A stretch of 64,000 nucleotides of DNA, from positions 528,621 to 592,620 of the forward strand of contig CP006977.1 in assembly GCA_000508305.1 (NCBI GenBank), given 5' to 3'. The stretch comes from Sulfolobus acidocaldarius SUSAZ (GTDB lineage: Archaea > Thermoproteota > Thermoprotei_A > Sulfolobales > Sulfolobaceae). The translations under genes and the position numbers were made by a program. Below the pieces are notes generated by a model. It was not told where the DNA came from and searched no databases. It saw nothing but the letters and a program-made list of their open reading frames with translations. The first letter of the stretch is position 1. Each line of letters starts with the position of its first letter. This document shows positions 1 to 64,000 of this stretch, piece after piece.

Positions 1-452
1 AACTAGGAATACAAAAAGATCTACTTACTGATCTATCATACCCATTACCTATAGTAGAAAAACCTTTCGAAAAGATATCTAAGAAATTTAATCTAACAGA
101 ATCGGAAATAGTTGAGTTAATTAAAGAATTAAAAGAGAAAGGGGTAATAAAGGATTATGGAGCCACTGTAAATGGGGAAAGAATAGGAATAGTAGAAAAT
201 GCTATGTTTTTGTTAAATTCTGATGACATAGAGAGCTCTTGCTACAACATAGCTACAAAATTAAAAGAAGCTACTCATGTAGTGCTAAGAGAAGCAGACA
301 AAGAATGGGATTACTTATGCTACGCTATGATACACGCTAGAAATAAGAACCTGATTTTTGAGACAGCAAAAAAAGCAATTGAAATTAGTAATGCAAAAAG
401 CTATATGTTGCTATTTAGTCTGGACAATCTTAAACCGGGTATTGTAATTTAG
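1..452 (+). CDS. Siroheme decarboxylase-like (AhbA/AhbB, Lrp-fold) protein, 5'-truncated by window edge
   Basis: The frame is open from base 3, before the ATG at 204, so the gene enters from outside the window. The visible part has a winged-helix-like half ([17 protein letters not shown], then [22 protein letters not shown]) followed by an Lrp/AsnC-like alpha-beta half. The family-typical tract is seen as [22 protein letters not shown], cut here as [10 protein letters not shown] then [12 protein letters not shown]. Such proteins decarboxylate siroheme to didecarboxysiroheme in the alternative heme pathway of archaea. The heme gene cluster at 40.5-46.2 kb supports this, but AhbA and AhbB cannot be told apart here. 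The 3' end overlaps the convergent pheA by 23 bp. Confidence 0.75.
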
Positions 453-1266
453 ACATAGACCCTTTAATCTTTACTGAAAGAGTTATCTGAGATATTTCCT
501 TTATCGCACTATCTACTTTATCCTCGTCTAATCCTCCCTCAAATTCTACATAAAAATAATATTTCCATGGTTCTACTTTTAATGGTCTAGAATATATCAT
601 TGTAAGATTAATGTTATTTACATAAAATCTTTCTAATACTTTATACAAAGATCCAGGTTTGTGAGGTATAGTAAAGAATATCATCGTCTTTTCTCCAGAT
701 ATTTTAAATCTGTTGGAAATTATTACAAATCTAGTTAAATTTACCCCATTTTCCACATTTTCTAATAAAATATTTAGATTATTTATCTGAGCAGCATACC
801 TTGAACATATTGCAGCAGCATATTTATCTTCTGATGCATATTTTGCTGCAATAGATGTACTCTCGACAGGAATTATATTATGTAAGCCTAATTCCTCTAG
901 TTTTTCTTTGGCTTCTTGAATCGCATGAGGATGAGAATAGACTTTTTTCACATCTTTGATAGAATTTATTGCTTGATTGGAAGCGATTACAAGATTTATG
1001 TTTTTCTCTACTTCATAATTGACATAAATATTCTCGTATCTGAATAAATTGTCTAATGACTCGTGTACTGGACCTTCTTTACTATTTTCGATAGGTACAA
1101 CACCTATACTATTTGAGTTCTGATTAACACTTTTGAAAATTTCTGTTATCGTTCTTACGGCTATTTTTTCTCCACTAAAACTTTCTGCTACCTCATACGA
1201 AAAACTACCTTTAGGACCTAGATAGTAAATTCCATTTGGATCAACACTCTGAGTGAAGTTTGGTAT
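430..1266 (-). CDS. pheA: Prephenate dehydratase, with no canonical start codon
   Basis: It converts prephenate to phenylpyruvate in phenylalanine synthesis. From the N-terminus the frame reads [10 protein letters not shown], then [18 protein letters not shown] (both family signatures), the catalytic TRF motif in NLTRFVII, and a C-terminal ACT domain ([13 protein letters not shown], with SRP in YSRPLK) for feedback control. The first GTG (951) would delete about 100 conserved residues. Between the in-frame stop at 1279-1281 and 951 there is no ATG, GTG or TTG. An ATT at 1230-1228 sits exactly where Met is expected (x-YYLGP), and an ATA lies at 1266-1264. The listed end uses the ATA; the true start is unresolved. 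The gene follows ilvA by a few bases. Confidence 0.82.
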
Positions 1267-1273
1267 AAAAACT

Positions 1274-2515
1274 TTACTCTACCAAGGTTGCTTCAATACC
1301 GTCTAATGCCAACGAATATAGAAATTCTGATAAACTTTCACTAACAGGGATCTCAAATACCACATGGATTTTCGTGAAACCAGGCTTAACATCAGTACTC
1401 ATTCTATCATGAATTACGTCAATTACATTCCCTCTAATTTGTGCTACCCTACTTAATACTCTATTTAAATAACCAGGTTTATCTGGAACTAATACTTTAA
1501 CTTTCACTACTCTTTTAGATTTGAAGAGCATTCTATCTATAATCCTAGCAAGCAATGACATGTCTATATTTCCTCCACTAATTATTGGAATTACCTTTTT
1601 ACCATAGCCTACCTTTATCTTTCCTGAGATAATCGCAGCAACACTTGCAGCCCCAGCGCCCTCCGCTATGGTTTTATTTCTTTCTAATAGATATAGTATT
1701 GCGTTGGCTATATCTTCATCATCAACTAAAACTATATCGTCAACTAACTCACTTATCACTTCATAAGTTATCTTTGACGGATTTTTTACTAGAATTCCGT
1801 CAGCTATAGAAAAAGATGGCTCAATTTCTACTAATCTTCCTAACTCTACTGATACCTTCATAGATGGTGATGCAGAAGACTGTACACCTATAACTTTTAG
1901 ATTGTTCCTTTTAGCTTTTAATGCAATAGATATACCAGATATTAGACCCCCTCCTCCTATTGGTACTACAACAACATCAGGTTCTGCTTCCAGTAATTCT
2001 AGTCCCAGAGTTCCTTGACCTAATATTACATTTAAATCATCATATGGATGAACTAAAACAGCATTAGTTTCCTTTATTATCTCTTCAGCTTTTTTCATAC
2101 TTTCATGTAAAAACTTTCCATGAAGAATAACATTAGCTCCATAATTTTTCGTAGCTAAATATTTTGATATAGGAGCAGTTTCAGGCATAACAACAGTAGA
2201 TTTAATCCCTAAGACGCTTGCAGCATATGCTACACCCTGTGCATGATTGCCCGCAGATACTGCTATTACTCCTCTTTCTCTTTCAGCTTGCGAAAGGCTA
2301 ATTAGTTTAGAGAATGCACCTCTTACTTTAAATGAACCAGTCTTTTGCAAATTCTCCATCTTAAGATAAACTTTAGCTCCTGCAATATTAGAAAACGTGG
2401 AAGAATAATCTAGTGGAGTTTTATGAATATATTGTTTTATTGATTCATGAACTTTAACTATTTGATCAAAATAATTAAGATAGCTCATCAGGAAAACCCC
2501 TGCTCTCTTCATCAC
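1274..2515 (-). CDS. ilvA: Threonine dehydratase, PLP-dependent, with ACT domain
   Basis: It deaminates L-threonine to 2-oxobutanoate for isoleucine synthesis. The PLP lysine lies in [10 protein letters not shown] near residue 60, the phosphate-binding glycine loop is [10 protein letters not shown] near residue 185, and the last ~80 residues form an ACT domain ([19 protein letters not shown]). The 413-residue length fits the TdcB-like, ACT-containing archaeal and bacterial form. The first ATG abuts the stop of the HIT gene (2516). A second ATG nine codons in (MSYLNYF, 2488) looks more family-like. pheA follows directly, so the two amino-acid genes are probably cotranscribed and translationally coupled. 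Confidence 0.9.
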
Positions 2516-3034
2516 TCAGCGATCGAGGACCTCCTCATCCTTAGTATATTCTAAATATAACTTATTATAAGTATCTTCAAGAGATTCAGGCAATACTTTT
2601 GCATTTCCTATAACTGGCATAAAATTAGCATCACCATTCCATCTAGGCACAATATGTATATGCACATGTTGTTCTATTCCCGCCCCTGCAACCCTACCTA
2701 TATTTATACCAATATTAAATCCATCAGGAGAGTACACTCTTCTTAATTTCTTTATACTTGTCCTTACCATCTTGAAAAGTTCAGTAAGTTCATTATCATC
2801 AAGTAATTCTACACTGCTAACATGTTTATATGGGACAATCATAATATGACCTGGATTATACGGAAATGTGTTTAGAACTATATACGTATAGGTAGCTCTA
2901 AAAACCACCATATTTTCTCTATCTCTTGATCTATCATATGCAAAATTACAAAATATGCAAGGTTCTTTCTCACTTTTTATTTTTGAAGCAGAAGTTACAT
3001 ATTTTGATCTCCAAGGAGCCCATAAAATATCCAT
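2516..3034 (-). CDS. HIT-family nucleotide hydrolase/transferase
   Basis: The histidine triad is visible as [10 protein letters not shown] near residue 120 (HxHxHxxP). The N-terminus has the paired cysteines CIFCNF that in many HIT proteins bind zinc. Members act on nucleotide-phosphoramidate or dinucleoside polyphosphate substrates; the exact substrate cannot be read from sequence. At 172 residues it is of normal length. It lies head-to-tail before ilvA with one base between stop and start, and about 40 bp downstream of radA, so it is probably part of the same transcription unit. Confidence 0.88.
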
Positions 3035-3071
3035 AAAAGTAATAAGCTATGGGAATTAAAAATAAGTTTCT

Positions 3072-4037
3072 TCACTCTTCAGCGTCTCTAACTCCTTCTT
3101 CAGTTATAGCAAATACTACTTCTCCTTCTGGCAGATGTGGTGCATCGACTATTCTAGCTATCCTTTTATTTCCTCTACTTTTCTTAAGTTGTACTCTTAT
3201 TCCGGGAACATGATATAGTGTATGTCCTCCTACAGCAGTGGTAGGATCACCATAAAACATATCTGGTCTAGCCATAACCTGATTGGTTATTATTACTGCT
3301 ATATCATACATTTCAGCTAGTCTAACTAATTGATGTAAATGTTTGTTCAACTTTTGTTGCCTCACAGCAAGATTCTCTCTTCCAGGATATTCGGCTCTAA
3401 AGTGAGATGTTATTGAATCTACAATAATCAACTTAATAGCAGGATCTTTAGTGATCAATTCCTGAAGATCATCAACTATAGCCATTTGGTGATCACTATT
3501 TATAGCCCTCATATAGTAAATGTTATTCATAGCAACATCTGACTCTAATCCTGCTCCTTTTGCCATTGCTTCAATTCTCTCCCATCTAAAAGTACCTTCC
3601 GTATCTATATATACAGCCTTACCATTTAGTCCACCTTTCTCTTGGGGAAGTTGAACACTAATACTTATCTGATGGCATAACTGTGTTTTCCCTGAACCAA
3701 ATTCACCAAAAAATTCAGTCATAGTTCTTGTCTCTATTCCACCACCCAACAAACCATCTAATGCCTGGCTGCCAGTAGTTATCTTCTTGGTATTCATTCT
3801 TTCTTTCTTCACTTCCAGCGCTGTCTTGAACCTTATATCTAAAGCTTCACGAGCTTCTTTAATTATTCTTTGTGCTGTAGTTTGTGGTATTCCAGCAGCA
3901 ACACTAAGATCTTGAGGAGTTGCCACAGCAACGGCTTCTAACGACGAATAACCAGCTTCTACTAATTTATTAAGTATATTTTGACCTACCCCAGATAAAT
4001 CTGAAAGACTCTTAACCTTTTTTCCATCATTAGACAT
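3072..4037 (-). CDS. radA: RadA recombinase (archaeal Rad51/RecA)
   Basis: RadA forms filaments on single-stranded DNA and catalyses ATP-dependent strand exchange. Residues 1-70 form the helix-hairpin-helix N-terminal domain ([16 protein letters not shown]). The ATPase core has Walker [14 protein letters not shown] near residue 110, Walker [16 protein letters not shown] near residue 203, and the DNA-binding loop region NQVMARPD followed by VGGHTLYH. The 321-residue length is typical. A TATA-like stretch lies within the 60 bp between its start and the NIP7-like gene, so it probably has its own promoter and heads the radA-HIT-ilvA-pheA series. Confidence 0.97.
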
Positions 4038-4098
4038 AATTTCACCACATATCCAACTTATCTAAAGATTCATGTATGTTATTGTATCTAATAAATAT

Positions 4099-4607
4099 TT
4101 AGCCACCCTTCCTTAAATACCAACCTATATCTAACTCAGGTATTATCTTAATGCCTTTCTTATCTATTTTAACATTTGAATAGCATATAAAATCATTATT
4201 CTCGTTATAGACTAAATATGAATCTTCTTCTATTTTTAAAGAACCTAGGCTTAGTCTTACAGTTTTTCCATACGTAATTTTCTCTGCCAATTTCGATTTT
4301 AGTATTAATTTATTTTTACATATCTGGGAGAGATATTTAGCTAGAGGAATTAATGGTCTTACGTTTTTACCCTTTTTTAAAATAATAGGCTCACCAATAC
4401 TATATGGAAATAAGCCAATTTTTTCTAACTCATCCAAGACTTCTCTAACTTTAGAATTATTCTCTATAATTTCTATTTGCTCAAAGGAAGATTTAAATTT
4501 TATTATAAGCTTATTCTCTAGAAATGAATATTCTTCATTACAGTTATATTTTTTATATATTGGGTATAATAATTGTATTAATCTAGATTTGTCCAAAACA
4601 ATAAAAT

Positions 4608-4629
<22 letters not shown>
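4099..4629 (-). CDS. NIP7-like protein with C-terminal PUA domain
   Basis: The 176-residue protein has an N-terminal alpha-beta half and a C-terminal PUA-like half ([21 protein letters not shown] near residue 115, then [16 protein letters not shown]). This is the layout of the NIP7/UPF0113 family, which takes part in rRNA maturation in eukaryotes and binds RNA. Its start overlaps the end of the NSUN-type RNA methyltransferase by 22 bp, and an RNA-binding PUA protein beside an m5C methyltransferase makes functional sense. The assignment rests on domain pattern rather than strong motifs. Confidence 0.65.
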
Positions 4630-6982
<2,353 letters not shown>

Positions 6983-7466
6983 GTCACTTAGAGGTTGTAA
7001 AATGGTCAATGAAACATGTTGATGAATTAATCATAGTTATAGGAAGTGCTCAGGAGAGTCATACATTATCCAATCCATTTACGGCAGGAGAACGTATAGA
7101 AATGATAAGAAGAACCTTGGACAAAGAAAATTTAGATCTATCAAAAGTCTACATAATACCAATACCAGATATAATGATGAACAGCGTTTGGGTCTCACAT
7201 ATAAAAACATTTGCACCTAACTTTGACGTAATAATTTCTAGGAATCCATTAGTAAATAGATTGTTCAAAGAGGCAAATGTAGAGGTTTTACAGCCACCAC
7301 CCTTTGATAGACATAAATATAATTCCACTCTTATTAGACGTTACATTATAGAAGGAAATGAAGAGTGGAAAAAACTTGTTCCAAAATCAGTATTGGATTA
7401 TTTATTAGAGATACATGGTGATGAGAGACTTAGGTCGATTGCTGGTCTATAGAAAACTGAAGATAC

Positions 7467-8006
7467 TTACATAGTTCTCCTCTTGAATATAAACTTTGAT
7501 AAACTACTAGCTAGCTCATGAGATACTTTTATCGGAATAGGAGTAGAAGTGAACAACTGGTACCTCTCTATCAATTCTTTACAAAGACGCAGCTCCAGGT
7601 CTGTATTAATATATACTGTCCCTTGTCTCGTAGGTAACGCAGTTAAATTTTGTAAGAAGGGAATTATTTTGCCTCTCTTTAGAGGAAAATGCTTCATTAA
7701 TGCTCTATCTATACTAGTAACGTTTGGCATCTTGGAGTAAAAGACGATATAATTTTTATCTGGAGTTATATAATTAAAACCTCCATATATCACACCATCT
7801 AAAAAAGTAACATTGCACCCTTTTGTTATACTCTTAAATATAGTATTTCCGTCCTCACCATCTACAGTGATATAATCAAAATCAATATCAATTAGGTTGA
7901 AACTTTGAAAGAATGAAGATAGTAAGATTGTTTTACCCTTACCACCTTTATATGATAAAGGAAAATAACCATCATCTACCCCACAAACTACCAATTCTCT
8001 CATCAC
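7467..8006 (-). CDS. DUF99-family protein
   Basis: The family pattern is visible: [10 protein letters not shown] at the N-terminus, [14 protein letters not shown] near residue 48, [15 protein letters not shown] near residue 67 and [13 protein letters not shown] near residue 100. DUF99 is an archaeal family with an endonuclease V-like fold. Its biochemical role is unproven, so I do not call it a nuclease. It overlaps the 3' end of orc1/cdc6 by 35 bp on the same strand and ends close to the convergent nadM. Confidence 0.8.
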
Positions 8007-9165
8007 TTTCTTTTATAGATTTAATAACTATATCTTTGCTTACAGCTAAACTAATCTCTTTAGTCTTACCATACCTTCCTCTGTTTACTACTCTCGCAGT
8101 AATTATTCCTACCATATCAAGCTCATTTATTATATCACTAACTCTTCTTTGCGTTATGCTTTCAACTCCTAATTTACCTGCTAATTTTATGTATATATCA
8201 TAAACTTCTCCTGTGGTCAACATCGAGTTAGAGTTTAAACCTAAAACAATGGATATGAGAACCAGTTTAGAGTGAAAAGGCAAAGTCGATATAACTTCAT
8301 AAACTCTATCCCTTTCTAGCTCTATTCTTGCCCTATTTACATCGTCAGCTGTAATTAAATCTCTTCCCTCCCTCTCTGCAATCTCCCCTGAAACTCTAAG
8401 CAGATCCAAAGCTCTCCTTGCATCTCCGTGGTCTCTCGCGGCTAAAGCTGCGCATAGTTTAATTACCTCCTCTGAAATCACTCCTTCATTCAAGGCAATT
8501 TTAGATCTCTGCTTTAGTATATCCTCTAACTGCTCTGCATTATAAGGTGGAAATATTATTTCCTCTTCCCCTAGGCTACTCTTTACCCTAGGATCTAAAT
8601 TCTCAACCATCTTAACATCGTTTGTAATCCCAATAACAGAGACTTTACTTGTAGATAAATCATAATTGATTCTAGTCAATCTGTACAGTATATCATCACC
8701 ATGTTTTTTCACAAGTGCGTCTATCTCATCCAAGGTGATTAAAACAATTGTTTGAAATGTATTGAGTCTTTTTACAAATCTTTTGAATAATTCTGCAGTC
8801 GACAGACCTGTAAATGGAACGCGGATCCCCAAAGCTTCTAATACGTCTGCTAATATCCTGTAAGGTGTATCATTCTGTCTTGTATTTATATATATAAATG
8901 TAAACTTTGATGCAAATTTTCTTTGTAGGTTACTTAACACAAACCTCGTTACAGCGGTTTTCCCAGTACCAGTAAGACCATATATGAAAACATTACTAGG
9001 TTTTTCAGATCTTGTAATTGGAGCTAAGATCTCTACTAGTTTTCTAATTTGATCTTCCCTATGAGGTAAGGCTTCAGGTATATAGTCAGGTAATAATAAA
9101 TCACGTGACCTAAAAATCCTACCCTTTTTCAGGGTTGATAAAATACTATCTATGATGTCACTCAT
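7972..9165 (-). CDS. cdc6-1: Orc1/Cdc6 replication initiator (Cdc6-1 type)
   Basis: It is the AAA+ origin-binding initiator. Walker A is [13 protein letters not shown] near residue 67, Walker B is [11 protein letters not shown] near residue 140, sensor 1 is GITND, and the sensor 2 region [12 protein letters not shown] is near residue 245. The last ~100 residues form a winged-helix domain that binds origin DNA ([14 protein letters not shown]). It reads away from the intergenic region that carries ORB-like repeats, the standard arrangement of the archaeal oriC1 locus. The assignment as Cdc6-1 rather than Cdc6-2 or -3 rests on that linkage. Confidence 0.96.
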
Positions 9166-9218
9166 TGCTTATATTATAACGAGAGAATGTTTTATAACAA
9201 TTAACCCCCCAGTAAATC

Positions 9219-9240
9219 ACCCCTTTATTTCAACTGGAAA
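9219..9240 (-). repeat. Origin recognition box 1 (ORB-like)
   Basis: The sequence reads ACCCCTTTATTTCAACTGG followed by AAA. It matches ORB 2 at all but the edge bases, and the reverse complement of ORB 3 with two internal differences. The conserved ends (CCAGTTGAAA side and AAAGGGGT side) agree with the known Sulfolobus ORB pattern, CTCCAGTGGAAACGAAGGGG. Confidence 0.85.
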
Positions 9241-9265
9241 ACTAATAGTATTATGAATACTACCT

Positions 9266-9287
9266 GCCCCTTTATTTCAACTGGAAT
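9266..9287 (-). repeat. Origin recognition box 2 (ORB-like)
   Basis: GCCCCTTTATTTCAACTGG followed by AAT: a direct repeat of ORB 1, 47 bp away centre to centre. The spacing of roughly 4.5 helical turns would place the two sites on nearly opposite faces. Confidence 0.85.
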
Positions 9288-9411
9288 TAAAGCTAGACCT
9301 AGTTATTACCTGGAAATAATGATTTGTATAATTGAGTTTTATTTATGTTACTAGATCATGTTTTATTTTTGTGTAAATAGATGATATACATAATTTATTT
9401 TGGATATATGT

Positions 9412-9432
9412 CTCCAGTGGAACTAAAGGGGT
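9412..9432 (+). repeat. Origin recognition box 3 (ORB-like, inverted)
   Basis: CTCCAGTGGAACTAAAGGGG followed by T. It is inverted relative to the other two boxes and closest to the published ORB pattern. It lies about 60 bp before tRNA-Ala. Confidence 0.88.
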
Positions 9433-9491
9433 CTCTGGTTTTGGATTAAGGCGATAAAAAATTAATATCAGTGATCTACGTAGTATATTGT

Positions 9492-9565
<74 letters not shown>

Positions 9566-9587
9566 CTGTGGGGTTAGGGGGTACCCC

Positions 9588-9743
9588 CTAACATCCCAAG
9601 TACACTTCCACGATCTTATCTAAGGGACCAATGTAATGTTCCTTTACGTCACCATCTTTACCCTTCTCTATGGAGTAAACATAATACTTGTTACCTCTCT
9701 GACGAATCTTATATTGTCCAGTGATGAAAGTCCTATAACCCAT
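9588..9743 (-). pseudogene. SSV-type integrase N-terminal remnant, int(N)
   Basis: A 51-codon frame encodes MGYRTFITGQYKIRQRGNKY and, after YVYSIEKGKD, GDVKEHYIGPLDKIVEVYL. This resembles the N-terminus of the fusellovirus SSV1 integrase (ERKGRYYVYKLE, VKERYVGPLADVVESYL). A TAG at 9590-9588 ends it, but the same frame continues without stops through the antisense of tRNA-Ala as VDRPGFEPGTSR; SSV1 integrase has DPPGFEPGTSG at its attachment core. SSV-type integration splits int at a tRNA, leaving int(N) next to the tRNA. No int(C) or second attachment copy is seen in the window, so this is a decayed or excised element. Confidence 0.85.
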
Positions 9744-10122
9744 GATATTTGTTATACCATTTTAATAAAATAAGGTTTAACCGTACATGTATCTATAATG
9801 ATTTATGAGATTGGAAGAAGAGGTTATAATCTCTGGTAATGTAAATTAAACTCCCCGGTTAATTCTTCTTAAAACTAAAAATTTTTAAAATATATTATTT
9901 TTTACCGTTTATATTAGGGCTCTTTGGCTTGTCATCTATGTTAGTTAAACAATCTCCAATGACTTCCTATGGATCCATGAATTTGTAACAACTTAACTTA
10001 GATTTTGATTAAATCCCAGGAAATAGTTAGGTTAAATTTTTCCAAGCATATCTTAAACATTCTTTTGTATTAGTAAAGGAAAATAGTAAGTTTTTAATTG
10101 ACTATTGAAGTAATGCATCATT
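9744..10122. other. Intergenic stretch without supported genes
   Basis: AT-rich DNA between the integrase relic and the MFS gene. Short frames are interrupted by stops on both strands. It may be decayed mobile DNA, because it adjoins int(N). A TATA-like sequence near 10090 could serve the MFS gene. Confidence 0.5.
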
Positions 10123-11277
10123 ATGAGCGACAAACGATCTTTTTTGTACATCGCTTTAACGTTATCGTTAGTAGCCATAGCAAATAGGTCAACTAATAAT
10201 ATGGTGACGACTACATTAGCTCCTCTAACTAAATATGTGTTTGGGTTCAATAATTTTCTTGCAGGTGTTTTAGAGGGCTTGATATTTATGGCGACACTCA
10301 TTTCAACTTCACTTATTAATCCAGTTTTATCATCTTCCTCTAGAAGGAAAGTATTTATTTCATGTAATTTCTTAATATTTGTCCTTCTAATAGGATTCTA
10401 CCTATCTACTCCTTTAACAGTATGGATTTTTACCGCTATTGCCGGAGTCGCTTACGGTTTAATAATGCCTAACCTAGTAACCTCAGCATCTTTAGTAGAA
10501 AACAAAAGACTAGCGGAGAGGTTATTATCACTATATTCCACGAGTTTGAGCATTAGTCTCATAATCGGTCCACTATTAGAAAGTTATATTCTTTCGATTT
10601 TCAGCTATAAATCAGTCTTTCTAGCTTTTCTTCCATTTTCTATTTTGTCCTTTGTCCTATCATGGTTAATAAAATTCCCTGATGCGAAAAGAGAAATTCG
10701 TGGGATATCTGTTCTGCGAAATAAGGGACTTATCTCATCTATACTCTCTATTACAACTTATAATATCCCCTTTGCAGCTTTCACTACATTTATAACCATT
10801 TACGGAATAGACGAGTTAGGGCTTCCTAAGAACTTGGCTTACTTCTCATATATACCCTTCTTTATAACATCATTTTTGACCAGACTTTTCATGACAATCA
10901 GACCTTTTAGATCACTTCGATATCCGTTACTTATTTCAGTTGTAATAACTATTTTAGGAGTAATAGGAGTTGTATTTTCTCCGAATTTAGCCTTTTACCT
11001 AATCTTTATGGCTCTTCTGGGTATACCTCATGGATCAGTTTTTCCTATATCCACTATAATTATAGCTAGAGCGACTTCCAGTGAAGAGAGGAACGCAGTC
11101 AACTCATACTTCTTAGCCTATAATAACATTTTGTTTTTCATAGTTCCAATAGTGGTTGGTGCTTTATCTCAGTTTATAGGTCTAGGTTATGCTTTTGTTG
11201 CATTGATAATTCCGGTTATAATTACTGCTACAGTATTCTTCTTGAAATACTGGAATGATAGTGTTTTATCTCGGTAG
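10123..11277 (+). CDS. Major facilitator superfamily transporter
   Basis: The 384 residues form about 12 hydrophobic segments in two halves separated by a basic loop (KFPDAKREIRG near residue 185), the usual MFS layout. The loop between helices 2 and 3 (SSSRRKVFIS) corresponds to the MFS A motif region. The substrate cannot be predicted. The gene is monocistronic, directly downstream of the integrase relic and 300 bp before the SWIM-finger ORF; its position next to an att site makes acquisition by integration possible. Confidence 0.85.
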   Translation: MSDKRSFLYIALTLSLVAIANRSTNNMVTTTLAPLTKYVFGFNNFLAGVLEGLIFMATLISTSLINPVLSSSSRRKVFISCNFLIFVLLIGFYLSTPLTVWIFTAIAGVAYGLIMPNLVTSASLVENKRLAERLLSLYSTSLSISLIIGPLLESYILSIFSYKSVFLAFLPFSILSFVLSWLIKFPDAKREIRGISVLRNKGLISSILSITTYNIPFAAFTTFITIYGIDELGLPKNLAYFSYIPFFITSFLTRLFMTIRPFRSLRYPLLISVVITILGVIGVVFSPNLAFYLIFMALLGIPHGSVFPISTIIIARATSSEERNAVNSYFLAYNNILFFIVPIVVGALSQFIGLGYAFVALIIPVIITATVFFLKYWNDSVLSR

Positions 11278-11473
11278 AGCGGTCTGATGTAAGTATTGCC
11301 GTTAAGTTCTTGGTTCTTCCTCGTTTTACCTTACTGGAAAGGATATCAGTAGTTAGCAGAATATTTTATTTGAGCATTAGAACTAGGATTACTTTTGTGT
11401 TTTTATTATCATGAAATGAAATAAATAAGATATTAGATGAACTCAACATAAAAATTAACATATAATCAGTGAT

Positions 11474-11613
11474 TATTTGGACAAGGTAGACATTCCGATT
11501 TGTTTTATGTGGCAGAATATACTAAAAGATCTGACGAAAGATTTTTGTTTGAATTTGTTGTAACTGAAAGCATATATAATGTTAAGAGATTATTACAAGC
11601 TAAAGAGAAGTAA
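11474..11613 (+). pseudogene. Possible remnant of a coding sequence
   Basis: After a TGA at 11471-11473 there is an open frame without a start codon, reading GRHSDLFYVAEYTKRSDERF and LFEFVVTESIYNVKRLLQ. Its residue composition looks like real protein. It overlaps the start of the SWIM ORF in another frame. I do not recognise it; it could be a decayed gene left between the MFS gene and the SWIM ORF. Confidence 0.3.
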
Positions 11614-11914
11614 ACAGGCAATTATTGAAGATCGGATATTGAAATTAAAGGTAGGAAGTTCACTTGTTTCTGTGTTTGTCTTTCTAGGTAAAGATAAGGA
11701 TTATCTAATGGTAAAGGATAAATATTGTACTTGTCCTTTCTTTTTCTTTAATAAACAGAAATTAAAATGCTATCATCTAATTTCTTTGGATTATGTGATA
11801 AATAAAGATGACATATTAGTCATAAATTTGGATGTGGATACGTTTAAGAAGATACTAGTAGAGTTATATACGTTTGAAAAGTCATTTATACTGAGAAGAA
11901 TATTATCAAGATAA
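11579..11914 (+). CDS. Small SWIM zinc-finger protein
   Basis: The C-x-C...C-x-H pattern of a SWIM finger is present as YCTCPFFFF then KLKCYHLISLD, near residues 43-65. SWIM fingers bind nucleic acid or protein partners and in Sulfolobales occur in short stand-alone proteins. The rest of the 111 residues shows no recognised domain. It begins inside a possible gene remnant, and its start codon position is a guess (ATG at 11579). Confidence 0.6.
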   Translation: MLRDYYKLKRSKQAIIEDRILKLKVGSSLVSVFVFLGKDKDYLMVKDKYCTCPFFFFNKQKLKCYHLISLDYVINKDDILVINLDVDTFKKILVELYTFEKSFILRRILSR

Positions 11915-11926
11915 GAGGTAATAATA

Positions 11927-12115
11927 TTGCTTTCAGCGCTTGAGACTGTTTATATAGGAGTTATTTCTGCGTTTGTGTTAGGTATATTGTATCTTATCTT
12001 TGTAGAAGTATTTAATAGCGGGTTTAGGCTAAAAATATCTGGTGCAGAAAGAGTTGGGAGGAAGAAAGAAAAGAAGAAAACTTCAACTTCAAAGGCCAAA
12101 ACCAAAAATTCCTAG
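11927..12115 (+). CDS. Small single-pass membrane protein
   Basis: A TTG-initiated 62-residue frame has one strong membrane segment (VYIGVISAFVLGILYLIFVEVF, residues 8-29) followed by a basic, lysine-rich tail. It overlaps the elf1 gene by about 60 bp in another frame, which explains part of the basic composition. No family is recognised. It is probably real, because the hydrophobic segment is not explained by the overlap. Confidence 0.5.
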   Translation: MLSALETVYIGVISAFVLGILYLIFVEVFNSGFRLKISGAERVGRKKEKKKTSTSKAKTKNS

Positions 12116-12353
12116 TGTTTTCGAATGTCCTAGATGTGGAAAGGTTACTATATCAATCACGGTTAAGGAGGGTAATGCTAAAGTGATGTGCGGTAATTGT
12201 AAGCTTGAGGATCAATTTGACGTTCCCCTTGTTTATGATGAGGCAAATGCATACGGTAAATTTATAGATAGATACTATGAAGGAAAGATTGAGCAGAATT
12301 TAAAAGATACAGAGGAGAAGGCTCAAGATGAAATTCAGGGGGAAGGTAGCTAG
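12054..12353 (+). CDS. Elf1-like transcription elongation factor
   Basis: A basic N-terminus ([19 protein letters not shown]) precedes a four-cysteine zinc ribbon (CPRCGK and CGNC) at about residues 25-48, and an acidic C-terminus. This is the layout of archaeal Elf1, which contacts RNA polymerase and stimulates elongation. I chose the TTG at 12054 (MGGRKK), which matches the family start. A GTG four codons earlier is possible. The 3' end overlaps the GGGP synthase start by 26 bp. Confidence 0.82.
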
Positions 12354-13101
12354 ATATATTAGCGAAATATTAGAGGAAGGGAAAACTTTACATTTTTCCC
12401 TTTTTGATCCTGATAAGATATTTGATTTAGACTCATTGCATGATATTGCTAGTAAGCTTATTGAGGCAGGAACTGACGTTTTTCTAATAGGCGGAACTCT
12501 TGGTATATCGCAGGATAAGCTAGATAATATTTTATCTATTTTAGAAGAATTTAGTATTCCTTTGATAATATTTCCAAGTAATGTAAATTTAATTTCAAAT
12601 AAGGCTGATGCGATATTATTTCTTTCGCTTTTAAATTCAGATGATTTATATTATATTGTTGGAGCTCAAATAGTGGCTGCTCCTATTATAAAGAGAATAG
12701 GATTAGAAGTTCTACCAACTGCCTATCTTATAATAGGACATGGTGGTACTGCTGGGCATATTGGAAGAGCAAGAGTTATTCCTTATGATAACATAGAACT
12801 TATAGTGAGTTACTCTTTAGCTGCAAATTACATGGGAATGAAATACATATATTTAGAAGCTGGATCTGGAGCAAGTGAAACAGTAAAGCCTGAGGCTATA
12901 AAGGTCGTAAAGAATACGGTAAAAGACGGTGTAGTAATTGTAGGCGGTGGTGTGACCAACGAAGAGAGGGCAAGAAACTTGGTACTAGCAGGAGCGGATA
13001 TCATAGTTACAGGAAATGTGATAGAGAGAGATCATCAAAAAGCTTTAAAAATAATAAAAGAGATAAAGAGTATAAGGAGGACTAGTAATGCCATCAAGTA
13101 A
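12328..13101 (+). CDS. Geranylgeranylglyceryl phosphate synthase
   Basis: It forms the first ether bond of archaeal membrane lipids from sn-glycerol-1-phosphate and geranylgeranyl diphosphate. The TIM-barrel family marks are FSLFDPDK at the N-terminus, [31 protein letters not shown] and [10 protein letters not shown] with [11 protein letters not shown] at the phosphate-binding end. At 257 residues it has normal length. It overlaps elf1 upstream and secG downstream by 14 bp. Confidence 0.96.
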
Positions 13102-13267
13102 AAAGAAAAAGGAAGACGTTCCAATAGCTTCAATGGCAGGTTTAGTAAGATATTATGAGACTGAAAAGGAAAAGGTAAAAATTTCGCCTAAAGTAGTGGT
13201 CGTTGCGAGTATTGTCTTAATAGCTGGTGTAATTATAGCATCTTTTATTATCCCGCCCCCGTTATAA
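13088..13267 (+). CDS. secG: Preprotein translocase subunit SecG (Sec61-beta)
   Basis: A 59-residue protein has a basic start ([12 protein letters not shown]), the conserved [10 protein letters not shown] tract, and one C-terminal membrane helix ([20 protein letters not shown]), ending in proline residues. This is the tail-anchored beta subunit of the SecYE translocon. The ATG overlaps the end of the GGGP synthase gene, giving an operon that pairs membrane lipid synthesis with the translocon. The RNase P RNA gene begins nine bases after the stop. Confidence 0.93.
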
Positions 13268-13275
13268 CATATTTT

Positions 13276-13587
13276 AGGGGAGCCTAACAGGGGGTTACGG
13301 GAATATCCTGAGGAAACTCCAGCCTCCAAGCCTCATGGGAGCAGTTAGATCTGCAGGGTTTAGTGCTCTGGCTACTGCACAGAAACGTAACCGGTATAAT
13401 AGGATATGAAAATGAGTTTATATGTAGTCTAGGTAACTAGGCTACATAAATGAGACCTATTATACCGGCTGAAACGGCAGTCCTCCCAGGAGCAAGTAAG
13501 GAGGGGATGAGTTGAGGTTCAACCCTCCTAAGGACGCTTAGTAGAATCCCCCTAAATACAAAAGCTGGGTTATTGTTAGGCTCCCCT
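13276..13587 (+). ncRNA. rnpB: RNase P RNA
   Basis: The ends form a perfect 13-bp P1 helix: AGGGGAGCCTAAC at 13276-13288 and GTTAGGCTCCCCT at 13575-13587. Inside are the conserved blocks of archaeal RNase P RNA: GAGGAAACTCC near 13310 and ACAGAAACGTAACCGG near 13379. A GGACGCTTAGTAGAATCCCC block near 13531 precedes P1. The ~312-nt length fits. It removes tRNA 5' leaders together with the Rpp proteins. The 3' strand of P1 overlaps the stop region of the convergent tsr3 gene by 12 bp. Confidence 0.93.
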
Positions 13588-14073
13588 TATTTTATCTATA
13601 ATTTCATTTTCTATTTCAATAATTTCGTCTCTTTTCTTGCCCTTGTACGACTCTAATATATCCTTATTCAGTTCATAGAAAGTTTTACCCCATTTTACAG
13701 TATTTAGGATTGAGAAGGAAAGTTCTGTTTGCTCTAGTATATATAGAGTAGCAGATATTGCTTCTAACGTGGAAAGCCTATATGCTAGTGCATAATTTGT
13801 GGGATTTCCTGCAAATAAGATTGGCAATCTCCTATGAAATCCTGTTGATTTGAATTCATTTATTGTCGTATTATTCCATGAAGTATCTACAGCCGTTAGT
13901 CCTTGTTTTATTAATATCTCAGAATCCTCTATTCCCAATACTGTCTCTGAAAATGGATCCAATACTATACCTATTCCCTTATTTGTAGGTTTTGCATAAC
14001 CCAGTCTTATTAGTTTTTTCCCTGTACATTTCTTTGGATCATCTTTGTGATAATCTATAATATATATTTTCAC
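13576..14073 (-). CDS. tsr3: Tsr3-like rRNA aminocarboxypropyltransferase (DUF367)
   Basis: The N-terminus [20 protein letters not shown] followed by LIRLGYAKP is the family signature. [37 protein letters not shown] and [15 protein letters not shown] follow in order. Tsr3 transfers an aminocarboxypropyl group from AdoMet to the hypermodified uridine of small-subunit rRNA. The 165-residue length fits archaeal members. The 3' end overlaps RNase P RNA on the opposite strand. Confidence 0.92.
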
Positions 14074-14129
14074 TTATAATCATAAAGTTCTTATAACTTT
14101 ATTTCTAATAAACCTTCTTGGGTTTAAAA

Positions 14130-14381
14130 ATGGCTTCGGCTATAGTTCTAATTAACACTGATGCAGGTGGAGAAGAAGAGGTTTTTGAAAAACTTAAAAG
14201 TCTGAATGAAGTGACAGAAGTCCACATAGTATACGGCGTTTATGATATTGTAGCTAAAATAGAAGCTGATACGTTAGATAAGCTGAAGGATTTTGTGACA
14301 AATACAGTCAGAAAGTTACCTAGGGTGAGATCAACATTAACAATGATAGTGGTAGAGGGAAAGAGTCTAGTAAAGAAGTAA
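14130..14381 (+). CDS. Stand-alone RAM (Lrp/AsnC ligand-binding) domain protein
   Basis: The protein is a single alpha-beta RAM domain (ASAIVLINTDAGGEEEVFEK, VHIVYGVYDIVAKIEA, VRSTLTMIVVE) without the usual DNA-binding helix-turn-helix. Such stand-alone domains form octamers and bind amino acids in other archaea. I prefer the ATG at 14130; a TTG at 14118 would add four residues. The stop lies inside the start region of tiaS, which reads in the -1 frame, so the two are coupled. Confidence 0.85.
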   Translation: MASAIVLINTDAGGEEEVFEKLKSLNEVTEVHIVYGVYDIVAKIEADTLDKLKDFVTNTVRKLPRVRSTLTMIVVEGKSLVKK

Positions 14382-15685
14382 AATATATATTAGGAATAGA
14401 CGATCATGACTCACCTGAAGCAGGCTGTACTACGCATTTTTCAGCACTGTTAATTAAACATTTAATCAAGGATAAGAACTTAAAGATTCTTGATTTGCCC
14501 TATTTGATTAGGTTAAATCCAAATATTCCCTGGAAAACTAGAGGAAATGCAAGTATCAAAATCATATTATCCAGTGAAAAAAACCTTGAAGAGTTAGCAG
14601 AAATAATATGGTCCGAGAGTACAGATTACGTTGAAAAAGTATCAAAAGCAATGAAGTATAATAGGAAGCCTGGTCTAGCAATAATAAAGAAAGATGACTA
14701 TGAAGAATGCAGAAATTTTTTGTACAACTTTTATCAAAAAGCTGTAAAGGATATAGTTCCTTTCGACTATACCATAAGAATCTCAAAGAAATGTAATGTA
14801 CTTACAAAGGGCGATAGGGGAATAATAGGGAGTATTGCTGCAATAGGCTATTTGCCAATGGGGGGGTTCACATACGAACTTATTACTTATAGGCATGATA
14901 CCTCTAGCTATAGAATTGTGGATGTAAATAGTGTGATAAAATTTGAGGAAAGAAATTTTCCTAAAACGTTTAATAATTTTGATTACATCAAGAAAAGGTT
15001 ACTTATCACACCTCAAGGAAAAGACCCTATATTATATGGTGTTAGAGGAAATACTCTCTCAGTTATGTTAGAGGCGTTGAAAGAGATAAGAAGTTCTAAT
15101 AACGTTGAACTAGCTATGATATACAAGACTAATCAGGGATCAGATGCACATATTAGTAATGATGATGAAGAGTATTACTACAGAACAATAAAGAAAAAAA
15201 TTAAAGTTAAAGAGGGAATAATTCTAGAGGGAGGAGACGTCTTATTACGTTCGGATGAAGGAGAAATAGTTATCTTTTACAAGGAAACTGGGGAGTTAAA
15301 TTTAGCTTCAAAATTCCTTATGAATGGCGACGAGATAGAGATTATTGCCACAGTCAGACCTTCAGATAAATATGGGAAAATTTTCGAGGCAGAGAGAATG
15401 AGAGTTTTATCATTAAACTACTACGAATATAGTAACCCTAAATGCCCTAAATGCCATAGATCAGCAACTTCTTTAGGAGTTAAGAAAGGGTATAAGTGTA
15501 AAAAATGTGGCTATGAATTTAACGCGGAAAAGGTTGCAATAGAGATTCCTAGGTTTTTGTTAAAAGATGAATACCAATCTAGATATCACAGGCATTTAAC
15601 TAGGCCGATATATTTGGAGCTTCAGACACATGAAGATTTAGATTTAATCAAGTTAGAAAATATTCTTAATATGTTGATATCTTAG
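14378..15685 (+). CDS. tiaS: tRNA(Ile2) 2-agmatinylcytidine synthetase TiaS, no canonical start
   Basis: TiaS modifies C34 of tRNA-Ile(CAU) with agmatine so that it reads AUA. The kinase-like N-terminus KYILGIDDHDSPEAGCTTHF is present, but only upstream of the first TTG (14495). An OB-like region and a C-terminal zinc ribbon (CPKCHR...CKKCGYEF, near residue 350) follow. The frame is open from 14324 (after TAG 14321-14323) with no ATG, GTG or TTG before GIDD. Met is expected near GTA 14378 or ATA 14387. The region overlaps the stop of the RAM gene. The given start is the best guess. Confidence 0.85.
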   Translation, partial: VKYILGIDDHDSPEAGCTTHFSALLIKHLIKDKNLKILDLPYLIRLNPNIPWKTRGNASIKIILSSEKNLEELAEIIWSESTDYVEKVSKAMKYNRKPGLAIIKKDDYEECRNFLYNFYQKAVKDIVPFDYTIRISKKCNVLTKGDRGIIGSIAAIGYLPMGGFTYELITYRHDTSSYRIVDVNSVIKFEERNFPKTFNNFDYIKKRLLITPQGKDPILYGVRGNTLSVMLEALKEIRSSNNVELAMIYKTNQGSDAHISNDDEEYYYRTIKKKIKVKEGIILEGGDVLLRSDEGEIVIFYKETGELNLASKFLMNGDEIEIIATVRPSDKYGKIFEAERMRVLSLNYYEYSNPKCPKCHRSATSLGVKKGYKCKKCGYEFNAEKVAIEIPRFLLKDEYQSRYHRHLTRPIYLELQTHEDLDLIKLENILNMLIS

Positions 15686-15924
15686 AGTTTTAAGTTAAAC
15701 AAAATATTCTTAATGCCTTAATGTTGTTTTACTGTATACTTGATAAAATTAGATGAAATTATTAAAGCATTCTAGGTCTAATCACAGAAAGTGAGAAACT
15801 AGATTTAGGATCGAGAAGTAGAGCTTTCCTAAGGGTACTACACAAGATCCCATTAAGTAAATAGTAAGTCATTATATAATAGACTGGAGAGGGATTATTG
15901 AAAAATGGAAGTGGGGTCCCCACA
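15686..15924. other. Intergenic stretch, nothing recognised
   Basis: AT-rich sequence between tiaS and tRNA-Val with stops in all frames. A GTGGGGTCCCCAC palindrome (15911-15923) just past the 3' end of tRNA-Val could form a hairpin that ends its transcript. Confidence 0.4.
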
Positions 15925-15999
15925 TGGGCCCGCCGAGATTTGAACTCGGGACTTCTGCCGTGTGAGGGCAGCGTCCTAACCAGACTAGACTACGGGCCC
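15925..15999 (-). tRNA. tRNA-Val(CAC)
   Basis: The acceptor stem is GGGCCCG with its complement, and the discriminator base is A. The anticodon stem CTGCC/GGCAG encloses CTCACAC, giving CAC. The T arm is CCGAGTTCAAATCTCGG. No intron and no encoded CCA. Confidence 0.94.
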
Positions 16000-16022
16000 A
16001 ATAATTAGAATATAATGAGGAT

Positions 16023-16256
16023 TTATATGCCTATCGCAATAACATAACCTTCTTTGAAGTCTCCTATATCAGGATCTAAGTTAATGGCTAATAGTCGATC
16101 TTCAATTTTGCTTAAATCTAGCATTTTTACAGATAAATCTTTAAAAATTCCCTTAAATTTTTCTGTAAGAATTTTAGCCTCCTCATAGTCTTTTGCATAT
16201 CCTATTACTCCGGATATTTGCAAAATAGTTGACCCTAAAAAGGATTTCATCTCCAT
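16023..16256 (-). CDS. Small conserved-type protein of unknown function
   Basis: A 77-residue frame starts MEMKSFLGSTILQISGVIGY and continues with mixed alpha-beta composition (YEEAKILTEKFKGIF, YVIAIGI). No motif is recognised. It is divergent from the next gene, and a TATA-like sequence lies in the 52-bp gap. It looks like real coding by composition and by its tidy start after the promoter region. Confidence 0.6.
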   Translation of the reverse strand: MEMKSFLGSTILQISGVIGYAKDYEEAKILTEKFKGIFKDLSVKMLDLSKIEDRLLAINLDPDIGDFKEGYVIAIGI

Positions 16257-16308
16257 ATTATTTCCTCCACTGGCTTATAAGTATAAACAGTAGTAGTAAC
16301 ATTTTAGT

Positions 16309-16599
16309 ATGCTAAGACTGGTAGTTGGACAAGAGGATTACTTTGAAATTCCTAGCACTTTGATAGAATATCTGCGTGAGAACAAAGTGTATTTTGAAGT
16401 TGTGTTTGATACTTTGTATGACGGTTACCCTGAAATAGAATATAATGGTAAGAGAATAAAGGTTGATTCCAGCTCCGATATCGAGGCTCTTGTTAAGAGA
16501 TTAGTTGCCGATACGAAGGATACAGTAAATGATACTGATAAAAGTTTTCCCAAATCCTACAAGTGGGATAGGATTTTATCTTCAGGAGCTTTAGTATAG
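16309..16599 (+). CDS. Unknown small acidic protein
   Basis: The 96-residue protein begins MLRLVVGQEDYFEIPSTLIE and is rich in acidic residues (YDGYPEIEYNGKRI, DTKDTVNDTDKS). No family is recognised. It lies seven bases before the FAD-binding gene and is probably its operon partner. Confidence 0.6.
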   Translation: MLRLVVGQEDYFEIPSTLIEYLRENKVYFEVVFDTLYDGYPEIEYNGKRIKVDSSSDIEALVKRLVADTKDTVNDTDKSFPKSYKWDRILSSGALV

Positions 16600-16605
16600 T
16601 GTCAA

Positions 16606-17460
16606 ATGGAAGTTATTTTAGGCGCAGGTATCTCAGGTTTATTGATCTCTTCTCGTAGACGAGACTCTATAGTTTTAGAGAATCAGAATAGAATAGGAGG
16701 AGTGTTTTCTTATGACGAAATATCTGGTTTTAATATTCCTCTACATCCTCCTTTAGTGAAAGAAAAATGTTTCACTAGCTTGTTAGATTTTGCTCAGATA
16801 GAGACAGATGTAATTTATGAAAAAGAGAACTACTTAAGTGCAAAACTAACGATAGATAAAATTCCAGATTGGTTACTTCCTGATAATAAAATGTATTATA
16901 TAAAAAATCTGAGTGAGATAATACAAAATTTATCATTAAAAGCTAGAATTAGACTGATTGGTTCATATTTTATTAGAAATGATAAATTGGTATTAAATAC
17001 GGGAGAGATAATCCTATGGGATAGAATATATTCCACCATACCAAGAAGAATATTTGATAATAGTAAAGTTTTTAGAAGTATTAGTATAGCTGAAGCTGTA
17101 TTTACAACCAAGAAAAGACAAGGTTCTCAGATTGTAGTAAATGGGGACAAAGGTGTTTCTTTCTCTCATGTATTTTCGATTGATTGGTTAAATCCTTCAT
17201 TTGATGTTGTATATGTTTTGGTTCCATTTTTAAATATAGTTCCATCATGGGATAAAGTGTACAGTGATCTCAAGAGGAAAAGGATATTGTTAAGGGATGA
17301 AATAATCTCTTTCAGGTATAGGGTTATTAAGGATGGTATATTAATAGATGAAGATAATAAGATAGGTGAAAAAGATGATAATATTACTTTTTGTGGAAGA
17401 TTGGGAAAATGGAAAAATTTTAACCTATGTCAGACAATAGACGATAGCCTGAATTGCTGA
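16606..17460 (+). CDS. FAD/NAD(P)-binding protein, amine-oxidase-like, short
   Basis: The N-terminal EVILGAGISGLLIS is a Rossmann dinucleotide-binding loop (GxGxxG), followed by IVLENQNRIGGVFSYDE, typical of protoporphyrinogen oxidase, amine oxidase and UDP-galactopyranose mutase relatives. At 284 residues it is much shorter than the ~430-residue family norm, so much of the substrate domain is missing or reduced. A FCGRLGKW tract near the end corresponds to the C-terminal FAD motif. The substrate is unknown. The 3' end overlaps the convergent PfkB gene by 41 bp. Confidence 0.7.
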   Translation: MEVILGAGISGLLISSRRRDSIVLENQNRIGGVFSYDEISGFNIPLHPPLVKEKCFTSLLDFAQIETDVIYEKENYLSAKLTIDKIPDWLLPDNKMYYIKNLSEIIQNLSLKARIRLIGSYFIRNDKLVLNTGEIILWDRIYSTIPRRIFDNSKVFRSISIAEAVFTTKKRQGSQIVVNGDKGVSFSHVFSIDWLNPSFDVVYVLVPFLNIVPSWDKVYSDLKRKRILLRDEIISFRYRVIKDGILIDEDNKIGEKDDNITFCGRLGKWKNFNLCQTIDDSLNC

Positions 17461-18214
17461 ACCATTCAGTAAATTTCCCTGCAAGATATGTACTTTTCTC
17501 AGGGTCTATTCCATTTAGTCTGTACATAAAATAAGATGCAAGAAGTACATCACCAGTACCTGTTTTGTAGGGACCTATATTTTCTGGCTTAAACTTATAA
17601 GAACTATTTCTAGATGTAAAGGTTATAAAGCCATCTTCGTCATATGATACTAGTACCTCTTTAAATCCAGTAGTAATTAAATCAGATACGGTATACATAG
17701 ACTTACTTAGCTCATCATAGTTAGCATGTACAACTAAATAATTCCTATTATAAGGTAACTTAAACTGGTTACCCAAAATAACATATCTGTTTTCTTCACA
17801 CATTCTAACGAATCCTTGAATATCTACAGCTATAGGAAAAGAGATATTTGATAATGTGTTAACATCTATTTCATTACATACTGGATTTATTATTAGACCA
17901 TCGGACTTGTGATTCTCTATGCTTAATTTTCTTTCAGATATAGAAACTAGCAAGAGATCTCTTTTACCATTTTCCTTGTAAATTAATTTAAAAGTAGTCA
18001 TATTGTTACTGTTGAAAATTTTATATTTGCTTAAAAATGGAGGTAAAATATTTTCATATGCGTTGCTAATTGAGGAGACTACATGCGGAATTCCTCCTAG
18101 CATGTATACAGCAAAACCTGAGTAAATTGGTGATCCTCCTATTTTTTTATTATCATTGTTAAAGATATCTATTGTGAAGTTGCCTACCATAATTATGTTT
18201 TTTTTCTTCTTCAT
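17420..18214 (-). CDS. PfkB-family sugar/nucleoside kinase
   Basis: The PfkB fold is indicated by the N-terminal NIIMVGNFTIDIF and GGSPIYSGFAVYMLGG (substrate-binding di-glycine) and the C-terminal anion-hole motif GPYKTGTGDVLLASYF, whose GTGD aspartate is the catalytic base. At 264 residues it is at the short end of the family. The substrate (ribose, nucleoside or other) cannot be read. Its start codon overlaps the stop of the upstream acidic-tail gene by four bases (ATGA). Confidence 0.85.
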   Translation of the reverse strand: MKKKKNIIMVGNFTIDIFNNDNKKIGGSPIYSGFAVYMLGGIPHVVSSISNAYENILPPFLSKYKIFNSNNMTTFKLIYKENGKRDLLLVSISERKLSIENHKSDGLIINPVCNEIDVNTLSNISFPIAVDIQGFVRMCEENRYVILGNQFKLPYNRNYLVVHANYDELSKSMYTVSDLITTGFKEVLVSYDEDGFITFTSRNSSYKFKPENIGPYKTGTGDVLLASYFMYRLNGIDPEKSTYLAGKFTEWFSNSGYRLLSDIG

Positions 18215-18501
18215 TCTTCTTCCTCTTCTGCTTTTACTTTCTCCTCTTCCTCTTCTTCCTCTTCTGTCTTCCTCTTTTTTAGCCAGTAAGAGAAATTATG
18301 TGAGAGTATGTGCTCCTTTAAATCATCCAATGAAAAGAAGTAAGCTCCGTAGTTTGGCGTATTGCCTTTTTTACATTCCGGTGCGCATATTGGACATGCG
18401 TAAAGTTTAGTTATCTCATCAAAACAGATATCTATATCTTTATCATTTAGTTTTATTTTGACGGTTTTCCATTTTGGCGTCCAACGTGTAGTTGATGACA
18501 T
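18211..18501 (-). CDS. Zinc-finger-like protein with poly-glutamate tail
   Basis: A 96-residue protein of unknown function. Residues 35-70 hold CPICAPEC and HILSH, a possible C2H2-type metal site. The last 18 residues are almost entirely glutamate (runs of eight and five E). The tail is encoded by a CTT/CTC-type purine-pyrimidine simple sequence (about 18211-18270), which may vary in length by slippage. The stop overlaps the start of the PfkB kinase gene. Confidence 0.75.
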   Translation of the reverse strand: MSSTTRWTPKWKTVKIKLNDKDIDICFDEITKLYACPICAPECKKGNTPNYGAYFFSLDDLKEHILSHNFSYWLKKRKTEEEEEEEEKVKAEEEEE

Positions 18502-18584
18502 TTCTAACTATTTTTAATATTTGCATTTTGAAACGTATAAAAAATTCGCCGTCTTATGGATCTATGGAGAAGTAATGTTTTAAA

Positions 18585-19262
18585 TTGGAATTAATGAGTT
18601 ATAAATGGAGATTCAAATTGTCATCATCACCTACAAATACTTCCTTGTTTGAATCTCTTATCTCAATAAAAACGATGTATGATATAGCTGAATTCATCAT
18701 GCGTGCTGTACGTATGTTAAAACCTGAGCAAGTTTCAAAAATGATTGAAGTTTTAGTTAATCATTATAATCAAAATAAAAACGGTAAGATTCTTGTAATG
18801 GGTGCAGGTAGAAGTGGATTAGTTGGTAAAGCTTTTGGAATGAGATTACTTCATTTAGGTTATAATGTTTATGTGCTGGGAGATACTATAGTTCCTGCAA
18901 TCGGCGAAAGGGATATAGCCATTGCAATATCCGGTTCAGGCAGAACTAGGCTAATATTAACTGCAGCAGAGGCTGCAAAAGCTGCTAAGTCAACTTTAAT
19001 TTCAATAACTAGTTATGCCGACAGCCCACTAGCAAAAATATCAGATGTAGTAGTAGAGATTCCAGGAAGAACTAAATACTCAACTAATGAGGATTACTTT
19101 GCAAGGCAAATTTTAGGCATAACAGAACCTTTAGCACCACTGGGTACTCTATTTGAGGACACTACTCAAATCTTTTTAGATGGACTGGTTGCAGAGCTTA
19201 TGAAAAAATTAAATAAAACTGAAGAAGATTTACGGATGATTCATGCAAACATAGAGTTATGA
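18585..19262 (+). CDS. SIS-domain isomerase, 6-phospho-3-hexuloisomerase-like
   Basis: A SIS sugar-isomerase domain spans most of the 225 residues: [20 protein letters not shown] near residue 66, then [20 protein letters not shown] near residue 109 with the SGSGxT phosphosugar loop, and [15 protein letters not shown]. The length and motif order match PHI, which interconverts hexulose-6-phosphate and fructose-6-phosphate in archaeal ribulose monophosphate metabolism. No adjacent hexulose phosphate synthase gene is present. Confidence 0.85.
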
Positions 19263-19346
19263 GTAGTAGAATTATTAATTTATGATGTTGAATTAATTAG
19301 TTATTGCGGTTCACTCTGACTCTGAATATATTTTTAGATCATTTTA

Positions 19347-21140
19347 ATGAACAAGGCGTTTATTGTAGTTACTGTGGTACTTCTAATATTAGGTATCATA
19401 TCTTTTAATTTAGTCTTTATAATATTGGCAATTGTATCACTTTTTTTCGTAGATCCTCAAATAATGAGAAAATTTTATAAATTTTTCTTAGGAAGTAACA
19501 TAAGTAAAATATTTGTTAAGAACCACAAAACAAATCAAAGTATAGTCATAGAAGATGGATATTTAAAAATAGAGGATAAGGTTAAAGCATTTTTAATAGT
19601 TGATGACATACCATTTGATTATAGAGATCTAAGTGATGAAAGTTTACGTGTAAAAATTTCCTCGTTTCATAAAGTTCTGGATATAGCTGGTCAGATAGAT
19701 ATTGTATTTAGAAAAAGTAGTGTTGATAAAAACAAATTTTTAAGCGATTTATTTCAAAAAGCTCAAAATATAAGAGTGATAATTGATGCTGACCCTTCAA
19801 ATGAAAGAGCAAAAAACGAGTTAATGATGATTCAGCATATGATAAAGAAAATAAGTGAAGGAGAAATGCCTTTTAAGTATCTTATTTTCTTTATCATTAA
19901 CTCTGATAGTAAAGAAAAAGCACTAGCAACGGCTGATGTTGTAAAGAAAGGATTAGAAGGTATAGGTGTGAAAAGCAGGTTAGCATATAAACATGAAATA
20001 GAGGATTTGTTAAATGACAAACTTAGCCTTAAGAAGATAGTGTTTCCTTCTCAAATTCCCTTTTTATCAGTATTTTCTCTACAAAAGCAACCAGATTACG
20101 AAATAATTACAGACGGCATATATCTAGGTCAGGAGATAAATGATAGAAGAGCCGTGTTTTGGAATATTAATAGAGTAATTAACCCTCATGCATTAATTAT
20201 AGGTCCCACAGGTTCTGGTAAAACAGAGTTTTTATTATCTTTGGGAGTTAAGACAAACATTCTTTATAATATACCTATAGTGTTTTTTGATGTAAAGAAA
20301 GATATTTCTTTAAGGCTTAAGAAGTATGGTTATAAATATAAATACATAAATCCGCTTTTAAATAGTATTAATCTCCTTAAATTTTCTAATGTGAATAAGG
20401 ATATTTATTTAATTCAGTTAGAAAACATTATTAGAAACTCATTTAAGTTAGACAGGTTTGTATCTGCATTATTATATAGGATCCTTTTAGAAAGTATCTC
20501 AGATAATTATTATGAGGTTAGTTGGGACTATATAATTGATAAAATAGAAAAGTATGATATAAATGAGGATGTGAAGGCATATTTGCTCAGAATAGTGTCT
20601 GCCATAAAGAGTTTGGATGCGGGACTTGAAGATATAGACCTAATATCTGCAATTTCAGAAGGTATAAATGTAGTTGATTTATCTAGTATAAAATCAGAGG
20701 AACTAAGAAGACTTGTAATGTATAGTATAATAATAAAATTTATTAATAAATATAATATAGCAGATGATAGATTAAAATTGGTTTTAGTTATAGATGAAGC
20801 ATGGACTCTTCTTAGATCCGAGGACAGAGATTATCAAATAGTTGCAGATTTAATAAAAAGAGGAAGGGGATTTGGTATTGGAATTTTTATGGCTACTCAA
20901 AACTTCGATGATTTAGGAGAATTATCGGATGTATTTCTAGAAAATATAGGACTATTAGCATTTATGAATAATGGTGATAAGAAGTTCTGGAATGAAGTGA
21001 TGAGGTTTGCTGATCTAAATATCGAAGAAAGTTTAAGGTCTTTAATATTTTTGGGTAAGGGAGAAATGTTGATAAGGTTTATTAATGATCCACGTCCTAT
21101 AATGATTAAGACAGACGTATTAGTGAGAAATTCTTTCTAA
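19347..21140 (+). CDS. cedB: HerA/VirB4-like membrane ATPase, CedB of the DNA-import system
   Basis: The first ~35 residues form two hydrophobic segments (FIVVTVVLLILGIISF and IILAIVSLFFVD). The ATPase core has Walker A GPTGSGKTEFLLSLG near residue 288, Walker B KLVLVIDEAWTLL near residue 480 and MATQNFDDL as the HerA/VirB4 Q-loop. This matches CedB, the membrane ATPase of the crenarchaeal Ced system that takes up DNA from neighbouring cells after UV-induced aggregation. The CedA proteins are not in this window. Identification as CedB rests on architecture plus recalled gene order. Confidence 0.85.
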   Translation: MNKAFIVVTVVLLILGIISFNLVFIILAIVSLFFVDPQIMRKFYKFFLGSNISKIFVKNHKTNQSIVIEDGYLKIEDKVKAFLIVDDIPFDYRDLSDESLRVKISSFHKVLDIAGQIDIVFRKSSVDKNKFLSDLFQKAQNIRVIIDADPSNERAKNELMMIQHMIKKISEGEMPFKYLIFFIINSDSKEKALATADVVKKGLEGIGVKSRLAYKHEIEDLLNDKLSLKKIVFPSQIPFLSVFSLQKQPDYEIITDGIYLGQEINDRRAVFWNINRVINPHALIIGPTGSGKTEFLLSLGVKTNILYNIPIVFFDVKKDISLRLKKYGYKYKYINPLLNSINLLKFSNVNKDIYLIQLENIIRNSFKLDRFVSALLYRILLESISDNYYEVSWDYIIDKIEKYDINEDVKAYLLRIVSAIKSLDAGLEDIDLISAISEGINVVDLSSIKSEELRRLVMYSIIIKFINKYNIADDRLKLVLVIDEAWTLLRSEDRDYQIVADLIKRGRGFGIGIFMATQNFDDLGELSDVFLENIGLLAFMNNGDKKFWNEVMRFADLNIEESLRSLIFLGKGEMLIRFINDPRPIMIKTDVLVRNSF

Positions 21141-21548
21141 TACGGATTGTAGTGCTGCCTTTATTCTGTTGTAAAGTAGTTCATCTTTAATACTGTCTAT
21201 AGTTATCTCTTTTAATTCGTCTTTCTCGAAAATGATATTATATTCTATTTTATTTTTGTTTTTTTCATTCTCAAGAATCTTATTAATTACGTTAGCATAT
21301 ATTCGATTAACAGTTATCTTACCCTTGAACACAACTCTAACTAAAGGTGGAGTATAGTATATCTCAGCTATTATTTCTCCCTTAGTATTTTTTATAATAT
21401 CAGCAATTCCTCTGTTTACCTTGATTGTATTTTTATATCCTTCTGTTTCCAACAGACTTAAAAGATACTCATAATATTCTAATTCTTTTTTCAATTCACT
21501 TATTTTATTTTCTAGAAATTTTTTTAATTCTTCAATGTTTGTACTCAC
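21120..21548 (-). CDS. Unknown protein with N-terminal coiled coil
   Basis: The first 40 residues (STNIEELKKFLENKISELKK, then ELEYYEYLLSLLE) form a likely coiled coil; the rest is beta-strand rich (GEIIAEIYYTPPLVRVVFKGKI). No family is recognised. It converges on cedB with a 21-bp overlap and is divergent from lysY. Confidence 0.7.
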   Translation of the reverse strand: MSTNIEELKKFLENKISELKKELEYYEYLLSLLETEGYKNTIKVNRGIADIIKNTKGEIIAEIYYTPPLVRVVFKGKITVNRIYANVINKILENEKNKNKIEYNIIFEKDELKEITIDSIKDELLYNRIKAALQSVLERISH

Positions 21549-21608
21549 ACTATTAATATTATTTAGGAGTAGAAATGTTTAAAACCAATATTACTTTTTG
21601 AGTTATGA

Positions 21609-22661
21609 ATGATAAGAGTAGCAGTTATTGGTGGATCAGGGTATACAGGTGGAGAATTATTAAGGCTATTAGCTATGCATAACAAAGTAGAAGTAACCTA
21701 TATAACATCCAGGGAATATGCAGGTAAACCAATATCAATTATTCATCCAAACCTAAGAGGATTTTATAATATCAATTTTTCACAGTTTTCATGGGATAAA
21801 ATAGGAGAAAAAGCCGAAGCCGTATTTTTAGCCTTACCTCATAAAGTTTCTGTAGATTATGTACCTAAACTTTTGGAAATGGGATTACAGGTAGTGGATT
21901 TAAGTGCTGATTTCAGATTAAAAAATCCAGAATTGTATAAATTATGGTACGAGTTTGACCATCCGTATCCTGATTTATTAAAAAAAGCTGTCTATGGAAT
22001 CCCAGAGATACACTATGAGGAATTAAAAGGAGCAAAATTAATAGCTTCACCTGGTTGCAATTCCACAGCTACTATACTTGCAGCAGCTCCGTTAGTATAT
22101 AGTAATATATTAGATAACTATAGGTTGATTAGTGACGTAAAGGTTGGTAGTAGCGAAGGAGGGGCAAAACCTAACGAAGGAAGTCACCATCCAGAAAGAC
22201 AGAATGCTATAAGACCCTATGAAGCTGAGGGACATAGACATGCTGCAGAAGTTGAGCAAGAGTTGCAGTATATATCGAAAAAAGAAGTAAAAATAAGTTT
22301 AGTACCTCACGCTGTTAGCACAATTAGAGGTGCACTTGCGTCTGTACATGGTTGGCTTATTTCGGACAATCTCAACGAAATTGAATTTTGGAAAAAAATT
22401 ATTGAATTTTATAGAGGTAGAAAGTTCGTTAGAGTAATCAGAGGCAATATACATCCATACCCAGATCCAAAATATGTGATTGGAAGTAACTTTGTAGATA
22501 TCGGATTTGCAGTAGAGAAAAGAGTAGGTAGAATAACTATGTTTTCAGCAATAGACAATCTTATGAAAGGAGCTGCAGGTCAGGCAGTTCAAGCTTTTAA
22601 TGTTTCCAGAGGTTTCGAAGAAGACGAAGGTTTAAGAATTCCTCCATTGAGGCCTGCTTAA
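21609..22661 (+). CDS. lysY: LysW/ArgW-carrier phosphate reductase (LysY/ArgC)
   Basis: It reduces the carrier-bound acyl phosphate to the semialdehyde in lysine, and in Sulfolobus also arginine, synthesis. The NADP-binding loop is VIGGSGYTGGELLRLL at the N-terminus, and the catalytic cysteine lies in SPGCNSTATIL near residue 150. EGSHHPERQNAIRPY is the LysY/ArgC-specific region. Its 350 residues are normal. The gene heads the cluster, with a TATA-like TTTAAAA about 30 bp before the ATG; lysZ follows after one base. Confidence 0.95.
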   Translation: MIRVAVIGGSGYTGGELLRLLAMHNKVEVTYITSREYAGKPISIIHPNLRGFYNINFSQFSWDKIGEKAEAVFLALPHKVSVDYVPKLLEMGLQVVDLSADFRLKNPELYKLWYEFDHPYPDLLKKAVYGIPEIHYEELKGAKLIASPGCNSTATILAAAPLVYSNILDNYRLISDVKVGSSEGGAKPNEGSHHPERQNAIRPYEAEGHRHAAEVEQELQYISKKEVKISLVPHAVSTIRGALASVHGWLISDNLNEIEFWKKIIEFYRGRKFVRVIRGNIHPYPDPKYVIGSNFVDIGFAVEKRVGRITMFSAIDNLMKGAAGQAVQAFNVSRGFEEDEGLRIPPLRPA

Positions 22662-22662
22662 T

Positions 22663-23448
22663 ATGATAGTAGTAAAAACCGGCGGTAGGGTTTTAAAACA
22701 AAATTTGGATAGAGTGGTTCAAAGTATAATAAAGACAAATGACAAAATAATATATGTTCATGGAGGAGGGGATCAGGTAACAGAATTATCTAGTAAGCTG
22801 GGAATAGAACCTAAATTTGTTACCTCACCAGAAGGAATAAGAAGCAGATATACCACTAAGGAGGAGTTAGAAGTATTCATTATGGTTATGAGTTCGATCT
22901 CTAGGAATATATTGAGTAAGGTTTCTAGCTATCGTAATAGCATAGCCTTAACTGGTGCAGATGGAAAATTAGTGTTAGCAGAGAGAAAGAAAAAGATTAT
23001 AATTATAGATGAAAGAGGAAGAAAGAGAATAGTCGACGGTGGATATACTGGAAAAATTAAAAACATAAACAAAGAATTATTAGTAACATTTAGTAATTTA
23101 TTTGAGGTAATAATATTATCACCATTGGCATATGATCCTGACGAATCTACATTACTAAATGTGGATGGGGATCAGATGGCGTTTGCTCTTGCTACAGCAT
23201 TGAGATCTGATAACCTAATATTATTAACTGATGTGGAAGGTGTGATGGTTGATAACAAAGTTGTTAATAAGTTAACAGTGGAAGAGGCTAAGGAATTATC
23301 TAAAAAAATAGGACCAGGTATGAATAGAAAAATATTAATGGCAGCAGAAGCAATAGAGAATGGAGTTAAGAAAGTGATAATATCATCTGGATTAGTAGAA
23401 GATCCAATTAAGAATGCATTAGAAGGAAAAGGTACGGTGATTGAATAA
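22663..23448 (+). CDS. lysZ: LysW-amino-acid kinase (LysZ/ArgB)
   Basis: An amino-acid kinase fold protein that phosphorylates the carrier-bound aminoadipate or glutamate. The motifs are VKTGGRV at the N-terminus, IIYVHGGGDQVTEL near residue 30, and NVDGDQMAFALATAL with LLTDVEGVM near residue 170, typical of the acetylglutamate kinase family. The 261-residue length fits. Its TAATGG end overlaps the lysM start. Confidence 0.95.
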   Translation: MIVVKTGGRVLKQNLDRVVQSIIKTNDKIIYVHGGGDQVTELSSKLGIEPKFVTSPEGIRSRYTTKEELEVFIMVMSSISRNILSKVSSYRNSIALTGADGKLVLAERKKKIIIIDERGRKRIVDGGYTGKIKNINKELLVTFSNLFEVIILSPLAYDPDESTLLNVDGDQMAFALATALRSDNLILLTDVEGVMVDNKVVNKLTVEEAKELSKKIGPGMNRKILMAAEAIENGVKKVIISSGLVEDPIKNALEGKGTVIE

Positions 23449-23870
23449 TGGCAGATGTTGATGATAGCGATATTAAGATATTAGAGATGTTAAGGAAGAA
23501 TGCGAGAACTCCTTTCACTATGATAGCCAAAGAATTAAAGATAAGTGAGGCTGCAGTAAGGAAAAGAGTAGAGAAGTTAATAAGATTGGGTGTAATAAAG
23601 AGATTTACAATTGATTATGAGTTGGAAAACGAGATAAAAGCAATAGTTATGGTTAAAACTAATCCTCAAATTCCTACTCCTGAAATTTCTAAAAAGATAA
23701 TAAAGATACCTGGGGTAGAAGCCGTTTATGAAACAACAGGCGATTATGATGTTCTTGCATTGGTAAGAGGAATGAACATAATATCGATAAATAAGACGAT
23801 AGATGATATAAGAAGTCTTCAAGGTGTTATAAGTACAAATAGTACTATAGTACTTAGAGTTTGGTACTAA
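23448..23870 (+). CDS. lysM: Lrp/AsnC-type regulator LysM
   Basis: An N-terminal helix-turn-helix (SDIKILEMLRKNARTPFTMI, SEAAVRKRVEKLIRLG) is followed by a RAM ligand-binding domain (VMVKTNPQI, YETTGDYDVLALV). LysM in Sulfolobus activates lysW-led transcription and responds to lysine. Its position between lysZ and lysW is as expected. A perfect 17-bp palindrome lies immediately downstream, before lysW. Confidence 0.93.
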   Translation: MADVDDSDIKILEMLRKNARTPFTMIAKELKISEAAVRKRVEKLIRLGVIKRFTIDYELENEIKAIVMVKTNPQIPTPEISKKIIKIPGVEAVYETTGDYDVLALVRGMNIISINKTIDDIRSLQGVISTNSTIVLRVWY

Positions 23871-23878
23871 TTTCGAAC

Positions 23879-23895
23879 CTTTTATTTCATAAAAG
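23879..23895. promoter_or_regulatory. Perfect palindrome upstream of lysW, candidate LysM operator
   Basis: CTTTTAT-TTC-ATAAAAG: two perfect 7-bp arms around a 3-bp spacer. It lies 40 bp before the lysW ATG and about 15 bp upstream of a TATA-like CTTTATATTT (23911-23920). Its place just upstream of the basal promoter suits an activator. LysM of S. solfataricus is known to bind the lysW promoter; the link to this exact site is inference. Confidence 0.6.
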
Positions 23896-23910
23896 CTTTT
23901 CAACTGCTTA

Positions 23911-23920
23911 CTTTATATTT
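23911..23920 (+). promoter_or_regulatory. TATA box of lysW
   Basis: CTTTATATTT lies about 20-25 bp before the lysW ATG, which implies a leaderless or nearly leaderless lysW transcript. Confidence 0.6.
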
Positions 23921-23934
23921 CTATTCGATCCATC

Positions 23935-24105
23935 ATGGTACTATTAAAATGTCCAATATGTGGTAACGATGTAAACGTACCAGACGACTCCTTACCAGGA
24001 GAAATAGTTGAGCATGAGTGCGGTGCTCAATTAGAAGTATTCAATTCTAATGGAAAACTAGCATTAAGGTTAGCAGAGCAAGTAGGAGAGGACTGGGGAG
24101 AGTGA
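23935..24105 (+). CDS. lysW: Amino-group carrier protein LysW
   Basis: A 56-residue acidic protein with a zinc-binding N-terminus ([24 protein letters not shown]) and the C-terminal EDWGE signature, whose last glutamate carries the growing lysine or arginine intermediate. Its last codons overlap the GTG start of lysX. It has its own promoter and candidate LysM site. Confidence 0.96.
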
Positions 24106-24959
24106 TAATAGGGGTATCATACGACCTGCTGAGATGGGAAGAGAAGGACATAATAACTGAAGCGAGAAAAAGTGGATTTAAGGCAATTCCTATATTTACA
24201 AAGGATTTTTATTCTATAGTAGGAGTAGGCGAAAATCATAACGAATTAGAGGCAGATGTTATAATACAGAGAAATACTAGTCATGCAAGGGCATTAACCA
24301 CATCTTTAATTTTTGAGGGATGGAATTATAATGTAGTAAATGATGCGACAAGTTTGTTTAAATGCGGTAACAAACTGTATACATTATCTTTATTAGCTAA
24401 ACATAATATTAAGACTCCTAGAACTGTTGTAACTTTTTCAAAAGATAAAGCTGTTGATTTAGCTAAAAAAATTGGATTTCCTGCCGTAATAAAACCAATA
24501 GAAGGTAGTTGGGGAAGAATGGTTGCGAAGGCTGTAGATGAAGACATTTTATATAGCTTTCTAGAATATCAGGAATATACAACAAGTCAATTTAGGCAGA
24601 TCTATTTAGTACAAGAATTTGTTAAAAAACCAAATAGAGACATTAGAATATTTGTAATGGGAGATGAGGCGCCAGTTGGAATATATAGAGTTAATGAACA
24701 TAACTGGAAAACAAATACGGCATTAGGTGCCAGAGCTTTACCGTTAAAAATAGATGACGAACTAAGGGATTTAGCTCTTAAAGTGAGAGATATAATGGGT
24801 GGATTCTTTTTGGGTATAGATATTTTTGAGGATCCTGAAAGGGGATATTTAGTGAATGAGATAAATGGTGTACCGGAATATAAAAATACTGTAAGAGTTA
24901 ATAATTTCAATGTATCGTCATACCTTTTAAATAAACTTAGAGAGTGGATTAAGAAATGA
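24102..24959 (+). CDS. lysX: LysW-2-aminoadipate ligase LysX (ATP-grasp)
   Basis: It attaches the alpha-amino group of 2-aminoadipate to the C-terminus of LysW. The ATP-grasp marks are [16 protein letters not shown] near residue 127 and the metal-binding [17 protein letters not shown] near the end. The motif N-G-V-P/T near the C-terminus separates aminoadipate-specific LysX from glutamate-specific ArgX; here it reads [10 protein letters not shown]. The GTG start at 24102 overlaps lysW and the end overlaps lysJ by four bases. Confidence 0.95.
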
Positions 24960-26119
24960 AATTAATTCAACTGTATGGGGATAGAGGGTTAACGATTGTT
25001 AAAGGTGAGGCACAGTACGTCTGGGATATAGAAGGAAGAAGATATTTGGATTTTCACACAGGAATAGGTGTAGCATTCCTTGGGCATAGAAATCCAATAA
25101 TTTTAGAATATTTAAAAAACCAGTTAGAAAATATTAGTATTTTATCAACTTCATTTTCTACTCCAATTAAGGACGAGATGTTGCAGGCACTAGATAGGGT
25201 GAAACCAGATAAAATGGATAATGCTATGTTACTTAACAGTGGAACTGAAGCAGTGGAGGCAGCATTAAAAACAGCAAGAAAGATAACTGGAAGAAAAAAG
25301 ATAATTGCATTTAAGAACGCATTTCATGGAAGAACAGCAGGTTCACTTTCAGTAACTTGGAATAAAAAATATAGAGAACCATTTGAACCTTTAGTTGGAC
25401 CAGTCGAATTTTTAACCTTTAATAATATCGAGGATCTTTCTAAGATAGATAATGAGACAGCTGCAGTAATAGTTGAGCCTATACAGGGAGAATCTGGAGT
25501 TATTCCTGCTAATATTGAATTTATGAAAGCATTAAAAGAAAAGACAGAGAACACTGGCTCTTTACTTATTTTTGATGAAATTCAAACAGGATTCGGAAGA
25601 ACAGGAAAGCTTTGGGCTTATAAGCATTATAATATTGTACCAGATATTCTCACAGCAGGTAAAGCTATTGGAGGAGGATTTCCTGTAAGTGTGGTCTTTC
25701 TTCCAGACCATATTGCAAATAAATTAGAAGAAGGAGATCACGGAAGTACTTATGGTGGTAATCCAATGGCAATGGCAGCAGTAACAGCTGCATGCAAAGT
25801 AATTGAAAAAGAAAATGTAGTTGAACAGGCTAACCAGAAGGGTCAACAATTTTCTAACATATTGGTAAAGAACTTAGCTGATTTAAAGGTTGTTAGGGAG
25901 GTTAGAGGTAAAGGTTTAATGATTGGCATCGATATAAGGTTTCAGCCAGGTCAAGTCTTAAAATATCTGCAAGAAAAGGGTATATTAGCAGTGAAAGCAG
26001 GATCTACGGTTATTAGATTTTTGCCATCATATCTGATAACTTATGAAAATATGGAGGAAGCGTCAAATGTTCTTAGAGAAGGATTACTTAAAATTGAAAA
26101 TAAAGCAGTTTCTTCTTGA
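24956..26119 (+). CDS. lysJ: LysW-semialdehyde aminotransferase LysJ
   Basis: A class III PLP aminotransferase that converts the carrier-bound semialdehyde to lysine or ornithine intermediates. The visible marks are [18 protein letters not shown] near residue 83, [26 protein letters not shown] with the PLP-binding aspartate, and the PLP lysine in [11 protein letters not shown] near residue 237. At 387 residues it has normal length. It overlaps lysX and lysK. Confidence 0.96.
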
Positions 26120-27091
26120 ATTTTTATCGATATATACACCTTCCGGAGAAGAGTATAAGGCTAAAGATTTTTTTGAGAAGATAGCCAGTGAGTTAGATTT
26201 AAGCCTTAAAATAACTAGCACAAATTCCTATCTGTTGGGAGATGGTAATATATTATTAGTAGGACATGTAGATACAGTTCCAGGCTTTATTAATCCTAAA
26301 GAGGAAGGAGAGATTATATATGGCAGAGGAGCTGTAGACGATAAAGGTCCATTAATTTCCATGATTATCGCAGCTTCCATATTGAATAAAAATGGTTACA
26401 AGGTTACTGTTAGCGCATTATCTGATGAGGAAAATAAGAGTAAAGGAGCACGAGAGATATTACGTATTGGTAAGAAATATGATTACATAATAGTAGGTGA
26501 ACCAACAAACACTTTTGGTGTAGTCGTGGAGTATAGAGGCGTTATACACCTAGATATTTTATGCAGAGCAAGATCAGAGCATTCGTCCTCGGCTACTTCC
26601 AATTTAATTTTAGAAATTTCAAAGAAGATCATTAACACAACCAGAATAAACACCGGATACGATGATGTGTCCATAGTTCCAACCATATTTAAGTCGGGAG
26701 AATATTTGAATGTAACACCTTCTAGTGCAGTAGTTCACTTCGATATACGATATTCAGTTAAAAATTCTAAAGATCAAATAATGTCAGAGATATACAGAGA
26801 ATTTGAAGGTTGCGAGATACATGAAGTTGAAGATATAAGCCCGGTAAAAGTGGACGTTAACAGTGATATAGTTAAAGTCTTTATGAGAAGTATCATAAAA
26901 GAAAATTATAAACCAACAATTCTAAGAAAGAGGGGAACTAGTGATATGAACATATTGAAAGAGCTAGCATTAAAAGGGATATTAGCTTATGGTCCTGGAA
27001 ATTCTAGTTTAGAGCACACAGATCATGAAAAAATTTCATTGGATGAAATATTTATAGCAACTAAAGTATATATTAACGCGATTGAAGCCTT

Positions 27092-27107
<16 letters not shown>
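26067..27107 (+). CDS. lysK: LysW-lysine/ornithine hydrolase LysK
   Basis: An M20-type metallopeptidase that releases lysine or ornithine from LysW. Metal ligands are visible in [11 protein letters not shown] near residue 67 and [15 protein letters not shown] near residue 90, the catalytic glutamates in [12 protein letters not shown], and the last histidine in [10 protein letters not shown] chose the ATG at 26067; one at 26043 adds eight residues, and a TTG at 26094 is also possible. The gene starts within lysJ and ends 16 bp inside uppS. Confidence 0.93.
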
Positions 27108-27880
<773 letters not shown>

Positions 27881-27912
27881 TTTTATATTCTAAATGAGTT
27901 AGTAATTTTCGT

Positions 27913-28299
27913 ATGAGTTATTATCAAGGTAGTGATTCACGTAAAATAACAGGAGGTCAAAAAGGTAAAAATAGAGATAAGCGCAAGTATGAATTAGGCT
28001 CTCCGCCAACAGAGACTAAAATTAGCGACAAAGATATCAAAGAGAAAGATAGAGTTGCAGGCGGAAATTTTAAACTAAGGCTTAGATATGCTAGTTACGC
28101 AAATGTATATGATCCACAATCTAAAACAGCTAAGAAAGTAAAGATTATAAGTGTACTCGAATCGCCAGCTAACAGAGAATATGCCAGAAGAGGTATTATA
28201 GTTAAAGGAACTTTAATACAGACAGAGCTAGGCAAAGCCAAAGTCATGTCAAGACCTGGACAAGATGGAATTATAAACGCTCTGCTTCTGAGAGAATGA
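27913..28299 (+). CDS. rps8e: Ribosomal protein S8e
   Basis: The basic N-terminus with SYYQGSDSRKITGGQKGKNR and the C-terminal NREYARRGIIVKGTLIQTE and MSRPGQDGIINALLL tracts are the S8e signature. At 128 residues it has archaeal length. A TATA-like TTTTATATTC lies about 30 bp before the ATG. Its stop overlaps the SRP19 start. Confidence 0.97.
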   Translation: MSYYQGSDSRKITGGQKGKNRDKRKYELGSPPTETKISDKDIKEKDRVAGGNFKLRLRYASYANVYDPQSKTAKKVKIISVLESPANREYARRGIIVKGTLIQTELGKAKVMSRPGQDGIINALLLRE

Positions 28300-28568
28300 G
28301 CTTAAGAGATTATAAAGAAAAAAAGATAGCTATTTGGGTAGCTTATTTTATTGCTGATAGTAGAGAACAAGGCAGGAAAATTAGAAAAATAAGTAGAAAA
28401 ATAGATATAAATATTTTATATCAAGTATCTAATTCTTTAGGGTTAAATCCACTAATTATTTCTGATAAAATTCATCCCAGATCTGGTATACAAGGAATGA
28501 TTCTGGTTGATAAAAAAGCTGGTAAGCATCACATAATAAAAATGATTAGAGATGAGTTAGAAAAGAAT

Positions 28569-28574
<6 letters not shown>
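28296..28574 (+). CDS. srp19: Signal recognition particle protein SRP19
   Basis: It binds SRP RNA tetraloops and promotes SRP54 loading. The N-terminus (KIAIWVAYFIADSREQGRKI) and the basic central tract (DKIHPRSGIQGMILVDKK) agree with archaeal SRP19. The 92-residue length fits. The ATG overlaps the S8e stop (ATGA), and the 3' end reaches the border of the tRNA-Lys inverted repeat. Confidence 0.93.
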
Positions 28575-28713
<139 letters not shown>

Positions 28714-28733
28714 GACAGTTTGGAAATAGAGCT

Positions 28734-28976
28734 TCAATCTTTTCTCCTTTCATAATTACTGGATATCATTAAATATCCAACATATGCAACATAGATTGAT
28801 ACGCCTAAAATAATAGAAAAATTAATTATTTTAATAAATATATCAGAAATCTTAAACGAGCCAAATGTTATCTGTAGATTTAAAAAAATAATAGCGAACG
28901 ACAATGAAACAATTACAATAGAAACCGCTATCAGAACTAAACCTATAACTTTTATCTTAATTCTTTGCCATGCCAT
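28734..28976 (-). CDS. Small membrane protein, two to three helices
   Basis: An 80-residue hydrophobic protein: VIGLVLIAVSIVIVSLSFAI near residue 9, then a second stretch and IINFSIILGVSIYVAYVGYL near residue 50, with a basic end (NYERRKD). No family is recognised. It overlaps the end of the GalE-like gene by 20 bp on the same strand and probably shares its transcript. It lies inside the segment bounded by the tRNA-Lys repeats. Confidence 0.65.
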   Translation of the reverse strand: MAWQRIKIKVIGLVLIAVSIVIVSLSFAIIFLNLQITFGSFKISDIFIKIINFSIILGVSIYVAYVGYLMISSNYERRKD

Positions 28977-29886
28977 TCTCGATATAATCCCTCACTGCAA
29001 GTCTCACTGCTTCTTTTGAAGAATATTTAGGTTTCCATCCTAACTTCTTCAACTTGGTTATATCTAATAACATATATCTGGCGTCACCTGGCCATCCTCT
29101 ACCTTCTCCTACATCAACGTATTCATGAACGGGAGTAAGTTTTAATTGCTCCTCAACAATACGAGCTATCTCATCCACAGATATCCAATCCTCATTTCCC
29201 AGATTATATACAGAAGCTTGATCAGTAGTAGATTTCTCCATAACCTGAAATCCATCTATTACATCTGTAATATATATGTAACTTTTACGTTGTTTCCCAT
29301 TTCCCAGTATCTGTAATCTATTCGGGTCAGATCTCAATTTATTGATAAAATCTTTAATTACCCCATGTGTAACTCTTCCTCCTATAACATTAGCTAGCCT
29401 AACTATAATACTCTTGATTCCATATACCCTTGAATAATAATTCACTAACTGTTCTCCCAGTAGCTTAAAAATACCATAATTAGATATGGGATTCGTTTGC
29501 TCTTCTTCAGGAGTAGGAATCTTTGATGGTTCCCCATAAACTGTTGAGGATGAAGCAAAAATAAAGAGACATACGTCATTTTTTCTCGCAACCTCTAATA
29601 TATTTAGTGTGGCTTTTACATCCATCTCAAAGTGATCTATTGTATTTGTCATTGAATCTCTTACATCTGGATTTGCTGCTAAGTGGTATAATATACTCTC
29701 TTTTGGAACTTTCAAACCTAGAATATTATTACCTCTTAAATCTAAATTTAAATACAGTGCTTTATTGTTAATGTATCTACCATTCATGAAATTATCTATA
29801 ACTATAGTTTCTTTATTCTGGTTTACTAAAGTATCGACTAGATGACCACCTATATATCCTGCTCCTCCAGTAACAACGTACAACAT
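28957..29886 (-). CDS. NAD-dependent sugar epimerase (GalE-like, extended SDR)
   Basis: The N-terminal TGGAGYIGGHLVDTL is the NAD-binding GxxGxxG loop, FASSSTVYGEPSKIP carries the catalytic Ser/Thr, and YGIFKLLGEQLVNYY holds the YxxxK pair. The 309 residues are typical of UDP-glucose 4-epimerases and related UDP-sugar epimerases; the exact sugar is unknown. It supplies nucleotide sugars for S-layer or lipid glycosylation. It is enclosed by the inverted tRNA-Lys repeats. Confidence 0.9.
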   Translation of the reverse strand: MLYVVTGGAGYIGGHLVDTLVNQNKETIVIDNFMNGRYINNKALYLNLDLRGNNILGLKVPKESILYHLAANPDVRDSMTNTIDHFEMDVKATLNILEVARKNDVCLFIFASSSTVYGEPSKIPTPEEEQTNPISNYGIFKLLGEQLVNYYSRVYGIKSIIVRLANVIGGRVTHGVIKDFINKLRSDPNRLQILGNGKQRKSYIYITDVIDGFQVMEKSTTDQASVYNLGNEDWISVDEIARIVEEQLKLTPVHEYVDVGEGRGWPGDARYMLLDITKLKKLGWKPKYSSKEAVRLAVRDYIENGMAKN

Positions 29887-30160
29887 GATTCATTTATATC
29901 ATACTTAATTACCAGATATAAATGTAATATCTTAATACAAAGACGTACTAGAATTTTAGCATTATATAAACCTTGTCTAAAAATACCATATCCATATATG
30001 ATAACTCATTTCTAAGCCGAAACAGATAACAGTAAAATAGTATATTTTGGTTAGGGAATTTTTTCATCTAAGCTATTTATGATCAAATGACTAGCCTAAT
30101 ATTTACGATCTAAAGCTATTACAGTTTGCTTGTACCTCAAAGATGTTAAGTTACAATTCC
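29887..30160. other. Intergenic stretch between GalE-like gene and tRNA-Lys(CTT)
   Basis: No gene is seen. The part next to 29886 should contain the GalE-like promoter; TTTATATAATG near 29960 on the minus strand is TATA-like. The rest is AT-rich with scattered stops in all frames. Confidence 0.45.
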
Positions 30161-30312
<152 letters not shown>

Positions 30313-30320
30313 TGTATTTT

Positions 30321-31943
30321 TCATTTAAACAACACGGATTCAAAATTAGGATCAATTTTTACGTTAATGACCTTAAGATTTCCTGTATTTTCATTTATGG
30401 CTTTTTTGAGCTCTTCTATATTTGATACATTCACTGCATTAAACATTCTGCTTAATACTTCATCAAATCGCTCTATCTGTCCGGTTTTAACTATAGATGG
30501 TATATCCGACGTGACGACATCTAATATGCTGGATTTTCCATCATTAAGTACGAGAATTTTACCCTTAGCTTTATTCATTCTGGCAGCTAATATGCTAGCA
30601 TTATCTAGAACACCTTTTATATCAGTTACGGCTATAACATTTTCGTCATTAGATCTTGATATACCGCCAACTCCTATACTTCTATTAATTAAAGATTCAC
30701 TTGTAAACCAAGTGTTTGGCTTTTCAACTGGTATTCTAACCAGATCTAGTGTAGTGGACGAGATATCTACAAATATCTTACTGAAGTTATAGTTTTCTAG
30801 TGCCATCACAACATCATAGGGCCATATTTCTGAATGAGTGGGTAACGAGACAGCTTTTTTAAATTTCTTTATCTTCTCAGCTGTACCTCTTTTTATTGGT
30901 TCTTTAATCTTAGTCTTTATTGTATTTAATAATTCTCTCAGGAAAAGTCCTGCATCAGCTACTACAGGAACATGAGGCATGTATACTTTTGATATATCTT
31001 CTCCATCTACGTTGACGTTTACTAGGTATCCTTTAATTTTCATTGACCATCCAGCTGTTGATAATTGGTTAAATTTCGTTCCTAACCCTATTATTAGGTC
31101 ACTCTCTTCTATTATATGCCTACCCTCTTCTGTTGCAAATAGCCCTAAACCCTCACCTGCAAATAATGGATGAGAACTAGGAATAGAGCCTTTGGCTCTG
31201 AAGGTTAATATAACAGGGATGTCAAGTAATTCCGCGAGTTCTAATAGTTCTTTATGAGTGCCTGAAGCTAAAATACCATATCCTGCTATTATAACAGGAT
31301 TTTTAGAATTATTTAATAACTCTGCAACTTTTGCAACTGTATTCTTATCAGGGGCTTTCTTTTCAGGTTTTTGTTCTGCAGGTGTTAATGGATAAGCTTT
31401 TAGTTTAAATAGGTCTTCTGGTACTTCCACATATGCAGGTCTATTTCTGTTACTTAATGCCTCTTTATATCCTTTCTCTATAGTAAAAATAAGCTCCTCT
31501 ATGTTAAGAACTCTCTCAGCCATTTTTGTGATAGGTTTAAAAATTTCCATTAAATCATCAGGTGTTCTTAATTCGCCAACCCTACTCTTTCCTGTATCCC
31601 TGTATGATCTTAGGGACGAAATGATTAGTAGTGGTTGCGAATCAACATATGCTTGTGATACTATATCAGTTGCTTCTAATAATTTTACACCGGGAATTTG
31701 TATGATAGTTCCAACTGTGTTGTTTTCCCTAGAGTAGGAGTCTGCTAAAATAACTGCTTCTCTCGTAGAGTTGCATAAATTTGGTTTAATTTCATATTTA
31801 ATAAGTTGATCTAACAATAAACTTGGTGTATCATATGTCAAGAATACTTCCTTTATTCCTATATCCTTCAAAGTATAAGCTATGGCCTCTTCTCCCTTCA
31901 TTTCTTTACCTACAGTCTCTTCTTTCCTTTTAGGCTGACTCAT
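30321..31943 (-). CDS. Acetolactate-synthase-like ThDP-fold protein with degenerate cofactor motif
   Basis: The 540-residue protein has the three-domain layout of acetolactate synthase-type ThDP enzymes: PYR domain (CNSTREAVILADSYSRENN with the usual catalytic glutamate region near residue 60), central domain (PVIIAGYGILASG near residue 215) and PP domain. In the PP domain the GDG...N metal/ThDP motif is absent: the expected place reads AVTDIKGVLDNASI. Either the cofactor is not bound or the protein is a regulatory or structural relative. An inner ATG (MKGEEAIAYTL) may be the true start. It lies between tRNA-Lys and tRNA-Cys. Confidence 0.75.
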   Translation of the reverse strand: MSQPKRKEETVGKEMKGEEAIAYTLKDIGIKEVFLTYDTPSLLLDQLIKYEIKPNLCNSTREAVILADSYSRENNTVGTIIQIPGVKLLEATDIVSQAYVDSQPLLIISSLRSYRDTGKSRVGELRTPDDLMEIFKPITKMAERVLNIEELIFTIEKGYKEALSNRNRPAYVEVPEDLFKLKAYPLTPAEQKPEKKAPDKNTVAKVAELLNNSKNPVIIAGYGILASGTHKELLELAELLDIPVILTFRAKGSIPSSHPLFAGEGLGLFATEEGRHIIEESDLIIGLGTKFNQLSTAGWSMKIKGYLVNVNVDGEDISKVYMPHVPVVADAGLFLRELLNTIKTKIKEPIKRGTAEKIKKFKKAVSLPTHSEIWPYDVVMALENYNFSKIFVDISSTTLDLVRIPVEKPNTWFTSESLINRSIGVGGISRSNDENVIAVTDIKGVLDNASILAARMNKAKGKILVLNDGKSSILDVVTSDIPSIVKTGQIERFDEVLSRMFNAVNVSNIEELKKAINENTGNLKVINVKIDPNFESVLFK

Positions 31944-31982
31944 GAGATGACAAATATCATATATCCTTATATTTTTTTAAGA

Positions 31983-32074
31983 AGCCGGGGGCGGGATTTG
32001 AACCCGCGAAAATAACGGGTCTCAGCGTGTTATACTCTGCGGCCCGCCGCCTTAGACCGCTCGGCCACCCCGGC
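31983..32074 (-). tRNA. tRNA-Cys(GCA) with 16-nt intron
   Basis: The acceptor GCCGGGG pairs with CCCCGGC. The discriminator is U, as in archaeal tRNA-Cys. The D arm is GCC...GGC and the T arm GCGGGTTCAAATCCCGC. With a 16-nt intron at 37/38 (32036-32021) the anticodon stem is GCGGG/CCCGT around CCGCAGA, anticodon GCA. Position 33 would be C instead of the near-universal U, and the variable region is seven bases, so the fold should be checked. A Ser or Leu reading fits the ends less well. Confidence 0.8.
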
Positions 32075-32144
32075 ATCTAGCTATTGATTAATAATTCCTT
32101 GAAAGTATTTTAATGTTTTCACTTCCATATCATACTGATGTGAT

Positions 32145-32705
32145 TTGATACATTTTAGTAAGGTAGGGGAAATTCTCAGTGAAATAAGGGAATTAACAGA
32201 TTTTGTAATCATTGGGGATACAATTGTGGATATATCATTGGGTAAAAAGGGAATAGAGAGTGATGTAGATCTATTTGTACTTTCAATAAGTACAGTGATT
32301 GATGAGGATAAAATTAGAGATTTTGCATTTGAAAGGGGTTGGGATTTTGGAAAGACACCTATAGATACTCCTAGGCTAATAGTGGGACTTGATGCTGAGT
32401 CACTTCAGGTAGATATGTATGAAAACATTCAAGACTTTTTTGTACCAGAACAGATAATCAATAGTGCTAAAGAGATTAAGATAGGAAAAGAATACTTTAA
32501 AATAATTACCCTTGAAGATTACCTACTTCTAAAGGCTAACGCTTTCAGGGAAGAAGACGAAGACGAATTAAGGGGAATAGTAAGTATGATAGGTGAAGGT
32601 AAATTAAGTATAAATAAGGAATATATACGAAAACATATTGACTTATTTGAAGAAAATTCAAAAAGTATTGCAGAGAGATTAAGATCAGTCGGAATAATGT
32701 TTTAG
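32145..32705 (+). CDS. Nucleotidyltransferase-fold protein
   Basis: The first 90 residues resemble a minimal polymerase-beta-type nucleotidyltransferase: [12 protein letters not shown] followed by [10 protein letters not shown] (DxD-like metal pair) and SLQVDMYEN as the third acidic residue. The usual GS of the GSxxxGxxxxSDxD motif is altered to GD. The C-terminal half ([20 protein letters not shown]) resembles helical segments of such proteins that act on RNA or partner proteins. Its target is unknown. It has a TATA-like site in the preceding gap. Confidence 0.65.
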
Positions 32706-32872
32706 CTCTTCTTTGCAGGCAGTTCTTTCTTTTTAGCTCTCAAATTTGAACTGTGGCATCTTCTGCATTTTGTTGCTCTAATTGAGTTTAATGCTCCACA
32801 ATCTCTACAAATTTTTTTCAAAAATACTCTTTGTTGCACAATTTGTAGTTTTACTGGATCAGTGAGTGGCAT
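32702..32872 (-). CDS. rpl40e: Ribosomal protein L40e
   Basis: The zinc-binding C4 pattern [20 protein letters not shown], together with the preceding [19 protein letters not shown], identifies L40e. I chose the ATG at 32872 (MPLTDPV), which gives 56 residues, the archaeal size; the frame stays open 13 codons farther. The 3' end overlaps the convergent nucleotidyltransferase gene by four bases. Confidence 0.93.
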
Positions 32873-32941
32873 TTTTAACCCCTTATGACATATAACAGTT
32901 TCAGTGTTCAAAAAATTATTGTAACAACGGAGTGAAAAAAG

Positions 32942-33448
32942 ATGAAGATACCACTAGATTATATCTGTGTTAAAAGCGGTTTATTATGTAACCGTTGTCA
33001 GTCCCTAGTAGAAAAAGGAGAAGTAGAAAATTTTGAAGTAGATCTTTTGAAACAATTAATAGAATTAGAGGAAACTCAGTTTAGAGAGCTTAAAGACTCT
33101 ACTTATCATAAATCGTACAAAGTCGGCAATTTGTTGATACTTATAGTTACCAGCGGTTCACAGATGTCTTATCAAAAATGGATAAAGGTTGCTAAAGCAT
33201 TACAAGAAAAGATAGGTCTTAGAGTAAGAGTATTAGAGAAGTCAAACAGCATAAAATCGACTGCAGTACAACTTCTCACCCCAGCAAGAGTATTAGGAGT
33301 AAATACAGTGTGGTTACCTGATGGAACTGTACAATATGTGGTTAGAATATCAAAACAAGAGAAAAGATTTTTACCCGCCGACGAAACTTCTCTTGAAGAA
33401 GCATTATCTAAAATTCATTCTACACAAGTTAGAATAAGGGTGGAATGA
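32942..33448 (+). CDS. Predicted RNA-binding protein, zinc-site plus KH-like domain
   Basis: The N-terminus has [14 protein letters not shown], a possible three-cysteine metal site. The C-terminal two-thirds ([37 protein letters not shown]) resemble a KH-type or NusA-like RNA-binding fold. Archaeal members are often annotated as transcription elongation factor-related. The gene directly precedes aspS with a four-base gap, an arrangement that suggests a role in translation or transcription. Confidence 0.65.
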
Positions 33449-33451
33449 GAA

Positions 33452-34741
33452 TTGATGAAAGACTACTATATTAAAAATGTGACCCAAGATCTTGATGGAA
33501 AAGAAGTTACTTTAGCGGGTTGGGTGCATAACATAAGGGATTTAGGAGGCAAGAAATTTTTATTACTTAGAGATAAGACTGGCATAGGACAAATTGTAGT
33601 TGATAAATCAAGTCCCTCATTTCAAGAAATATCAGATATAAGCCAAGAAAGCGTAATAATGGTAAAAGGAGTTGTTAAAGCAGATAATAGAGCACCTAAT
33701 GGTGTTGAAGTTCATGCTAAAGAGATTAAAATCTTAAGCAAAGCCAAATCTCCTTTACCGTTAGATGTAAGTGGAAAAGTTAAAGCAGATATAGATACAA
33801 GGCTTAAGGAGAGAGTATTAGATCTTAGAAGGCAGGAGATGCAATCTATATTAAAAATACAAAATATTACTCTGAAATCGTTTAGAGAAACTTTATATAA
33901 AGAGGGTTTCGTGGAAGTATTTACACCGAAAATAATAGCCTCAGCCACAGAGGGCGGTGCTCAGCTCTTTTCTGTTATTTATTTTGGAGAGACTGCATTT
34001 TTAGCTCAAAGTCCACAGTTATACAAAGAGCTATTAGCTGGCGTAGTTGAAAAGGTGTTTGAGATTGCTCCTGCATGGAGAGCTGAAGATTCAGACACAC
34101 CATATCATTTAGCAGAGTTCATAAGTATGGATGTAGAAATGGCATTTGGAAATTATGAAGACACGATGAAACTTCTAGAGAAACTAATTTATAACATAGT
34201 TAATTCTGTAAAAAGTGAGGCCTCAGACGAATTGAAGATATTATCTCATAACTTACCTGATGTAAAAATTCCTATAAAACGTCTCACATATAAGGATGCA
34301 ATAGAAATACTACAGAGTAAGGGTTACAATATAAAATTTGGAGACGATATAGGAACACCTGAGTCTAGAGTGTTATATAACGAGTTAAAGGAAGACTTAT
34401 ACTTCATTACAGATTGGCCTACTCTGTCTAGACCGTTCTATACGAAGTCTAAAGATACCGATCCGAATGTAAGTGAAAGTTTTGATTTAATATACAGGTG
34501 GTTAGAGATAGCTTCAGGTAGCACCAGAAACCATAAGAGAGAAGTGCTAGAAGATTCCTTACGAAAGAGAGGATTAAAGCCTGAGAACTTTGAATTCTTC
34601 TTAAGATGGTTCGACTATGGTATGCCTCCCCACACAGGATTTGGAATGGGTTTTGCTAGACTTTTAGTGATGTTAACTGGAATTCATAACGTTAAAGAAA
34701 TAGTGCCATTCCCAAGAGATAAAAAGAGACTCGTACCTTAA
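33452..34741 (+). CDS. aspS: Aspartyl-tRNA synthetase (archaeal class IIb)
   Basis: An N-terminal OB domain binds the anticodon ([20 protein letters not shown]). The class II core has motif 2 ([21 protein letters not shown]) and motif 3 ([15 protein letters not shown]). The 429-residue archaeal form is often non-discriminating and may also charge tRNA-Asn; this cannot be settled without the full aminoacylation gene set. It begins four bases after the KH-like gene and ends at the convergent truD. Confidence 0.96.
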
Positions 34742-35859
34742 GTGTAAGATTTTGGATCATATCTTGATATTTCCCTCAATACTGTTGTAGCATACATGCC
34801 TCTGTCTAATGAAAAGGAAATTTTGTTTTGTTTTATTTTAATATTTCTTAGTTTCATAAAAGGACTTCTAGTAAAATCTCTGAGTCTTATCTTTAATTCC
34901 TTTACATTAAATCTTGTATTTTCTATGTTTTCCTCATGTACAATTTCCTTTAAATTGTCATCACTAACGTTAGATAAATCTGACGGAATTCTTATCATTA
35001 AATCCTCAGACTCTTTTCCTCTTAATCTATCTGCAATTTTCGACAAATATTTATTATATAAAAAAGATTGATAAGCCTCTACAAAAAATGCATGTGGAGT
35101 TACAATTTTTTTAATTGCTGCAAGGCAGTCATCTCCATTCATTAGAGACTTCAATATGTTTATCTCGTCCTTAAATTTGCGGGGAAATAGTTGCAATGAT
35201 GTTTCAAAGTCTTTTTGTTCATACGCTCTTCTAGCATAAATCAAATTTTCATTTTCAGTGGAGAATGGATGTCCTACTATCCAATCTACCGCTTGGCACC
35301 AATCTTTAAGTAATAAATATTTTCCGACTATATGTGTTACAGGTCTTTTTGTTCCAAATCTTTGATAGCCTATGTACGCAAAGAGAAATTTTGTAGTTGA
35401 TAATTTATGCAATCTCTTCTGTAACTCATTTTGGTCTGTTGTGCTTAATTCAATTTCAAATCTATTACCTGTGTGATTTAATTGACGAGAAAAATGTCCT
35501 ACAAATCGAATTTCAAATTTTCCGCTATCGTAAGAAGTAATTGGTGGATTTCCCTTTACGTAAATTATTTGTTGAGTTATGGCATTCGCATCTTTTATGC
35601 CTAGATAATGGATTTTTCTCTTCATAAGTTTTTTTAGCATATTGATTACAGAAAAATGATCTATTCCTTTTTTTGTTAAAAGATAAGCTGAATAAGTTCC
35701 GTTACTTTCTCCTTTCCATTCATTTACGGGAGTTTCAGATATTTCTTCTATAACCTTAAACCCTTCAGGTCTATTTATGGATATTTGTAATGGTTCCCAC
35801 TCCTCTTGAATGTAGTATTTCTCTAGACCTAAGAAGGAGTCCAGATCAGAGTAATTCAT
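34738..35859 (-). CDS. truD: tRNA pseudouridine synthase TruD
   Basis: The TruD signature is present: [20 protein letters not shown] near residue 95 with the catalytic aspartate, and [20 protein letters not shown] near residue 160. The 373-residue length agrees with archaeal TruD/Pus7, which modifies U13 or U35 of tRNA. Its ATG overlaps the end of pth2 by four bases. Confidence 0.92.
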
Positions 35860-36218
35860 AGTAATTTCAGATCACCAGTTATATTGTCAATCATTTCTTC
35901 TGGTCCTGGTCCTATACCTATACATGTAATAGTTCCGGGTTCAATTTGAGTTTTTCCTGCATCTTGTATTATAATAGCTGGAAGTCCACTTTGTAATGCC
36001 TTATTATACCTTTCTAACAATTCGTCCAAATTTTTTACCTTTAAGACTATTTTCGGTTGCCCTTGACTTATCCACGTTTCTAACCATTTTTTCCACTCCA
36101 GTTTGGATCTATTTTGAACAATATCTAGTACTAATGAAACCGCTGCATGAGCCACTTGCGCTGCAATTTTCCCTTTTCCCATATCTAGGTCTGTTCTAAC
36201 GAGCACAGCCATTTTCAT
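35856..36218 (-). CDS. pth2: Peptidyl-tRNA hydrolase, Pth2 type
   Basis: The N-terminus AVLVRTDLDMGKGKIAAQVA followed by HAAVS, and the C-terminal IIQDAGKTQIEPGTITCIGI with GPGP, are the Pth2 marks. It frees tRNA from prematurely released peptidyl-tRNA. At 120 residues it has normal size. It heads a pth2-truD pair. Confidence 0.95.
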   Translation of the reverse strand: MKMAVLVRTDLDMGKGKIAAQVAHAAVSLVLDIVQNRSKLEWKKWLETWISQGQPKIVLKVKNLDELLERYNKALQSGLPAIIIQDAGKTQIEPGTITCIGIGPGPEEMIDNITGDLKLL

Positions 36219-36257
36219 AGTATCGTAAAGAGTGAATTTTTAAGCTAATTTAAAAAT

Positions 36258-36470
36258 ATGTATGCGATGGGTGTAAGTTTTAGGTTAAGCTTAAAAGAAG
36301 AGATAGAACCGATTGTATGCTCAAGCTGTGGAAAGATTTTGCATCCCAGAGAGAAGGGTGATGAGTTCTACTGTCCTAATTGTGGGCAAGTTCTAATAAG
36401 GCGTTGCTATTACTGTAGAAAACAAGTAGTGGTATATGTCTGCCCGAAATGTGGGTTTGAAGGTCCATAA
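36258..36470 (+). CDS. Small zinc-ribbon protein (RNA-binding type)
   Basis: Seventy residues carry four CxxC pairs (CSSCGK, CPNCGQ, CYYCRK, CPKCGF), forming two zinc ribbons. Archaeal members are encoded next to aEF1B and are annotated as predicted RNA-binding zinc proteins; the first ATG or the one at 36267 (MGVSFRL) could be the start. It overlaps no neighbour and ends ten bases before the EF-1-beta gene. Confidence 0.85.
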   Translation: MYAMGVSFRLSLKEEIEPIVCSSCGKILHPREKGDEFYCPNCGQVLIRRCYYCRKQVVVYVCPKCGFEGP

Positions 36471-36480
36471 GGTGATTAAA

Positions 36481-36756
36481 GTGGCAGATGTACTTGTAAT
36501 ACTTAAAGTATTTCCGGAAAGTGATGAAATTAATTTGACACAATTAAGTGAAGAAATAAAGAAAAGATTGCCAGAAGGATATAGGTTGGTAAAGAATGAG
36601 ACAGAGCCTATAGCCTATGGATTAAAAGCATTGATAGCGTATATACAAATGCCTGAAAACACAGAAGGTGGAACGGATAAATTAGAAGAATTGGTAAATG
36701 GGATTGAAGGAGTAAGTCATGCCGAAGTAGTTAATGTGACTAGATTAGGTTTTTAA
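36481..36756 (+). CDS. ef1b: Translation elongation factor 1-beta (aEF1B)
   Basis: It exchanges GDP on EF-1-alpha. The compact 91-residue archaeal form is visible: VLVILKVFPESDEINLTQL at the start, AYGLKALIAYIQMPE in the middle and GIEGVSHAEVVNVTRLGF at the end. I chose the GTG at 36481 (MADVLV), which gives the family start; the frame remains open upstream into the zinc-ribbon gene. Confidence 0.95.
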   Translation: MADVLVILKVFPESDEINLTQLSEEIKKRLPEGYRLVKNETEPIAYGLKALIAYIQMPENTEGGTDKLEELVNGIEGVSHAEVVNVTRLGF

Positions 36757-36841
36757 TAAGAAATAATATTTTCTCAAAAGTAGTTGTAAACAAAATCGTT
36801 AGATACATTTAGGCTCAAGTTCTTATACCTCAATAAAGTAA

Positions 36842-39169
<2,328 letters not shown>

Positions 39170-39173
39170 GATT

Positions 39174-39398
39174 ATGTCTTGGAGGGAAATTCCTTTACAT
39201 TATGTAATCCTAGAAAGAGTGAAGAAACGTTCGCCTGTGACTGATCAAGAACTATATCAGGAAGTTAAAAAAAGCGTAGGATATGAAGTTTCTTTTTCTG
39301 ATTTTTTAAAGGCTTTAATGAAGCTTGAAATGAGAGGATATTTACATGTCGTATTAGTTAAGGAGAATGTTAGAATGGTTAGTATTTCTCAAGGGTGA
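39174..39398 (+). CDS. Small winged-helix-like protein
   Basis: Seventy-four residues with the order of a winged helix: HYVILERVKKRSPVTDQELY, FSDFLKALMKLEMRGYLHVV, VRMVSISQG. It probably binds nucleic acid or a protein partner. It lies four bases after cdc48. Its TGA stop is followed in the same frame, after two codons, by the FEN-1 N-terminus, so the two genes are separated only by the stop. Confidence 0.75.
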   Translation: MSWREIPLHYVILERVKKRSPVTDQELYQEVKKSVGYEVSFSDFLKALMKLEMRGYLHVVLVKENVRMVSISQG

Positions 39399-39404
39399 TT
39401 TATA

Positions 39405-40460
39405 ATAGGTGTAGATTTAGGCGAAATAGTTGAAGATGTTAAGAGAGAGATTAACTTAAATGAGATGAAAGGAAAGAAAATTAGTATAGATGCTTACAAC
39501 ACAATTTATCAGTTTTTAGCTGCAATAAGACAGCCTGATGGGACACCTTTAATTGACAGTAAAGGCAGAATAACGAGCCATTTAAATGGGCTATTTTATA
39601 GGACTATAAGCATAATAGAAAGTGGAATAATCCCCATTTTTGTATTTGATGGAAAGCCACCTGAAAAAAAGAGTGAAGAAATTGAAAGAAGGAAAAGAGC
39701 TAAGGAGGAGGCAGAAAAGAAATTAGAGAAAGCTAAGTTAGAGGGGGAGTATAGAGAAATTAGAAAATATGCGCAGGCTGCTGTTAGATTAAGCAATGAA
39801 ATGGTAGAGGAAAGTAAAAAACTATTAGATGCTATGGGTATACCTGTAGTTCAAGCTCCAGGAGAAGGAGAGGCTGAGGCAGCTTATATAAATTCAATTG
39901 ATCTCTCCTGGGCTGCTGCCAGCCAAGATTATGATTCCTTATTATTTGGCGCTAAAAGATTAGTCAGAAACATAACAATTTCAGGTAAAAGAAAGCTTCC
40001 AAATAAGGATGTTTATGTAGAAATAAAGCCTGAGTTGATAGAACTAGAGAGTTTATTAAAAAAACTCGGCATTAGTAGAGAACAGTTAATAGACATCGCG
40101 ATTCTTATAGGCACAGATTACAATCCAGACGGAGTTAAAGGAGTTGGTGTAAAGACGGCATTAAGGATTATAAAGAAATATAATAATATCGAGAACGCAA
40201 TAGAAAAAGGCGAAATTCAATTATCTAAAATAAACTTTGATATACGAGAGATAAGAAAATTATTCATTACACCTGACGTTAAAAAGCCTACTGAACGACT
40301 AGAATTAGCAGAATGTGATGAGAGGGAAATAGTAGAACTTTTGGTTAAAAATCATGATTTTAATGAAGATCGTGTAAATAACGGAATAGAGAGATTAAAG
40401 AAGGCTATAAAAGAAGCTAAGTCAGTCGAAAAACAGACAGGTCTTGATCAGTGGTTTTAA
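39405..40460 (+). CDS. fen: Flap endonuclease 1, apparent AUA start
   Basis: It removes 5' flaps in Okazaki fragment processing and repair. The XPG N-region starts GVDLGEIVEDVKREINLNEM and continues with ISIDAYNTIYQFLAAIRQP; the I-region is APGEGEAEAAYINSI and ASQDYDSLLFGAKR; the helix-hairpin-helix is GTDYNPDGVKGVGVKTAL; and the PCNA-interacting tail is QTGLDQWF. The first ATG (39465) would remove 20 conserved residues. The family Met1 (MGVDL) coincides with an ATA at 39405-39407, a few bases after the upstream TGA. No ATG, GTG or TTG is available in frame. Confidence 0.93.
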   Translation: MGVDLGEIVEDVKREINLNEMKGKKISIDAYNTIYQFLAAIRQPDGTPLIDSKGRITSHLNGLFYRTISIIESGIIPIFVFDGKPPEKKSEEIERRKRAKEEAEKKLEKAKLEGEYREIRKYAQAAVRLSNEMVEESKKLLDAMGIPVVQAPGEGEAEAAYINSIDLSWAAASQDYDSLLFGAKRLVRNITISGKRKLPNKDVYVEIKPELIELESLLKKLGISREQLIDIAILIGTDYNPDGVKGVGVKTALRIIKKYNNIENAIEKGEIQLSKINFDIREIRKLFITPDVKKPTERLELAECDEREIVELLVKNHDFNEDRVNNGIERLKKAIKEAKSVEKQTGLDQWF

Positions 40461-40483
40461 TTATTTTGAATAAATTTACCCGT

Positions 40484-40499
40484 TGAGTTTAAATTTATT
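40484..40499 (+). promoter_or_regulatory. TATA region of the heme gene operon
   Basis: TTGAGTTTAAATTTAT lies about 15-28 bp before the ATG at 40512, in the only gap (51 bp) upstream of the six-gene tetrapyrrole cluster. It is a plausible promoter for the whole operon and implies a leaderless first gene. Confidence 0.5.
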
Positions 40500-40511
40500 G
40501 TTTTACTTTAA

Positions 40512-41174
40512 ATGATTGTGTCAAATTTATCATCATATTTACCATTATTCATAAACGTTGAAGGATTAAAGGTTCTAGTAGTAGGTGGTGGAAAGGTTGG
40601 TACTAAAAGGGCATTGAAATTTGCTGAGTCAAAGGCTATTGTATATGTTGTAAGTTTAGAATTTAAGGATGAAAATGAGTTAAGGCTATTTGATAACATT
40701 CATTTAATAAAGAATGACGCGCGTTATCTTCCAGAGAACTTTCTATCAAGGTTTAACATTATAGTAGTTGCGACTAATGATAAAGAATTAAATGAAAGAA
40801 TTTGTGAGACTTGTAAAAAATTAGGAAAGTTATGTAATAATCCGACAAATCCTGACTCATCTAACTTTATAGTACCTATATATGGAATAGAGAAAGGTGT
40901 GGGTATAGCAATTACTACCTTTGGTAAATCTAGTCTTACTTCGAAATATATATTAGATTTAATAAGGAGTAATATATTAAATGAAAACATATTTAGCTTA
41001 GTAGATACAATGGGTAAAGTCAAAGAAATTCTTAAGTTGAATGTAACTGAACCCTCTATACGTTTTATGTTTTATTCAAAAATTTTTTATGACGATAAGT
41101 TCAGGTATTATGTGGATCGAGGAGAAATAGACCTAGCAATACAGAGGGCGAGGGAGATTATCTATGGTAGATAA
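40512..41174 (+). CDS. Precorrin-2 dehydrogenase / sirohydrochlorin-forming enzyme (Met8/CysG N-domain-like)
   Basis: The Rossmann loop VLVVGGGKVGTKRALKFAE near residue 20 and ICETCKKLGKLCNNPTNPDS near residue 105 match the oxidase/dehydrogenase half of siroheme synthase. It oxidises precorrin-2 to sirohydrochlorin with NAD+. At 220 residues it is a stand-alone Met8-like protein without the methyltransferase domain. As first gene of the heme operon it points the pathway to siroheme and onward to heme by the decarboxylase route. It overlaps hemA by 11 bp. Confidence 0.92.
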   Translation: MIVSNLSSYLPLFINVEGLKVLVVGGGKVGTKRALKFAESKAIVYVVSLEFKDENELRLFDNIHLIKNDARYLPENFLSRFNIIVVATNDKELNERICETCKKLGKLCNNPTNPDSSNFIVPIYGIEKGVGIAITTFGKSSLTSKYILDLIRSNILNENIFSLVDTMGKVKEILKLNVTEPSIRFMFYSKIFYDDKFRYYVDRGEIDLAIQRAREIIYGR

Positions 41175-42408
41175 CATAATTGACACTGATAATTATTATG
41201 CGATAGTATACACTTACAAGACAATTGGATTAAGCAAGTTATACGAGCATTATATACCAGAAAAAGATCTGATTAATATTCGTTTTTCAGATACACAAGT
41301 ATCTTTGCTTCAAACCTGTAATCGCGTAGAATTATATTTATATACCAAAGATAGAAATAAAATAAACGATATTCTAAGCAAATTAAACGAAACTCATGGT
41401 AAGGACATTAGTAGTAATGCAATTATACTAAGAGGTAAGGATGCCATAAATCATTTATATCAGGTAGCCTCAGGACTAGATTCATTAGCTATAGGCGAAT
41501 ATGAGATTTTAGGTCAAATCAAGGAAGCCTTAACCAGTTGTAAAAAACATTCTCTGTGTAATGAAGAAATTGAGTTACTATTTAATGCAGCAATTAAGGT
41601 AGGAAGAAAGGTAAGATCACTGACTAATATTTCTAAGGGAAAAGTAGGAATTTACTCTATTGCAATACAGAAATCATTAGAAGTTATGGGCGATTTAAGT
41701 GACATAAAAATAGCAATAGTAGGAGCGGGAGAAATAGGATCAAAGTTATCCTTCATGTTAAAAAATAATGGCGCAAGAAATTTAACTATCTTTAATAGGA
41801 ACCTGGACAGAGCATTGGAGCTTTCAAATAAATTTGGTTATAATGCAGAACTTTTAGATTTTCAAAAGGTAAATGGATACGATTTAGTATTTATAGCTAT
41901 AAATAACTCTAACCCGTCTCAATTGCGTTTAGATAAACCTAAACTAGTAATAGATTTATCTGTCCCTCCAGTTGTATATAAAACTTCAAATGTTATTTAT
42001 TTGGATGATTTGAGAGTTATTTCAGATAATATTGTATTAAATAAAAGAGAGGATATTAAGAAAGCTGAAGCAATAATTAATGAAGAGATTCAGAAATTCG
42101 AGTTGTTATTAAATAATTATAATATAAATAGATTAGTCTCTAGATTTATGAGTGAAATAGAATGGATGAGAGAGAAAGAAGTGGACAGAGCATTTAACGA
42201 GATACTTAAAAATTACGCTGATAAAGATAATATTAAAGAAATCATTGACAAAATGACATATTCGCTAATTAAAAAGGTCTTTTCTCCCATATTAGAAGAT
42301 TTAAGAAAAGATCCAAATAATAAGAAACAAATAGTTGAATATTTGATCGAGGTGTTTCAGAATGGTCAATTTTCCGATACTAAGACCCAGAAGATTGAGA
42401 AGCAATAA
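41164..42408 (+). CDS. hemA: Glutamyl-tRNA reductase
   Basis: It reduces glutamyl-tRNA(Glu) to glutamate-1-semialdehyde, the first committed step of C5 tetrapyrrole synthesis. The active-site cysteine lies in LLQTCNRVELYLY near residue 47; ASGLDSLAIGEYEILGQIKE follows near residue 100, and the NADP loop is IAIVGAGEIGSKLSFM near residue 182. The C-terminal dimerisation helix covers the last ~80 residues. It overlaps precorrin-2 dehydrogenase and hemB (47 bp). Confidence 0.96.
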   Translation: MVDNIIDTDNYYAIVYTYKTIGLSKLYEHYIPEKDLINIRFSDTQVSLLQTCNRVELYLYTKDRNKINDILSKLNETHGKDISSNAIILRGKDAINHLYQVASGLDSLAIGEYEILGQIKEALTSCKKHSLCNEEIELLFNAAIKVGRKVRSLTNISKGKVGIYSIAIQKSLEVMGDLSDIKIAIVGAGEIGSKLSFMLKNNGARNLTIFNRNLDRALELSNKFGYNAELLDFQKVNGYDLVFIAINNSNPSQLRLDKPKLVIDLSVPPVVYKTSNVIYLDDLRVISDNIVLNKREDIKKAEAIINEEIQKFELLLNNYNINRLVSRFMSEIEWMREKEVDRAFNEILKNYADKDNIKEIIDKMTYSLIKKVFSPILEDLRKDPNNKKQIVEYLIEVFQNGQFSDTKTQKIEKQ

Positions 42409-43372
42409 GTTGTTGAGAGATTTTGTTGCACAAACTCACTTAAACGCAGCTAATCTTATATTGCCAATTTTTGTAAAAGATGGAATAAATGAGCCTGAGC
42501 AAATACAGAGTATGCCTGATGTTTATAGGTATCCTCCAAACGATAAACTAATAAAATACGTTGAAAACGTCAAGGAAAAAGGAATAAAAAATATAATTTT
42601 ATTTGGGATTCCCGCCTATAAGGATGAAGTAGCTTCCTCCGCATACGCGAAAGATGGTGTAATTCAAAGAGCTTTGAAGATGCTTAGAGAATCCTTTAAA
42701 GACCAAATTCTACTTATAGCTGATGAATGTACAGATGAATACATAAGCCATGGACATTGTGGTATAGTACTAAGAAGAAACGGTAACTTAGTTATTGATA
42801 ATGATGAGAGTTTGCGTATTCACTCTAAGATAGCTGTAAGTCAAGCTGAAGCAGGTGCAGACGTTATAGCACCCTCGTCGATGATGGATGGAGTAGTAGG
42901 TGCAATAAGACGAGATCTAGATGAGGCTGGCTATAAAGATGTAGCTATAATGGCGTATAGTGCAAAATACGCATCGACTTTTTATTCACCGTTTAGAGAC
43001 GCTGCATATTCTAAGCCCTCTTTTGGAGATAGAAGAGGATATCAGATGGATCCAAGAAATTCTTATGAAGCTATAAAGGAAGTGAAATTAGATATAGAGG
43101 AAGGTGCAGATATCGTAATGGTGAAACCTGCTCATACATACTTAGATGTAATAAGGATAGTTAAAGATGAATTTCCTGAGTATCCATTGGCTGCCTATCA
43201 CGTTAGTGGCGAATATAGTATGATAAAAGCCGCTGCCATAAATGGTTGGATAGATGAAAAGACTGCCGTTCTAGAGATAACTACAGCGATAAAGAGAGCA
43301 GGAGCTGATCTAATAATAACCTACTATGCCGAAAAAATAGCTGAGTGGATAAGAGAAGGTGTTCCATTTTGA
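42362..43372 (+). CDS. hemB: Delta-aminolevulinic acid dehydratase (porphobilinogen synthase)
   Basis: It condenses two ALA molecules to porphobilinogen. The start is [18 protein letters not shown]. The metal site is [16 protein letters not shown], with cysteine and histidine ligands. Catalytic lysines lie in [18 protein letters not shown] near residue 200 and [12 protein letters not shown] near residue 253. At 336 residues it has family length. Its end overlaps the TTG start of hemL. Confidence 0.96.
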
Positions 43373-44631
43373 GTGAAAAATATTGGAATATAGCTAGTCA
43401 TTTTTTTGCAGGGGGAGTAAACAGTCCAGTAAGAGCCGCAGTAAAACCTTATCCTTTTTATGTGGAAAAGGCAGAAGGAGCATACCTGTATACAGCTGAT
43501 AATAAACAATTAATAGATTATGTGTTAGGTTACGGCCCTCTAATACTTGGGCATGCTAATGAATATGTAAGTAAAAAAATTATAGAACAAGTTAATAAAG
43601 GTTGGTTATATGGTACACCAAGCCCTATTGAAATAGAATTGGCAAGAAAGATATCCCATCATCTTCCATCAGCTCAAAAAATAAGATTTGTGAATAGTGG
43701 AACTGAAGCTACAATGTTAGCGTTAAGGCTTGCCAGGGCGTATACAGGAAGAGAAAAAATAATAAAATTTCATGGAAATTATCATGGCGCACATGACTAT
43801 CTTCTGTTAGATGCAGGAAGTGCATTTACCGAATTTAACGTGAATGTTTATAATGGAATTCCTAAGAGTATAGTTAATACAATTAGAATTTGTGAGTATA
43901 ATGACGCCGAATGTGTAGAAAAATTATCCAAAAGTGAAGATATAGCTGGAGTAATCGTAGAACCAGTTATGGGAAATATGGGGGTTATCCTACCCGATGA
44001 GGATTTTTTAGAGAGGCTAAGGGAAATTACACTAACTTATAATTCTGTTTTAATATTTGACGAAGTTATAACTGGATTTAGATTAGGTTTAGGTGGTGCC
44101 CAAGGTACGTTTAATGTTACCCCAGATTTAACCACATTAGGAAAGATAATTGGTGGCGGTTTGCCTATAGGAGCAGTAGCTGGAAAAAAGGAAATAATTG
44201 ATATGTTAACACCAGCCGGTAAGGTATTCAATGCAGGTACATTTAATGCAAATCCGTTAACTATGACAGCTGGATTAGCTACTATAGAAGTTTTAGAGCG
44301 AGAAAATGTTCATGAAGTAGCTAATAGAGCTGTGAATGTAATATTAGAAGAATTAATTAATGCATTAGATAAGAAAATTCCAAATAATTTCGTCATAAAT
44401 CATATAGGAAGTATGTTTCAGGTGTTCTTTGGAGTCAAAAAGGTTTCGAATGCAACAGAAGCGAAATTAGCTAATAAAGAAATGTATCAAAAATTCCATA
44501 ACTTGTTACTTCAAAGAGGCGTATTTATTCCACCAAGTCAATTTGAAACCATATTCACATCATATGCACACAAAGATGCAGTAGTAAATACTACATTGGA
44601 AATACTGAGAAAAGTGGTTCAGGAGTTATGA
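43369..44631 (+). CDS. hemL: Glutamate-1-semialdehyde 2,1-aminomutase
   Basis: It converts glutamate-1-semialdehyde to ALA with [26 protein letters not shown] near the start, [20 protein letters not shown] near residue 110 and the PLP lysine in [18 protein letters not shown] near residue 260 are characteristic. I chose the TTG at 43369 (MSEKYWN), which overlaps the hemB stop and gives the usual start; the upstream ATG at 43345 adds eight unrelated residues. It overlaps hemC by four bases. Confidence 0.96.
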
Positions 44632-45518
44632 GAATAAGAATAGCTGCACGTGGGAGCCTTTTAAGTAGAATTCAAGTTAAGATTGTAGAGGAAAAACTTA
44701 GGAATCTGGGCATAGAGACAGAACTTATAGTCGTGAAAACAAAAGCTGATTTATTTCAAGATAAACCATTAAATAGCCTTGGTAAAGGTGTCTTTGAGAA
44801 AGAAGTTAATGAAGCAGTAATAAACGGAGAAGCTGATATTGCTGTACATAGTATGAAAGACATGCTAAGTGATATGAACGAGAAATTAGTTTTGTATGGG
44901 GTTTTGCCTAGGGATTCCCCATATGATTCCTTAGTTGCTGAAAAAGATTTGTTTAATATCGAATCTGGCAAAGTAATAGGCACAAGTAGTATTAGAAGAA
45001 GAAGTATGATCTCTTTCTACAGAAGAGATCTAGTTGTAAAAGATCTTAGAGGAAACATTGATACTAGGTTGAAAAAATATAGATCGAAGGAATATGACGG
45101 AATAGTGATTGCTGAAGCAGCAATTAAAAGGCTAAACGCTGATGTTAGGTATTATAAAATAGATCCAAAAATAATAACGCCTGAGGCTAATCAAGGGATA
45201 ATAGCTATAGTAGGCAGAGTAAATGAAGAACTGAATGCTCTATTTAGAGAATTGAATGACGAGAGAACTCTTAAAGAAGCGCTAGTGGAGAGAGCCGTAG
45301 TGAAGCTTTTAGGAGGTGGTTGTCATTCGCCCATAGGGATTTTAGCTTCGATGATATCTGATAACGAGTTTAATGTTATATCTACATATGTTATCGATAA
45401 CAAGAAAAAAATTACTATAGAAGGAATATACAGGGGAGATCCAACTACTGTAGGCGAAAAAGTAGTTAAGGATATGATAAAGGTGCTTAAACATGAAAAT
45501 TCTTCTGTTACGACCTGA
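44628..45518 (+). CDS. hemC: Porphobilinogen deaminase (hydroxymethylbilane synthase)
   Basis: It polymerises four porphobilinogens to hydroxymethylbilane. [15 protein letters not shown] at the N-terminus, [11 protein letters not shown] near residue 72, [18 protein letters not shown] near residue 120 and the dipyrromethane-binding cysteine in [10 protein letters not shown] near residue 227 are all present. It overlaps hemL and hemD. Confidence 0.96.
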
Positions 45519-46155
45519 AAATTCTAAGATACCCACTATAAATAACGTAGAAATTATAAATATTCCTATTTTCGAGATTCGTTGTGTGAAATATGATAAT
45601 GAGATTCTTGATCAAATTGACGGAATTGGATTTACTAGTGTAAATGGCGTTATGTGTTTTAAGGATTTTGATCGTATTCGCCTCAGTAAAATTTACGCTG
45701 TGGGTAGATCGACTGCAATGGCAATAACGAATAAGGGGTTTTCTGATGTAAAGGTTCCCTCAGAATTTACAGTGAATAGCATGATTCAGCTGATGTTGAA
45801 TGATGGGTTAAAAAACCCTGTAGTTGTGAGAAGTAAGGTAGGATATGAAAGAGATCGAGAATTGATAAGGAATGTTGTTTTTCTTGTTGACTATGACCTT
45901 GAAGTAATTGAGCATAATCTTGAACGTGCAAAATCACTCATTAAAGAATGTAGAGTAGATATTGTGGTAGTTACTAGTTCCAAGATAGCAAGTTTGATAA
46001 AAGATTCTATATCTAATTGTGTTAAAATAGTAAGTATAGGACCAATTACTTCATCTGCTTTAGAAGGAGTAAATAATATATATGAAGCAAAGCAACATGA
46101 TATAAACGGAGTTTTAAATATAATATCTGACTTGCTGAGGGATAGTAATGGATGA
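45493..46155 (+). CDS. hemD: Uroporphyrinogen-III synthase
   Basis: It cyclises hydroxymethylbilane with inversion of ring D. The family is weakly conserved; recognisable parts are [12 protein letters not shown] at the start, IDGIGFTSVNGVMCF near residue 45, IYAVGRSTAMAI near residue 70 and VVVTSSKIASLI with VSIGPITSSALEG in the second half. Position directly after hemC and the 220-residue length support the call. Confidence 0.88.
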   Translation: MKILLLRPENSKIPTINNVEIINIPIFEIRCVKYDNEILDQIDGIGFTSVNGVMCFKDFDRIRLSKIYAVGRSTAMAITNKGFSDVKVPSEFTVNSMIQLMLNDGLKNPVVVRSKVGYERDRELIRNVVFLVDYDLEVIEHNLERAKSLIKECRVDIVVVTSSKIASLIKDSISNCVKIVSIGPITSSALEGVNNIYEAKQHDINGVLNIISDLLRDSNG

Positions 46156-46414
46156 AGGTGAATTGAAAAAATTAATTCTTTCAATTTTAAGAAAGAATGT
46201 TGGAGAAATAGATGAGAAAACTTTTGAAATTAGGTTTTCTCAAAGTTTTAGGGATAAAATTTCCACATATGGAAGGTTTGAAACTAATAATGGTGTTTAT
46301 GAGTTTGCTGTAATGGTGGATAAGAAGGGAAAAGTTCTAAGAGACCATGTAAATTTGATAATGCCTAAAAATGTAAAGAACGAAATAGAAGATAAGATAA
46401 GAAACAGGGAATAA
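46148..46414 (+). CDS. Unknown small protein linked to the heme operon
   Basis: Eighty-eight residues, MDEGELKKLILSILRKNVGE then FEIRFSQSFRDKISTYGRF; no family is recognised. The last part (VYEFAVMVDKKGKVLRD) looks beta-rich. It overlaps hemD by eight bases and lies two bases before the phosphodiesterase gene, bridging the two groups on one likely transcript. Confidence 0.65.
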   Translation: MDEGELKKLILSILRKNVGEIDEKTFEIRFSQSFRDKISTYGRFETNNGVYEFAVMVDKKGKVLRDHVNLIMPKNVKNEIEDKIRNRE

Positions 46415-46416
46415 AT

Positions 46417-48069
46417 TTGAAAGTATTATTAGTAGTAATAGATGGATTATCTTTCTCTGTATTTGAGCGTATTAAGGATAAGTTACCTGTAATGAAAGAT
46501 TTGATTGAAAAGGGATTCTACAGTAAATTAGAATCTGTGTTTCCATCTTTAACACCAGTTGCACTTGCATCTCTAGCTACAGGATTTAACCCAAAAAATA
46601 ATGGTGTAAACTCGTCTAAAATTTATTTAAAAAATTCATCATTAGATAAACCTTTGTCTGCATATAATAGTAAAGCCCTAAAAGTAAATCCGATATGGGT
46701 TTATCTTGCCAAAGAGGGATATAATGTTTTAGTGGCTTCTTTTCCTCAAGCTTTACCCGACAGGTGGAATATGGAAGGATTAGTTCTTTTAGATCCTTAT
46801 AGAAGTAGAATTAGAAAATGTAGTGATGGTAAAGTAATTAGAAGTGGTGAAAATAAAGTCCTAGGAAAAATATGGTTAGTGGAGAGCAGACAGAGTAACG
46901 GTTATTACGTATCATATAGTTCTCCATCGGGAGAAAAGAGTATTGAAATATCGAAGGGAGATTGGTATGGACCTATAGAAATACACGGTAAATGTGGCAA
47001 GAATGAGTTAACAGGTATATCATTTCTTCATGCAAGAGAAGATAGCATATACTTAAGTCCTGTAAGCTTCTATAATAAAGAATGGTGTAATAAACCCTCT
47101 ATAATGGAAAATGTATGGAATTATGTAAGTTTAAAATATGGAATGATGCTAGATGGAGACTATCCGTCATTAAGTAAAGGAATAATAACATTTGAAGAAT
47201 ATATGAAAACCATAGATCTAACATTCAATTTTTTTAAAAATTACACCAAATATTTACTAGATAATATAAACTGGGATTTAGCTATAACTTATCTACCTAT
47301 AGTAGACAATTTACAGCATCTATTATACGGAATAGATGATGATAAAGCGTATGAATACATTCTTAAAGGTTATTTGATGGCCGACGAATTCATAAAATTA
47401 CAACTAGATTATGCTCCTCTAATTTTCATAGTGTCTGATCATGGAATAGAGAAAATAAAAAAGAGGGTTTATGTAAATAAACTCCTTGAAAAAATGAATA
47501 TTTTAAAATTAAGGTCGGAAGATGAGATTGATTGGTCTAAAACTAAAGCCTATTATGTTGGTGGTGGTCAAATTAGGATTAATTTGCGTGGTCGTGAAAA
47601 TAGAGGTATAGTTTCTATTAAGGAGTTTCCTAAATTAGTAAAAAGAATTGTTAAAAACTTGGAGAATTTAAAAGATGAAAATGAACAAATTTTTACGTCT
47701 ATTTACGCAAACGAAGTACCTTCGTCAGATCGAGAAGGAGATATTACAATTATGGGAGTTAGGAGATATTATGGAATTAGTAGTATGGTTAAAGCTAATC
47801 AGGAAGTACTAGAAAACGTTAAACCTTATGTTACAGCTACAGGCGAGCATGGATATTTTAGAGAGAACGATTTGTATGGTATAGTTATAATTTATAGCAA
47901 AAATAATAATTTTAAGAATACATTGCGTATTAATAGCCTGAGAATTATAGATATAGCACCTACAATTCTGAGTCTCTTCAGGATAAATAATGTTAAATTT
48001 GATGGTGCCCCAATTTCAAAATTGATAGAAATTTATGAGTATTCCCGCAACAATATCGAAAAAGGCTAG
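46417..48069 (+). CDS. Type I phosphodiesterase / nucleotide pyrophosphatase
   Basis: The alkaline phosphatase superfamily pattern is visible: VLLVVIDGLSFSVFERI at the start with the first metal aspartate, VFPSLTPVALASLATGFNP near residue 43 with the nucleophile Thr, YLPIVDNLQHLLYGIDDD near residue 290, IVSDHGIEKIKKRVY near residue 345 and TGEHGYFRENDLYG near residue 475 for the other metal ligands. No signal peptide is seen, so it is probably cytosolic. The phosphodiester or phosphonate substrate is unknown. It starts from a TTG two bases after the preceding gene and ends overlapping the oxidoreductase by 35 bp. Confidence 0.88.
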   Translation: MKVLLVVIDGLSFSVFERIKDKLPVMKDLIEKGFYSKLESVFPSLTPVALASLATGFNPKNNGVNSSKIYLKNSSLDKPLSAYNSKALKVNPIWVYLAKEGYNVLVASFPQALPDRWNMEGLVLLDPYRSRIRKCSDGKVIRSGENKVLGKIWLVESRQSNGYYVSYSSPSGEKSIEISKGDWYGPIEIHGKCGKNELTGISFLHAREDSIYLSPVSFYNKEWCNKPSIMENVWNYVSLKYGMMLDGDYPSLSKGIITFEEYMKTIDLTFNFFKNYTKYLLDNINWDLAITYLPIVDNLQHLLYGIDDDKAYEYILKGYLMADEFIKLQLDYAPLIFIVSDHGIEKIKKRVYVNKLLEKMNILKLRSEDEIDWSKTKAYYVGGGQIRINLRGRENRGIVSIKEFPKLVKRIVKNLENLKDENEQIFTSIYANEVPSSDREGDITIMGVRRYYGISSMVKANQEVLENVKPYVTATGEHGYFRENDLYGIVIIYSKNNNFKNTLRINSLRIIDIAPTILSLFRINNVKFDGAPISKLIEIYEYSRNNIEKG

Positions 48070-49429
48070 AAAGCTAATTGGCATAAGTTATGAAGAACAA
48101 GGTATGCCTTACGTCGAACAAGTAGATTCTGAAGGAAATAGAGTCAACGTATTTGAACAAAAGATTAATGTTAAAAAACCCTTCATGACGATTCCGAGTA
48201 GTCTCAGGCTTATTCACACTAACAGGCTTCTTAGAACACCTAGTTTATTACCTATAATCTCGAATTTGCAAGATTTACCGTATAAATATAAGCCAATTAA
48301 TAACGGGAAAAATAAAGAGATTAGAGACGTGACTGTTGAGAGATTAATAATAGGTGGTGGAACTTCTGGTCTAGCAAGTATGAGGGAAAATTCCTTATTA
48401 ATAACTAGAGAAGAGTTAGGTGATATCCTATTTGACGAATATACTTTAGAAAGGTTGTTTATAATCGAAGAATTAAAAAAATTATACAAGTATTATCAGA
48501 ATCACATTATAAGCGGAAAATTTTTAGGAAAATTTGACGAAGGGCTGGTATTCGATACGGCAGATCAGATCTTGATTGTAAAAGCTAATGAAATCGTTCT
48601 AGCCGGGGGAGGCAGGTGTCTTAAGCCCATATTTCCAGGAAATAATACACCTGGCATAGTTTCGAGGGAATTTTATCTTAAAAGGCTTAAAAACAAATTT
48701 CAGAAAATTCTTGTATTAGGTTATAGCGATCTAGCAGCTAGGACCGCATTACACGCAAAAAAATCTACTATTCTTGTTCCTAATAATATTGCTATTTCCC
48801 TATCACCTTATTATAAGGAACAATTAGATAAAAAAGGAGTTGAGATTTCTAATGGAAATATCTATAATATAGAGAGTAATAACGGAAAACTTATAGTTCA
48901 GACAGATAAAACTACTTTAGAGGCAGATTTGATTGTATTTTCGGTTTCTAAACAACCCAGACTGGAAATTACTTCAAGTATAGGAATTGGATATATATAT
49001 GATGCTGGTAGGCATTTATATGTTCCTGTTCATGATCAATTAGGCAGAAATAAGAATCTATTCATAGTAGGAGGAATGAGAGGAATAGATAATGAATACT
49101 TAAGTTATTTGAGTGGGAAAGCCTCTAAGGGAGAGGAAATCGATAGATTTTTAGAAGAATTGAAAAAATATAATTTTAATCAGCAAAATGAATCTCCGTA
49201 TAATTATGGAAATGATGGAATCGTATGTGAATGTGAAGATATAACCATGGAGGATATCAATTTTGCTCTTTCATTGGGAATCGAAAAGGACGTAGAAAGG
49301 CTCAAAAGAATAACTGGTTTAGGAACTGGTCATTGTCAAGGAAAGGCATGTACTATTAACCTTGGCGACTACTTAAAAAGTTCCAGACTAATCTCTTATA
49401 GATCACCCATATATCCGGTGATATTATGA
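48035..49429 (+). CDS. FAD-dependent oxidoreductase subunit with C-terminal BFD-like [2Fe-2S] site
   Basis: After ~100 N-terminal residues the nucleotide-binding loop LIIGGGTSGLASM appears, then ILVLGYSDLAARTALHAKKS for a second Rossmann unit and NLFIVGGMRGI near residue 345. The C-terminus holds IVCECEDITMEDINFALSLG and GTGHCQGKAC, the four cysteines of a BFD-like [2Fe-2S] domain. The layout resembles the alpha subunit of heterotetrameric sarcosine oxidase, opine dehydrogenase or hydrogen cyanide synthase. A DAO-type gene follows with four-base overlap. The substrate is not predictable. Confidence 0.8.
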   Translation: MSIPATISKKARKLIGISYEEQGMPYVEQVDSEGNRVNVFEQKINVKKPFMTIPSSLRLIHTNRLLRTPSLLPIISNLQDLPYKYKPINNGKNKEIRDVTVERLIIGGGTSGLASMRENSLLITREELGDILFDEYTLERLFIIEELKKLYKYYQNHIISGKFLGKFDEGLVFDTADQILIVKANEIVLAGGGRCLKPIFPGNNTPGIVSREFYLKRLKNKFQKILVLGYSDLAARTALHAKKSTILVPNNIAISLSPYYKEQLDKKGVEISNGNIYNIESNNGKLIVQTDKTTLEADLIVFSVSKQPRLEITSSIGIGYIYDAGRHLYVPVHDQLGRNKNLFIVGGMRGIDNEYLSYLSGKASKGEEIDRFLEELKKYNFNQQNESPYNYGNDGIVCECEDITMEDINFALSLGIEKDVERLKRITGLGTGHCQGKACTINLGDYLKSSRLISYRSPIYPVIL

Positions 49430-50535
49430 TCATAATAGTAGGAGCAGGTTCACATGGATTAAGCCTAGCTTATCATCTGTATAAGGAAGGAATTAAAGAC
49501 GTAAGTATAATTGAAGCAAAGAATGTTGGATACGGTAGTAGCAGTAGAAATGCGTCAAGATATAGGTATCATTTTAACAGTAAGGAAAATATTGAGTTTG
49601 CAAAGAGTGCAATACCTTATTTATGGTCTCAGTACAAAGAACTTATTCTAAACGTTTTTATGTTTAATACAGGTTATTTATGGATTTTAAGGACCGATGA
49701 GGAAATTAGAACAATAAATAAATTAGATAGTATATGGAGGGAAGAAGGAATAAGTGGTAAGTTTATTAGGTGTAATGAATTTGAGTTTCTAAAATTTGAT
49801 GGTGAATGCTACTTTGCACCTCAAAACGGATCATTTCATCATGATTATCTTCTGTATAGCTACTACCTTAAAATAAAGGATAAGTATCAGTTCATCTATA
49901 GAGAAGCTGATAAAATAATAATAGAAAATTCCAGGGTTAAAGGGGTAAAACTTTCCACTGGCGAAGTAGTGAATGGTGATACTGTTGTTATAACAGCAGG
50001 AGCATGGAGTGGCGAACTTATGAAGAAAAATAATTTTAATGTCCCCATTTTTCCTGAAAAAAAGGAGATATTTATAACAGAAAGTCTACGATATATGGTA
50101 AAACCATTAGTGATAGATGAAACTAACCAGGTATACTTCTCACATACCTTGAAGGGAGAGATAATTGGAGGAACTTCAACACCACATGAATATGGATTTT
50201 ATGAATTTTCTAATTCTATTCAGGAACTGTCTAAGTTTTTAAGAGGAGTCAGAAGTCTGGTAAAAGGTGCAGAAGGCATAGGAATTATGAGAGGCTGGAG
50301 TGGATATTATGAAATGACTCCTGATAATTCACATATTATGGGATTTTCTAATGAGTGGCCTGAAGGTCTTTATATAGACGCAGGATATAGTGGCCACGGA
50401 ATGATGTTTTCTCCTTATTCTGGGAAAATATTATCTAAGCTTATTTTAGATGGATATGTTGACAACCAAATAACGAGATTTTCGCCAGACAGGTTTAAAG
50501 AAGGCAAATTAATAGGAGAAAAACTTGTTATCTAG
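49426..50535 (+). CDS. FAD-dependent DAO-family oxidoreductase (sarcosine/glycine oxidase beta-like)
   Basis: The N-terminus IIIVGAGSHGLSLAYHLYKE is the GxGxxG FAD loop, YGSSSRNASRYRYH follows as in DAO enzymes, VVITAGAWSGELMKK is near residue 188, and the C-terminal substrate and FAD region reads YIDAGYSGHGMMFSPYSGK. At 369 residues it matches sarcosine oxidase beta and proline dehydrogenase beta subunits. With the upstream [2Fe-2S] protein it should form a two-subunit amine or imino-acid dehydrogenase. Confidence 0.87.
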   Translation: MIIIVGAGSHGLSLAYHLYKEGIKDVSIIEAKNVGYGSSSRNASRYRYHFNSKENIEFAKSAIPYLWSQYKELILNVFMFNTGYLWILRTDEEIRTINKLDSIWREEGISGKFIRCNEFEFLKFDGECYFAPQNGSFHHDYLLYSYYLKIKDKYQFIYREADKIIIENSRVKGVKLSTGEVVNGDTVVITAGAWSGELMKKNNFNVPIFPEKKEIFITESLRYMVKPLVIDETNQVYFSHTLKGEIIGGTSTPHEYGFYEFSNSIQELSKFLRGVRSLVKGAEGIGIMRGWSGYYEMTPDNSHIMGFSNEWPEGLYIDAGYSGHGMMFSPYSGKILSKLILDGYVDNQITRFSPDRFKEGKLIGEKLVI

Positions 50536-51508
50536 GTAAGACAAGCGCTTTCTTTTTCATGTGCGTGTTTATATATGAAGCTAAATCTTTCGCGTACTGA
50601 CTTCTGCTTCCATCAACAACAATCAAATCTGCTGATGTACTATCAATATAGTATACAGTTTCTTCAAAATCCGCATGACTACTCATACCTATAACAAAAG
50701 AATTCTGATCTAGTGTTTTTATTATGTTATCTATCAACCATCCATCTAACAGGAAATTAGCATGAAATTTATCCCTTTTCTTAAACTGTGTAGCATGCTC
50801 AAAGGCTACATACCAATTATTCTTTAATGCTTCTCTACCTTCCGGTGTATTTAAGCTAAATATGTTTTTTAAATCCCCTTCATACTTAGTAAAGATACGT
50901 GTTAGTTTCTCTATCTTATTATCTACCAAGAAAGGTGCTTCAACACCATATTTTCTCAGTATTTTCATTGCTTCTTGAATCTTCCCATAATAACCATAAA
51001 TTTTAACAGGTCTTTTCAGAAGTTCATCCGAAACATAATCAGCAAACAGCATGTCAATATCTTGCTTAAATTGCCTTACTAACCTTGGATTTCCATAAGT
51101 CGCATCGATAATTAGGATATCTGGATTTAATATTTTAGTTCCTTTTCCAGGTTCTCTGAAATCTCCTGTATATGCAATTTCCGTTTCGTCTGTTTTAATT
51201 AGTACTTGAGCAGCTCCTAGTATATGCTCAGCCTTTTCCAGTTTTATTCTCTCACCTGAAAGTTCTATTTCTATGCCATACTCTAAAGGAAACTTCTTAT
51301 GTTTAGGTACTGTATACCCAAGTACATCCAATGCTTCAATAGTCGCAGGCGTACCTATAATACTAGTACATTCTTTAAGACTTTTCTCTAATTCCGTTAA
51401 GTGGTCAGAATGAAAATGTGTTATAGCCCTGAATAGCCTTTTATAATGCCCATCTACAGTAAAATTCTTACCTATCAAAATCGCTCCATTCTTCAGTATA
51501 TCATACAT
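50528..51508 (-). CDS. Metallo-beta-lactamase fold exonuclease-like protein
   Basis: The metal motif ITHFHSDHLTELE (HxHxDH-type) lies near residue 30, AEHILGAAQVLI near residue 93, IAYTGDFREPGKG near residue 110 and GMSSHADFEETVYY near residue 280, the order seen in beta-CASP nucleases and ligase-associated exonucleases. It is probably a nucleic-acid processing enzyme. It follows the DNA ligase gene on the same strand, as such genes often do. The 3' end overlaps the DAO gene by eight bases. Confidence 0.82.
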   Translation of the reverse strand: MYDILKNGAILIGKNFTVDGHYKRLFRAITHFHSDHLTELEKSLKECTSIIGTPATIEALDVLGYTVPKHKKFPLEYGIEIELSGERIKLEKAEHILGAAQVLIKTDETEIAYTGDFREPGKGTKILNPDILIIDATYGNPRLVRQFKQDIDMLFADYVSDELLKRPVKIYGYYGKIQEAMKILRKYGVEAPFLVDNKIEKLTRIFTKYEGDLKNIFSLNTPEGREALKNNWYVAFEHATQFKKRDKFHANFLLDGWLIDNIIKTLDQNSFVIGMSSHADFEETVYYIDSTSADLIVVDGSRSQYAKDLASYINTHMKKKALVLPR

Positions 51509-51561
51509 TTACTCTATGTCATCCTAAAAGTTTATGAAGTTTTATCATATAATATTAGCTT

Positions 51562-53358
51562 CTATGTCTCTGTTATATCTTCAACTTTCTTTTTCAGTCT
51601 ACTCTGATACATCTCTAATATCTCATTTGGCGTTGTGGCTTCTTCAACGCTTTTATCATCTCTCCATCTTATGAAGCGTGGAAATCTTATGGATAAACCA
51701 GCTTCCTCTGAAACAACACCTTTGCAACAAGTATGTAATGGAGATAACGTTATTTCGGCGCCAATGATTTCAGCTACGTATTTTGGTTTTACCCATATAT
51801 CTGGTTGTATTTCAGATTCCACTCTAGGATCTTTTTTATCTAGTTTAGCGTCAGATAACATCTTTTGTACTTCCTCTAATTCAGCATCACTGAAGCCTGA
51901 TGCTACTTTACACACGGTATAGAAAGTATCTTTATCTGGATCATATGCTGCCATTAATAAGGAACTCAGTTTACCTCCCCTTTTACCCCTGCCATAAAAA
52001 GCTCCCACAATAACCAGATCAACGCTATCAGCCATTTCACTTTGATAGTCTTTCTTTAATTTTATCCATAAAAATCCCCTGGCTCCTGCTTGATATATTG
52101 AGTCTTTACCTACAGATTTTACTATAACACCTTCTGTACCATCGCTAATAGCCTGATGGAAATACTCTACCAACTCATTGACTTTATCAATATATTTGTG
52201 ATCTGCAACCTTAACTATATCGTTCTGTGTTACAATTTCCTCTAATTTTTCTCTTCTGTCTGGTAAGGGTTTTTGCGTATAATCTTCACCGTCATTATAC
52301 ATGAGATCAAATAAGTATACATTGATCGGATACTCCTTTATAGCCTCACCTATATCATTCTTTCTTTTCCTATGCATTAGGTTCTGGAAGGGAAGAATCT
52401 CTCCACTTTCTTTATCTATCGCAACTATTTCTCCTTCCAGAATAACTTCATTACTCTTGATACAATTTTTAATGTATTCAACAACGTCTGGGTACTGTTT
52501 GGTTATATTCTCTAATCGTCTAGAGAAGATATAAACTTTCTCACCTTTTTTGTGAATTTGAGCTCTCTCTCCATCATACTTATAGTCTACTATTCCTTTA
52601 CCGCCAACTTTGGCTAATATTTCTGATGGGTCTGTTAATCTTTCAGCAAGCATAGGTCTAATCGGTATTCCAACCTCTGGTTTAATCGACTTTATAGCTT
52701 CTATGCCATTTTCTGCTAAAAGCTTAGCTATATTTCCTAGATCAGCTCTCAAATTATATGCGCGTTCTATTAATGGCCGTGCCGCAGTTCCACCACCAAA
52801 TACATTTGCTAACGCGTCCATGATTGTGGCATCACCTATGCCAACTCTCAATCTACCATCAATGAATCTAATTATGTATTTAGCCTCCAATGGATCAGCT
52901 TTTTTGAGGAGCCCTGCTAGGGAACGTATTTTCATATCTCTACTTCCTTCTCCCTCAGACAATGCTATCTTACTCAGTGATTCATAAACCTCTTCTACAG
53001 TTAGCTTAGTTACCTTAGTGGAACCTAAATACGATAGGACATTTTGTGATGAATTAGTTCTCTTAAGTTTGTAAGCTACCTCTCCTAGGTCACCTAGAAT
53101 TCGTAATTGCTTTTCAATTTCATCTTCTTTTATGTTAGTTGAAACCGAGAGTGCTTTAATCATAAGTTTTTCTCCAAGTCCGATTTCAGGCTTTTCAAAG
53201 AAATCTGGCCACAATTTACCTTGAGTAATATATATTACTTTATCTATTATTTCCTTATCTGATTTCTTTAACAAATCCGTTAAGAGAGCTGTGAGTTGAA
53301 TTCTTGATGAAATTTTTTCCAATCTGTCAAAATATTCAGCAATTAATTTAAACTCCAC
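51562..53358 (-). CDS. lig: ATP-dependent DNA ligase (archaeal LIG1 type)
   Basis: The three-domain ligase has an N-terminal DNA-binding domain (residues 1-230), the adenylation site lysine in [15 protein letters not shown] near residue 260, [14 protein letters not shown] near residue 405 and the OB-fold end with [16 protein letters not shown] near residue 570. The 598 residues are typical. It seals nicks after FEN-1 processing; both genes occur in this window. It is divergent from dcd with a C/D box sRNA candidate between them. Confidence 0.97.
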
Positions 53359-53386
53359 ATAAATTATTTACCCTGAACATAAATAA

Positions 53387-53438
53387 AAATGATGACATAA
53401 AATAGCTGATCAGTGAAGACTCAGAGTTACTCTGATAT
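53387..53438 (+). ncRNA. C/D box sRNA candidate (2'-O-methylation guide)
   Basis: The four boxes appear in the right order and spacing: C box ATGATGA (53389-53395), 10-nt guide CATAAAATAG, D' box CTGA (53406-53409), 3-nt spacer TCA, C' box GTGAAGA (53413-53419), 12-nt guide CTCAGAGTTACT, D box CTGA (53432-53435). The ~52-nt size and compact spacer are typical of Sulfolobus sRNAs. It lies in the gap between lig and dcd. Target sites were not searched. Confidence 0.8.
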
Positions 53439-53504
53439 ATTTGTTTTGTGTAATACTGATTAATAACATTTAATAATGTAACAAGGAATAAGAGGAATTT
53501 CAAT

Positions 53505-54023
53505 ATGATTCTTGGTGATAGGGATTTAAAATATTATTTAGAAAAGGGTTGGATTAAGGTTGAGCCTATTTATGGTGACTCTGTGAGGGAGAATGGTATA
53601 GACCTCAGGGTAGGTAATGAGATTGCTAGGTTTAAGAAGACAGATAAGGTCTTTGACCCAGACAACCCGGACTACTCATTCTTTTACAAGGAAAGGGGAG
53701 AGGAATTCATCATAAGTCCACATGAGCATGTACTACTGGTTACAGAAGAGTATATGAAATTACCAAATGATGTTATGGCGTTTGTGAACTTACGCTCAAC
53801 CTTCGCTAGACTTGGGCTATTCATCCCACCAACAATTGTTGACGCAGGATTTGAAGGTCAACTAACAATAGAGGTGGTCGGTTCATCATTTCCTGTGAAA
53901 ATAAGGAGAGGAACCCGTTTCCTCCACTTAATCTTTGCTAGGACATTAACGCCTGTAGAGAACCCCTACCAAGGTAAATATCAAGGACAGAAAGGAGTAA
54001 CCATACCAAGATTTAAGCTATAA
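53505..54023 (+). CDS. dcd: dCTP deaminase
   Basis: It deaminates dCTP to dUTP on the way to d[22 protein letters not shown] is the family start, [20 protein letters not shown] near residue 95 carries the conserved Arg-Ser and [11 protein letters not shown] the catalytic glutamate. The 172-residue length fits. Compared with its neighbours it uses many C- and G-ending codons (GAC, AAC, CCC), so a separate history is possible. It overlaps the next gene convergently by 11 bp. Confidence 0.95.
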
Positions 54024-54720
54024 GAATTTCCCATCCTTTTATTTCTGAATTATAGATTGCTAATCCTTCTTCCACAAGTTTTCTAAATAATTTGGCTTCT
54101 CTTGTTTCCAGTTTGCTCGCAGTTTCCTCTTTATCAGATGAATGTATCTCTTTTACTTTGTTTTGAAATTCCTCAAAGAACTCTCTACTCAATGCAATTC
54201 TTTCCTTCTGTGTATTTATTATCATTGCTCCTTCTCTTTCTAATTTATTAAAGAAGGCATCTGGATCTCTAAGCTTTACCTCAGATTCAAATATAACTCC
54301 TTGTTCATTAAGTATTTCGATTGCAGTTTTTTTGGGAGACTGTTGCTGAATCTGTTTATCATCCTTTTTACTCTGTTGCTGTCTAGCTTCTAAAGGTTTA
54401 TTGGAGATCTGATCTTGTTTTTCAATCTTCTTGTCTTCTAGTTCTTCTATTCTTTCTGATAATTCAGCTATCTTTTTTTTGAGTTCTTCTAGTTGAGCAG
54501 TGAATGGGTTAATAAAGTCAATAACTTTTTTCTCTAACCTTGACATTAGTTGGTTTATTAGGTCATTGCTAGCCTCTGCTCTCGTAATTGTTCTCTGACT
54601 TTCATTACTCAAAAGAATTGACCTTATGTATTCAGAAACCAGAACATAACCTTCTTTCCTAGCCCTTTCCTCTAACTGCTTATATTCTTCTTCAGATAAC
54701 TTTATATAAATGGTCTTCAT
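54013..54720 (-). CDS. Ribbon-helix-helix protein with coiled coil and C-terminal domain
   Basis: Residues 1-40 ([20 protein letters not shown], then [13 protein letters not shown]) resemble an RHH DNA-binding unit. Residues 60-130 form a long coiled coil ([20 protein letters not shown]) and then a glutamine-rich linker ([20 protein letters not shown]). The last ~100 residues contain two similar segments: [20 protein letters not shown] and [20 protein letters not shown]. It may be a multimeric chromatin or regulatory protein. No known family is assigned. Confidence 0.7.
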
Positions 54721-54773
54721 TCACTAACTACTCTTCTCCTCTGTATTAAAAAATTAGTTATAATTGAGGCCTG

Positions 54774-55484
54774 TTATTGTTTCTCAGATTGTTTCTCAAG
54801 TATGGTATTTATGAAGTTCTCTTCATAAGGTACTCCTATAAACTCCACTGAATCATTTATTGCGATTGTTGGTACAGACATAACTTGATATTTTTCAGCT
54901 ATATCCTGGTTTTCATATGCCTCTACAACTTCTGATATTACATTGCATTTACCTACTTTACAAGCTTCAAAAGCAACCATATGTGCTAGTAATGCTGCGT
55001 AAGGACAGTAAGGACAGGAGGGAGTAACAACTGTAGTTATCCTTGTAAAACCATTTAGTTTCTCCTTTATTGCATTCACAGTTTCCTTACTTAGACCACT
55101 TTCACCCTGAGAAAGCCTTACTATAGTTTCTACTAATGCTCTTATTTCCTCTCCTAATGGTGCACCAGTCCATCTTAATTTACCTCCAAGAAAGGCCACT
55201 GTAGGAACCCTAGTAACCTCGAATTCTTCGAATGTCTTAGCTTGGTCGGGGTTAGCCTTATCCACAACAGTGACTTCTAGTAAGGATTTTCCAGCACTAT
55301 CTTTTGGTGACGCGTCCTTCACAAAGTTTAGAAATTTTTCTGTCACTTCGCAGTAGTGGCAGTGGGGATCCTTTGAATCAATAAATAAATGAACCTGAAC
55401 TGTTGACTTCATATCCTTTAAGGCGTCAATTAATGCTTGTCTTATTTCATCTGTAAATAATTCTGCAAATTCTCCTTCCATCAT
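54774..55484 (-). CDS. pdo: Protein disulfide oxidoreductase (double thioredoxin fold)
   Basis: Two thioredoxin units are fused, with active sites CHYC (near residue 45) and CPYC (near residue 148). Each unit has a cis-proline loop: VTRVPTVAFLGG and VMSVPTIAINDS. The protein forms and isomerises disulfide bonds inside hyperthermophile cells, where cytosolic disulfides are common. I chose the second ATG region (55484); the frame is open to 55505. Confidence 0.94.
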   Translation of the reverse strand: MMEGEFAELFTDEIRQALIDALKDMKSTVQVHLFIDSKDPHCHYCEVTEKFLNFVKDASPKDSAGKSLLEVTVVDKANPDQAKTFEEFEVTRVPTVAFLGGKLRWTGAPLGEEIRALVETIVRLSQGESGLSKETVNAIKEKLNGFTRITTVVTPSCPYCPYAALLAHMVAFEACKVGKCNVISEVVEAYENQDIAEKYQVMSVPTIAINDSVEFIGVPYEENFINTILEKQSEKQ

Positions 55485-55529
55485 GTTCACACTAAAGATA
55501 ATCATTTATTTGGTTGAATAAAAATGTAT

Positions 55530-56213
55530 CTATTGTAAATTCGAATGCTGAGACTTTTTACATTTAATGTCGCTGGGTCTAAGAACTATGATTTCATCAG
55601 TGTTTTTGTTAATCTCGCGGTATATCAATCCATTAAATTTCTTTATTTTCACCCTTTTATTTAACCAACAATCAGGTTTCAAGCCTGCTTTTATACATGT
55701 TTCAGCTAGAAATGTTTCAGAATCCCAACAATATTCTGAAGCAACTTGCGGTAATAAAAGTCCACTGTACATTATTCCATATTCTACTATAAGTCCATCT
55801 TCTCCCACATTTATAAATGATGGTAATTTCCATCTATCCTCAACACTGATTTCTTCCGGTTTAGTCAGTATGGTAACTTCTATTAAGATATCATTTAACT
55901 CACTTTTTGACAAAGGTGGAAATCTAGGATCAGAAAATGCTGCAGCTACTGCTGCCTTAGAAACTATTTCCTTTAATGGAGCCACAGCCTCCACATATCC
56001 TATACAACCCCTTAATGATGTTCTCTCCTCTTCAATTTTTTCTATAGTGACAAAAGCTAAACCTCTTTTATTCAAAACAGGATTTTTATACTCATCTAAG
56101 TTTAAATCAGCTAATTTAAATCTATTCTTTATAGAATCACGAGCAATTTTAATAAGTTGTTTTCCAATATCCACGTTAAGGTCATTAATTGTTACTAGTT
56201 GTTCTAAACTCAT
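55530..56213 (-). CDS. AMMECR1-domain protein
   Basis: The highly conserved core [20 protein letters not shown] lies near residue 75, followed by [20 protein letters not shown] and [12 protein letters not shown], then [19 protein letters not shown] and [13 protein letters not shown]. The family is widespread in archaea and eukaryotes; its function is unproven, and links to RNA or redox chemistry are suggestions only. I chose MSLEQL at 56213, within the end of the Mut7-C gene; the frame is open to 56222. Confidence 0.88.
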
Positions 56214-56649
56214 ATTTTTCACTTATACTTTTAGCCTTAATAATTATATTTTGAATGCTCTTCCAATGCATCCCCTTCCAATACTCTTTTTTACATCTAG
56301 TACATTTCCATCTATTCTCATCAACCTTCTTTAAGATACCATTGCATTTAGTACATCTTGAATAATTCGGATCTGCATTTAAATCAATCTTGTATTTTAT
56401 AGCAAGCATGGCTAGTATCTCTTCTATGTTCAATTCAGTATTTACGTAAAAACATTCTAGATCATTCTTTTTAGCTCTGTAACATAGTCCTCTATCCATC
56501 GTTAGTATAATTCTACTATCATTTTTAGCTATCTTTATTATTTGCCAGTCTTCGAAGTCCTTACTATACAAAGTATCGTATCCTAATATTCTAAGCCATC
56601 TAGAAAGTTTACCTAGCATCGCATCTGCAATAAACTTTTGCCCCTGCAC
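56185..56649 (-). CDS. Mut7-C RNase-domain protein with zinc ribbon
   Basis: [20 protein letters not shown] is the Mut7-C signature with its PIN-like first aspartate, and [16 protein letters not shown] the second acidic site near residue 50. The C-terminus has a zinc ribbon (CTKCNG and CTRCKK). Family members are predicted RNases. The 154-residue length is standard. It overlaps AMMECR1 and starts one base from the next gene on the same strand. Confidence 0.9.
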
Positions 56650-56900
56650 TATACGTTATATAATGCCAGAAATATTAAAAGCCATGCAGAAAACAGTATT
56701 GCAACTCCTCTTCCAAAAAGATCCCATTTACTTTTACTTACATTTCGAAAAAGAATGTTAACGATAAGAATAGATAGTAAGTATGAGGCTATGGGAGTAA
56801 TTAGTGAAGCCAATATGTTTTGTATTAAGAAAAACGATATTATACCTGCGCAAATACCTATTATGCCTCTAACAATTACTATTTTATCTTCTTTCTCCAC
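56649..56900 (-). CDS. Three-helix membrane protein, possibly EMC6-like
   Basis: The 83 residues contain three hydrophobic segments (RGIIGICAGIISFFLIQNIL, YLLSILIVNILF, VAILFSAWLLIFLALYNV), with an RG at the first helix and LFGRGVAILFSAW before the last. This pattern resembles archaeal EMC6-like insertase subunits, in which RG and a late tryptophan are common. The similarity is by eye and tentative. Confidence 0.6.
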   Translation of the reverse strand: MEKEDKIVIVRGIIGICAGIISFFLIQNILASLITPIASYLLSILIVNILFRNVSKSKWDLFGRGVAILFSAWLLIFLALYNV

Positions 56901-56932
56901 GACTAATAATTAGAGTAATAAGGGGTAAAAAA

Positions 56933-58717
56933 GTGAACAAAAAAAATTCAATGTCTTATATAGATCTTTTAGCGTGGATAACAGAAAATAAAAGTATAAT
57001 AGAAGGTAGTAGGATAGATAATGTATATAAGATTACTGGAATAAAAGCCTATTTATTTAAATTACACTCTAAGAATACGGATAAATTTCTAATAGTGGAG
57101 CCAGGCAAGAGAATTCATTTTACGAGATACGATAGAGAAAAGTCAAGTGAAGGAGAAGTAAGATTAATTAGAGAATTAATAAAAGAAAAAATAATAAAAT
57201 CTATCGATATATTGGGCAATGAAAGGATTGCTAAAATTGATCTTATTGACAGAAAGATATACATAGAATTACTACCGAGAGGGCTTCTGGTTATAACAGA
57301 TGGGAATAATAAAGTCCTCTTTTCCACTGAATATAAGGAATTTAGAGATAGAATTATAAGATTAGGAATTGAATATTTACCTCCCCCACAACCAGCCTCT
57401 TTAACAAGCGACGAAATAGAGAAATTGATTAATAAGGGTAATTTAACCAGAATATTAGGTGTTCCCCAGGAAATTTTAGAAGCTTTAAATATAAAAATTA
57501 ACAGTTTAGAAGAGTTAGATGGGGTAAAAAATAGGATAAATGATCTTCTAAACACCATACGAGGAGGAAAATTCTTCAATTGTCTTATTAGAAACGTAAC
57601 AGTACTACCAATTAAAACAGATGAATGTGTAGAGTACAACTCATATAATGACGCATTAGACGATTATTTCACACAACTGGAAAAGGATATCGTAAAAACA
57701 GAGGTAGACAAGAATTTAGAGAAGGAAAAGGGCAACCTAGAAAAAACCATAGAGGAATTGAAGAGTCAAATAGAGGAGTATGCTAAAAAAGAGTCTGAGA
57801 TGAGACAAATTGCAGAAACAATTATCACTAATTATGAATTGGTAGAGAACACTATTAAAAATAGTAATAAGAAAAATAGTGTAACCTTAAAAATAAACAA
57901 TATCTCGATAGACATAGATCCTAAATTAACAGTTTATAAGAATGCCTCTAAATATTATGATCTAGCTAAGGAATATTCTGAAAAGACAAAGAAAGCGAGA
58001 GAAGTCCTAGAAGAATTAAGGAAAAAACTTTCAGAATTACAATTTAAAATAGACGAAAGGAAAGAAGAGATAAGAATATCGCTTAGGAAAAAGGAGTGGT
58101 ATGAAAAATATCATTGGGGTATGACAAGAAATGGTCATATTGTTATTGCAGGAAGAGACTCAGATCAGAACGAGAGCATAGTTAGAAAACTACTTGATGA
58201 AAAGGATATTTTTCTTCATGCCGATATTCAAGGTGCAGCTGCTACGGTGTTAAAAGCAAATTCAGGACAAGTATCTGAAGACGATATATTAGACGCTGCA
58301 TATATAGCTGCGTGTTATTCTAGAGCTTGGAAGACAGGTTTAGGTAGTGTAGATGTTTTCTGGGTTTATGGTAATCAAGTTAGTAAGTCTCCCCCTAGTG
58401 GTGAATATTTGGCTAAAGGCTCTTTTATGATCTATGGAAGAAAGAATTTCATAAAAAATGTGAAACTTGAATTAGCAATTGGTATAATGAATCAGAACGA
58501 CGAAGTAGGTCTCCTTTATGGTAGTGTGTACAGTGTAGAAACAAGGACTAAAAACTATGTTGTAATAGGACCTGGAGATGAGGATTTAGAAGAGATATCT
58601 GAAAAGATATTGAGGTATCTATCACAATCGAGTGGAGTTAAGGGGCTTAGAATTTTAAAAGAAGAAATTATAAGGCAATTGCCTGGAAAATCTAGGTTAA
58701 TTTCAAGAAAGACATAA
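56933..58717 (+). CDS. RqcH (NEMF/Rqc2/NFACT family)
   Basis: The NFACT-N region includes IDNVYKITGIKAYLFKLHSK and ending LPRGLLVITDGNNKVLFS; helix-hairpin-helix-like residues 165-205 follow; a long coiled coil spans about 240-390; and NFACT-R begins at KYHWGMTRNGHIVIAGRDSD with DIFLHADIQGAAATVLK and SPPSGEYLAKGSFMIYG. Homologues add alanine tails to nascent chains on stalled large subunits. The 594-residue length fits archaea. It starts from GTG at 56933, or possibly the ATG at 56951. Confidence 0.93.
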   Translation: MNKKNSMSYIDLLAWITENKSIIEGSRIDNVYKITGIKAYLFKLHSKNTDKFLIVEPGKRIHFTRYDREKSSEGEVRLIRELIKEKIIKSIDILGNERIAKIDLIDRKIYIELLPRGLLVITDGNNKVLFSTEYKEFRDRIIRLGIEYLPPPQPASLTSDEIEKLINKGNLTRILGVPQEILEALNIKINSLEELDGVKNRINDLLNTIRGGKFFNCLIRNVTVLPIKTDECVEYNSYNDALDDYFTQLEKDIVKTEVDKNLEKEKGNLEKTIEELKSQIEEYAKKESEMRQIAETIITNYELVENTIKNSNKKNSVTLKINNISIDIDPKLTVYKNASKYYDLAKEYSEKTKKAREVLEELRKKLSELQFKIDERKEEIRISLRKKEWYEKYHWGMTRNGHIVIAGRDSDQNESIVRKLLDEKDIFLHADIQGAAATVLKANSGQVSEDDILDAAYIAACYSRAWKTGLGSVDVFWVYGNQVSKSPPSGEYLAKGSFMIYGRKNFIKNVKLELAIGIMNQNDEVGLLYGSVYSVETRTKNYVVIGPGDEDLEEISEKILRYLSQSSGVKGLRILKEEIIRQLPGKSRLISRKT

Positions 58718-58750
58718 AGCTATTCGATTTGATAAAAATATAGTTAAGAA

Positions 58751-59611
58751 ATGCCTAATCTCACTTTAGCGGAAAGAGTATCATTAATAGGACCTATGGA
58801 CTATAGGCTTCTCAAGTTTCTATACGAGAAAACTGCAACTCATGACTGGATAAAATTAAGTCAAATCTCAGATGAGTTGGGGATAAGTAAGAGAGAAACT
58901 TTGTCTTCCCTATATAAACTATATGATTTAAGGCTCGTATCAAAAGAGTCGGTTCTAGGTGAAAATGCATATAAAATAACATTCACAGGTCTTAATGTAA
59001 TTTCGACCAAGAATTTGTACGTAAATAAAATTCTAAATAAATTAGGAATTATGATAGGAACAGGGAAGGAAAGTGAAGTTTATATTGGCTATAATTTTGA
59101 CGGGGATCCTATCATAGTCAAGTATCATAAACTTGGAAGAAGTTATAGAAATTATAAAAAATATAGAGAAGATACAGATTCTAGTTGGATAAGAAGGGCT
59201 GTACATAACGCAGAAAAAGAATATAACGCTTTGAAATGTGTTAAAAGTAATTATGGGCAAGTGCCCTCTCCCTTAGGATCTTCACTTAATGCTATAGCTA
59301 TGGAATATATTTATGGAAAAGAGTTGTATAAAATCGAGATTTCGGATCCAGAGAATGCTTTAAATGACATTCTGTCCACTGTGAGGATAGCGTATAAGGA
59401 GTGTAATATTATACATGGAGATTTAAGTGAATATAACATTTTATATTCTCTCGATAACGACAGATCTTACGTTATTGATTGGCCTCAAAGTACAAATATA
59501 CAGAATGAGGAGATCTTACTTAGGGATATAACCAATATCCTTTATTATTTCTCAAAGAAATATAATATAATAAAGGGAGTGCAAGAAACCTTAAACTATG
59601 TTAAGGGGTAG
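58751..59611 (+). CDS. rio2: RIO2 serine kinase/ATPase
   Basis: An N-terminal winged helix (residues 1-90, DWIKLSQISDELGISKRE) precedes the RIO domain: ATP loop IGTGKESEVYIGYN near residue 97, lysine in PIIVKYHKLG, catalytic loop IIHGDLSEYNILY near residue 221 and metal-binding SYVIDWPQ. RIO2 acts in late 40S/30S maturation. It lies between RqcH and DUF460, grouping ribosome maturation and rescue functions. Confidence 0.95.
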   Translation: MPNLTLAERVSLIGPMDYRLLKFLYEKTATHDWIKLSQISDELGISKRETLSSLYKLYDLRLVSKESVLGENAYKITFTGLNVISTKNLYVNKILNKLGIMIGTGKESEVYIGYNFDGDPIIVKYHKLGRSYRNYKKYREDTDSSWIRRAVHNAEKEYNALKCVKSNYGQVPSPLGSSLNAIAMEYIYGKELYKIEISDPENALNDILSTVRIAYKECNIIHGDLSEYNILYSLDNDRSYVIDWPQSTNIQNEEILLRDITNILYYFSKKYNIIKGVQETLNYVKG

Positions 59612-59613
59612 TT

Positions 59614-61431
59614 ATGAAAATTATAGGTGTAGATATTGAAGCTGGGAGTAGTCCTCTTTCATCTAGGCTTCCCCTTTATGCAATTGTAGTATTAAATGAC
59701 AAAGGCGAAATTGAGTATAAGCAAGAAGGGATAAACATAGGAAAACTACTAAGACTAGTTTGGGAAATAAGACCTTCCAAAATAGCGTTAGATAATATTT
59801 ATGAATTAGCTCCGAATGAGAGAAAATTAATTAAGATTATATCAATGTTGCCTGATAATGTAGAGTTAGTTCAGGTAACGTATATAGAAGGAGAATTCAA
59901 AGACCTAAGGGAAATTCTAAGAAGTTTAGGTATAGAGGTTCAAGGTAAACTAAATCCGATCAAGACTGCTTATTATAATGCGTTACTAGCCTTTAAAAAT
60001 GTAGGTACTGCAATCTCCCTAAGGGAAAGTAAGACTAAAATTATCGTATCAAGAGGTAGAGCCATAGGACCAGGGGGGATGAGTAGTAATAGATACAAAA
60101 GGAATTTAAGGGGACTAGTTCTACGAGCTACAAAAAAGATTAAAGAAGAATTGAATAAACATGGTTTTGATTATGATTACGTTGTAAAAAGAAGTAAAAT
60201 GGGAATTGAAAGAGCTGTATTTATAGTATATGCTCCGAGAGAGAGTCTATACGGTATAGTAAAGAAAATGAGGGGCCATGATCTTAAGGTAGAAATTAAA
60301 TCGATATACAAAAACAAGATTGAGTTTAAGGATAGTAAAAGGCTACTGAAACCTGTAATAGTAGGTGTGGATCCAGGAATAGAAGTTGGAATATCAATTA
60401 TCGATATTTATTCAAATCCTATCTATTTAGATAGCAAAAGAAATATAGACAGAGAGGAAATAATAGAAATAATAAAAAAATACGGAAAACCAGTTCTTAT
60501 AGCTACTGATGTAAATCCGGCTTCAGATACGGTGAAAAAGATCTCAGCACAACTGAGATGCAGATTATTTATCCCTCAAAATTCTTTAAGTATTGATGAA
60601 AAAACAGAATTAGTTTCCAGATTTTCGGAGAATCATGGAATTAAAATAAATGATCCTCACGTTAGAGACTCTTTAGCAGCAGCGCTCAAAGCATATCATG
60701 AAGTGTCTCAAAAATTAAGGCAAGCGGAAGGAATTCTGAGAAGAATGGACTTAGATATCGAGGAGCACGAGATCTTAGAGTGTATAATAAAAGGTAGTAC
60801 AATAAATGAGTGTATAGAGAATGAAATAGAGAAAGAGATCGGGAAATCTGATGAAGAGATCAAAATAGTTCAAGATAAAAACAGTACTCAAACAGTTCCT
60901 GATACTTATGTGAAAGCTGAAGAATTGATGGAATATAAAAAAGAAATAGAAAGATTAAAACGCAGAATAAGGGAACTTGTATTCCAAAATAGTATATTAC
61001 AGCATAAGTTAGACGAAATTAGGGTTGAATTTAACGCAGAAGTTGAACGTGATAGAAAAATCTATGAACTAAAGTTAGAAATTCAGAATATGCAAAAAGT
61101 TATTGAAAATCTAAATTTTGCTATAGTAAATAAACAGAAGATGATAGAAAATATGGCTGAAATACTTGATAAGGTTATCAAAAATGAGTATATAGTCCTT
61201 AAGAAGGATAATTTTCCCATATATATGAGATTGCTGAACAAGAAAATTTTCTTATTTGATGAGCAGATTTCAGATGATATGATAAAGTATGTAGGAGACG
61301 ACTATATAATAATTCCAGAATCTTTACTTAAAGACTTGAATATTTTATATAGGGAAAGACTTAGCCAAGAGTCGTCTAAAATAGATCTTAAGAAACTAAT
61401 AGATAATTATAGAAAGTCTAGGTTAAAATAG
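59614..61431 (+). CDS. DUF460 protein, RNase H-like fold with coiled coil
   Basis: The N-terminus [20 protein letters not shown] and a second segment [18 protein letters not shown] near residue 250 resemble two RNase H/Holliday-junction-resolvase-like units (VGVDPG). [16 protein letters not shown] near residue 348 gives further acidic residues of that fold. A long coiled coil covers about 430-520 ([20 protein letters not shown]). DUF460 is archaeal and uncharacterised; a nuclease function is only suggested by the fold. It follows rio2 by two bases and overlaps the convergent MAT gene by nine. Confidence 0.8.
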
Positions 61432-62634
61432 CATTGTTTTACTTTCAAGTATTAGTTCTGATAATTTTGTCACAGAGCTTAACAGTTCATCTGTTATTCC
61501 TTCTACTTCTCTTTTGATTTCGGTAGTAATGTTTTCAGCTGCAAGTTGGACATTTGCTATTAGTGGATCATTTATAGGTCTACCAATTTGTCCTAATATT
61601 TCAACTTGTACTCCGTTTATTCCTTTAACATCCTTATGTACTTTTTGTGCTATAAGATTCGCCAATACATTATACAATTTTCCTACATGATTTACTGGAT
61701 TCTTACCCGCTGTGGCTTCAAGAGACATTGGTCTCATTGGTGTTATCAGACCTGTAGCTCTATTTCCACGTCCTGTCATACCGTCATCTCCATGTTCAGC
61801 AGAAGTTCCTGTCACAGTTAAGTATACGATCCCTTTATCAATCTTGTCACCTGTGTTAATATTTACCTTTACACTGTATTCAGGAGCAAGCTTTGATGCA
61901 AGATCTAGTATTTTCTGTTTAGCCTCCTCTTTTACCTGTAAATAATGATTTAAGTCATCTATTAATTGACTAATTGTAGCCATAGCTACAGTTAACTCTA
62001 TTTCCTTGCCTTTTCTTAGTCCCATCACTTTTATATCTTCGCCTATCTCAGGTATTTTAGATCTTATCTCTTTGGAATTTAACAATCTTTCAGTGCTTAA
62101 AACCAAATTTTCAAGTGTTGAATAAGGTGCAAATCCAACTCCAAAGCTCGTATCATTAGAAAGTGGAACTTGCTTGTTAGCCTCGAATAGTCCCACCAAA
62201 TCAGTCGAACCCTTACCTATTTTATAATCAACAACTACATGCTTTTCCACATCAAGATATCTGAAATTCTCCTTTATCCAGTCCTTTACACTTTCAATTA
62301 TAATTGTTCCGATAGGTATATTTTCAACTCCACTAGGTGTCTTAACCTCTGTTGTAGCTCTTCCAGATACAATTACGTAAATCGGTTGAACCACATCTCC
62401 TCCTTTATATTTAGGAGTTGCTTGTCCTCCTACTACTAGTGTTTTGTCCAAGTTGTGGTGTAATATTGTACCAAATGCTTTTAGATAATAAAGAGATAGT
62501 TTCCTACTAGCTTCCTCAGATGCCGAGTCAGCAATATAATCTGGGTGTCCTACTCCTTTTCTTTCTGCTAATTCAACTTCTAATTTATCAGGATTAGCCC
62601 AGTGACTTTGTTGTACATTTATATTTTTTGTCAT
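61423..62634 (-). CDS. mat: S-adenosylmethionine synthetase, archaeal type
   Basis: The archaeal MAT family is distant from bacterial Met[21 protein letters not shown] near the start, [13 protein letters not shown] near residue 70, [20 protein letters not shown] near residue 150 and [20 protein letters not shown] near residue 275 are its marks. It makes AdoMet from methionine and ATP. I chose ATG 62634 ([10 protein letters not shown]); the frame is open upstream to 62652. Confidence 0.96.
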
Positions 62635-62667
62635 TAGGACTCCTCTTCTCATGAGTTTATTATAAAA

Positions 62668-62946
62668 TTATTTTTCCTTACCCATTATTGATTCATAGTC
62701 TATGCTTATAAATAGAATGTTACTTCCCCTAATAAGTACCCTTCCATATTTGGCAACTGGATCGCTAGTTCCTTCCCTATATTCAGTACAGTCCTTTAAT
62801 ACTAAGTTCATTGTTCCATCGCTTTGTTCTAATCTCCCAACATATTCCTCGCCATTTTTGAGTTTAACTAGCACGATTTTATTCAACGCTGTTTTCAAAC
62901 TCTTTAAAGGATTTTCTATCTTGGCTTGCACAGTAAGTCTCCTCAC
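62668..62946 (-). CDS. Sm-like archaeal protein (SmAP/Lsm)
   Basis: Sm1 motif: [29 protein letters not shown], cut here as [18 protein letters not shown] with DGTMNLVL; Sm2 motif: [14 protein letters not shown]. The protein forms heptameric rings that bind U-rich RNA. At 92 residues it has normal length with a short N-terminal extension. It lies 33 bp upstream of the MAT gene on the same strand. Confidence 0.95.
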
Positions 62947-63020
62947 TTTCTTTTTCTGATAATGTCTAATATAAAAGAGTTCTTATTTTTTCCTGTTCAC
63001 GTTAACTTACATAGTTTTAC

Positions 63021-63035
63021 GATGAATAGTATCGC
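63021..63035. promoter_or_regulatory. Short inverted repeat before the ArsR-type gene
   Basis: CGAT-7 nt-ATCG immediately upstream of the TATA-like element. The arms are only four bases, so this may be chance; an autoregulatory site is possible. Confidence 0.3.
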
Positions 63036-63065
63036 TTATAAATTTTTACAAATAATATAGCAGAT

Positions 63066-63362
63066 ATGGAATTAATATTGACTGAACCAGAGGACATAAT
63101 TAAAGTATCTAAGGCTCTCAGTGTAATGAGCAGAGTAAATATACTCAAGTTGGTTGCAGAAAAGCCAATGAGCGTAACCGAGTTAAGTGAGTTTCTTCAT
63201 ATGACAAAAGGGAATATAAGTAGCCAGTTAGCTGAACTAGAAGATGCAGGGCTAATTGAAATAAAATACGAAAATGGCATGAAAGGTATAAAGAAAATAG
63301 TGAAATCAAAATATACTACTATTGTCATATCTTTAAGCACTGGCGACACTAAGGAAGTTTAG
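63066..63362 (+). CDS. ArsR-type winged-helix transcription regulator
   Basis: The helix-turn-helix is [20 protein letters not shown] and [20 protein letters not shown], followed by the wing ([13 protein letters not shown]). The target is unknown. A TATA-like CTTATAAATT lies about 30 bp before the start, and the palindromic CGATGAATAGTATCG (63021-63035) just upstream could be its operator. The 3' end overlaps pyrG convergently by 30 bp. Confidence 0.88.
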
Positions 63363-64000
63363 GAAAACAGGAGAAGGTGATAAAGGTCTACTCTTGTACT
63401 CTGGATGTGCTTGAGTACCTAGGAAGAACTTATGGTTTTTCAATTCTATAATCTCAACCAATCCATTTTCACTTACACCTGATATTATCATACCGTATTT
63501 CTGAAGAAGATCAACATATTCAGGGTTCACCTCATATCTATGTCTATGTCTCTCATATATGTGTGGAGAATTGTATACAGAATATGCTAAAGTGCCCTCC
63601 TTTAGTATAATTTTTTGGGCTCCTAATCTCATGGTACCACCTACCTGAACTATTTTCTTTTGATTATCCAAGAGAGTTATAATCGGATACTTCGTAGTTG
63701 GATTTACTTCGGTCGTATTAGCCTCTTTTAATCCCAACACATTTCTAGCATATTCTACAATGGCTAGTTGCATTCCAAAACAAATGCCAAGAAATGGTAT
63801 GTTATTTTCTCTAGCAAATTTTATGGCTTGTATTTTTCCTTCCACGCCTCTGGATCCAAAGCCAGGTAAAACAATAATACCGTTAACGTCCTTAAGTTTA
63901 TTAATTTCATCTTCTGATTTTTCTAGGTCTGAAGACTCTACCCATACCAATGTGGGCTTTACTCTAAGTTTTGCAGCAGCGTGATAAATCGCTTCTTTAA
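63333..64000 (-). CDS. pyrG: CTP synthase, C-terminal part (runs off the window)
   Basis: The glutamine amidotransferase domain is visible: [20 protein letters not shown], the nucleophile in [38 protein letters not shown] and the catalytic histidine/glutamate in [20 protein letters not shown]. In frame upstream, [20 protein letters not shown] continues to base 64000, so the synthetase domain lies outside. It aminates UTP to CTP with glutamine-derived ammonia. Confidence 0.96.

Follow-up and report, generated by a model that had tools for sequence, protein, structure and literature searches.

How is pheA of Sulfolobus acidocaldarius SUSAZ translated when its conserved reading frame opens without a start codon? 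We addressed this question in a window of 64,000 nucleotides (assembly GCA_000508305.1, contig CP006977.1, positions 528,621 to 592,620), which is the whole stretch of DNA that was analysed and comes from a genome of a single contig of 2.06 Mb. Coordinates below are window positions, and pheA lies on the minus strand. The original prediction held that the frame is full-length but has no ATG, GTG or TTG start, and that a ribosome terminating on ilvA could reinitiate at an AUU or AUA codon. The frame is indeed real, conserved, devoid of a canonical start and in need of unusual initiation, but reinitiation from ilvA on AUU or AUA is not the best fit; a family-wide, deeply conserved start that is out of frame with pheA and needs a −1 shift is the better reading.

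A complete pheA frame without a canonical start

Positions 1278-430 of the minus strand form a frame for a full prephenate dehydratase that ends in an ACT domain, and both domains pass the curated Pfam cut-offs (PF00800, 153 bits against 25.2; ACT, 30.6 against 27). As predicted, the frame is intact over 1281-430, with an in-frame TAG followed by open sequence to the final stop. The first ATG, GTG or TTG after that TAG is the GTG at 951, which lies far inside the conserved domain of prephenate dehydratase; the codons upstream of it carry the family-conserved N-terminal stretch and GVVPIENS. Both codons that had been put forward as starts occur in the start region, AUU at 1230-1228 and ATA at 1266-1264. 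In a congeneric genome (G023), the pheA match extends over all 282 codons at 97% protein identity and likewise has no in-frame start.

pheA directly follows ilvA, the stop of which is at 1276-1274, as the reinitiation proposal supposed, but ilvA ribosomes need not be re-used because a TATA-like box lies between the ilvA stop and pheA (Table 1). At the other end of pheA, a convergent AsnC/NirDL-like gene (3-452, plus strand; PF17805 and PF22451) overlaps the pheA 3' end at 430-452, and a protein end resembling this neighbour adjoins pheA at L014, L018, L026, and L030.

An out-of-frame ATG and a five-codon ORF at the pheA start

The original prediction overlooked an ATG at 1235-1233, relative to which the pheA frame is −1. 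This ATG opens a five-codon ORF whose bases read AAT GGA ATT TAC TAT CTA GGT in the pheA frame. The two overlapping frames stand in a 0/−1 relation, and joining them would give the full conserved protein with the N-terminus MEIYYLGP. The TTT of the short ORF forces ATT for the pheA isoleucine, although ATA is the commonest isoleucine codon in these genes (ATA 57%, ATT 31%).

Table 1. Features of the pheA start region and its surroundings, in window positions.
Feature	Position	Strand	Evidence or remark
Upstream ilvA-like gene (PLP-dependent enzyme)	1274..2515	-	PF00291, E 2.9e-78, and ORF
TATA-like box TTTTTATA, centre 32 bases before ATG	1264..1271	-	Matrix scan
TGATCC, complementary to GGATCA of the 16S rRNA 3' end	1238..1243	-	16S tail CTGCGGCTGGATCACCTCAT
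Conserved ATG, out of frame with pheA; putative initiation codon	1233..1235	-	29/29 block-bearing genes
Five-codon ORF ATG GAA TTT ACT ATC TAG (MEFTI*)	1218..1235	-	Stop kept here in 28/29
GAA (Glu), putative P-site slip codon	1230..1232	-	Sole P-site codon with three pairs after a −1 slip, 29/29
TTT (Phe), putative A-site 'hungry' codon at the slip	1227..1229	-	Invariant, 29/29
TAG, stop of the short ORF	1218..1220	-	Overlapping pheA Leu codon is CTA/TTA in 27/28
pheA main frame, Ile ATT to stop	430..1230	-	PF00800, E 9.7e-45; PF01842, E 2.9e-07

The block is conserved beyond the level of the protein

The ten bases ATGGAATTTA are identical in all 29 pheA genes that bear the block. A pattern search recovered the extended block from 29 of the 211 genomes of the order, with one copy per genome, and no further copy of the element was found in the genome. 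The carriers are 27 of 31 Sulfolobaceae genomes (27 of the 30 that have pheA) and two genomes of another family (G049 and G051), and they represent 11 genera. The three other pheA-bearing Sulfolobaceae genomes (genus g10, 3/3) have lost the ATG, GGA, and ATT alike and have an in-frame start, so that loss of the block coincides with an in-frame start in every pheA gene of this genus. The fourth Sulfolobaceae genome without the block (G022), an assembly that is 87% complete, gave no pheA match.

An alignment of Sulfolobales starts had been suggested as a check on the missing start codon. Among the 29 genes with the block, 13, spread over six genera, lack any ATG, GTG or TTG from the in-frame stop upstream to the beginning of the conserved protein, and 16 have some such codon in frame upstream. 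The start-codon gap goes beyond chance, as it recurs in G023 and, counted over all relatives with the block, in these 13 genes. The out-of-frame start also suggests that gene finders may misplace the start of PheA, or shorten the protein, in many of these genomes.

We compared synonymous change at conserved codon columns, counted as steps on the gene tree, across 28 genes (the 32 start-aligned genes minus L027, L028, and L030, which have no block, and L029, which has an internal in-frame duplication). The amino acid is kept in at least 26 of the 28 genes at 74 codon columns, 72 of which show 2-14 synonymous steps. The only two without synonymous change are the Gly GGA and the Ile ATT of the block, each present in 28/28 genes; elsewhere in pheA, other glycine columns show 5-12 steps and the other two isoleucine columns show 6 each. 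The wobble base of the pheA leucine codon that keeps the UAG changed in 1 step, compared to 4, 7, 8, 9, 10, and 10 in six other leucine columns. The codon preceding the glycine shifts among AAT, GAT, and CAT (N, D, and H) while the ATG stays. Outside the block, no invariant run in pheA exceeds 5 bases, compared to 10 within it.

As controls, we used four window genes across the same family of genomes, namely two that we take to be radA and a HIT-like gene and two more; 31 genomes were searched, 29-31 of them matched per gene, and the count was made on 29 sequences for each gene. None of 448 conserved columns in these genes was free of synonymous change, and their longest invariant run was 5 bases. 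The HIT-like gene keeps its ATG start in 29/29 sequences while its early codons vary freely. Thus, conservation of the block goes beyond the protein level, because the wobble bases of its glycine and isoleucine codons are frozen and those of the 448 control columns are not. Fixed in this way are the start codon, GAA and TTT of the short ORF, with its stop held less tightly; such excess synonymous conservation across relatives at a frame overlap is a mark of programmed −1 frameshifting.

Two side observations concern individual genes. PheA of G006 (L029, genus g6) is longer than that of its relatives, as an in-frame duplication repeats SKSSISEIFDGVSKGALGVVPVENTLEGPVNETL near the N-terminus. In G021 (C1:227100-228046, L111), the radA match is split by a change of frame into two pieces that overlap, with a TAG present, which may be either an error or a true frame change.

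A −1 slip at GAA would join the two frames

A conserved start signal one step out of register suggests that ribosomes slip back one base after initiation. From the arrangement of codons, we think it probable that initiation at the AUG at 1235-1233 followed by a −1 slip at the GAA codon yields PheA. A ribosome would initiate at this AUG, out of frame with the enzyme, and after AUG-GAA would move one base back, its tRNA-Glu exchanging GAA for the overlapping GGA (1233-1231). The slipped ribosome would then read AUU UAC UAU CUA, giving M-E-I-Y-Y-L-G-P and the rest of the enzyme, and ribosomes that do not slip would read UUU ACU AUC and end at the UAG after five residues.

The pairing at the GAA codon is consistent with this route. 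As one-tRNA P-site ('hungry') −1 slippage demands, the P-site tRNA can re-pair in the −1 frame: moving from GAA to GGA gives two Watson-Crick pairs and one G-U pair in the middle, and is the only re-pairing without a mismatch in 29/29 genes. We rejected slips away from the GAA, and +2 moves, which are mismatched in most or all genes; −1 slips at the Met codon, the Phe codon, and codon 4 mismatch in all genes and those at codon 5 in 26/29, the other 3/29 re-pairing there through TCC or TCT. The slip product is also of the expected length. Homologues with a canonical start place the Met two codons before the Ile/Val (MRVGFLGP in L077 and MKIGFLGP in L079; ATG at −2 in L031 and L033), so that MEIYYLGP equals MRVGFLGP and MKIGFLGP in length. 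The AUU had been called the site of the expected Met, but L077 and L079 put that residue two codons earlier, where the ATG at 1235-1233 lies one base off.

We searched for the elements of a classic −1 site. No X_XXY_YYZ heptamer is present, the 0-frame sequence being G_GAA_UUU, and the A-site tRNA-Phe would be mismatched at the first position on AUU. A conserved downstream stimulatory structure, pseudoknots aside, was not found either (mean z −0.53, n=29; RNAalifold −1.27 kcal/mol for the region −12 to +90 in 23/29 sequences, near-identical ones being left out). Because heptamer and structure were both sought and neither was found, we do not file this case as classic heptamer frameshifting; it works like one-tRNA −1 slippage. 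Several points count against a slip: the middle G-U pair that it needs, the absence of a classic heptamer and of a conserved downstream structure, the in-frame canonical codons upstream in 16 of the 29 genes, and a possible in-frame upstream start in genus g7.

A simple origin of the frame relation would be the loss of one A from an in-frame ATG GAA ATT. A search for this ancestor in 398 genomes of the phylum (19 of them Sulfolobaceae), with one mismatch allowed, returned no exact match and five near-matches with one mismatch each.

A second, more tentative proposal concerns regulation. As UUU (Phe) would be the codon waiting in the A site and pheA encodes an enzyme of the phenylalanine pathway, the out-of-frame start may be linked to phenylalanine supply, a hypothesis under which a Phe-sensing programmed −1 frameshift at codons 2-3 would control pheA in Sulfolobaceae; judged by codon identity, this is conceivable, though we would not bet on it. 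A shortage of Phe-tRNA would lengthen the pause at the A-site UUU, increase slipping, and so raise prephenate dehydratase when phenylalanine is short, and Phe-replete ribosomes would read the UUU and then stop at the UAG.

Promoter and ribosome-binding context

Using a hand-made matrix with no shuffle control, we found the best TATA-like match at −28 to −38 from the ATG in 27/29 genes and elsewhere in L029 and L067. The position of the box would place the transcription start a few bases before the ATG, on an assumed spacing of 26 bases from box to start, compared to the about 28 bases given in an excerpt of PMC8553660. This would put the mRNA 5' end in many species close to the GATCC ahead of the ATG, and GATCC-like bases are found at this place in most relatives. 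In the window, the TGATCC at 1238-1243 is possibly a weak ribosome-binding element or the mRNA 5' end. In L067 (G049), a GGTGGT just before the out-of-frame ATG is complementary, with G-U pairs, to the 16S tail of the window's genome. The AUA at 1266-1264 can be set aside as a start, as it is not conserved, lies within the TATA-like box, and would be upstream of the mRNA start.

Alternative routes to PheA

The main rival is initiation at the AUU at 1230-1228 itself, giving MYYLGP..., with the MEFTI* mini-ORF serving as a translated leader or decoy that would tune AUU use, either through competition or because ribosomes terminate and then back up. It ranks as the strongest rival because the ATT is as invariant as the other bases of ATGGAATTTA. 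The AUU is conserved (29/29) in relatives that have no canonical start, as expected of an AUU-initiated gene; the 13 genes without a canonical in-frame start would need such a codon, and the kept stop fits a short ORF that is translated. The AUU does not, however, lie at the aligned start of the homologues, in which the Ile/Val is internal. A plain AUU start also leaves the invariant AUG and GAA and the near-invariant UAG unexplained, and adding the mini-ORF does not by itself account for the GAA. For reinitiation, ribosomes would have to retreat by about ten bases to reach a codon that is not canonical. The infC gene of E. coli starts with AUU. pheA resembles it in having an in-frame AUU near the start of a conserved protein and differs in that homologues have their Met two codons further upstream and that an invariant AUG precedes the AUU by five bases. 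Finally, according to excerpts of PMC6237735 and PMC8211752, S. solfataricus aIF1 disfavours start codons that are not canonical. On balance we regard AUU initiation as unlikely.

We find it distinctly unlikely that translation starts upstream in frame, at a canonical or near-cognate codon that would in many cases lie at the very 5' end of an mRNA without a leader, to give an extension such as (M)VDPDGIYYLGP. The best case for it comes from genus g7, all seven species of which have an in-frame start at one place (GTG in 5, ATG in 1, and TTG in 1), approximately 23-25 bases past the TATA-like box and near the predicted mRNA start. An ordinary leaderless in-frame start is therefore possible in g7, though this genus keeps the ATG block unchanged. 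Some g6 species have a near-cognate CTG, ACG or AAG at that place, the residues D-P and N/D-G appear conserved, and the 16 genes with some in-frame canonical start could in principle use one. In the other 13, an upstream start would be unusable unless non-canonical. L067 can have none, because a TAA stands directly before its AAT GGA ATT, and in L003-L006 and L016 a stop closes the frame six codons ahead of the GGA. Moreover, a cause acting on the protein freezes neither the glycine and isoleucine wobble bases nor an xAT whose residue varies among N, D, and H.

It is improbable that the block is a DNA- or RNA-binding site, such as an operator or a promoter initiator element, that overlaps the start by chance. 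Ten invariant bases are compatible with protein binding, and the block lies in the predicted transcription start region, downstream of the TATA-like box. Against this, the conserved bases track the codons of the short ORF (start, GAA, TTT, and stop), the element is single-copy in each genome, the block is lost in the three g10 genomes, which have an in-frame start, and Rfam recognised no known RNA family in window positions 1-3000.

A change to the transcript through RNA polymerase slippage, editing or splicing could in principle add one base and bring ATG GAA(A) ATT into frame, as GGAATTT with one more A or T would be translated as MEIYYLGP or MEFYYLGP; the runs are just AA and TTT, too short for known slippage, no sign of an intron was noticed, and we hold this to be highly improbable. 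A sequencing error or a pseudogene is refuted: one missing base would produce the same picture in a single genome, but the block and its frame relation recur in 29 genomes of 11 genera, and the downstream protein is strongly conserved.

Relation to known recoding and regulatory systems

The comparisons below draw on excerpts of the cited papers. The one archaeal cellular −1 programmed frameshift reported there is fucA1, for an alpha-L-fucosidase of Saccharolobus solfataricus, in which two ORFs overlap by 40 bases and the shift takes place on A_AAA_AAT within that overlap (PMC8211752). The pheA case is similar in its −1 frame relation, in the family of archaea concerned, and in that the full protein would require the shift. 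The fucA1 shift, however, takes place inside a longer ORF with the heptamer, a stem-loop, and rare codons, whereas the pheA shift would follow the start by two codons, that heptamer and a conserved structure are both missing, and the arrangement is conserved family-wide. If correct, pheA would add a family-wide case to this single counted one (PMC8211752).

The one-tRNA P-site mode of −1 shifting is said to need no stimulatory element and to be triggered by a lack of aminoacyl-tRNA (PMC8211752). pheA would share with such 'hungry codon' shifts the P-site slippage, the empty A site, and the dispensability of a stimulatory structure; it differs in that the excerpts describe those shifts as an effect of starvation (PMC8211752, PMC5009743). 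PMC5009743 states that no starvation-specific trans-frame proteins from hungry-codon frameshifting are known, an absence on which a Phe-responsive pheA would bear.

Bacterial RF2 (prfB) offers a functional parallel, as the P-site tRNA slips there while the A site awaits a limiting factor and, if the phenylalanine hypothesis is right, in both cases the gene product relieves the limitation (PMC5009743). RF2 involves a +1 shift at a stop codon, whereas pheA would involve a −1 shift at a sense codon with Phe-tRNA as the limiting factor. Like enterobacterial pheL, the archaeal locus has a short translatable ORF with a Phe codon beside a phenylalanine biosynthesis gene (PMC5009743). pheL acts by transcription attenuation upstream of pheA, and frameshifting on it in E. 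coli is called incidental (PMC5009743); the archaeal ORF instead overlaps the start of pheA itself and has a single Phe codon. With one Phe codon in five, a mini-ORF that overlaps the gene, and no conserved structure between −12 and +90, the locus does not have the features of pheL-type attenuation.

PMC5009743 lists possible frameshift cases in archaeal viruses and in Mg-chelatase, and the main text of the GeneTack survey, so far as excerpted, does not mention prephenate dehydratase (PMC3711429). The open-licence literature yielded no account of frameshifting or of an unusual start in archaeal pheA, a search there for two peptide strings as a trace of the trans-frame product gave no hit, and the published passages searched contain no frameshifting so near a start codon; the last point may reflect the difficulty of such shifting. 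If the phenylalanine proposal is true, pheA would carry a ribosome-borne amino acid sensor within codons 1-3 of the very gene that it regulates, conserved across an archaeal family. A family-wide case in a gene for amino acid synthesis, in experimentally tractable archaea, would also bring two questions within direct reach: cellular −1 frameshifting in archaea and starvation-specific products of hungry-codon shifting.

pheA starts in other families of the order

In other families of the order, the Met lies 4-7 codons before the Ile/Val position, or further. One pheA gene from another family (L075, in G067) has neither an in-frame ATG, GTG or TTG before the conserved protein nor the Sulfolobaceae block; a CTG stands four codons ahead of the conserved protein, behind GGAGGTG. 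In L065, L066, L072-L074, and L076, all from other families of the order, ATTGTTCG precedes the pheA protein; in L066 no in-frame ATG or GTG is nearby, and elsewhere ATTGTTCG sometimes stands behind a close one.

What the first reader, a model, noticed from the sequence alone, without database searches (positions are those of the whole stretch)
39396..39467. FEN-1 appears to start at AUA, in the same frame as the upstream gene
The family start MGVDL aligns with ATA 39405-39407. The upstream winged-helix gene ends with TGA (39396-39398) in the same frame, with only TTT-ATA between. So the protein comes from AUA initiation after termination, or from TGA readthrough giving a fusion. The annotated ATG alternative (39465) would delete N-terminal residues that belong to the XPG active site region.
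Basis: partly seen in the sequence, partly recalled or inferred. Interest (0 to 1): 0.72.

Follow-up and report, generated by a model that had tools for sequence, protein, structure and literature searches.

The report
Conserved AUA start of archaeal FEN-1
In Sulfolobus and in every relative of its family that could be checked, the gene for the DNA-repair and replication nuclease FEN-1 begins with AUA (rarely AUC or AUU) instead of a normal start codon, so standard gene finding would cut its front end off, and the family uses a start signal that archaeal ribosomes are thought to disfavour.

Summary
FEN-1 (39405-40460) has no ATG/GTG/TTG before codon 21, and the Met of the family start MGVDL falls on ATA 39405. 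It is not a sequence error or one-species quirk: all 29 Sulfolobaceae fen1 loci found (10 genera) carry an AUH codon there (25 ATA, 3 ATC, 1 ATT), never ATG/GTG/TTG, and an in-frame stop 0-2 codons upstream leaves no other start. Outside the family it is ATG/GTG/TTG in 106 of 108 archaeal loci (one CTG, one unparsed). A Shine-Dalgarno motif GGTGA sits exactly 6 nt before the AUH in 26 of 29. Only in the window's genus is it also the stop of the upstream small gene; elsewhere that gene ends in another frame, mostly on a TAG overlapping the start (ATAG). Readthrough is therefore rejected as the general route; AUA initiation, probably coupled to upstream termination, is supported. In a 187-gene survey three other genes (tiaS, trm56, a prephenate dehydratase) also lack canonical starts, so fen1 is the clearest case of a small class. 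No protein or ribosome data were available. New variant of non-AUG initiation (compare infC AUU, sigR GTC).

The parts
39405..39407 (+). AUA start codon of fen1 (AUH in all 29 Sulfolobaceae fen1 loci)
   Evidence: aligns with Met of MGVDL; ATA 25, ATC 3, ATT 1 in 29 genomes; canonical codons in outgroups
39405..40460 (+). fen1 coding sequence, 351 aa starting M(AUA)GVDLGEIV..., archaeal flap endonuclease 1
   Evidence: TIGR03674 450 bits, profile 1-338; Pfam XPG_N and XPG_I; 2IZO E=4.7e-163
39393..39399 (+). Shine-Dalgarno motif GGGTGAT; GGTGA (39394-39398) ends 6 nt before the AUA
   Evidence: GGTGA at exactly this place in 26 of 29 species against a background of 0.0012 per base; complementary to the 16S 3' end GGATCACCTCA of this genome
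39396..39398 (+). TGA: stop of the upstream small gene and part of the SD motif; in frame with fen1 through an apparent net 4-nt length difference peculiar to this genus
39465..39467 (+). first canonical in-frame codon (ATG, Met21); not the start: no usable SD (TGAG abuts it at spacing 0), not conserved in other genera, and its use would remove GVDL
36848..39169 (+). Cdc48/VCP-like AAA+ ATPase gene ending 4 nt before the small ORF; probable same operon (by proximity)
   Evidence: translation with two Walker A motifs

Best explanation
fen1 of Sulfolobaceae is translated from AUA (AUC or AUU in a few species), read by initiator Met-tRNA despite a third-position mismatch. The SD motif GGUGA, 6 nt upstream and inside the end of the preceding small gene, places the ribosome. 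In most species the stop UAG of the preceding gene overlaps the start (A-UAG), so the ribosome that has just terminated there is the likely one that starts fen1: termination-reinitiation at a weak start codon. Because FEN-1 needs Gly (GGN) as second residue, AUAG is the only four-base stop/start overlap compatible with an AUN start and this protein (AUGA would need an A after the start codon); this may be how AUA arose. Its retention as AUA/AUC/AUU even where the overlap has been lost suggests that a weak start, hence low or coupled FEN-1 output, is tolerated or selected. Shown: position, conservation, absence of any other start, SD and spacing, overlap geometry. Inferred: initiation with Met, coupling to termination, the dosage role.
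For: 29/29 family members AUH at the Met position, 0/29 canonical, in-frame stop 0-2 codons upstream (in L021 TGA directly abuts AUC). Outgroups in the same order: 28 of 29 ATG/GTG/TTG, one CTG (with L057 and L058 read two codons upstream); other archaea: 78 of 79 non-Sulfolobaceae loci canonical, the last (L092) not parsed. Next canonical in-frame codon lies beyond catalytic Asp29 in 21/29. Codons 2-5 (GVDL) are under purifying selection, pN/pS 0.13 across the family and 0.045 within genera. GGTGA at exactly -11..-7 in 26/29, background 0.0012 per base, kept in the window's genus although the upstream reading frame changed; it matches the 16S tail. ATAG overlap with the upstream stop in 23 of the 29, +7 TAG in the three ATC species. 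Control by the same reading: the aIF1 gene has an in-frame ATG at a homologous place in 30/30 genomes. [quoted passage not shown]
Against: No N-terminal peptide, ribosome profile or reporter datum was available. S. [quoted passage not shown] The one S. solfataricus gene pair tested in vitro, with adjacent UGAGUG, was reported not to be translationally coupled (cited in PMC6728339), so coupling is not assured. The ATC species, the ATT species and the window's genus lack the exact ATAG overlap, so coupling by overlap cannot be the only reason for AUH. The residue inserted (Met or Ile) cannot be told from sequence. pN/pS of codons 2-22 as a whole (0.34) is weaker than downstream (0.12).
Confidence: 0.82

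Rival explanations
1. Readthrough of TGA 39396 gives a fusion of the upstream small protein and FEN-1.
For: TGA is in frame with only two codons between in the window's genus.
Against: In 27 of 29 genomes the upstream gene ends in another frame, and the fen1 frame holds stops such as TGA-TAA just upstream. A fusion would need readthrough in one genus and -1 frameshifting in the rest. The TGA is accounted for by the SD motif.
Confidence: 0.03
2. Programmed -1 frameshifting from the upstream gene into fen1.
For: fen1 lies in the -1 frame relative to the upstream gene outside the window's genus.
Against: The slip would have to fall within the 0-2 codons between the fen1-frame stop and the upstream stop; on reading the sequences there (e.g. 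GAG AAG GAA TAG, GAT TAT GAA TCG) I see no shared slippery heptamer. Not applicable in the window's genus.
Confidence: 0.03
3. Translation starts at a canonical codon downstream (ATG 39465 here), the upstream codons being untranslated.
For: The PDB construct of S. solfataricus FEN-1 (2IZO) begins around residue 8-9 of this numbering and is folded.
Against: No shared downstream canonical codon; in 21/29 it would delete catalytic Asp29. GVDL is conserved with synonymous change. The SD sits at the AUH, not at the ATG.
Confidence: 0.05
4. The AUA start is real but a neutral relic: the ATAG overlap fixed it early and initiation here is simply efficient enough, without any regulatory role.
For: Third-base choice follows Ile codon usage loosely (86/10/3 % at the start against 54/14/32 % internally for ATA/ATC/ATT). 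tiaS shows AUG turning into AUA/GUA where the overlapping upstream stop is UAA/UAG.
Against: No ATG in 29 species of 10 genera although one transition would suffice; three ATC species and the window's genus lack the overlap and still keep AUH.
Confidence: 0.35

Closest known systems
infC (IF3) of bacteria: AUU start in E. coli, AUC in Streptomyces (as described in PMC5472188)
   Same: AUH start codon in place of AUG; weak start read by the initiator tRNA
   Different: infC is autoregulated by its own product, the start-fidelity factor; FEN-1 is not an initiation factor, and the archaeal fidelity factor gene aIF1 itself has an ATG start in 30/30 genomes here
sigR of Streptomyces: GTC start repressed by IF3 (PMC5472188)
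   Same: A non-canonical start conserved in a genus; misannotated in all available genomes
   Different: Bacterial, GTC; demonstrated experimentally, which fen1 is not
ATGA/NTGA stop-start overlaps with termination-reinitiation (Huber et al. 2019, PMC6728339; review PMC12548453)
   Same: Four-base stop/start overlap, SD inside the upstream gene, common in prokaryotes including archaea
   Different: The known motif uses NTG+A; here it is ATA+G (and ATAA/GTAA in tiaS), so the start codon itself is non-canonical

Membership tests
Archaeal flap endonuclease 1 (TIGR03674, XPG/Rad2 family) | Full-length match above the curated cut-off including the N-terminal MGV | tested here: met
   450 bits against 352, profile 1-338 beginning at ATA 39405
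Archaeal flap endonuclease 1 (TIGR03674, XPG/Rad2 family) | XPG_N and XPG_I domains with conserved acidic residues and C-terminal PCNA-binding QxxLxxWF | tested here: met
   IDAYN, FDGKPP, EGEAEAAY, SQDYD, GTDYNPDG and QTGLDQWF present
Conserved non-AUG (AUH) start of the infC kind | Non-canonical codon at the homologous Met position, kept over a clade | tested here: met
   29/29 Sulfolobaceae fen1 loci
Conserved non-AUG (AUH) start of the infC kind | Initiation with Met at that codon and repression by an initiation fidelity factor | not testable with these tools
   needs N-terminal peptides and aIF1 depletion or overexpression
Termination-reinitiation pair | Stop and start overlapping or within a few nt, SD in the upstream gene | tested here: met
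   overlap or distance at most 10 nt in 29/29, SD in 27/29
Termination-reinitiation pair | Downstream translation depends on upstream translation | not testable with these tools
   needs a double reporter
Stop-codon readthrough fusion | Same frame and stop preserved across relatives | tested here: not met
   same frame only in the window's genus

The most novel reading that the evidence does not exclude
Sulfolobaceae have a class of genes whose start codon is defined by position (SD at fixed spacing plus an overlapping upstream stop) rather than by identity, so that the third base of the start follows the upstream stop codon (AUGA to AUAA/AUAG/GUAA). fen1, tiaS and trm56 would be members, and FEN-1 output would be tied to upstream termination and to start-codon fidelity set by aIF1.
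Probability: 0.35. Interest if true: 0.8.

Novelty: new variant of a known kind. Interest (0 to 1): 0.64.

Why it matters
Start-codon choice in archaea is assumed to be AUG/GUG/UUG. A core replication nuclease that has kept AUA/AUC/AUU in every family member found gives a natural, genetically tractable substrate (S. acidocaldarius, S. islandicus) to test how aIF1, SD pairing and termination-reinitiation set start fidelity. It also means that gene finders limited to canonical codons cannot call the right N-terminus of FEN-1 in any of these genomes, and the S. solfataricus crystal construct (2IZO) lacks the conserved MGVDL.

Tried and rejected
Sequence error: rejected, 29 genomes agree. TGA readthrough and -1 frameshifting: rejected for lack of a common frame or slippery site. 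Downstream ATG: rejected. infC-like autoregulation through the fidelity factor's own start: the aIF1 gene has ATG in 30/30, so this exact loop is not present; it also served as a control for the method (a first script for it failed on its motif). Own promoter and leaderless AUA mRNA: the stretch before the AUA shows no shared TATA-like element to the eye; not pursued further. Overlap as the sole reason for AUA: rejected because the ATC species, the ATT species and the window's genus keep AUH without the ATAG overlap. Literature searches for AUA or other non-canonical starts in Sulfolobus or archaea found nothing on fen1; only openly licensed papers are held, so prior mention elsewhere, including in protein database entries, cannot be excluded.

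Full report
Observation. The open frame 39399-40460 has no ATG, GTG or TTG before ATG 39465. It encodes an archaeal flap endonuclease 1 whose family model begins exactly at ATA 39405, with XPG_N and XPG_I domains; its nearest solved relative is S. solfataricus FEN-1, 2IZO (the organism of 2IZO is from my own knowledge). The window looks like Sulfolobus (G000, one 2.06-Mb contig); the name rests on my reading of the proteins and on the Metallosphaera relative named.

Census. fen1 was found in 29 of 31 genomes of the family (28 of 28 that are at least 90 % complete). At the Met position the codon is ATA in 25, ATC in 3 (L013, L021, L023) and ATT in 1 (L018); it is never ATG, GTG or TTG. An in-frame stop lies 0-2 codons before it in every case; in L021 TGA directly abuts the ATC. 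So, barring readthrough or frameshifting, GVDL can only be translated if the ribosome starts at the AUH. In 29 genomes of the same order outside the family the codon is ATG, GTG or TTG in 28 (for L057 and L058 the Met codon lies two codons before the one printed) and CTG in one (L051). In 80 archaeal loci from another collection the only non-canonical case is Metallosphaera, itself a member of the family; L092 was misparsed by my motif and four loci without the motif show Met in the translation. The two outgroup sets share some records. The change is thus a single shared character of the family.

Is the stretch translated? Codons 2-5 vary synonymously (GGA/GGC/GGT/GGG; TTA/CTT/CTC/CTA) with pN/pS 0.13 over the family and 0.045 within genera. 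In 21 of 29 species the next canonical in-frame codon lies beyond catalytic Asp29, so a downstream start would destroy the enzyme; the ATG 39465 of the window has no counterpart in the other genera. As a control, the same reading of the aIF1 gene shows a homologous ATG in 30 of 30 genomes.

How the ribosome is placed. The 16S rRNA of this genome ends GGATCACCTCA, so GGTGA is a good SD. GGTGA lies exactly 6 nt before the AUH in 26 of 29 species, against a background of 0.0012 per base; 27 of 29 have at least five SD bases.

The upstream gene. In 23 species its stop TAG overlaps the start as A-TAG; in the three ATC species, where this TAG is lost, it stops at the next TAG (+7); in L018 it stops on a TAA overlapping the ATT; in the window's genus an apparent net difference of 4 nt puts the SD's own TGA in frame as its stop. 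The frame relation differs, so neither readthrough nor frameshifting can be common to the family. What is common is SD-N6-AUH.

Mechanism. The best reading is initiation with Met-tRNAi at AUA, helped by the SD and probably fed by ribosomes that have just terminated (Crenarchaeota including Sulfolobus use SD motifs amply at overlapping pairs: PMC6728339). A four-base stop/start overlap of the common NTGA kind (PMC12548453) needs A after the start codon. FEN-1 has Gly (GGN) there, so the only such overlap open to it is NTAG, which with an AUN start means AUA. This is an inference, but tiaS supports it: an upstream micro-ORF overlaps its start as ATGA in most genera and as ATAA, ATAG or GTAA in three genera where the micro-ORF stop is TAA or TAG. 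Because the ATC species, the ATT species and the window's genus keep AUH without the ATAG overlap, a weak start seems at least tolerated and perhaps selected, as for infC (AUU/AUC) and sigR (GTC) in bacteria (PMC5472188). Against efficient use stands the report that S. [quoted passage not shown]

How unusual in the genome. Comparing 400 kb of the window's genome with 400 kb of another genus gave 187 non-overlapping orthologous pairs (a few may still be spurious frames). In four of them the conserved N-terminus precedes every canonical codon: fen1, tiaS, trm56 and a prephenate dehydratase (the other listed rows start at an aligned Met, GTG or TTG). The names tiaS, trm56 and prephenate dehydratase rest on my recognition of the sequences, not on a family search. 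trm56 shows AGGGA-N6-AUH in 22 of 29 species by pattern, plus two more with ATT by eye (L240, L241), though for trm56 and tiaS the exact start is less certain than for fen1. About 2 % of tested genes is therefore a fair first estimate.

Limits. No proteomic, ribosome-profiling or reporter evidence was available; Met versus Ile at position 1, coupling, and any dosage role are inferences. Prior mention of the AUA start in papers not held, or in database entries, cannot be excluded.

Noticed in passing
window 430-1278 (-), L210-L239: Prephenate dehydratase-like gene without any in-frame ATG/GTG/TTG for 109 codons; many family members also lack one, while nearly all keep an out-of-frame ATG in a nearly wobble-invariant stretch GATCCAAATGGAATTTAYTAT (short frame MEFT..stop). 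Unexplained; possibly an early frameshift or a regulatory element.
   Followed up: partly
window 14324-15685 (+), L180-L207: tiaS-like gene (tRNA-Ile2 agmatidine synthetase) is preceded in most of the family by a 10-13-codon micro-ORF (MI[IV][MV]EGKS..KK); its stop overlaps the tiaS start as ATGA in most genera but as GTAA, ATAA or ATAG in three genera including the window's, giving a GTA or ATA start.
   Followed up: partly
genome 481328-481900 (-), outside the window; L240-L268: trm56-like gene (tRNA C56 2'-O-methyltransferase) seems to start at ATT/ATA/ATC after AGGGA-N6 in about 24 of 29 genomes of the family.
   Followed up: partly
window 28576-28672 (-): ARAGORN reports a 97-base tRNA of undetermined type with a 4-base anticodon (ttta); perhaps an intron-containing or degenerate tRNA.
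   Followed up: no
window 39174-39398 (+): The small ORF is found directly upstream of fen1 in all 29 genomes, and in the window follows a Cdc48-like ATPase gene by 4 nt, suggesting an operon and a possible functional link; it has no Pfam or NCBIfam family.
   Followed up: partly
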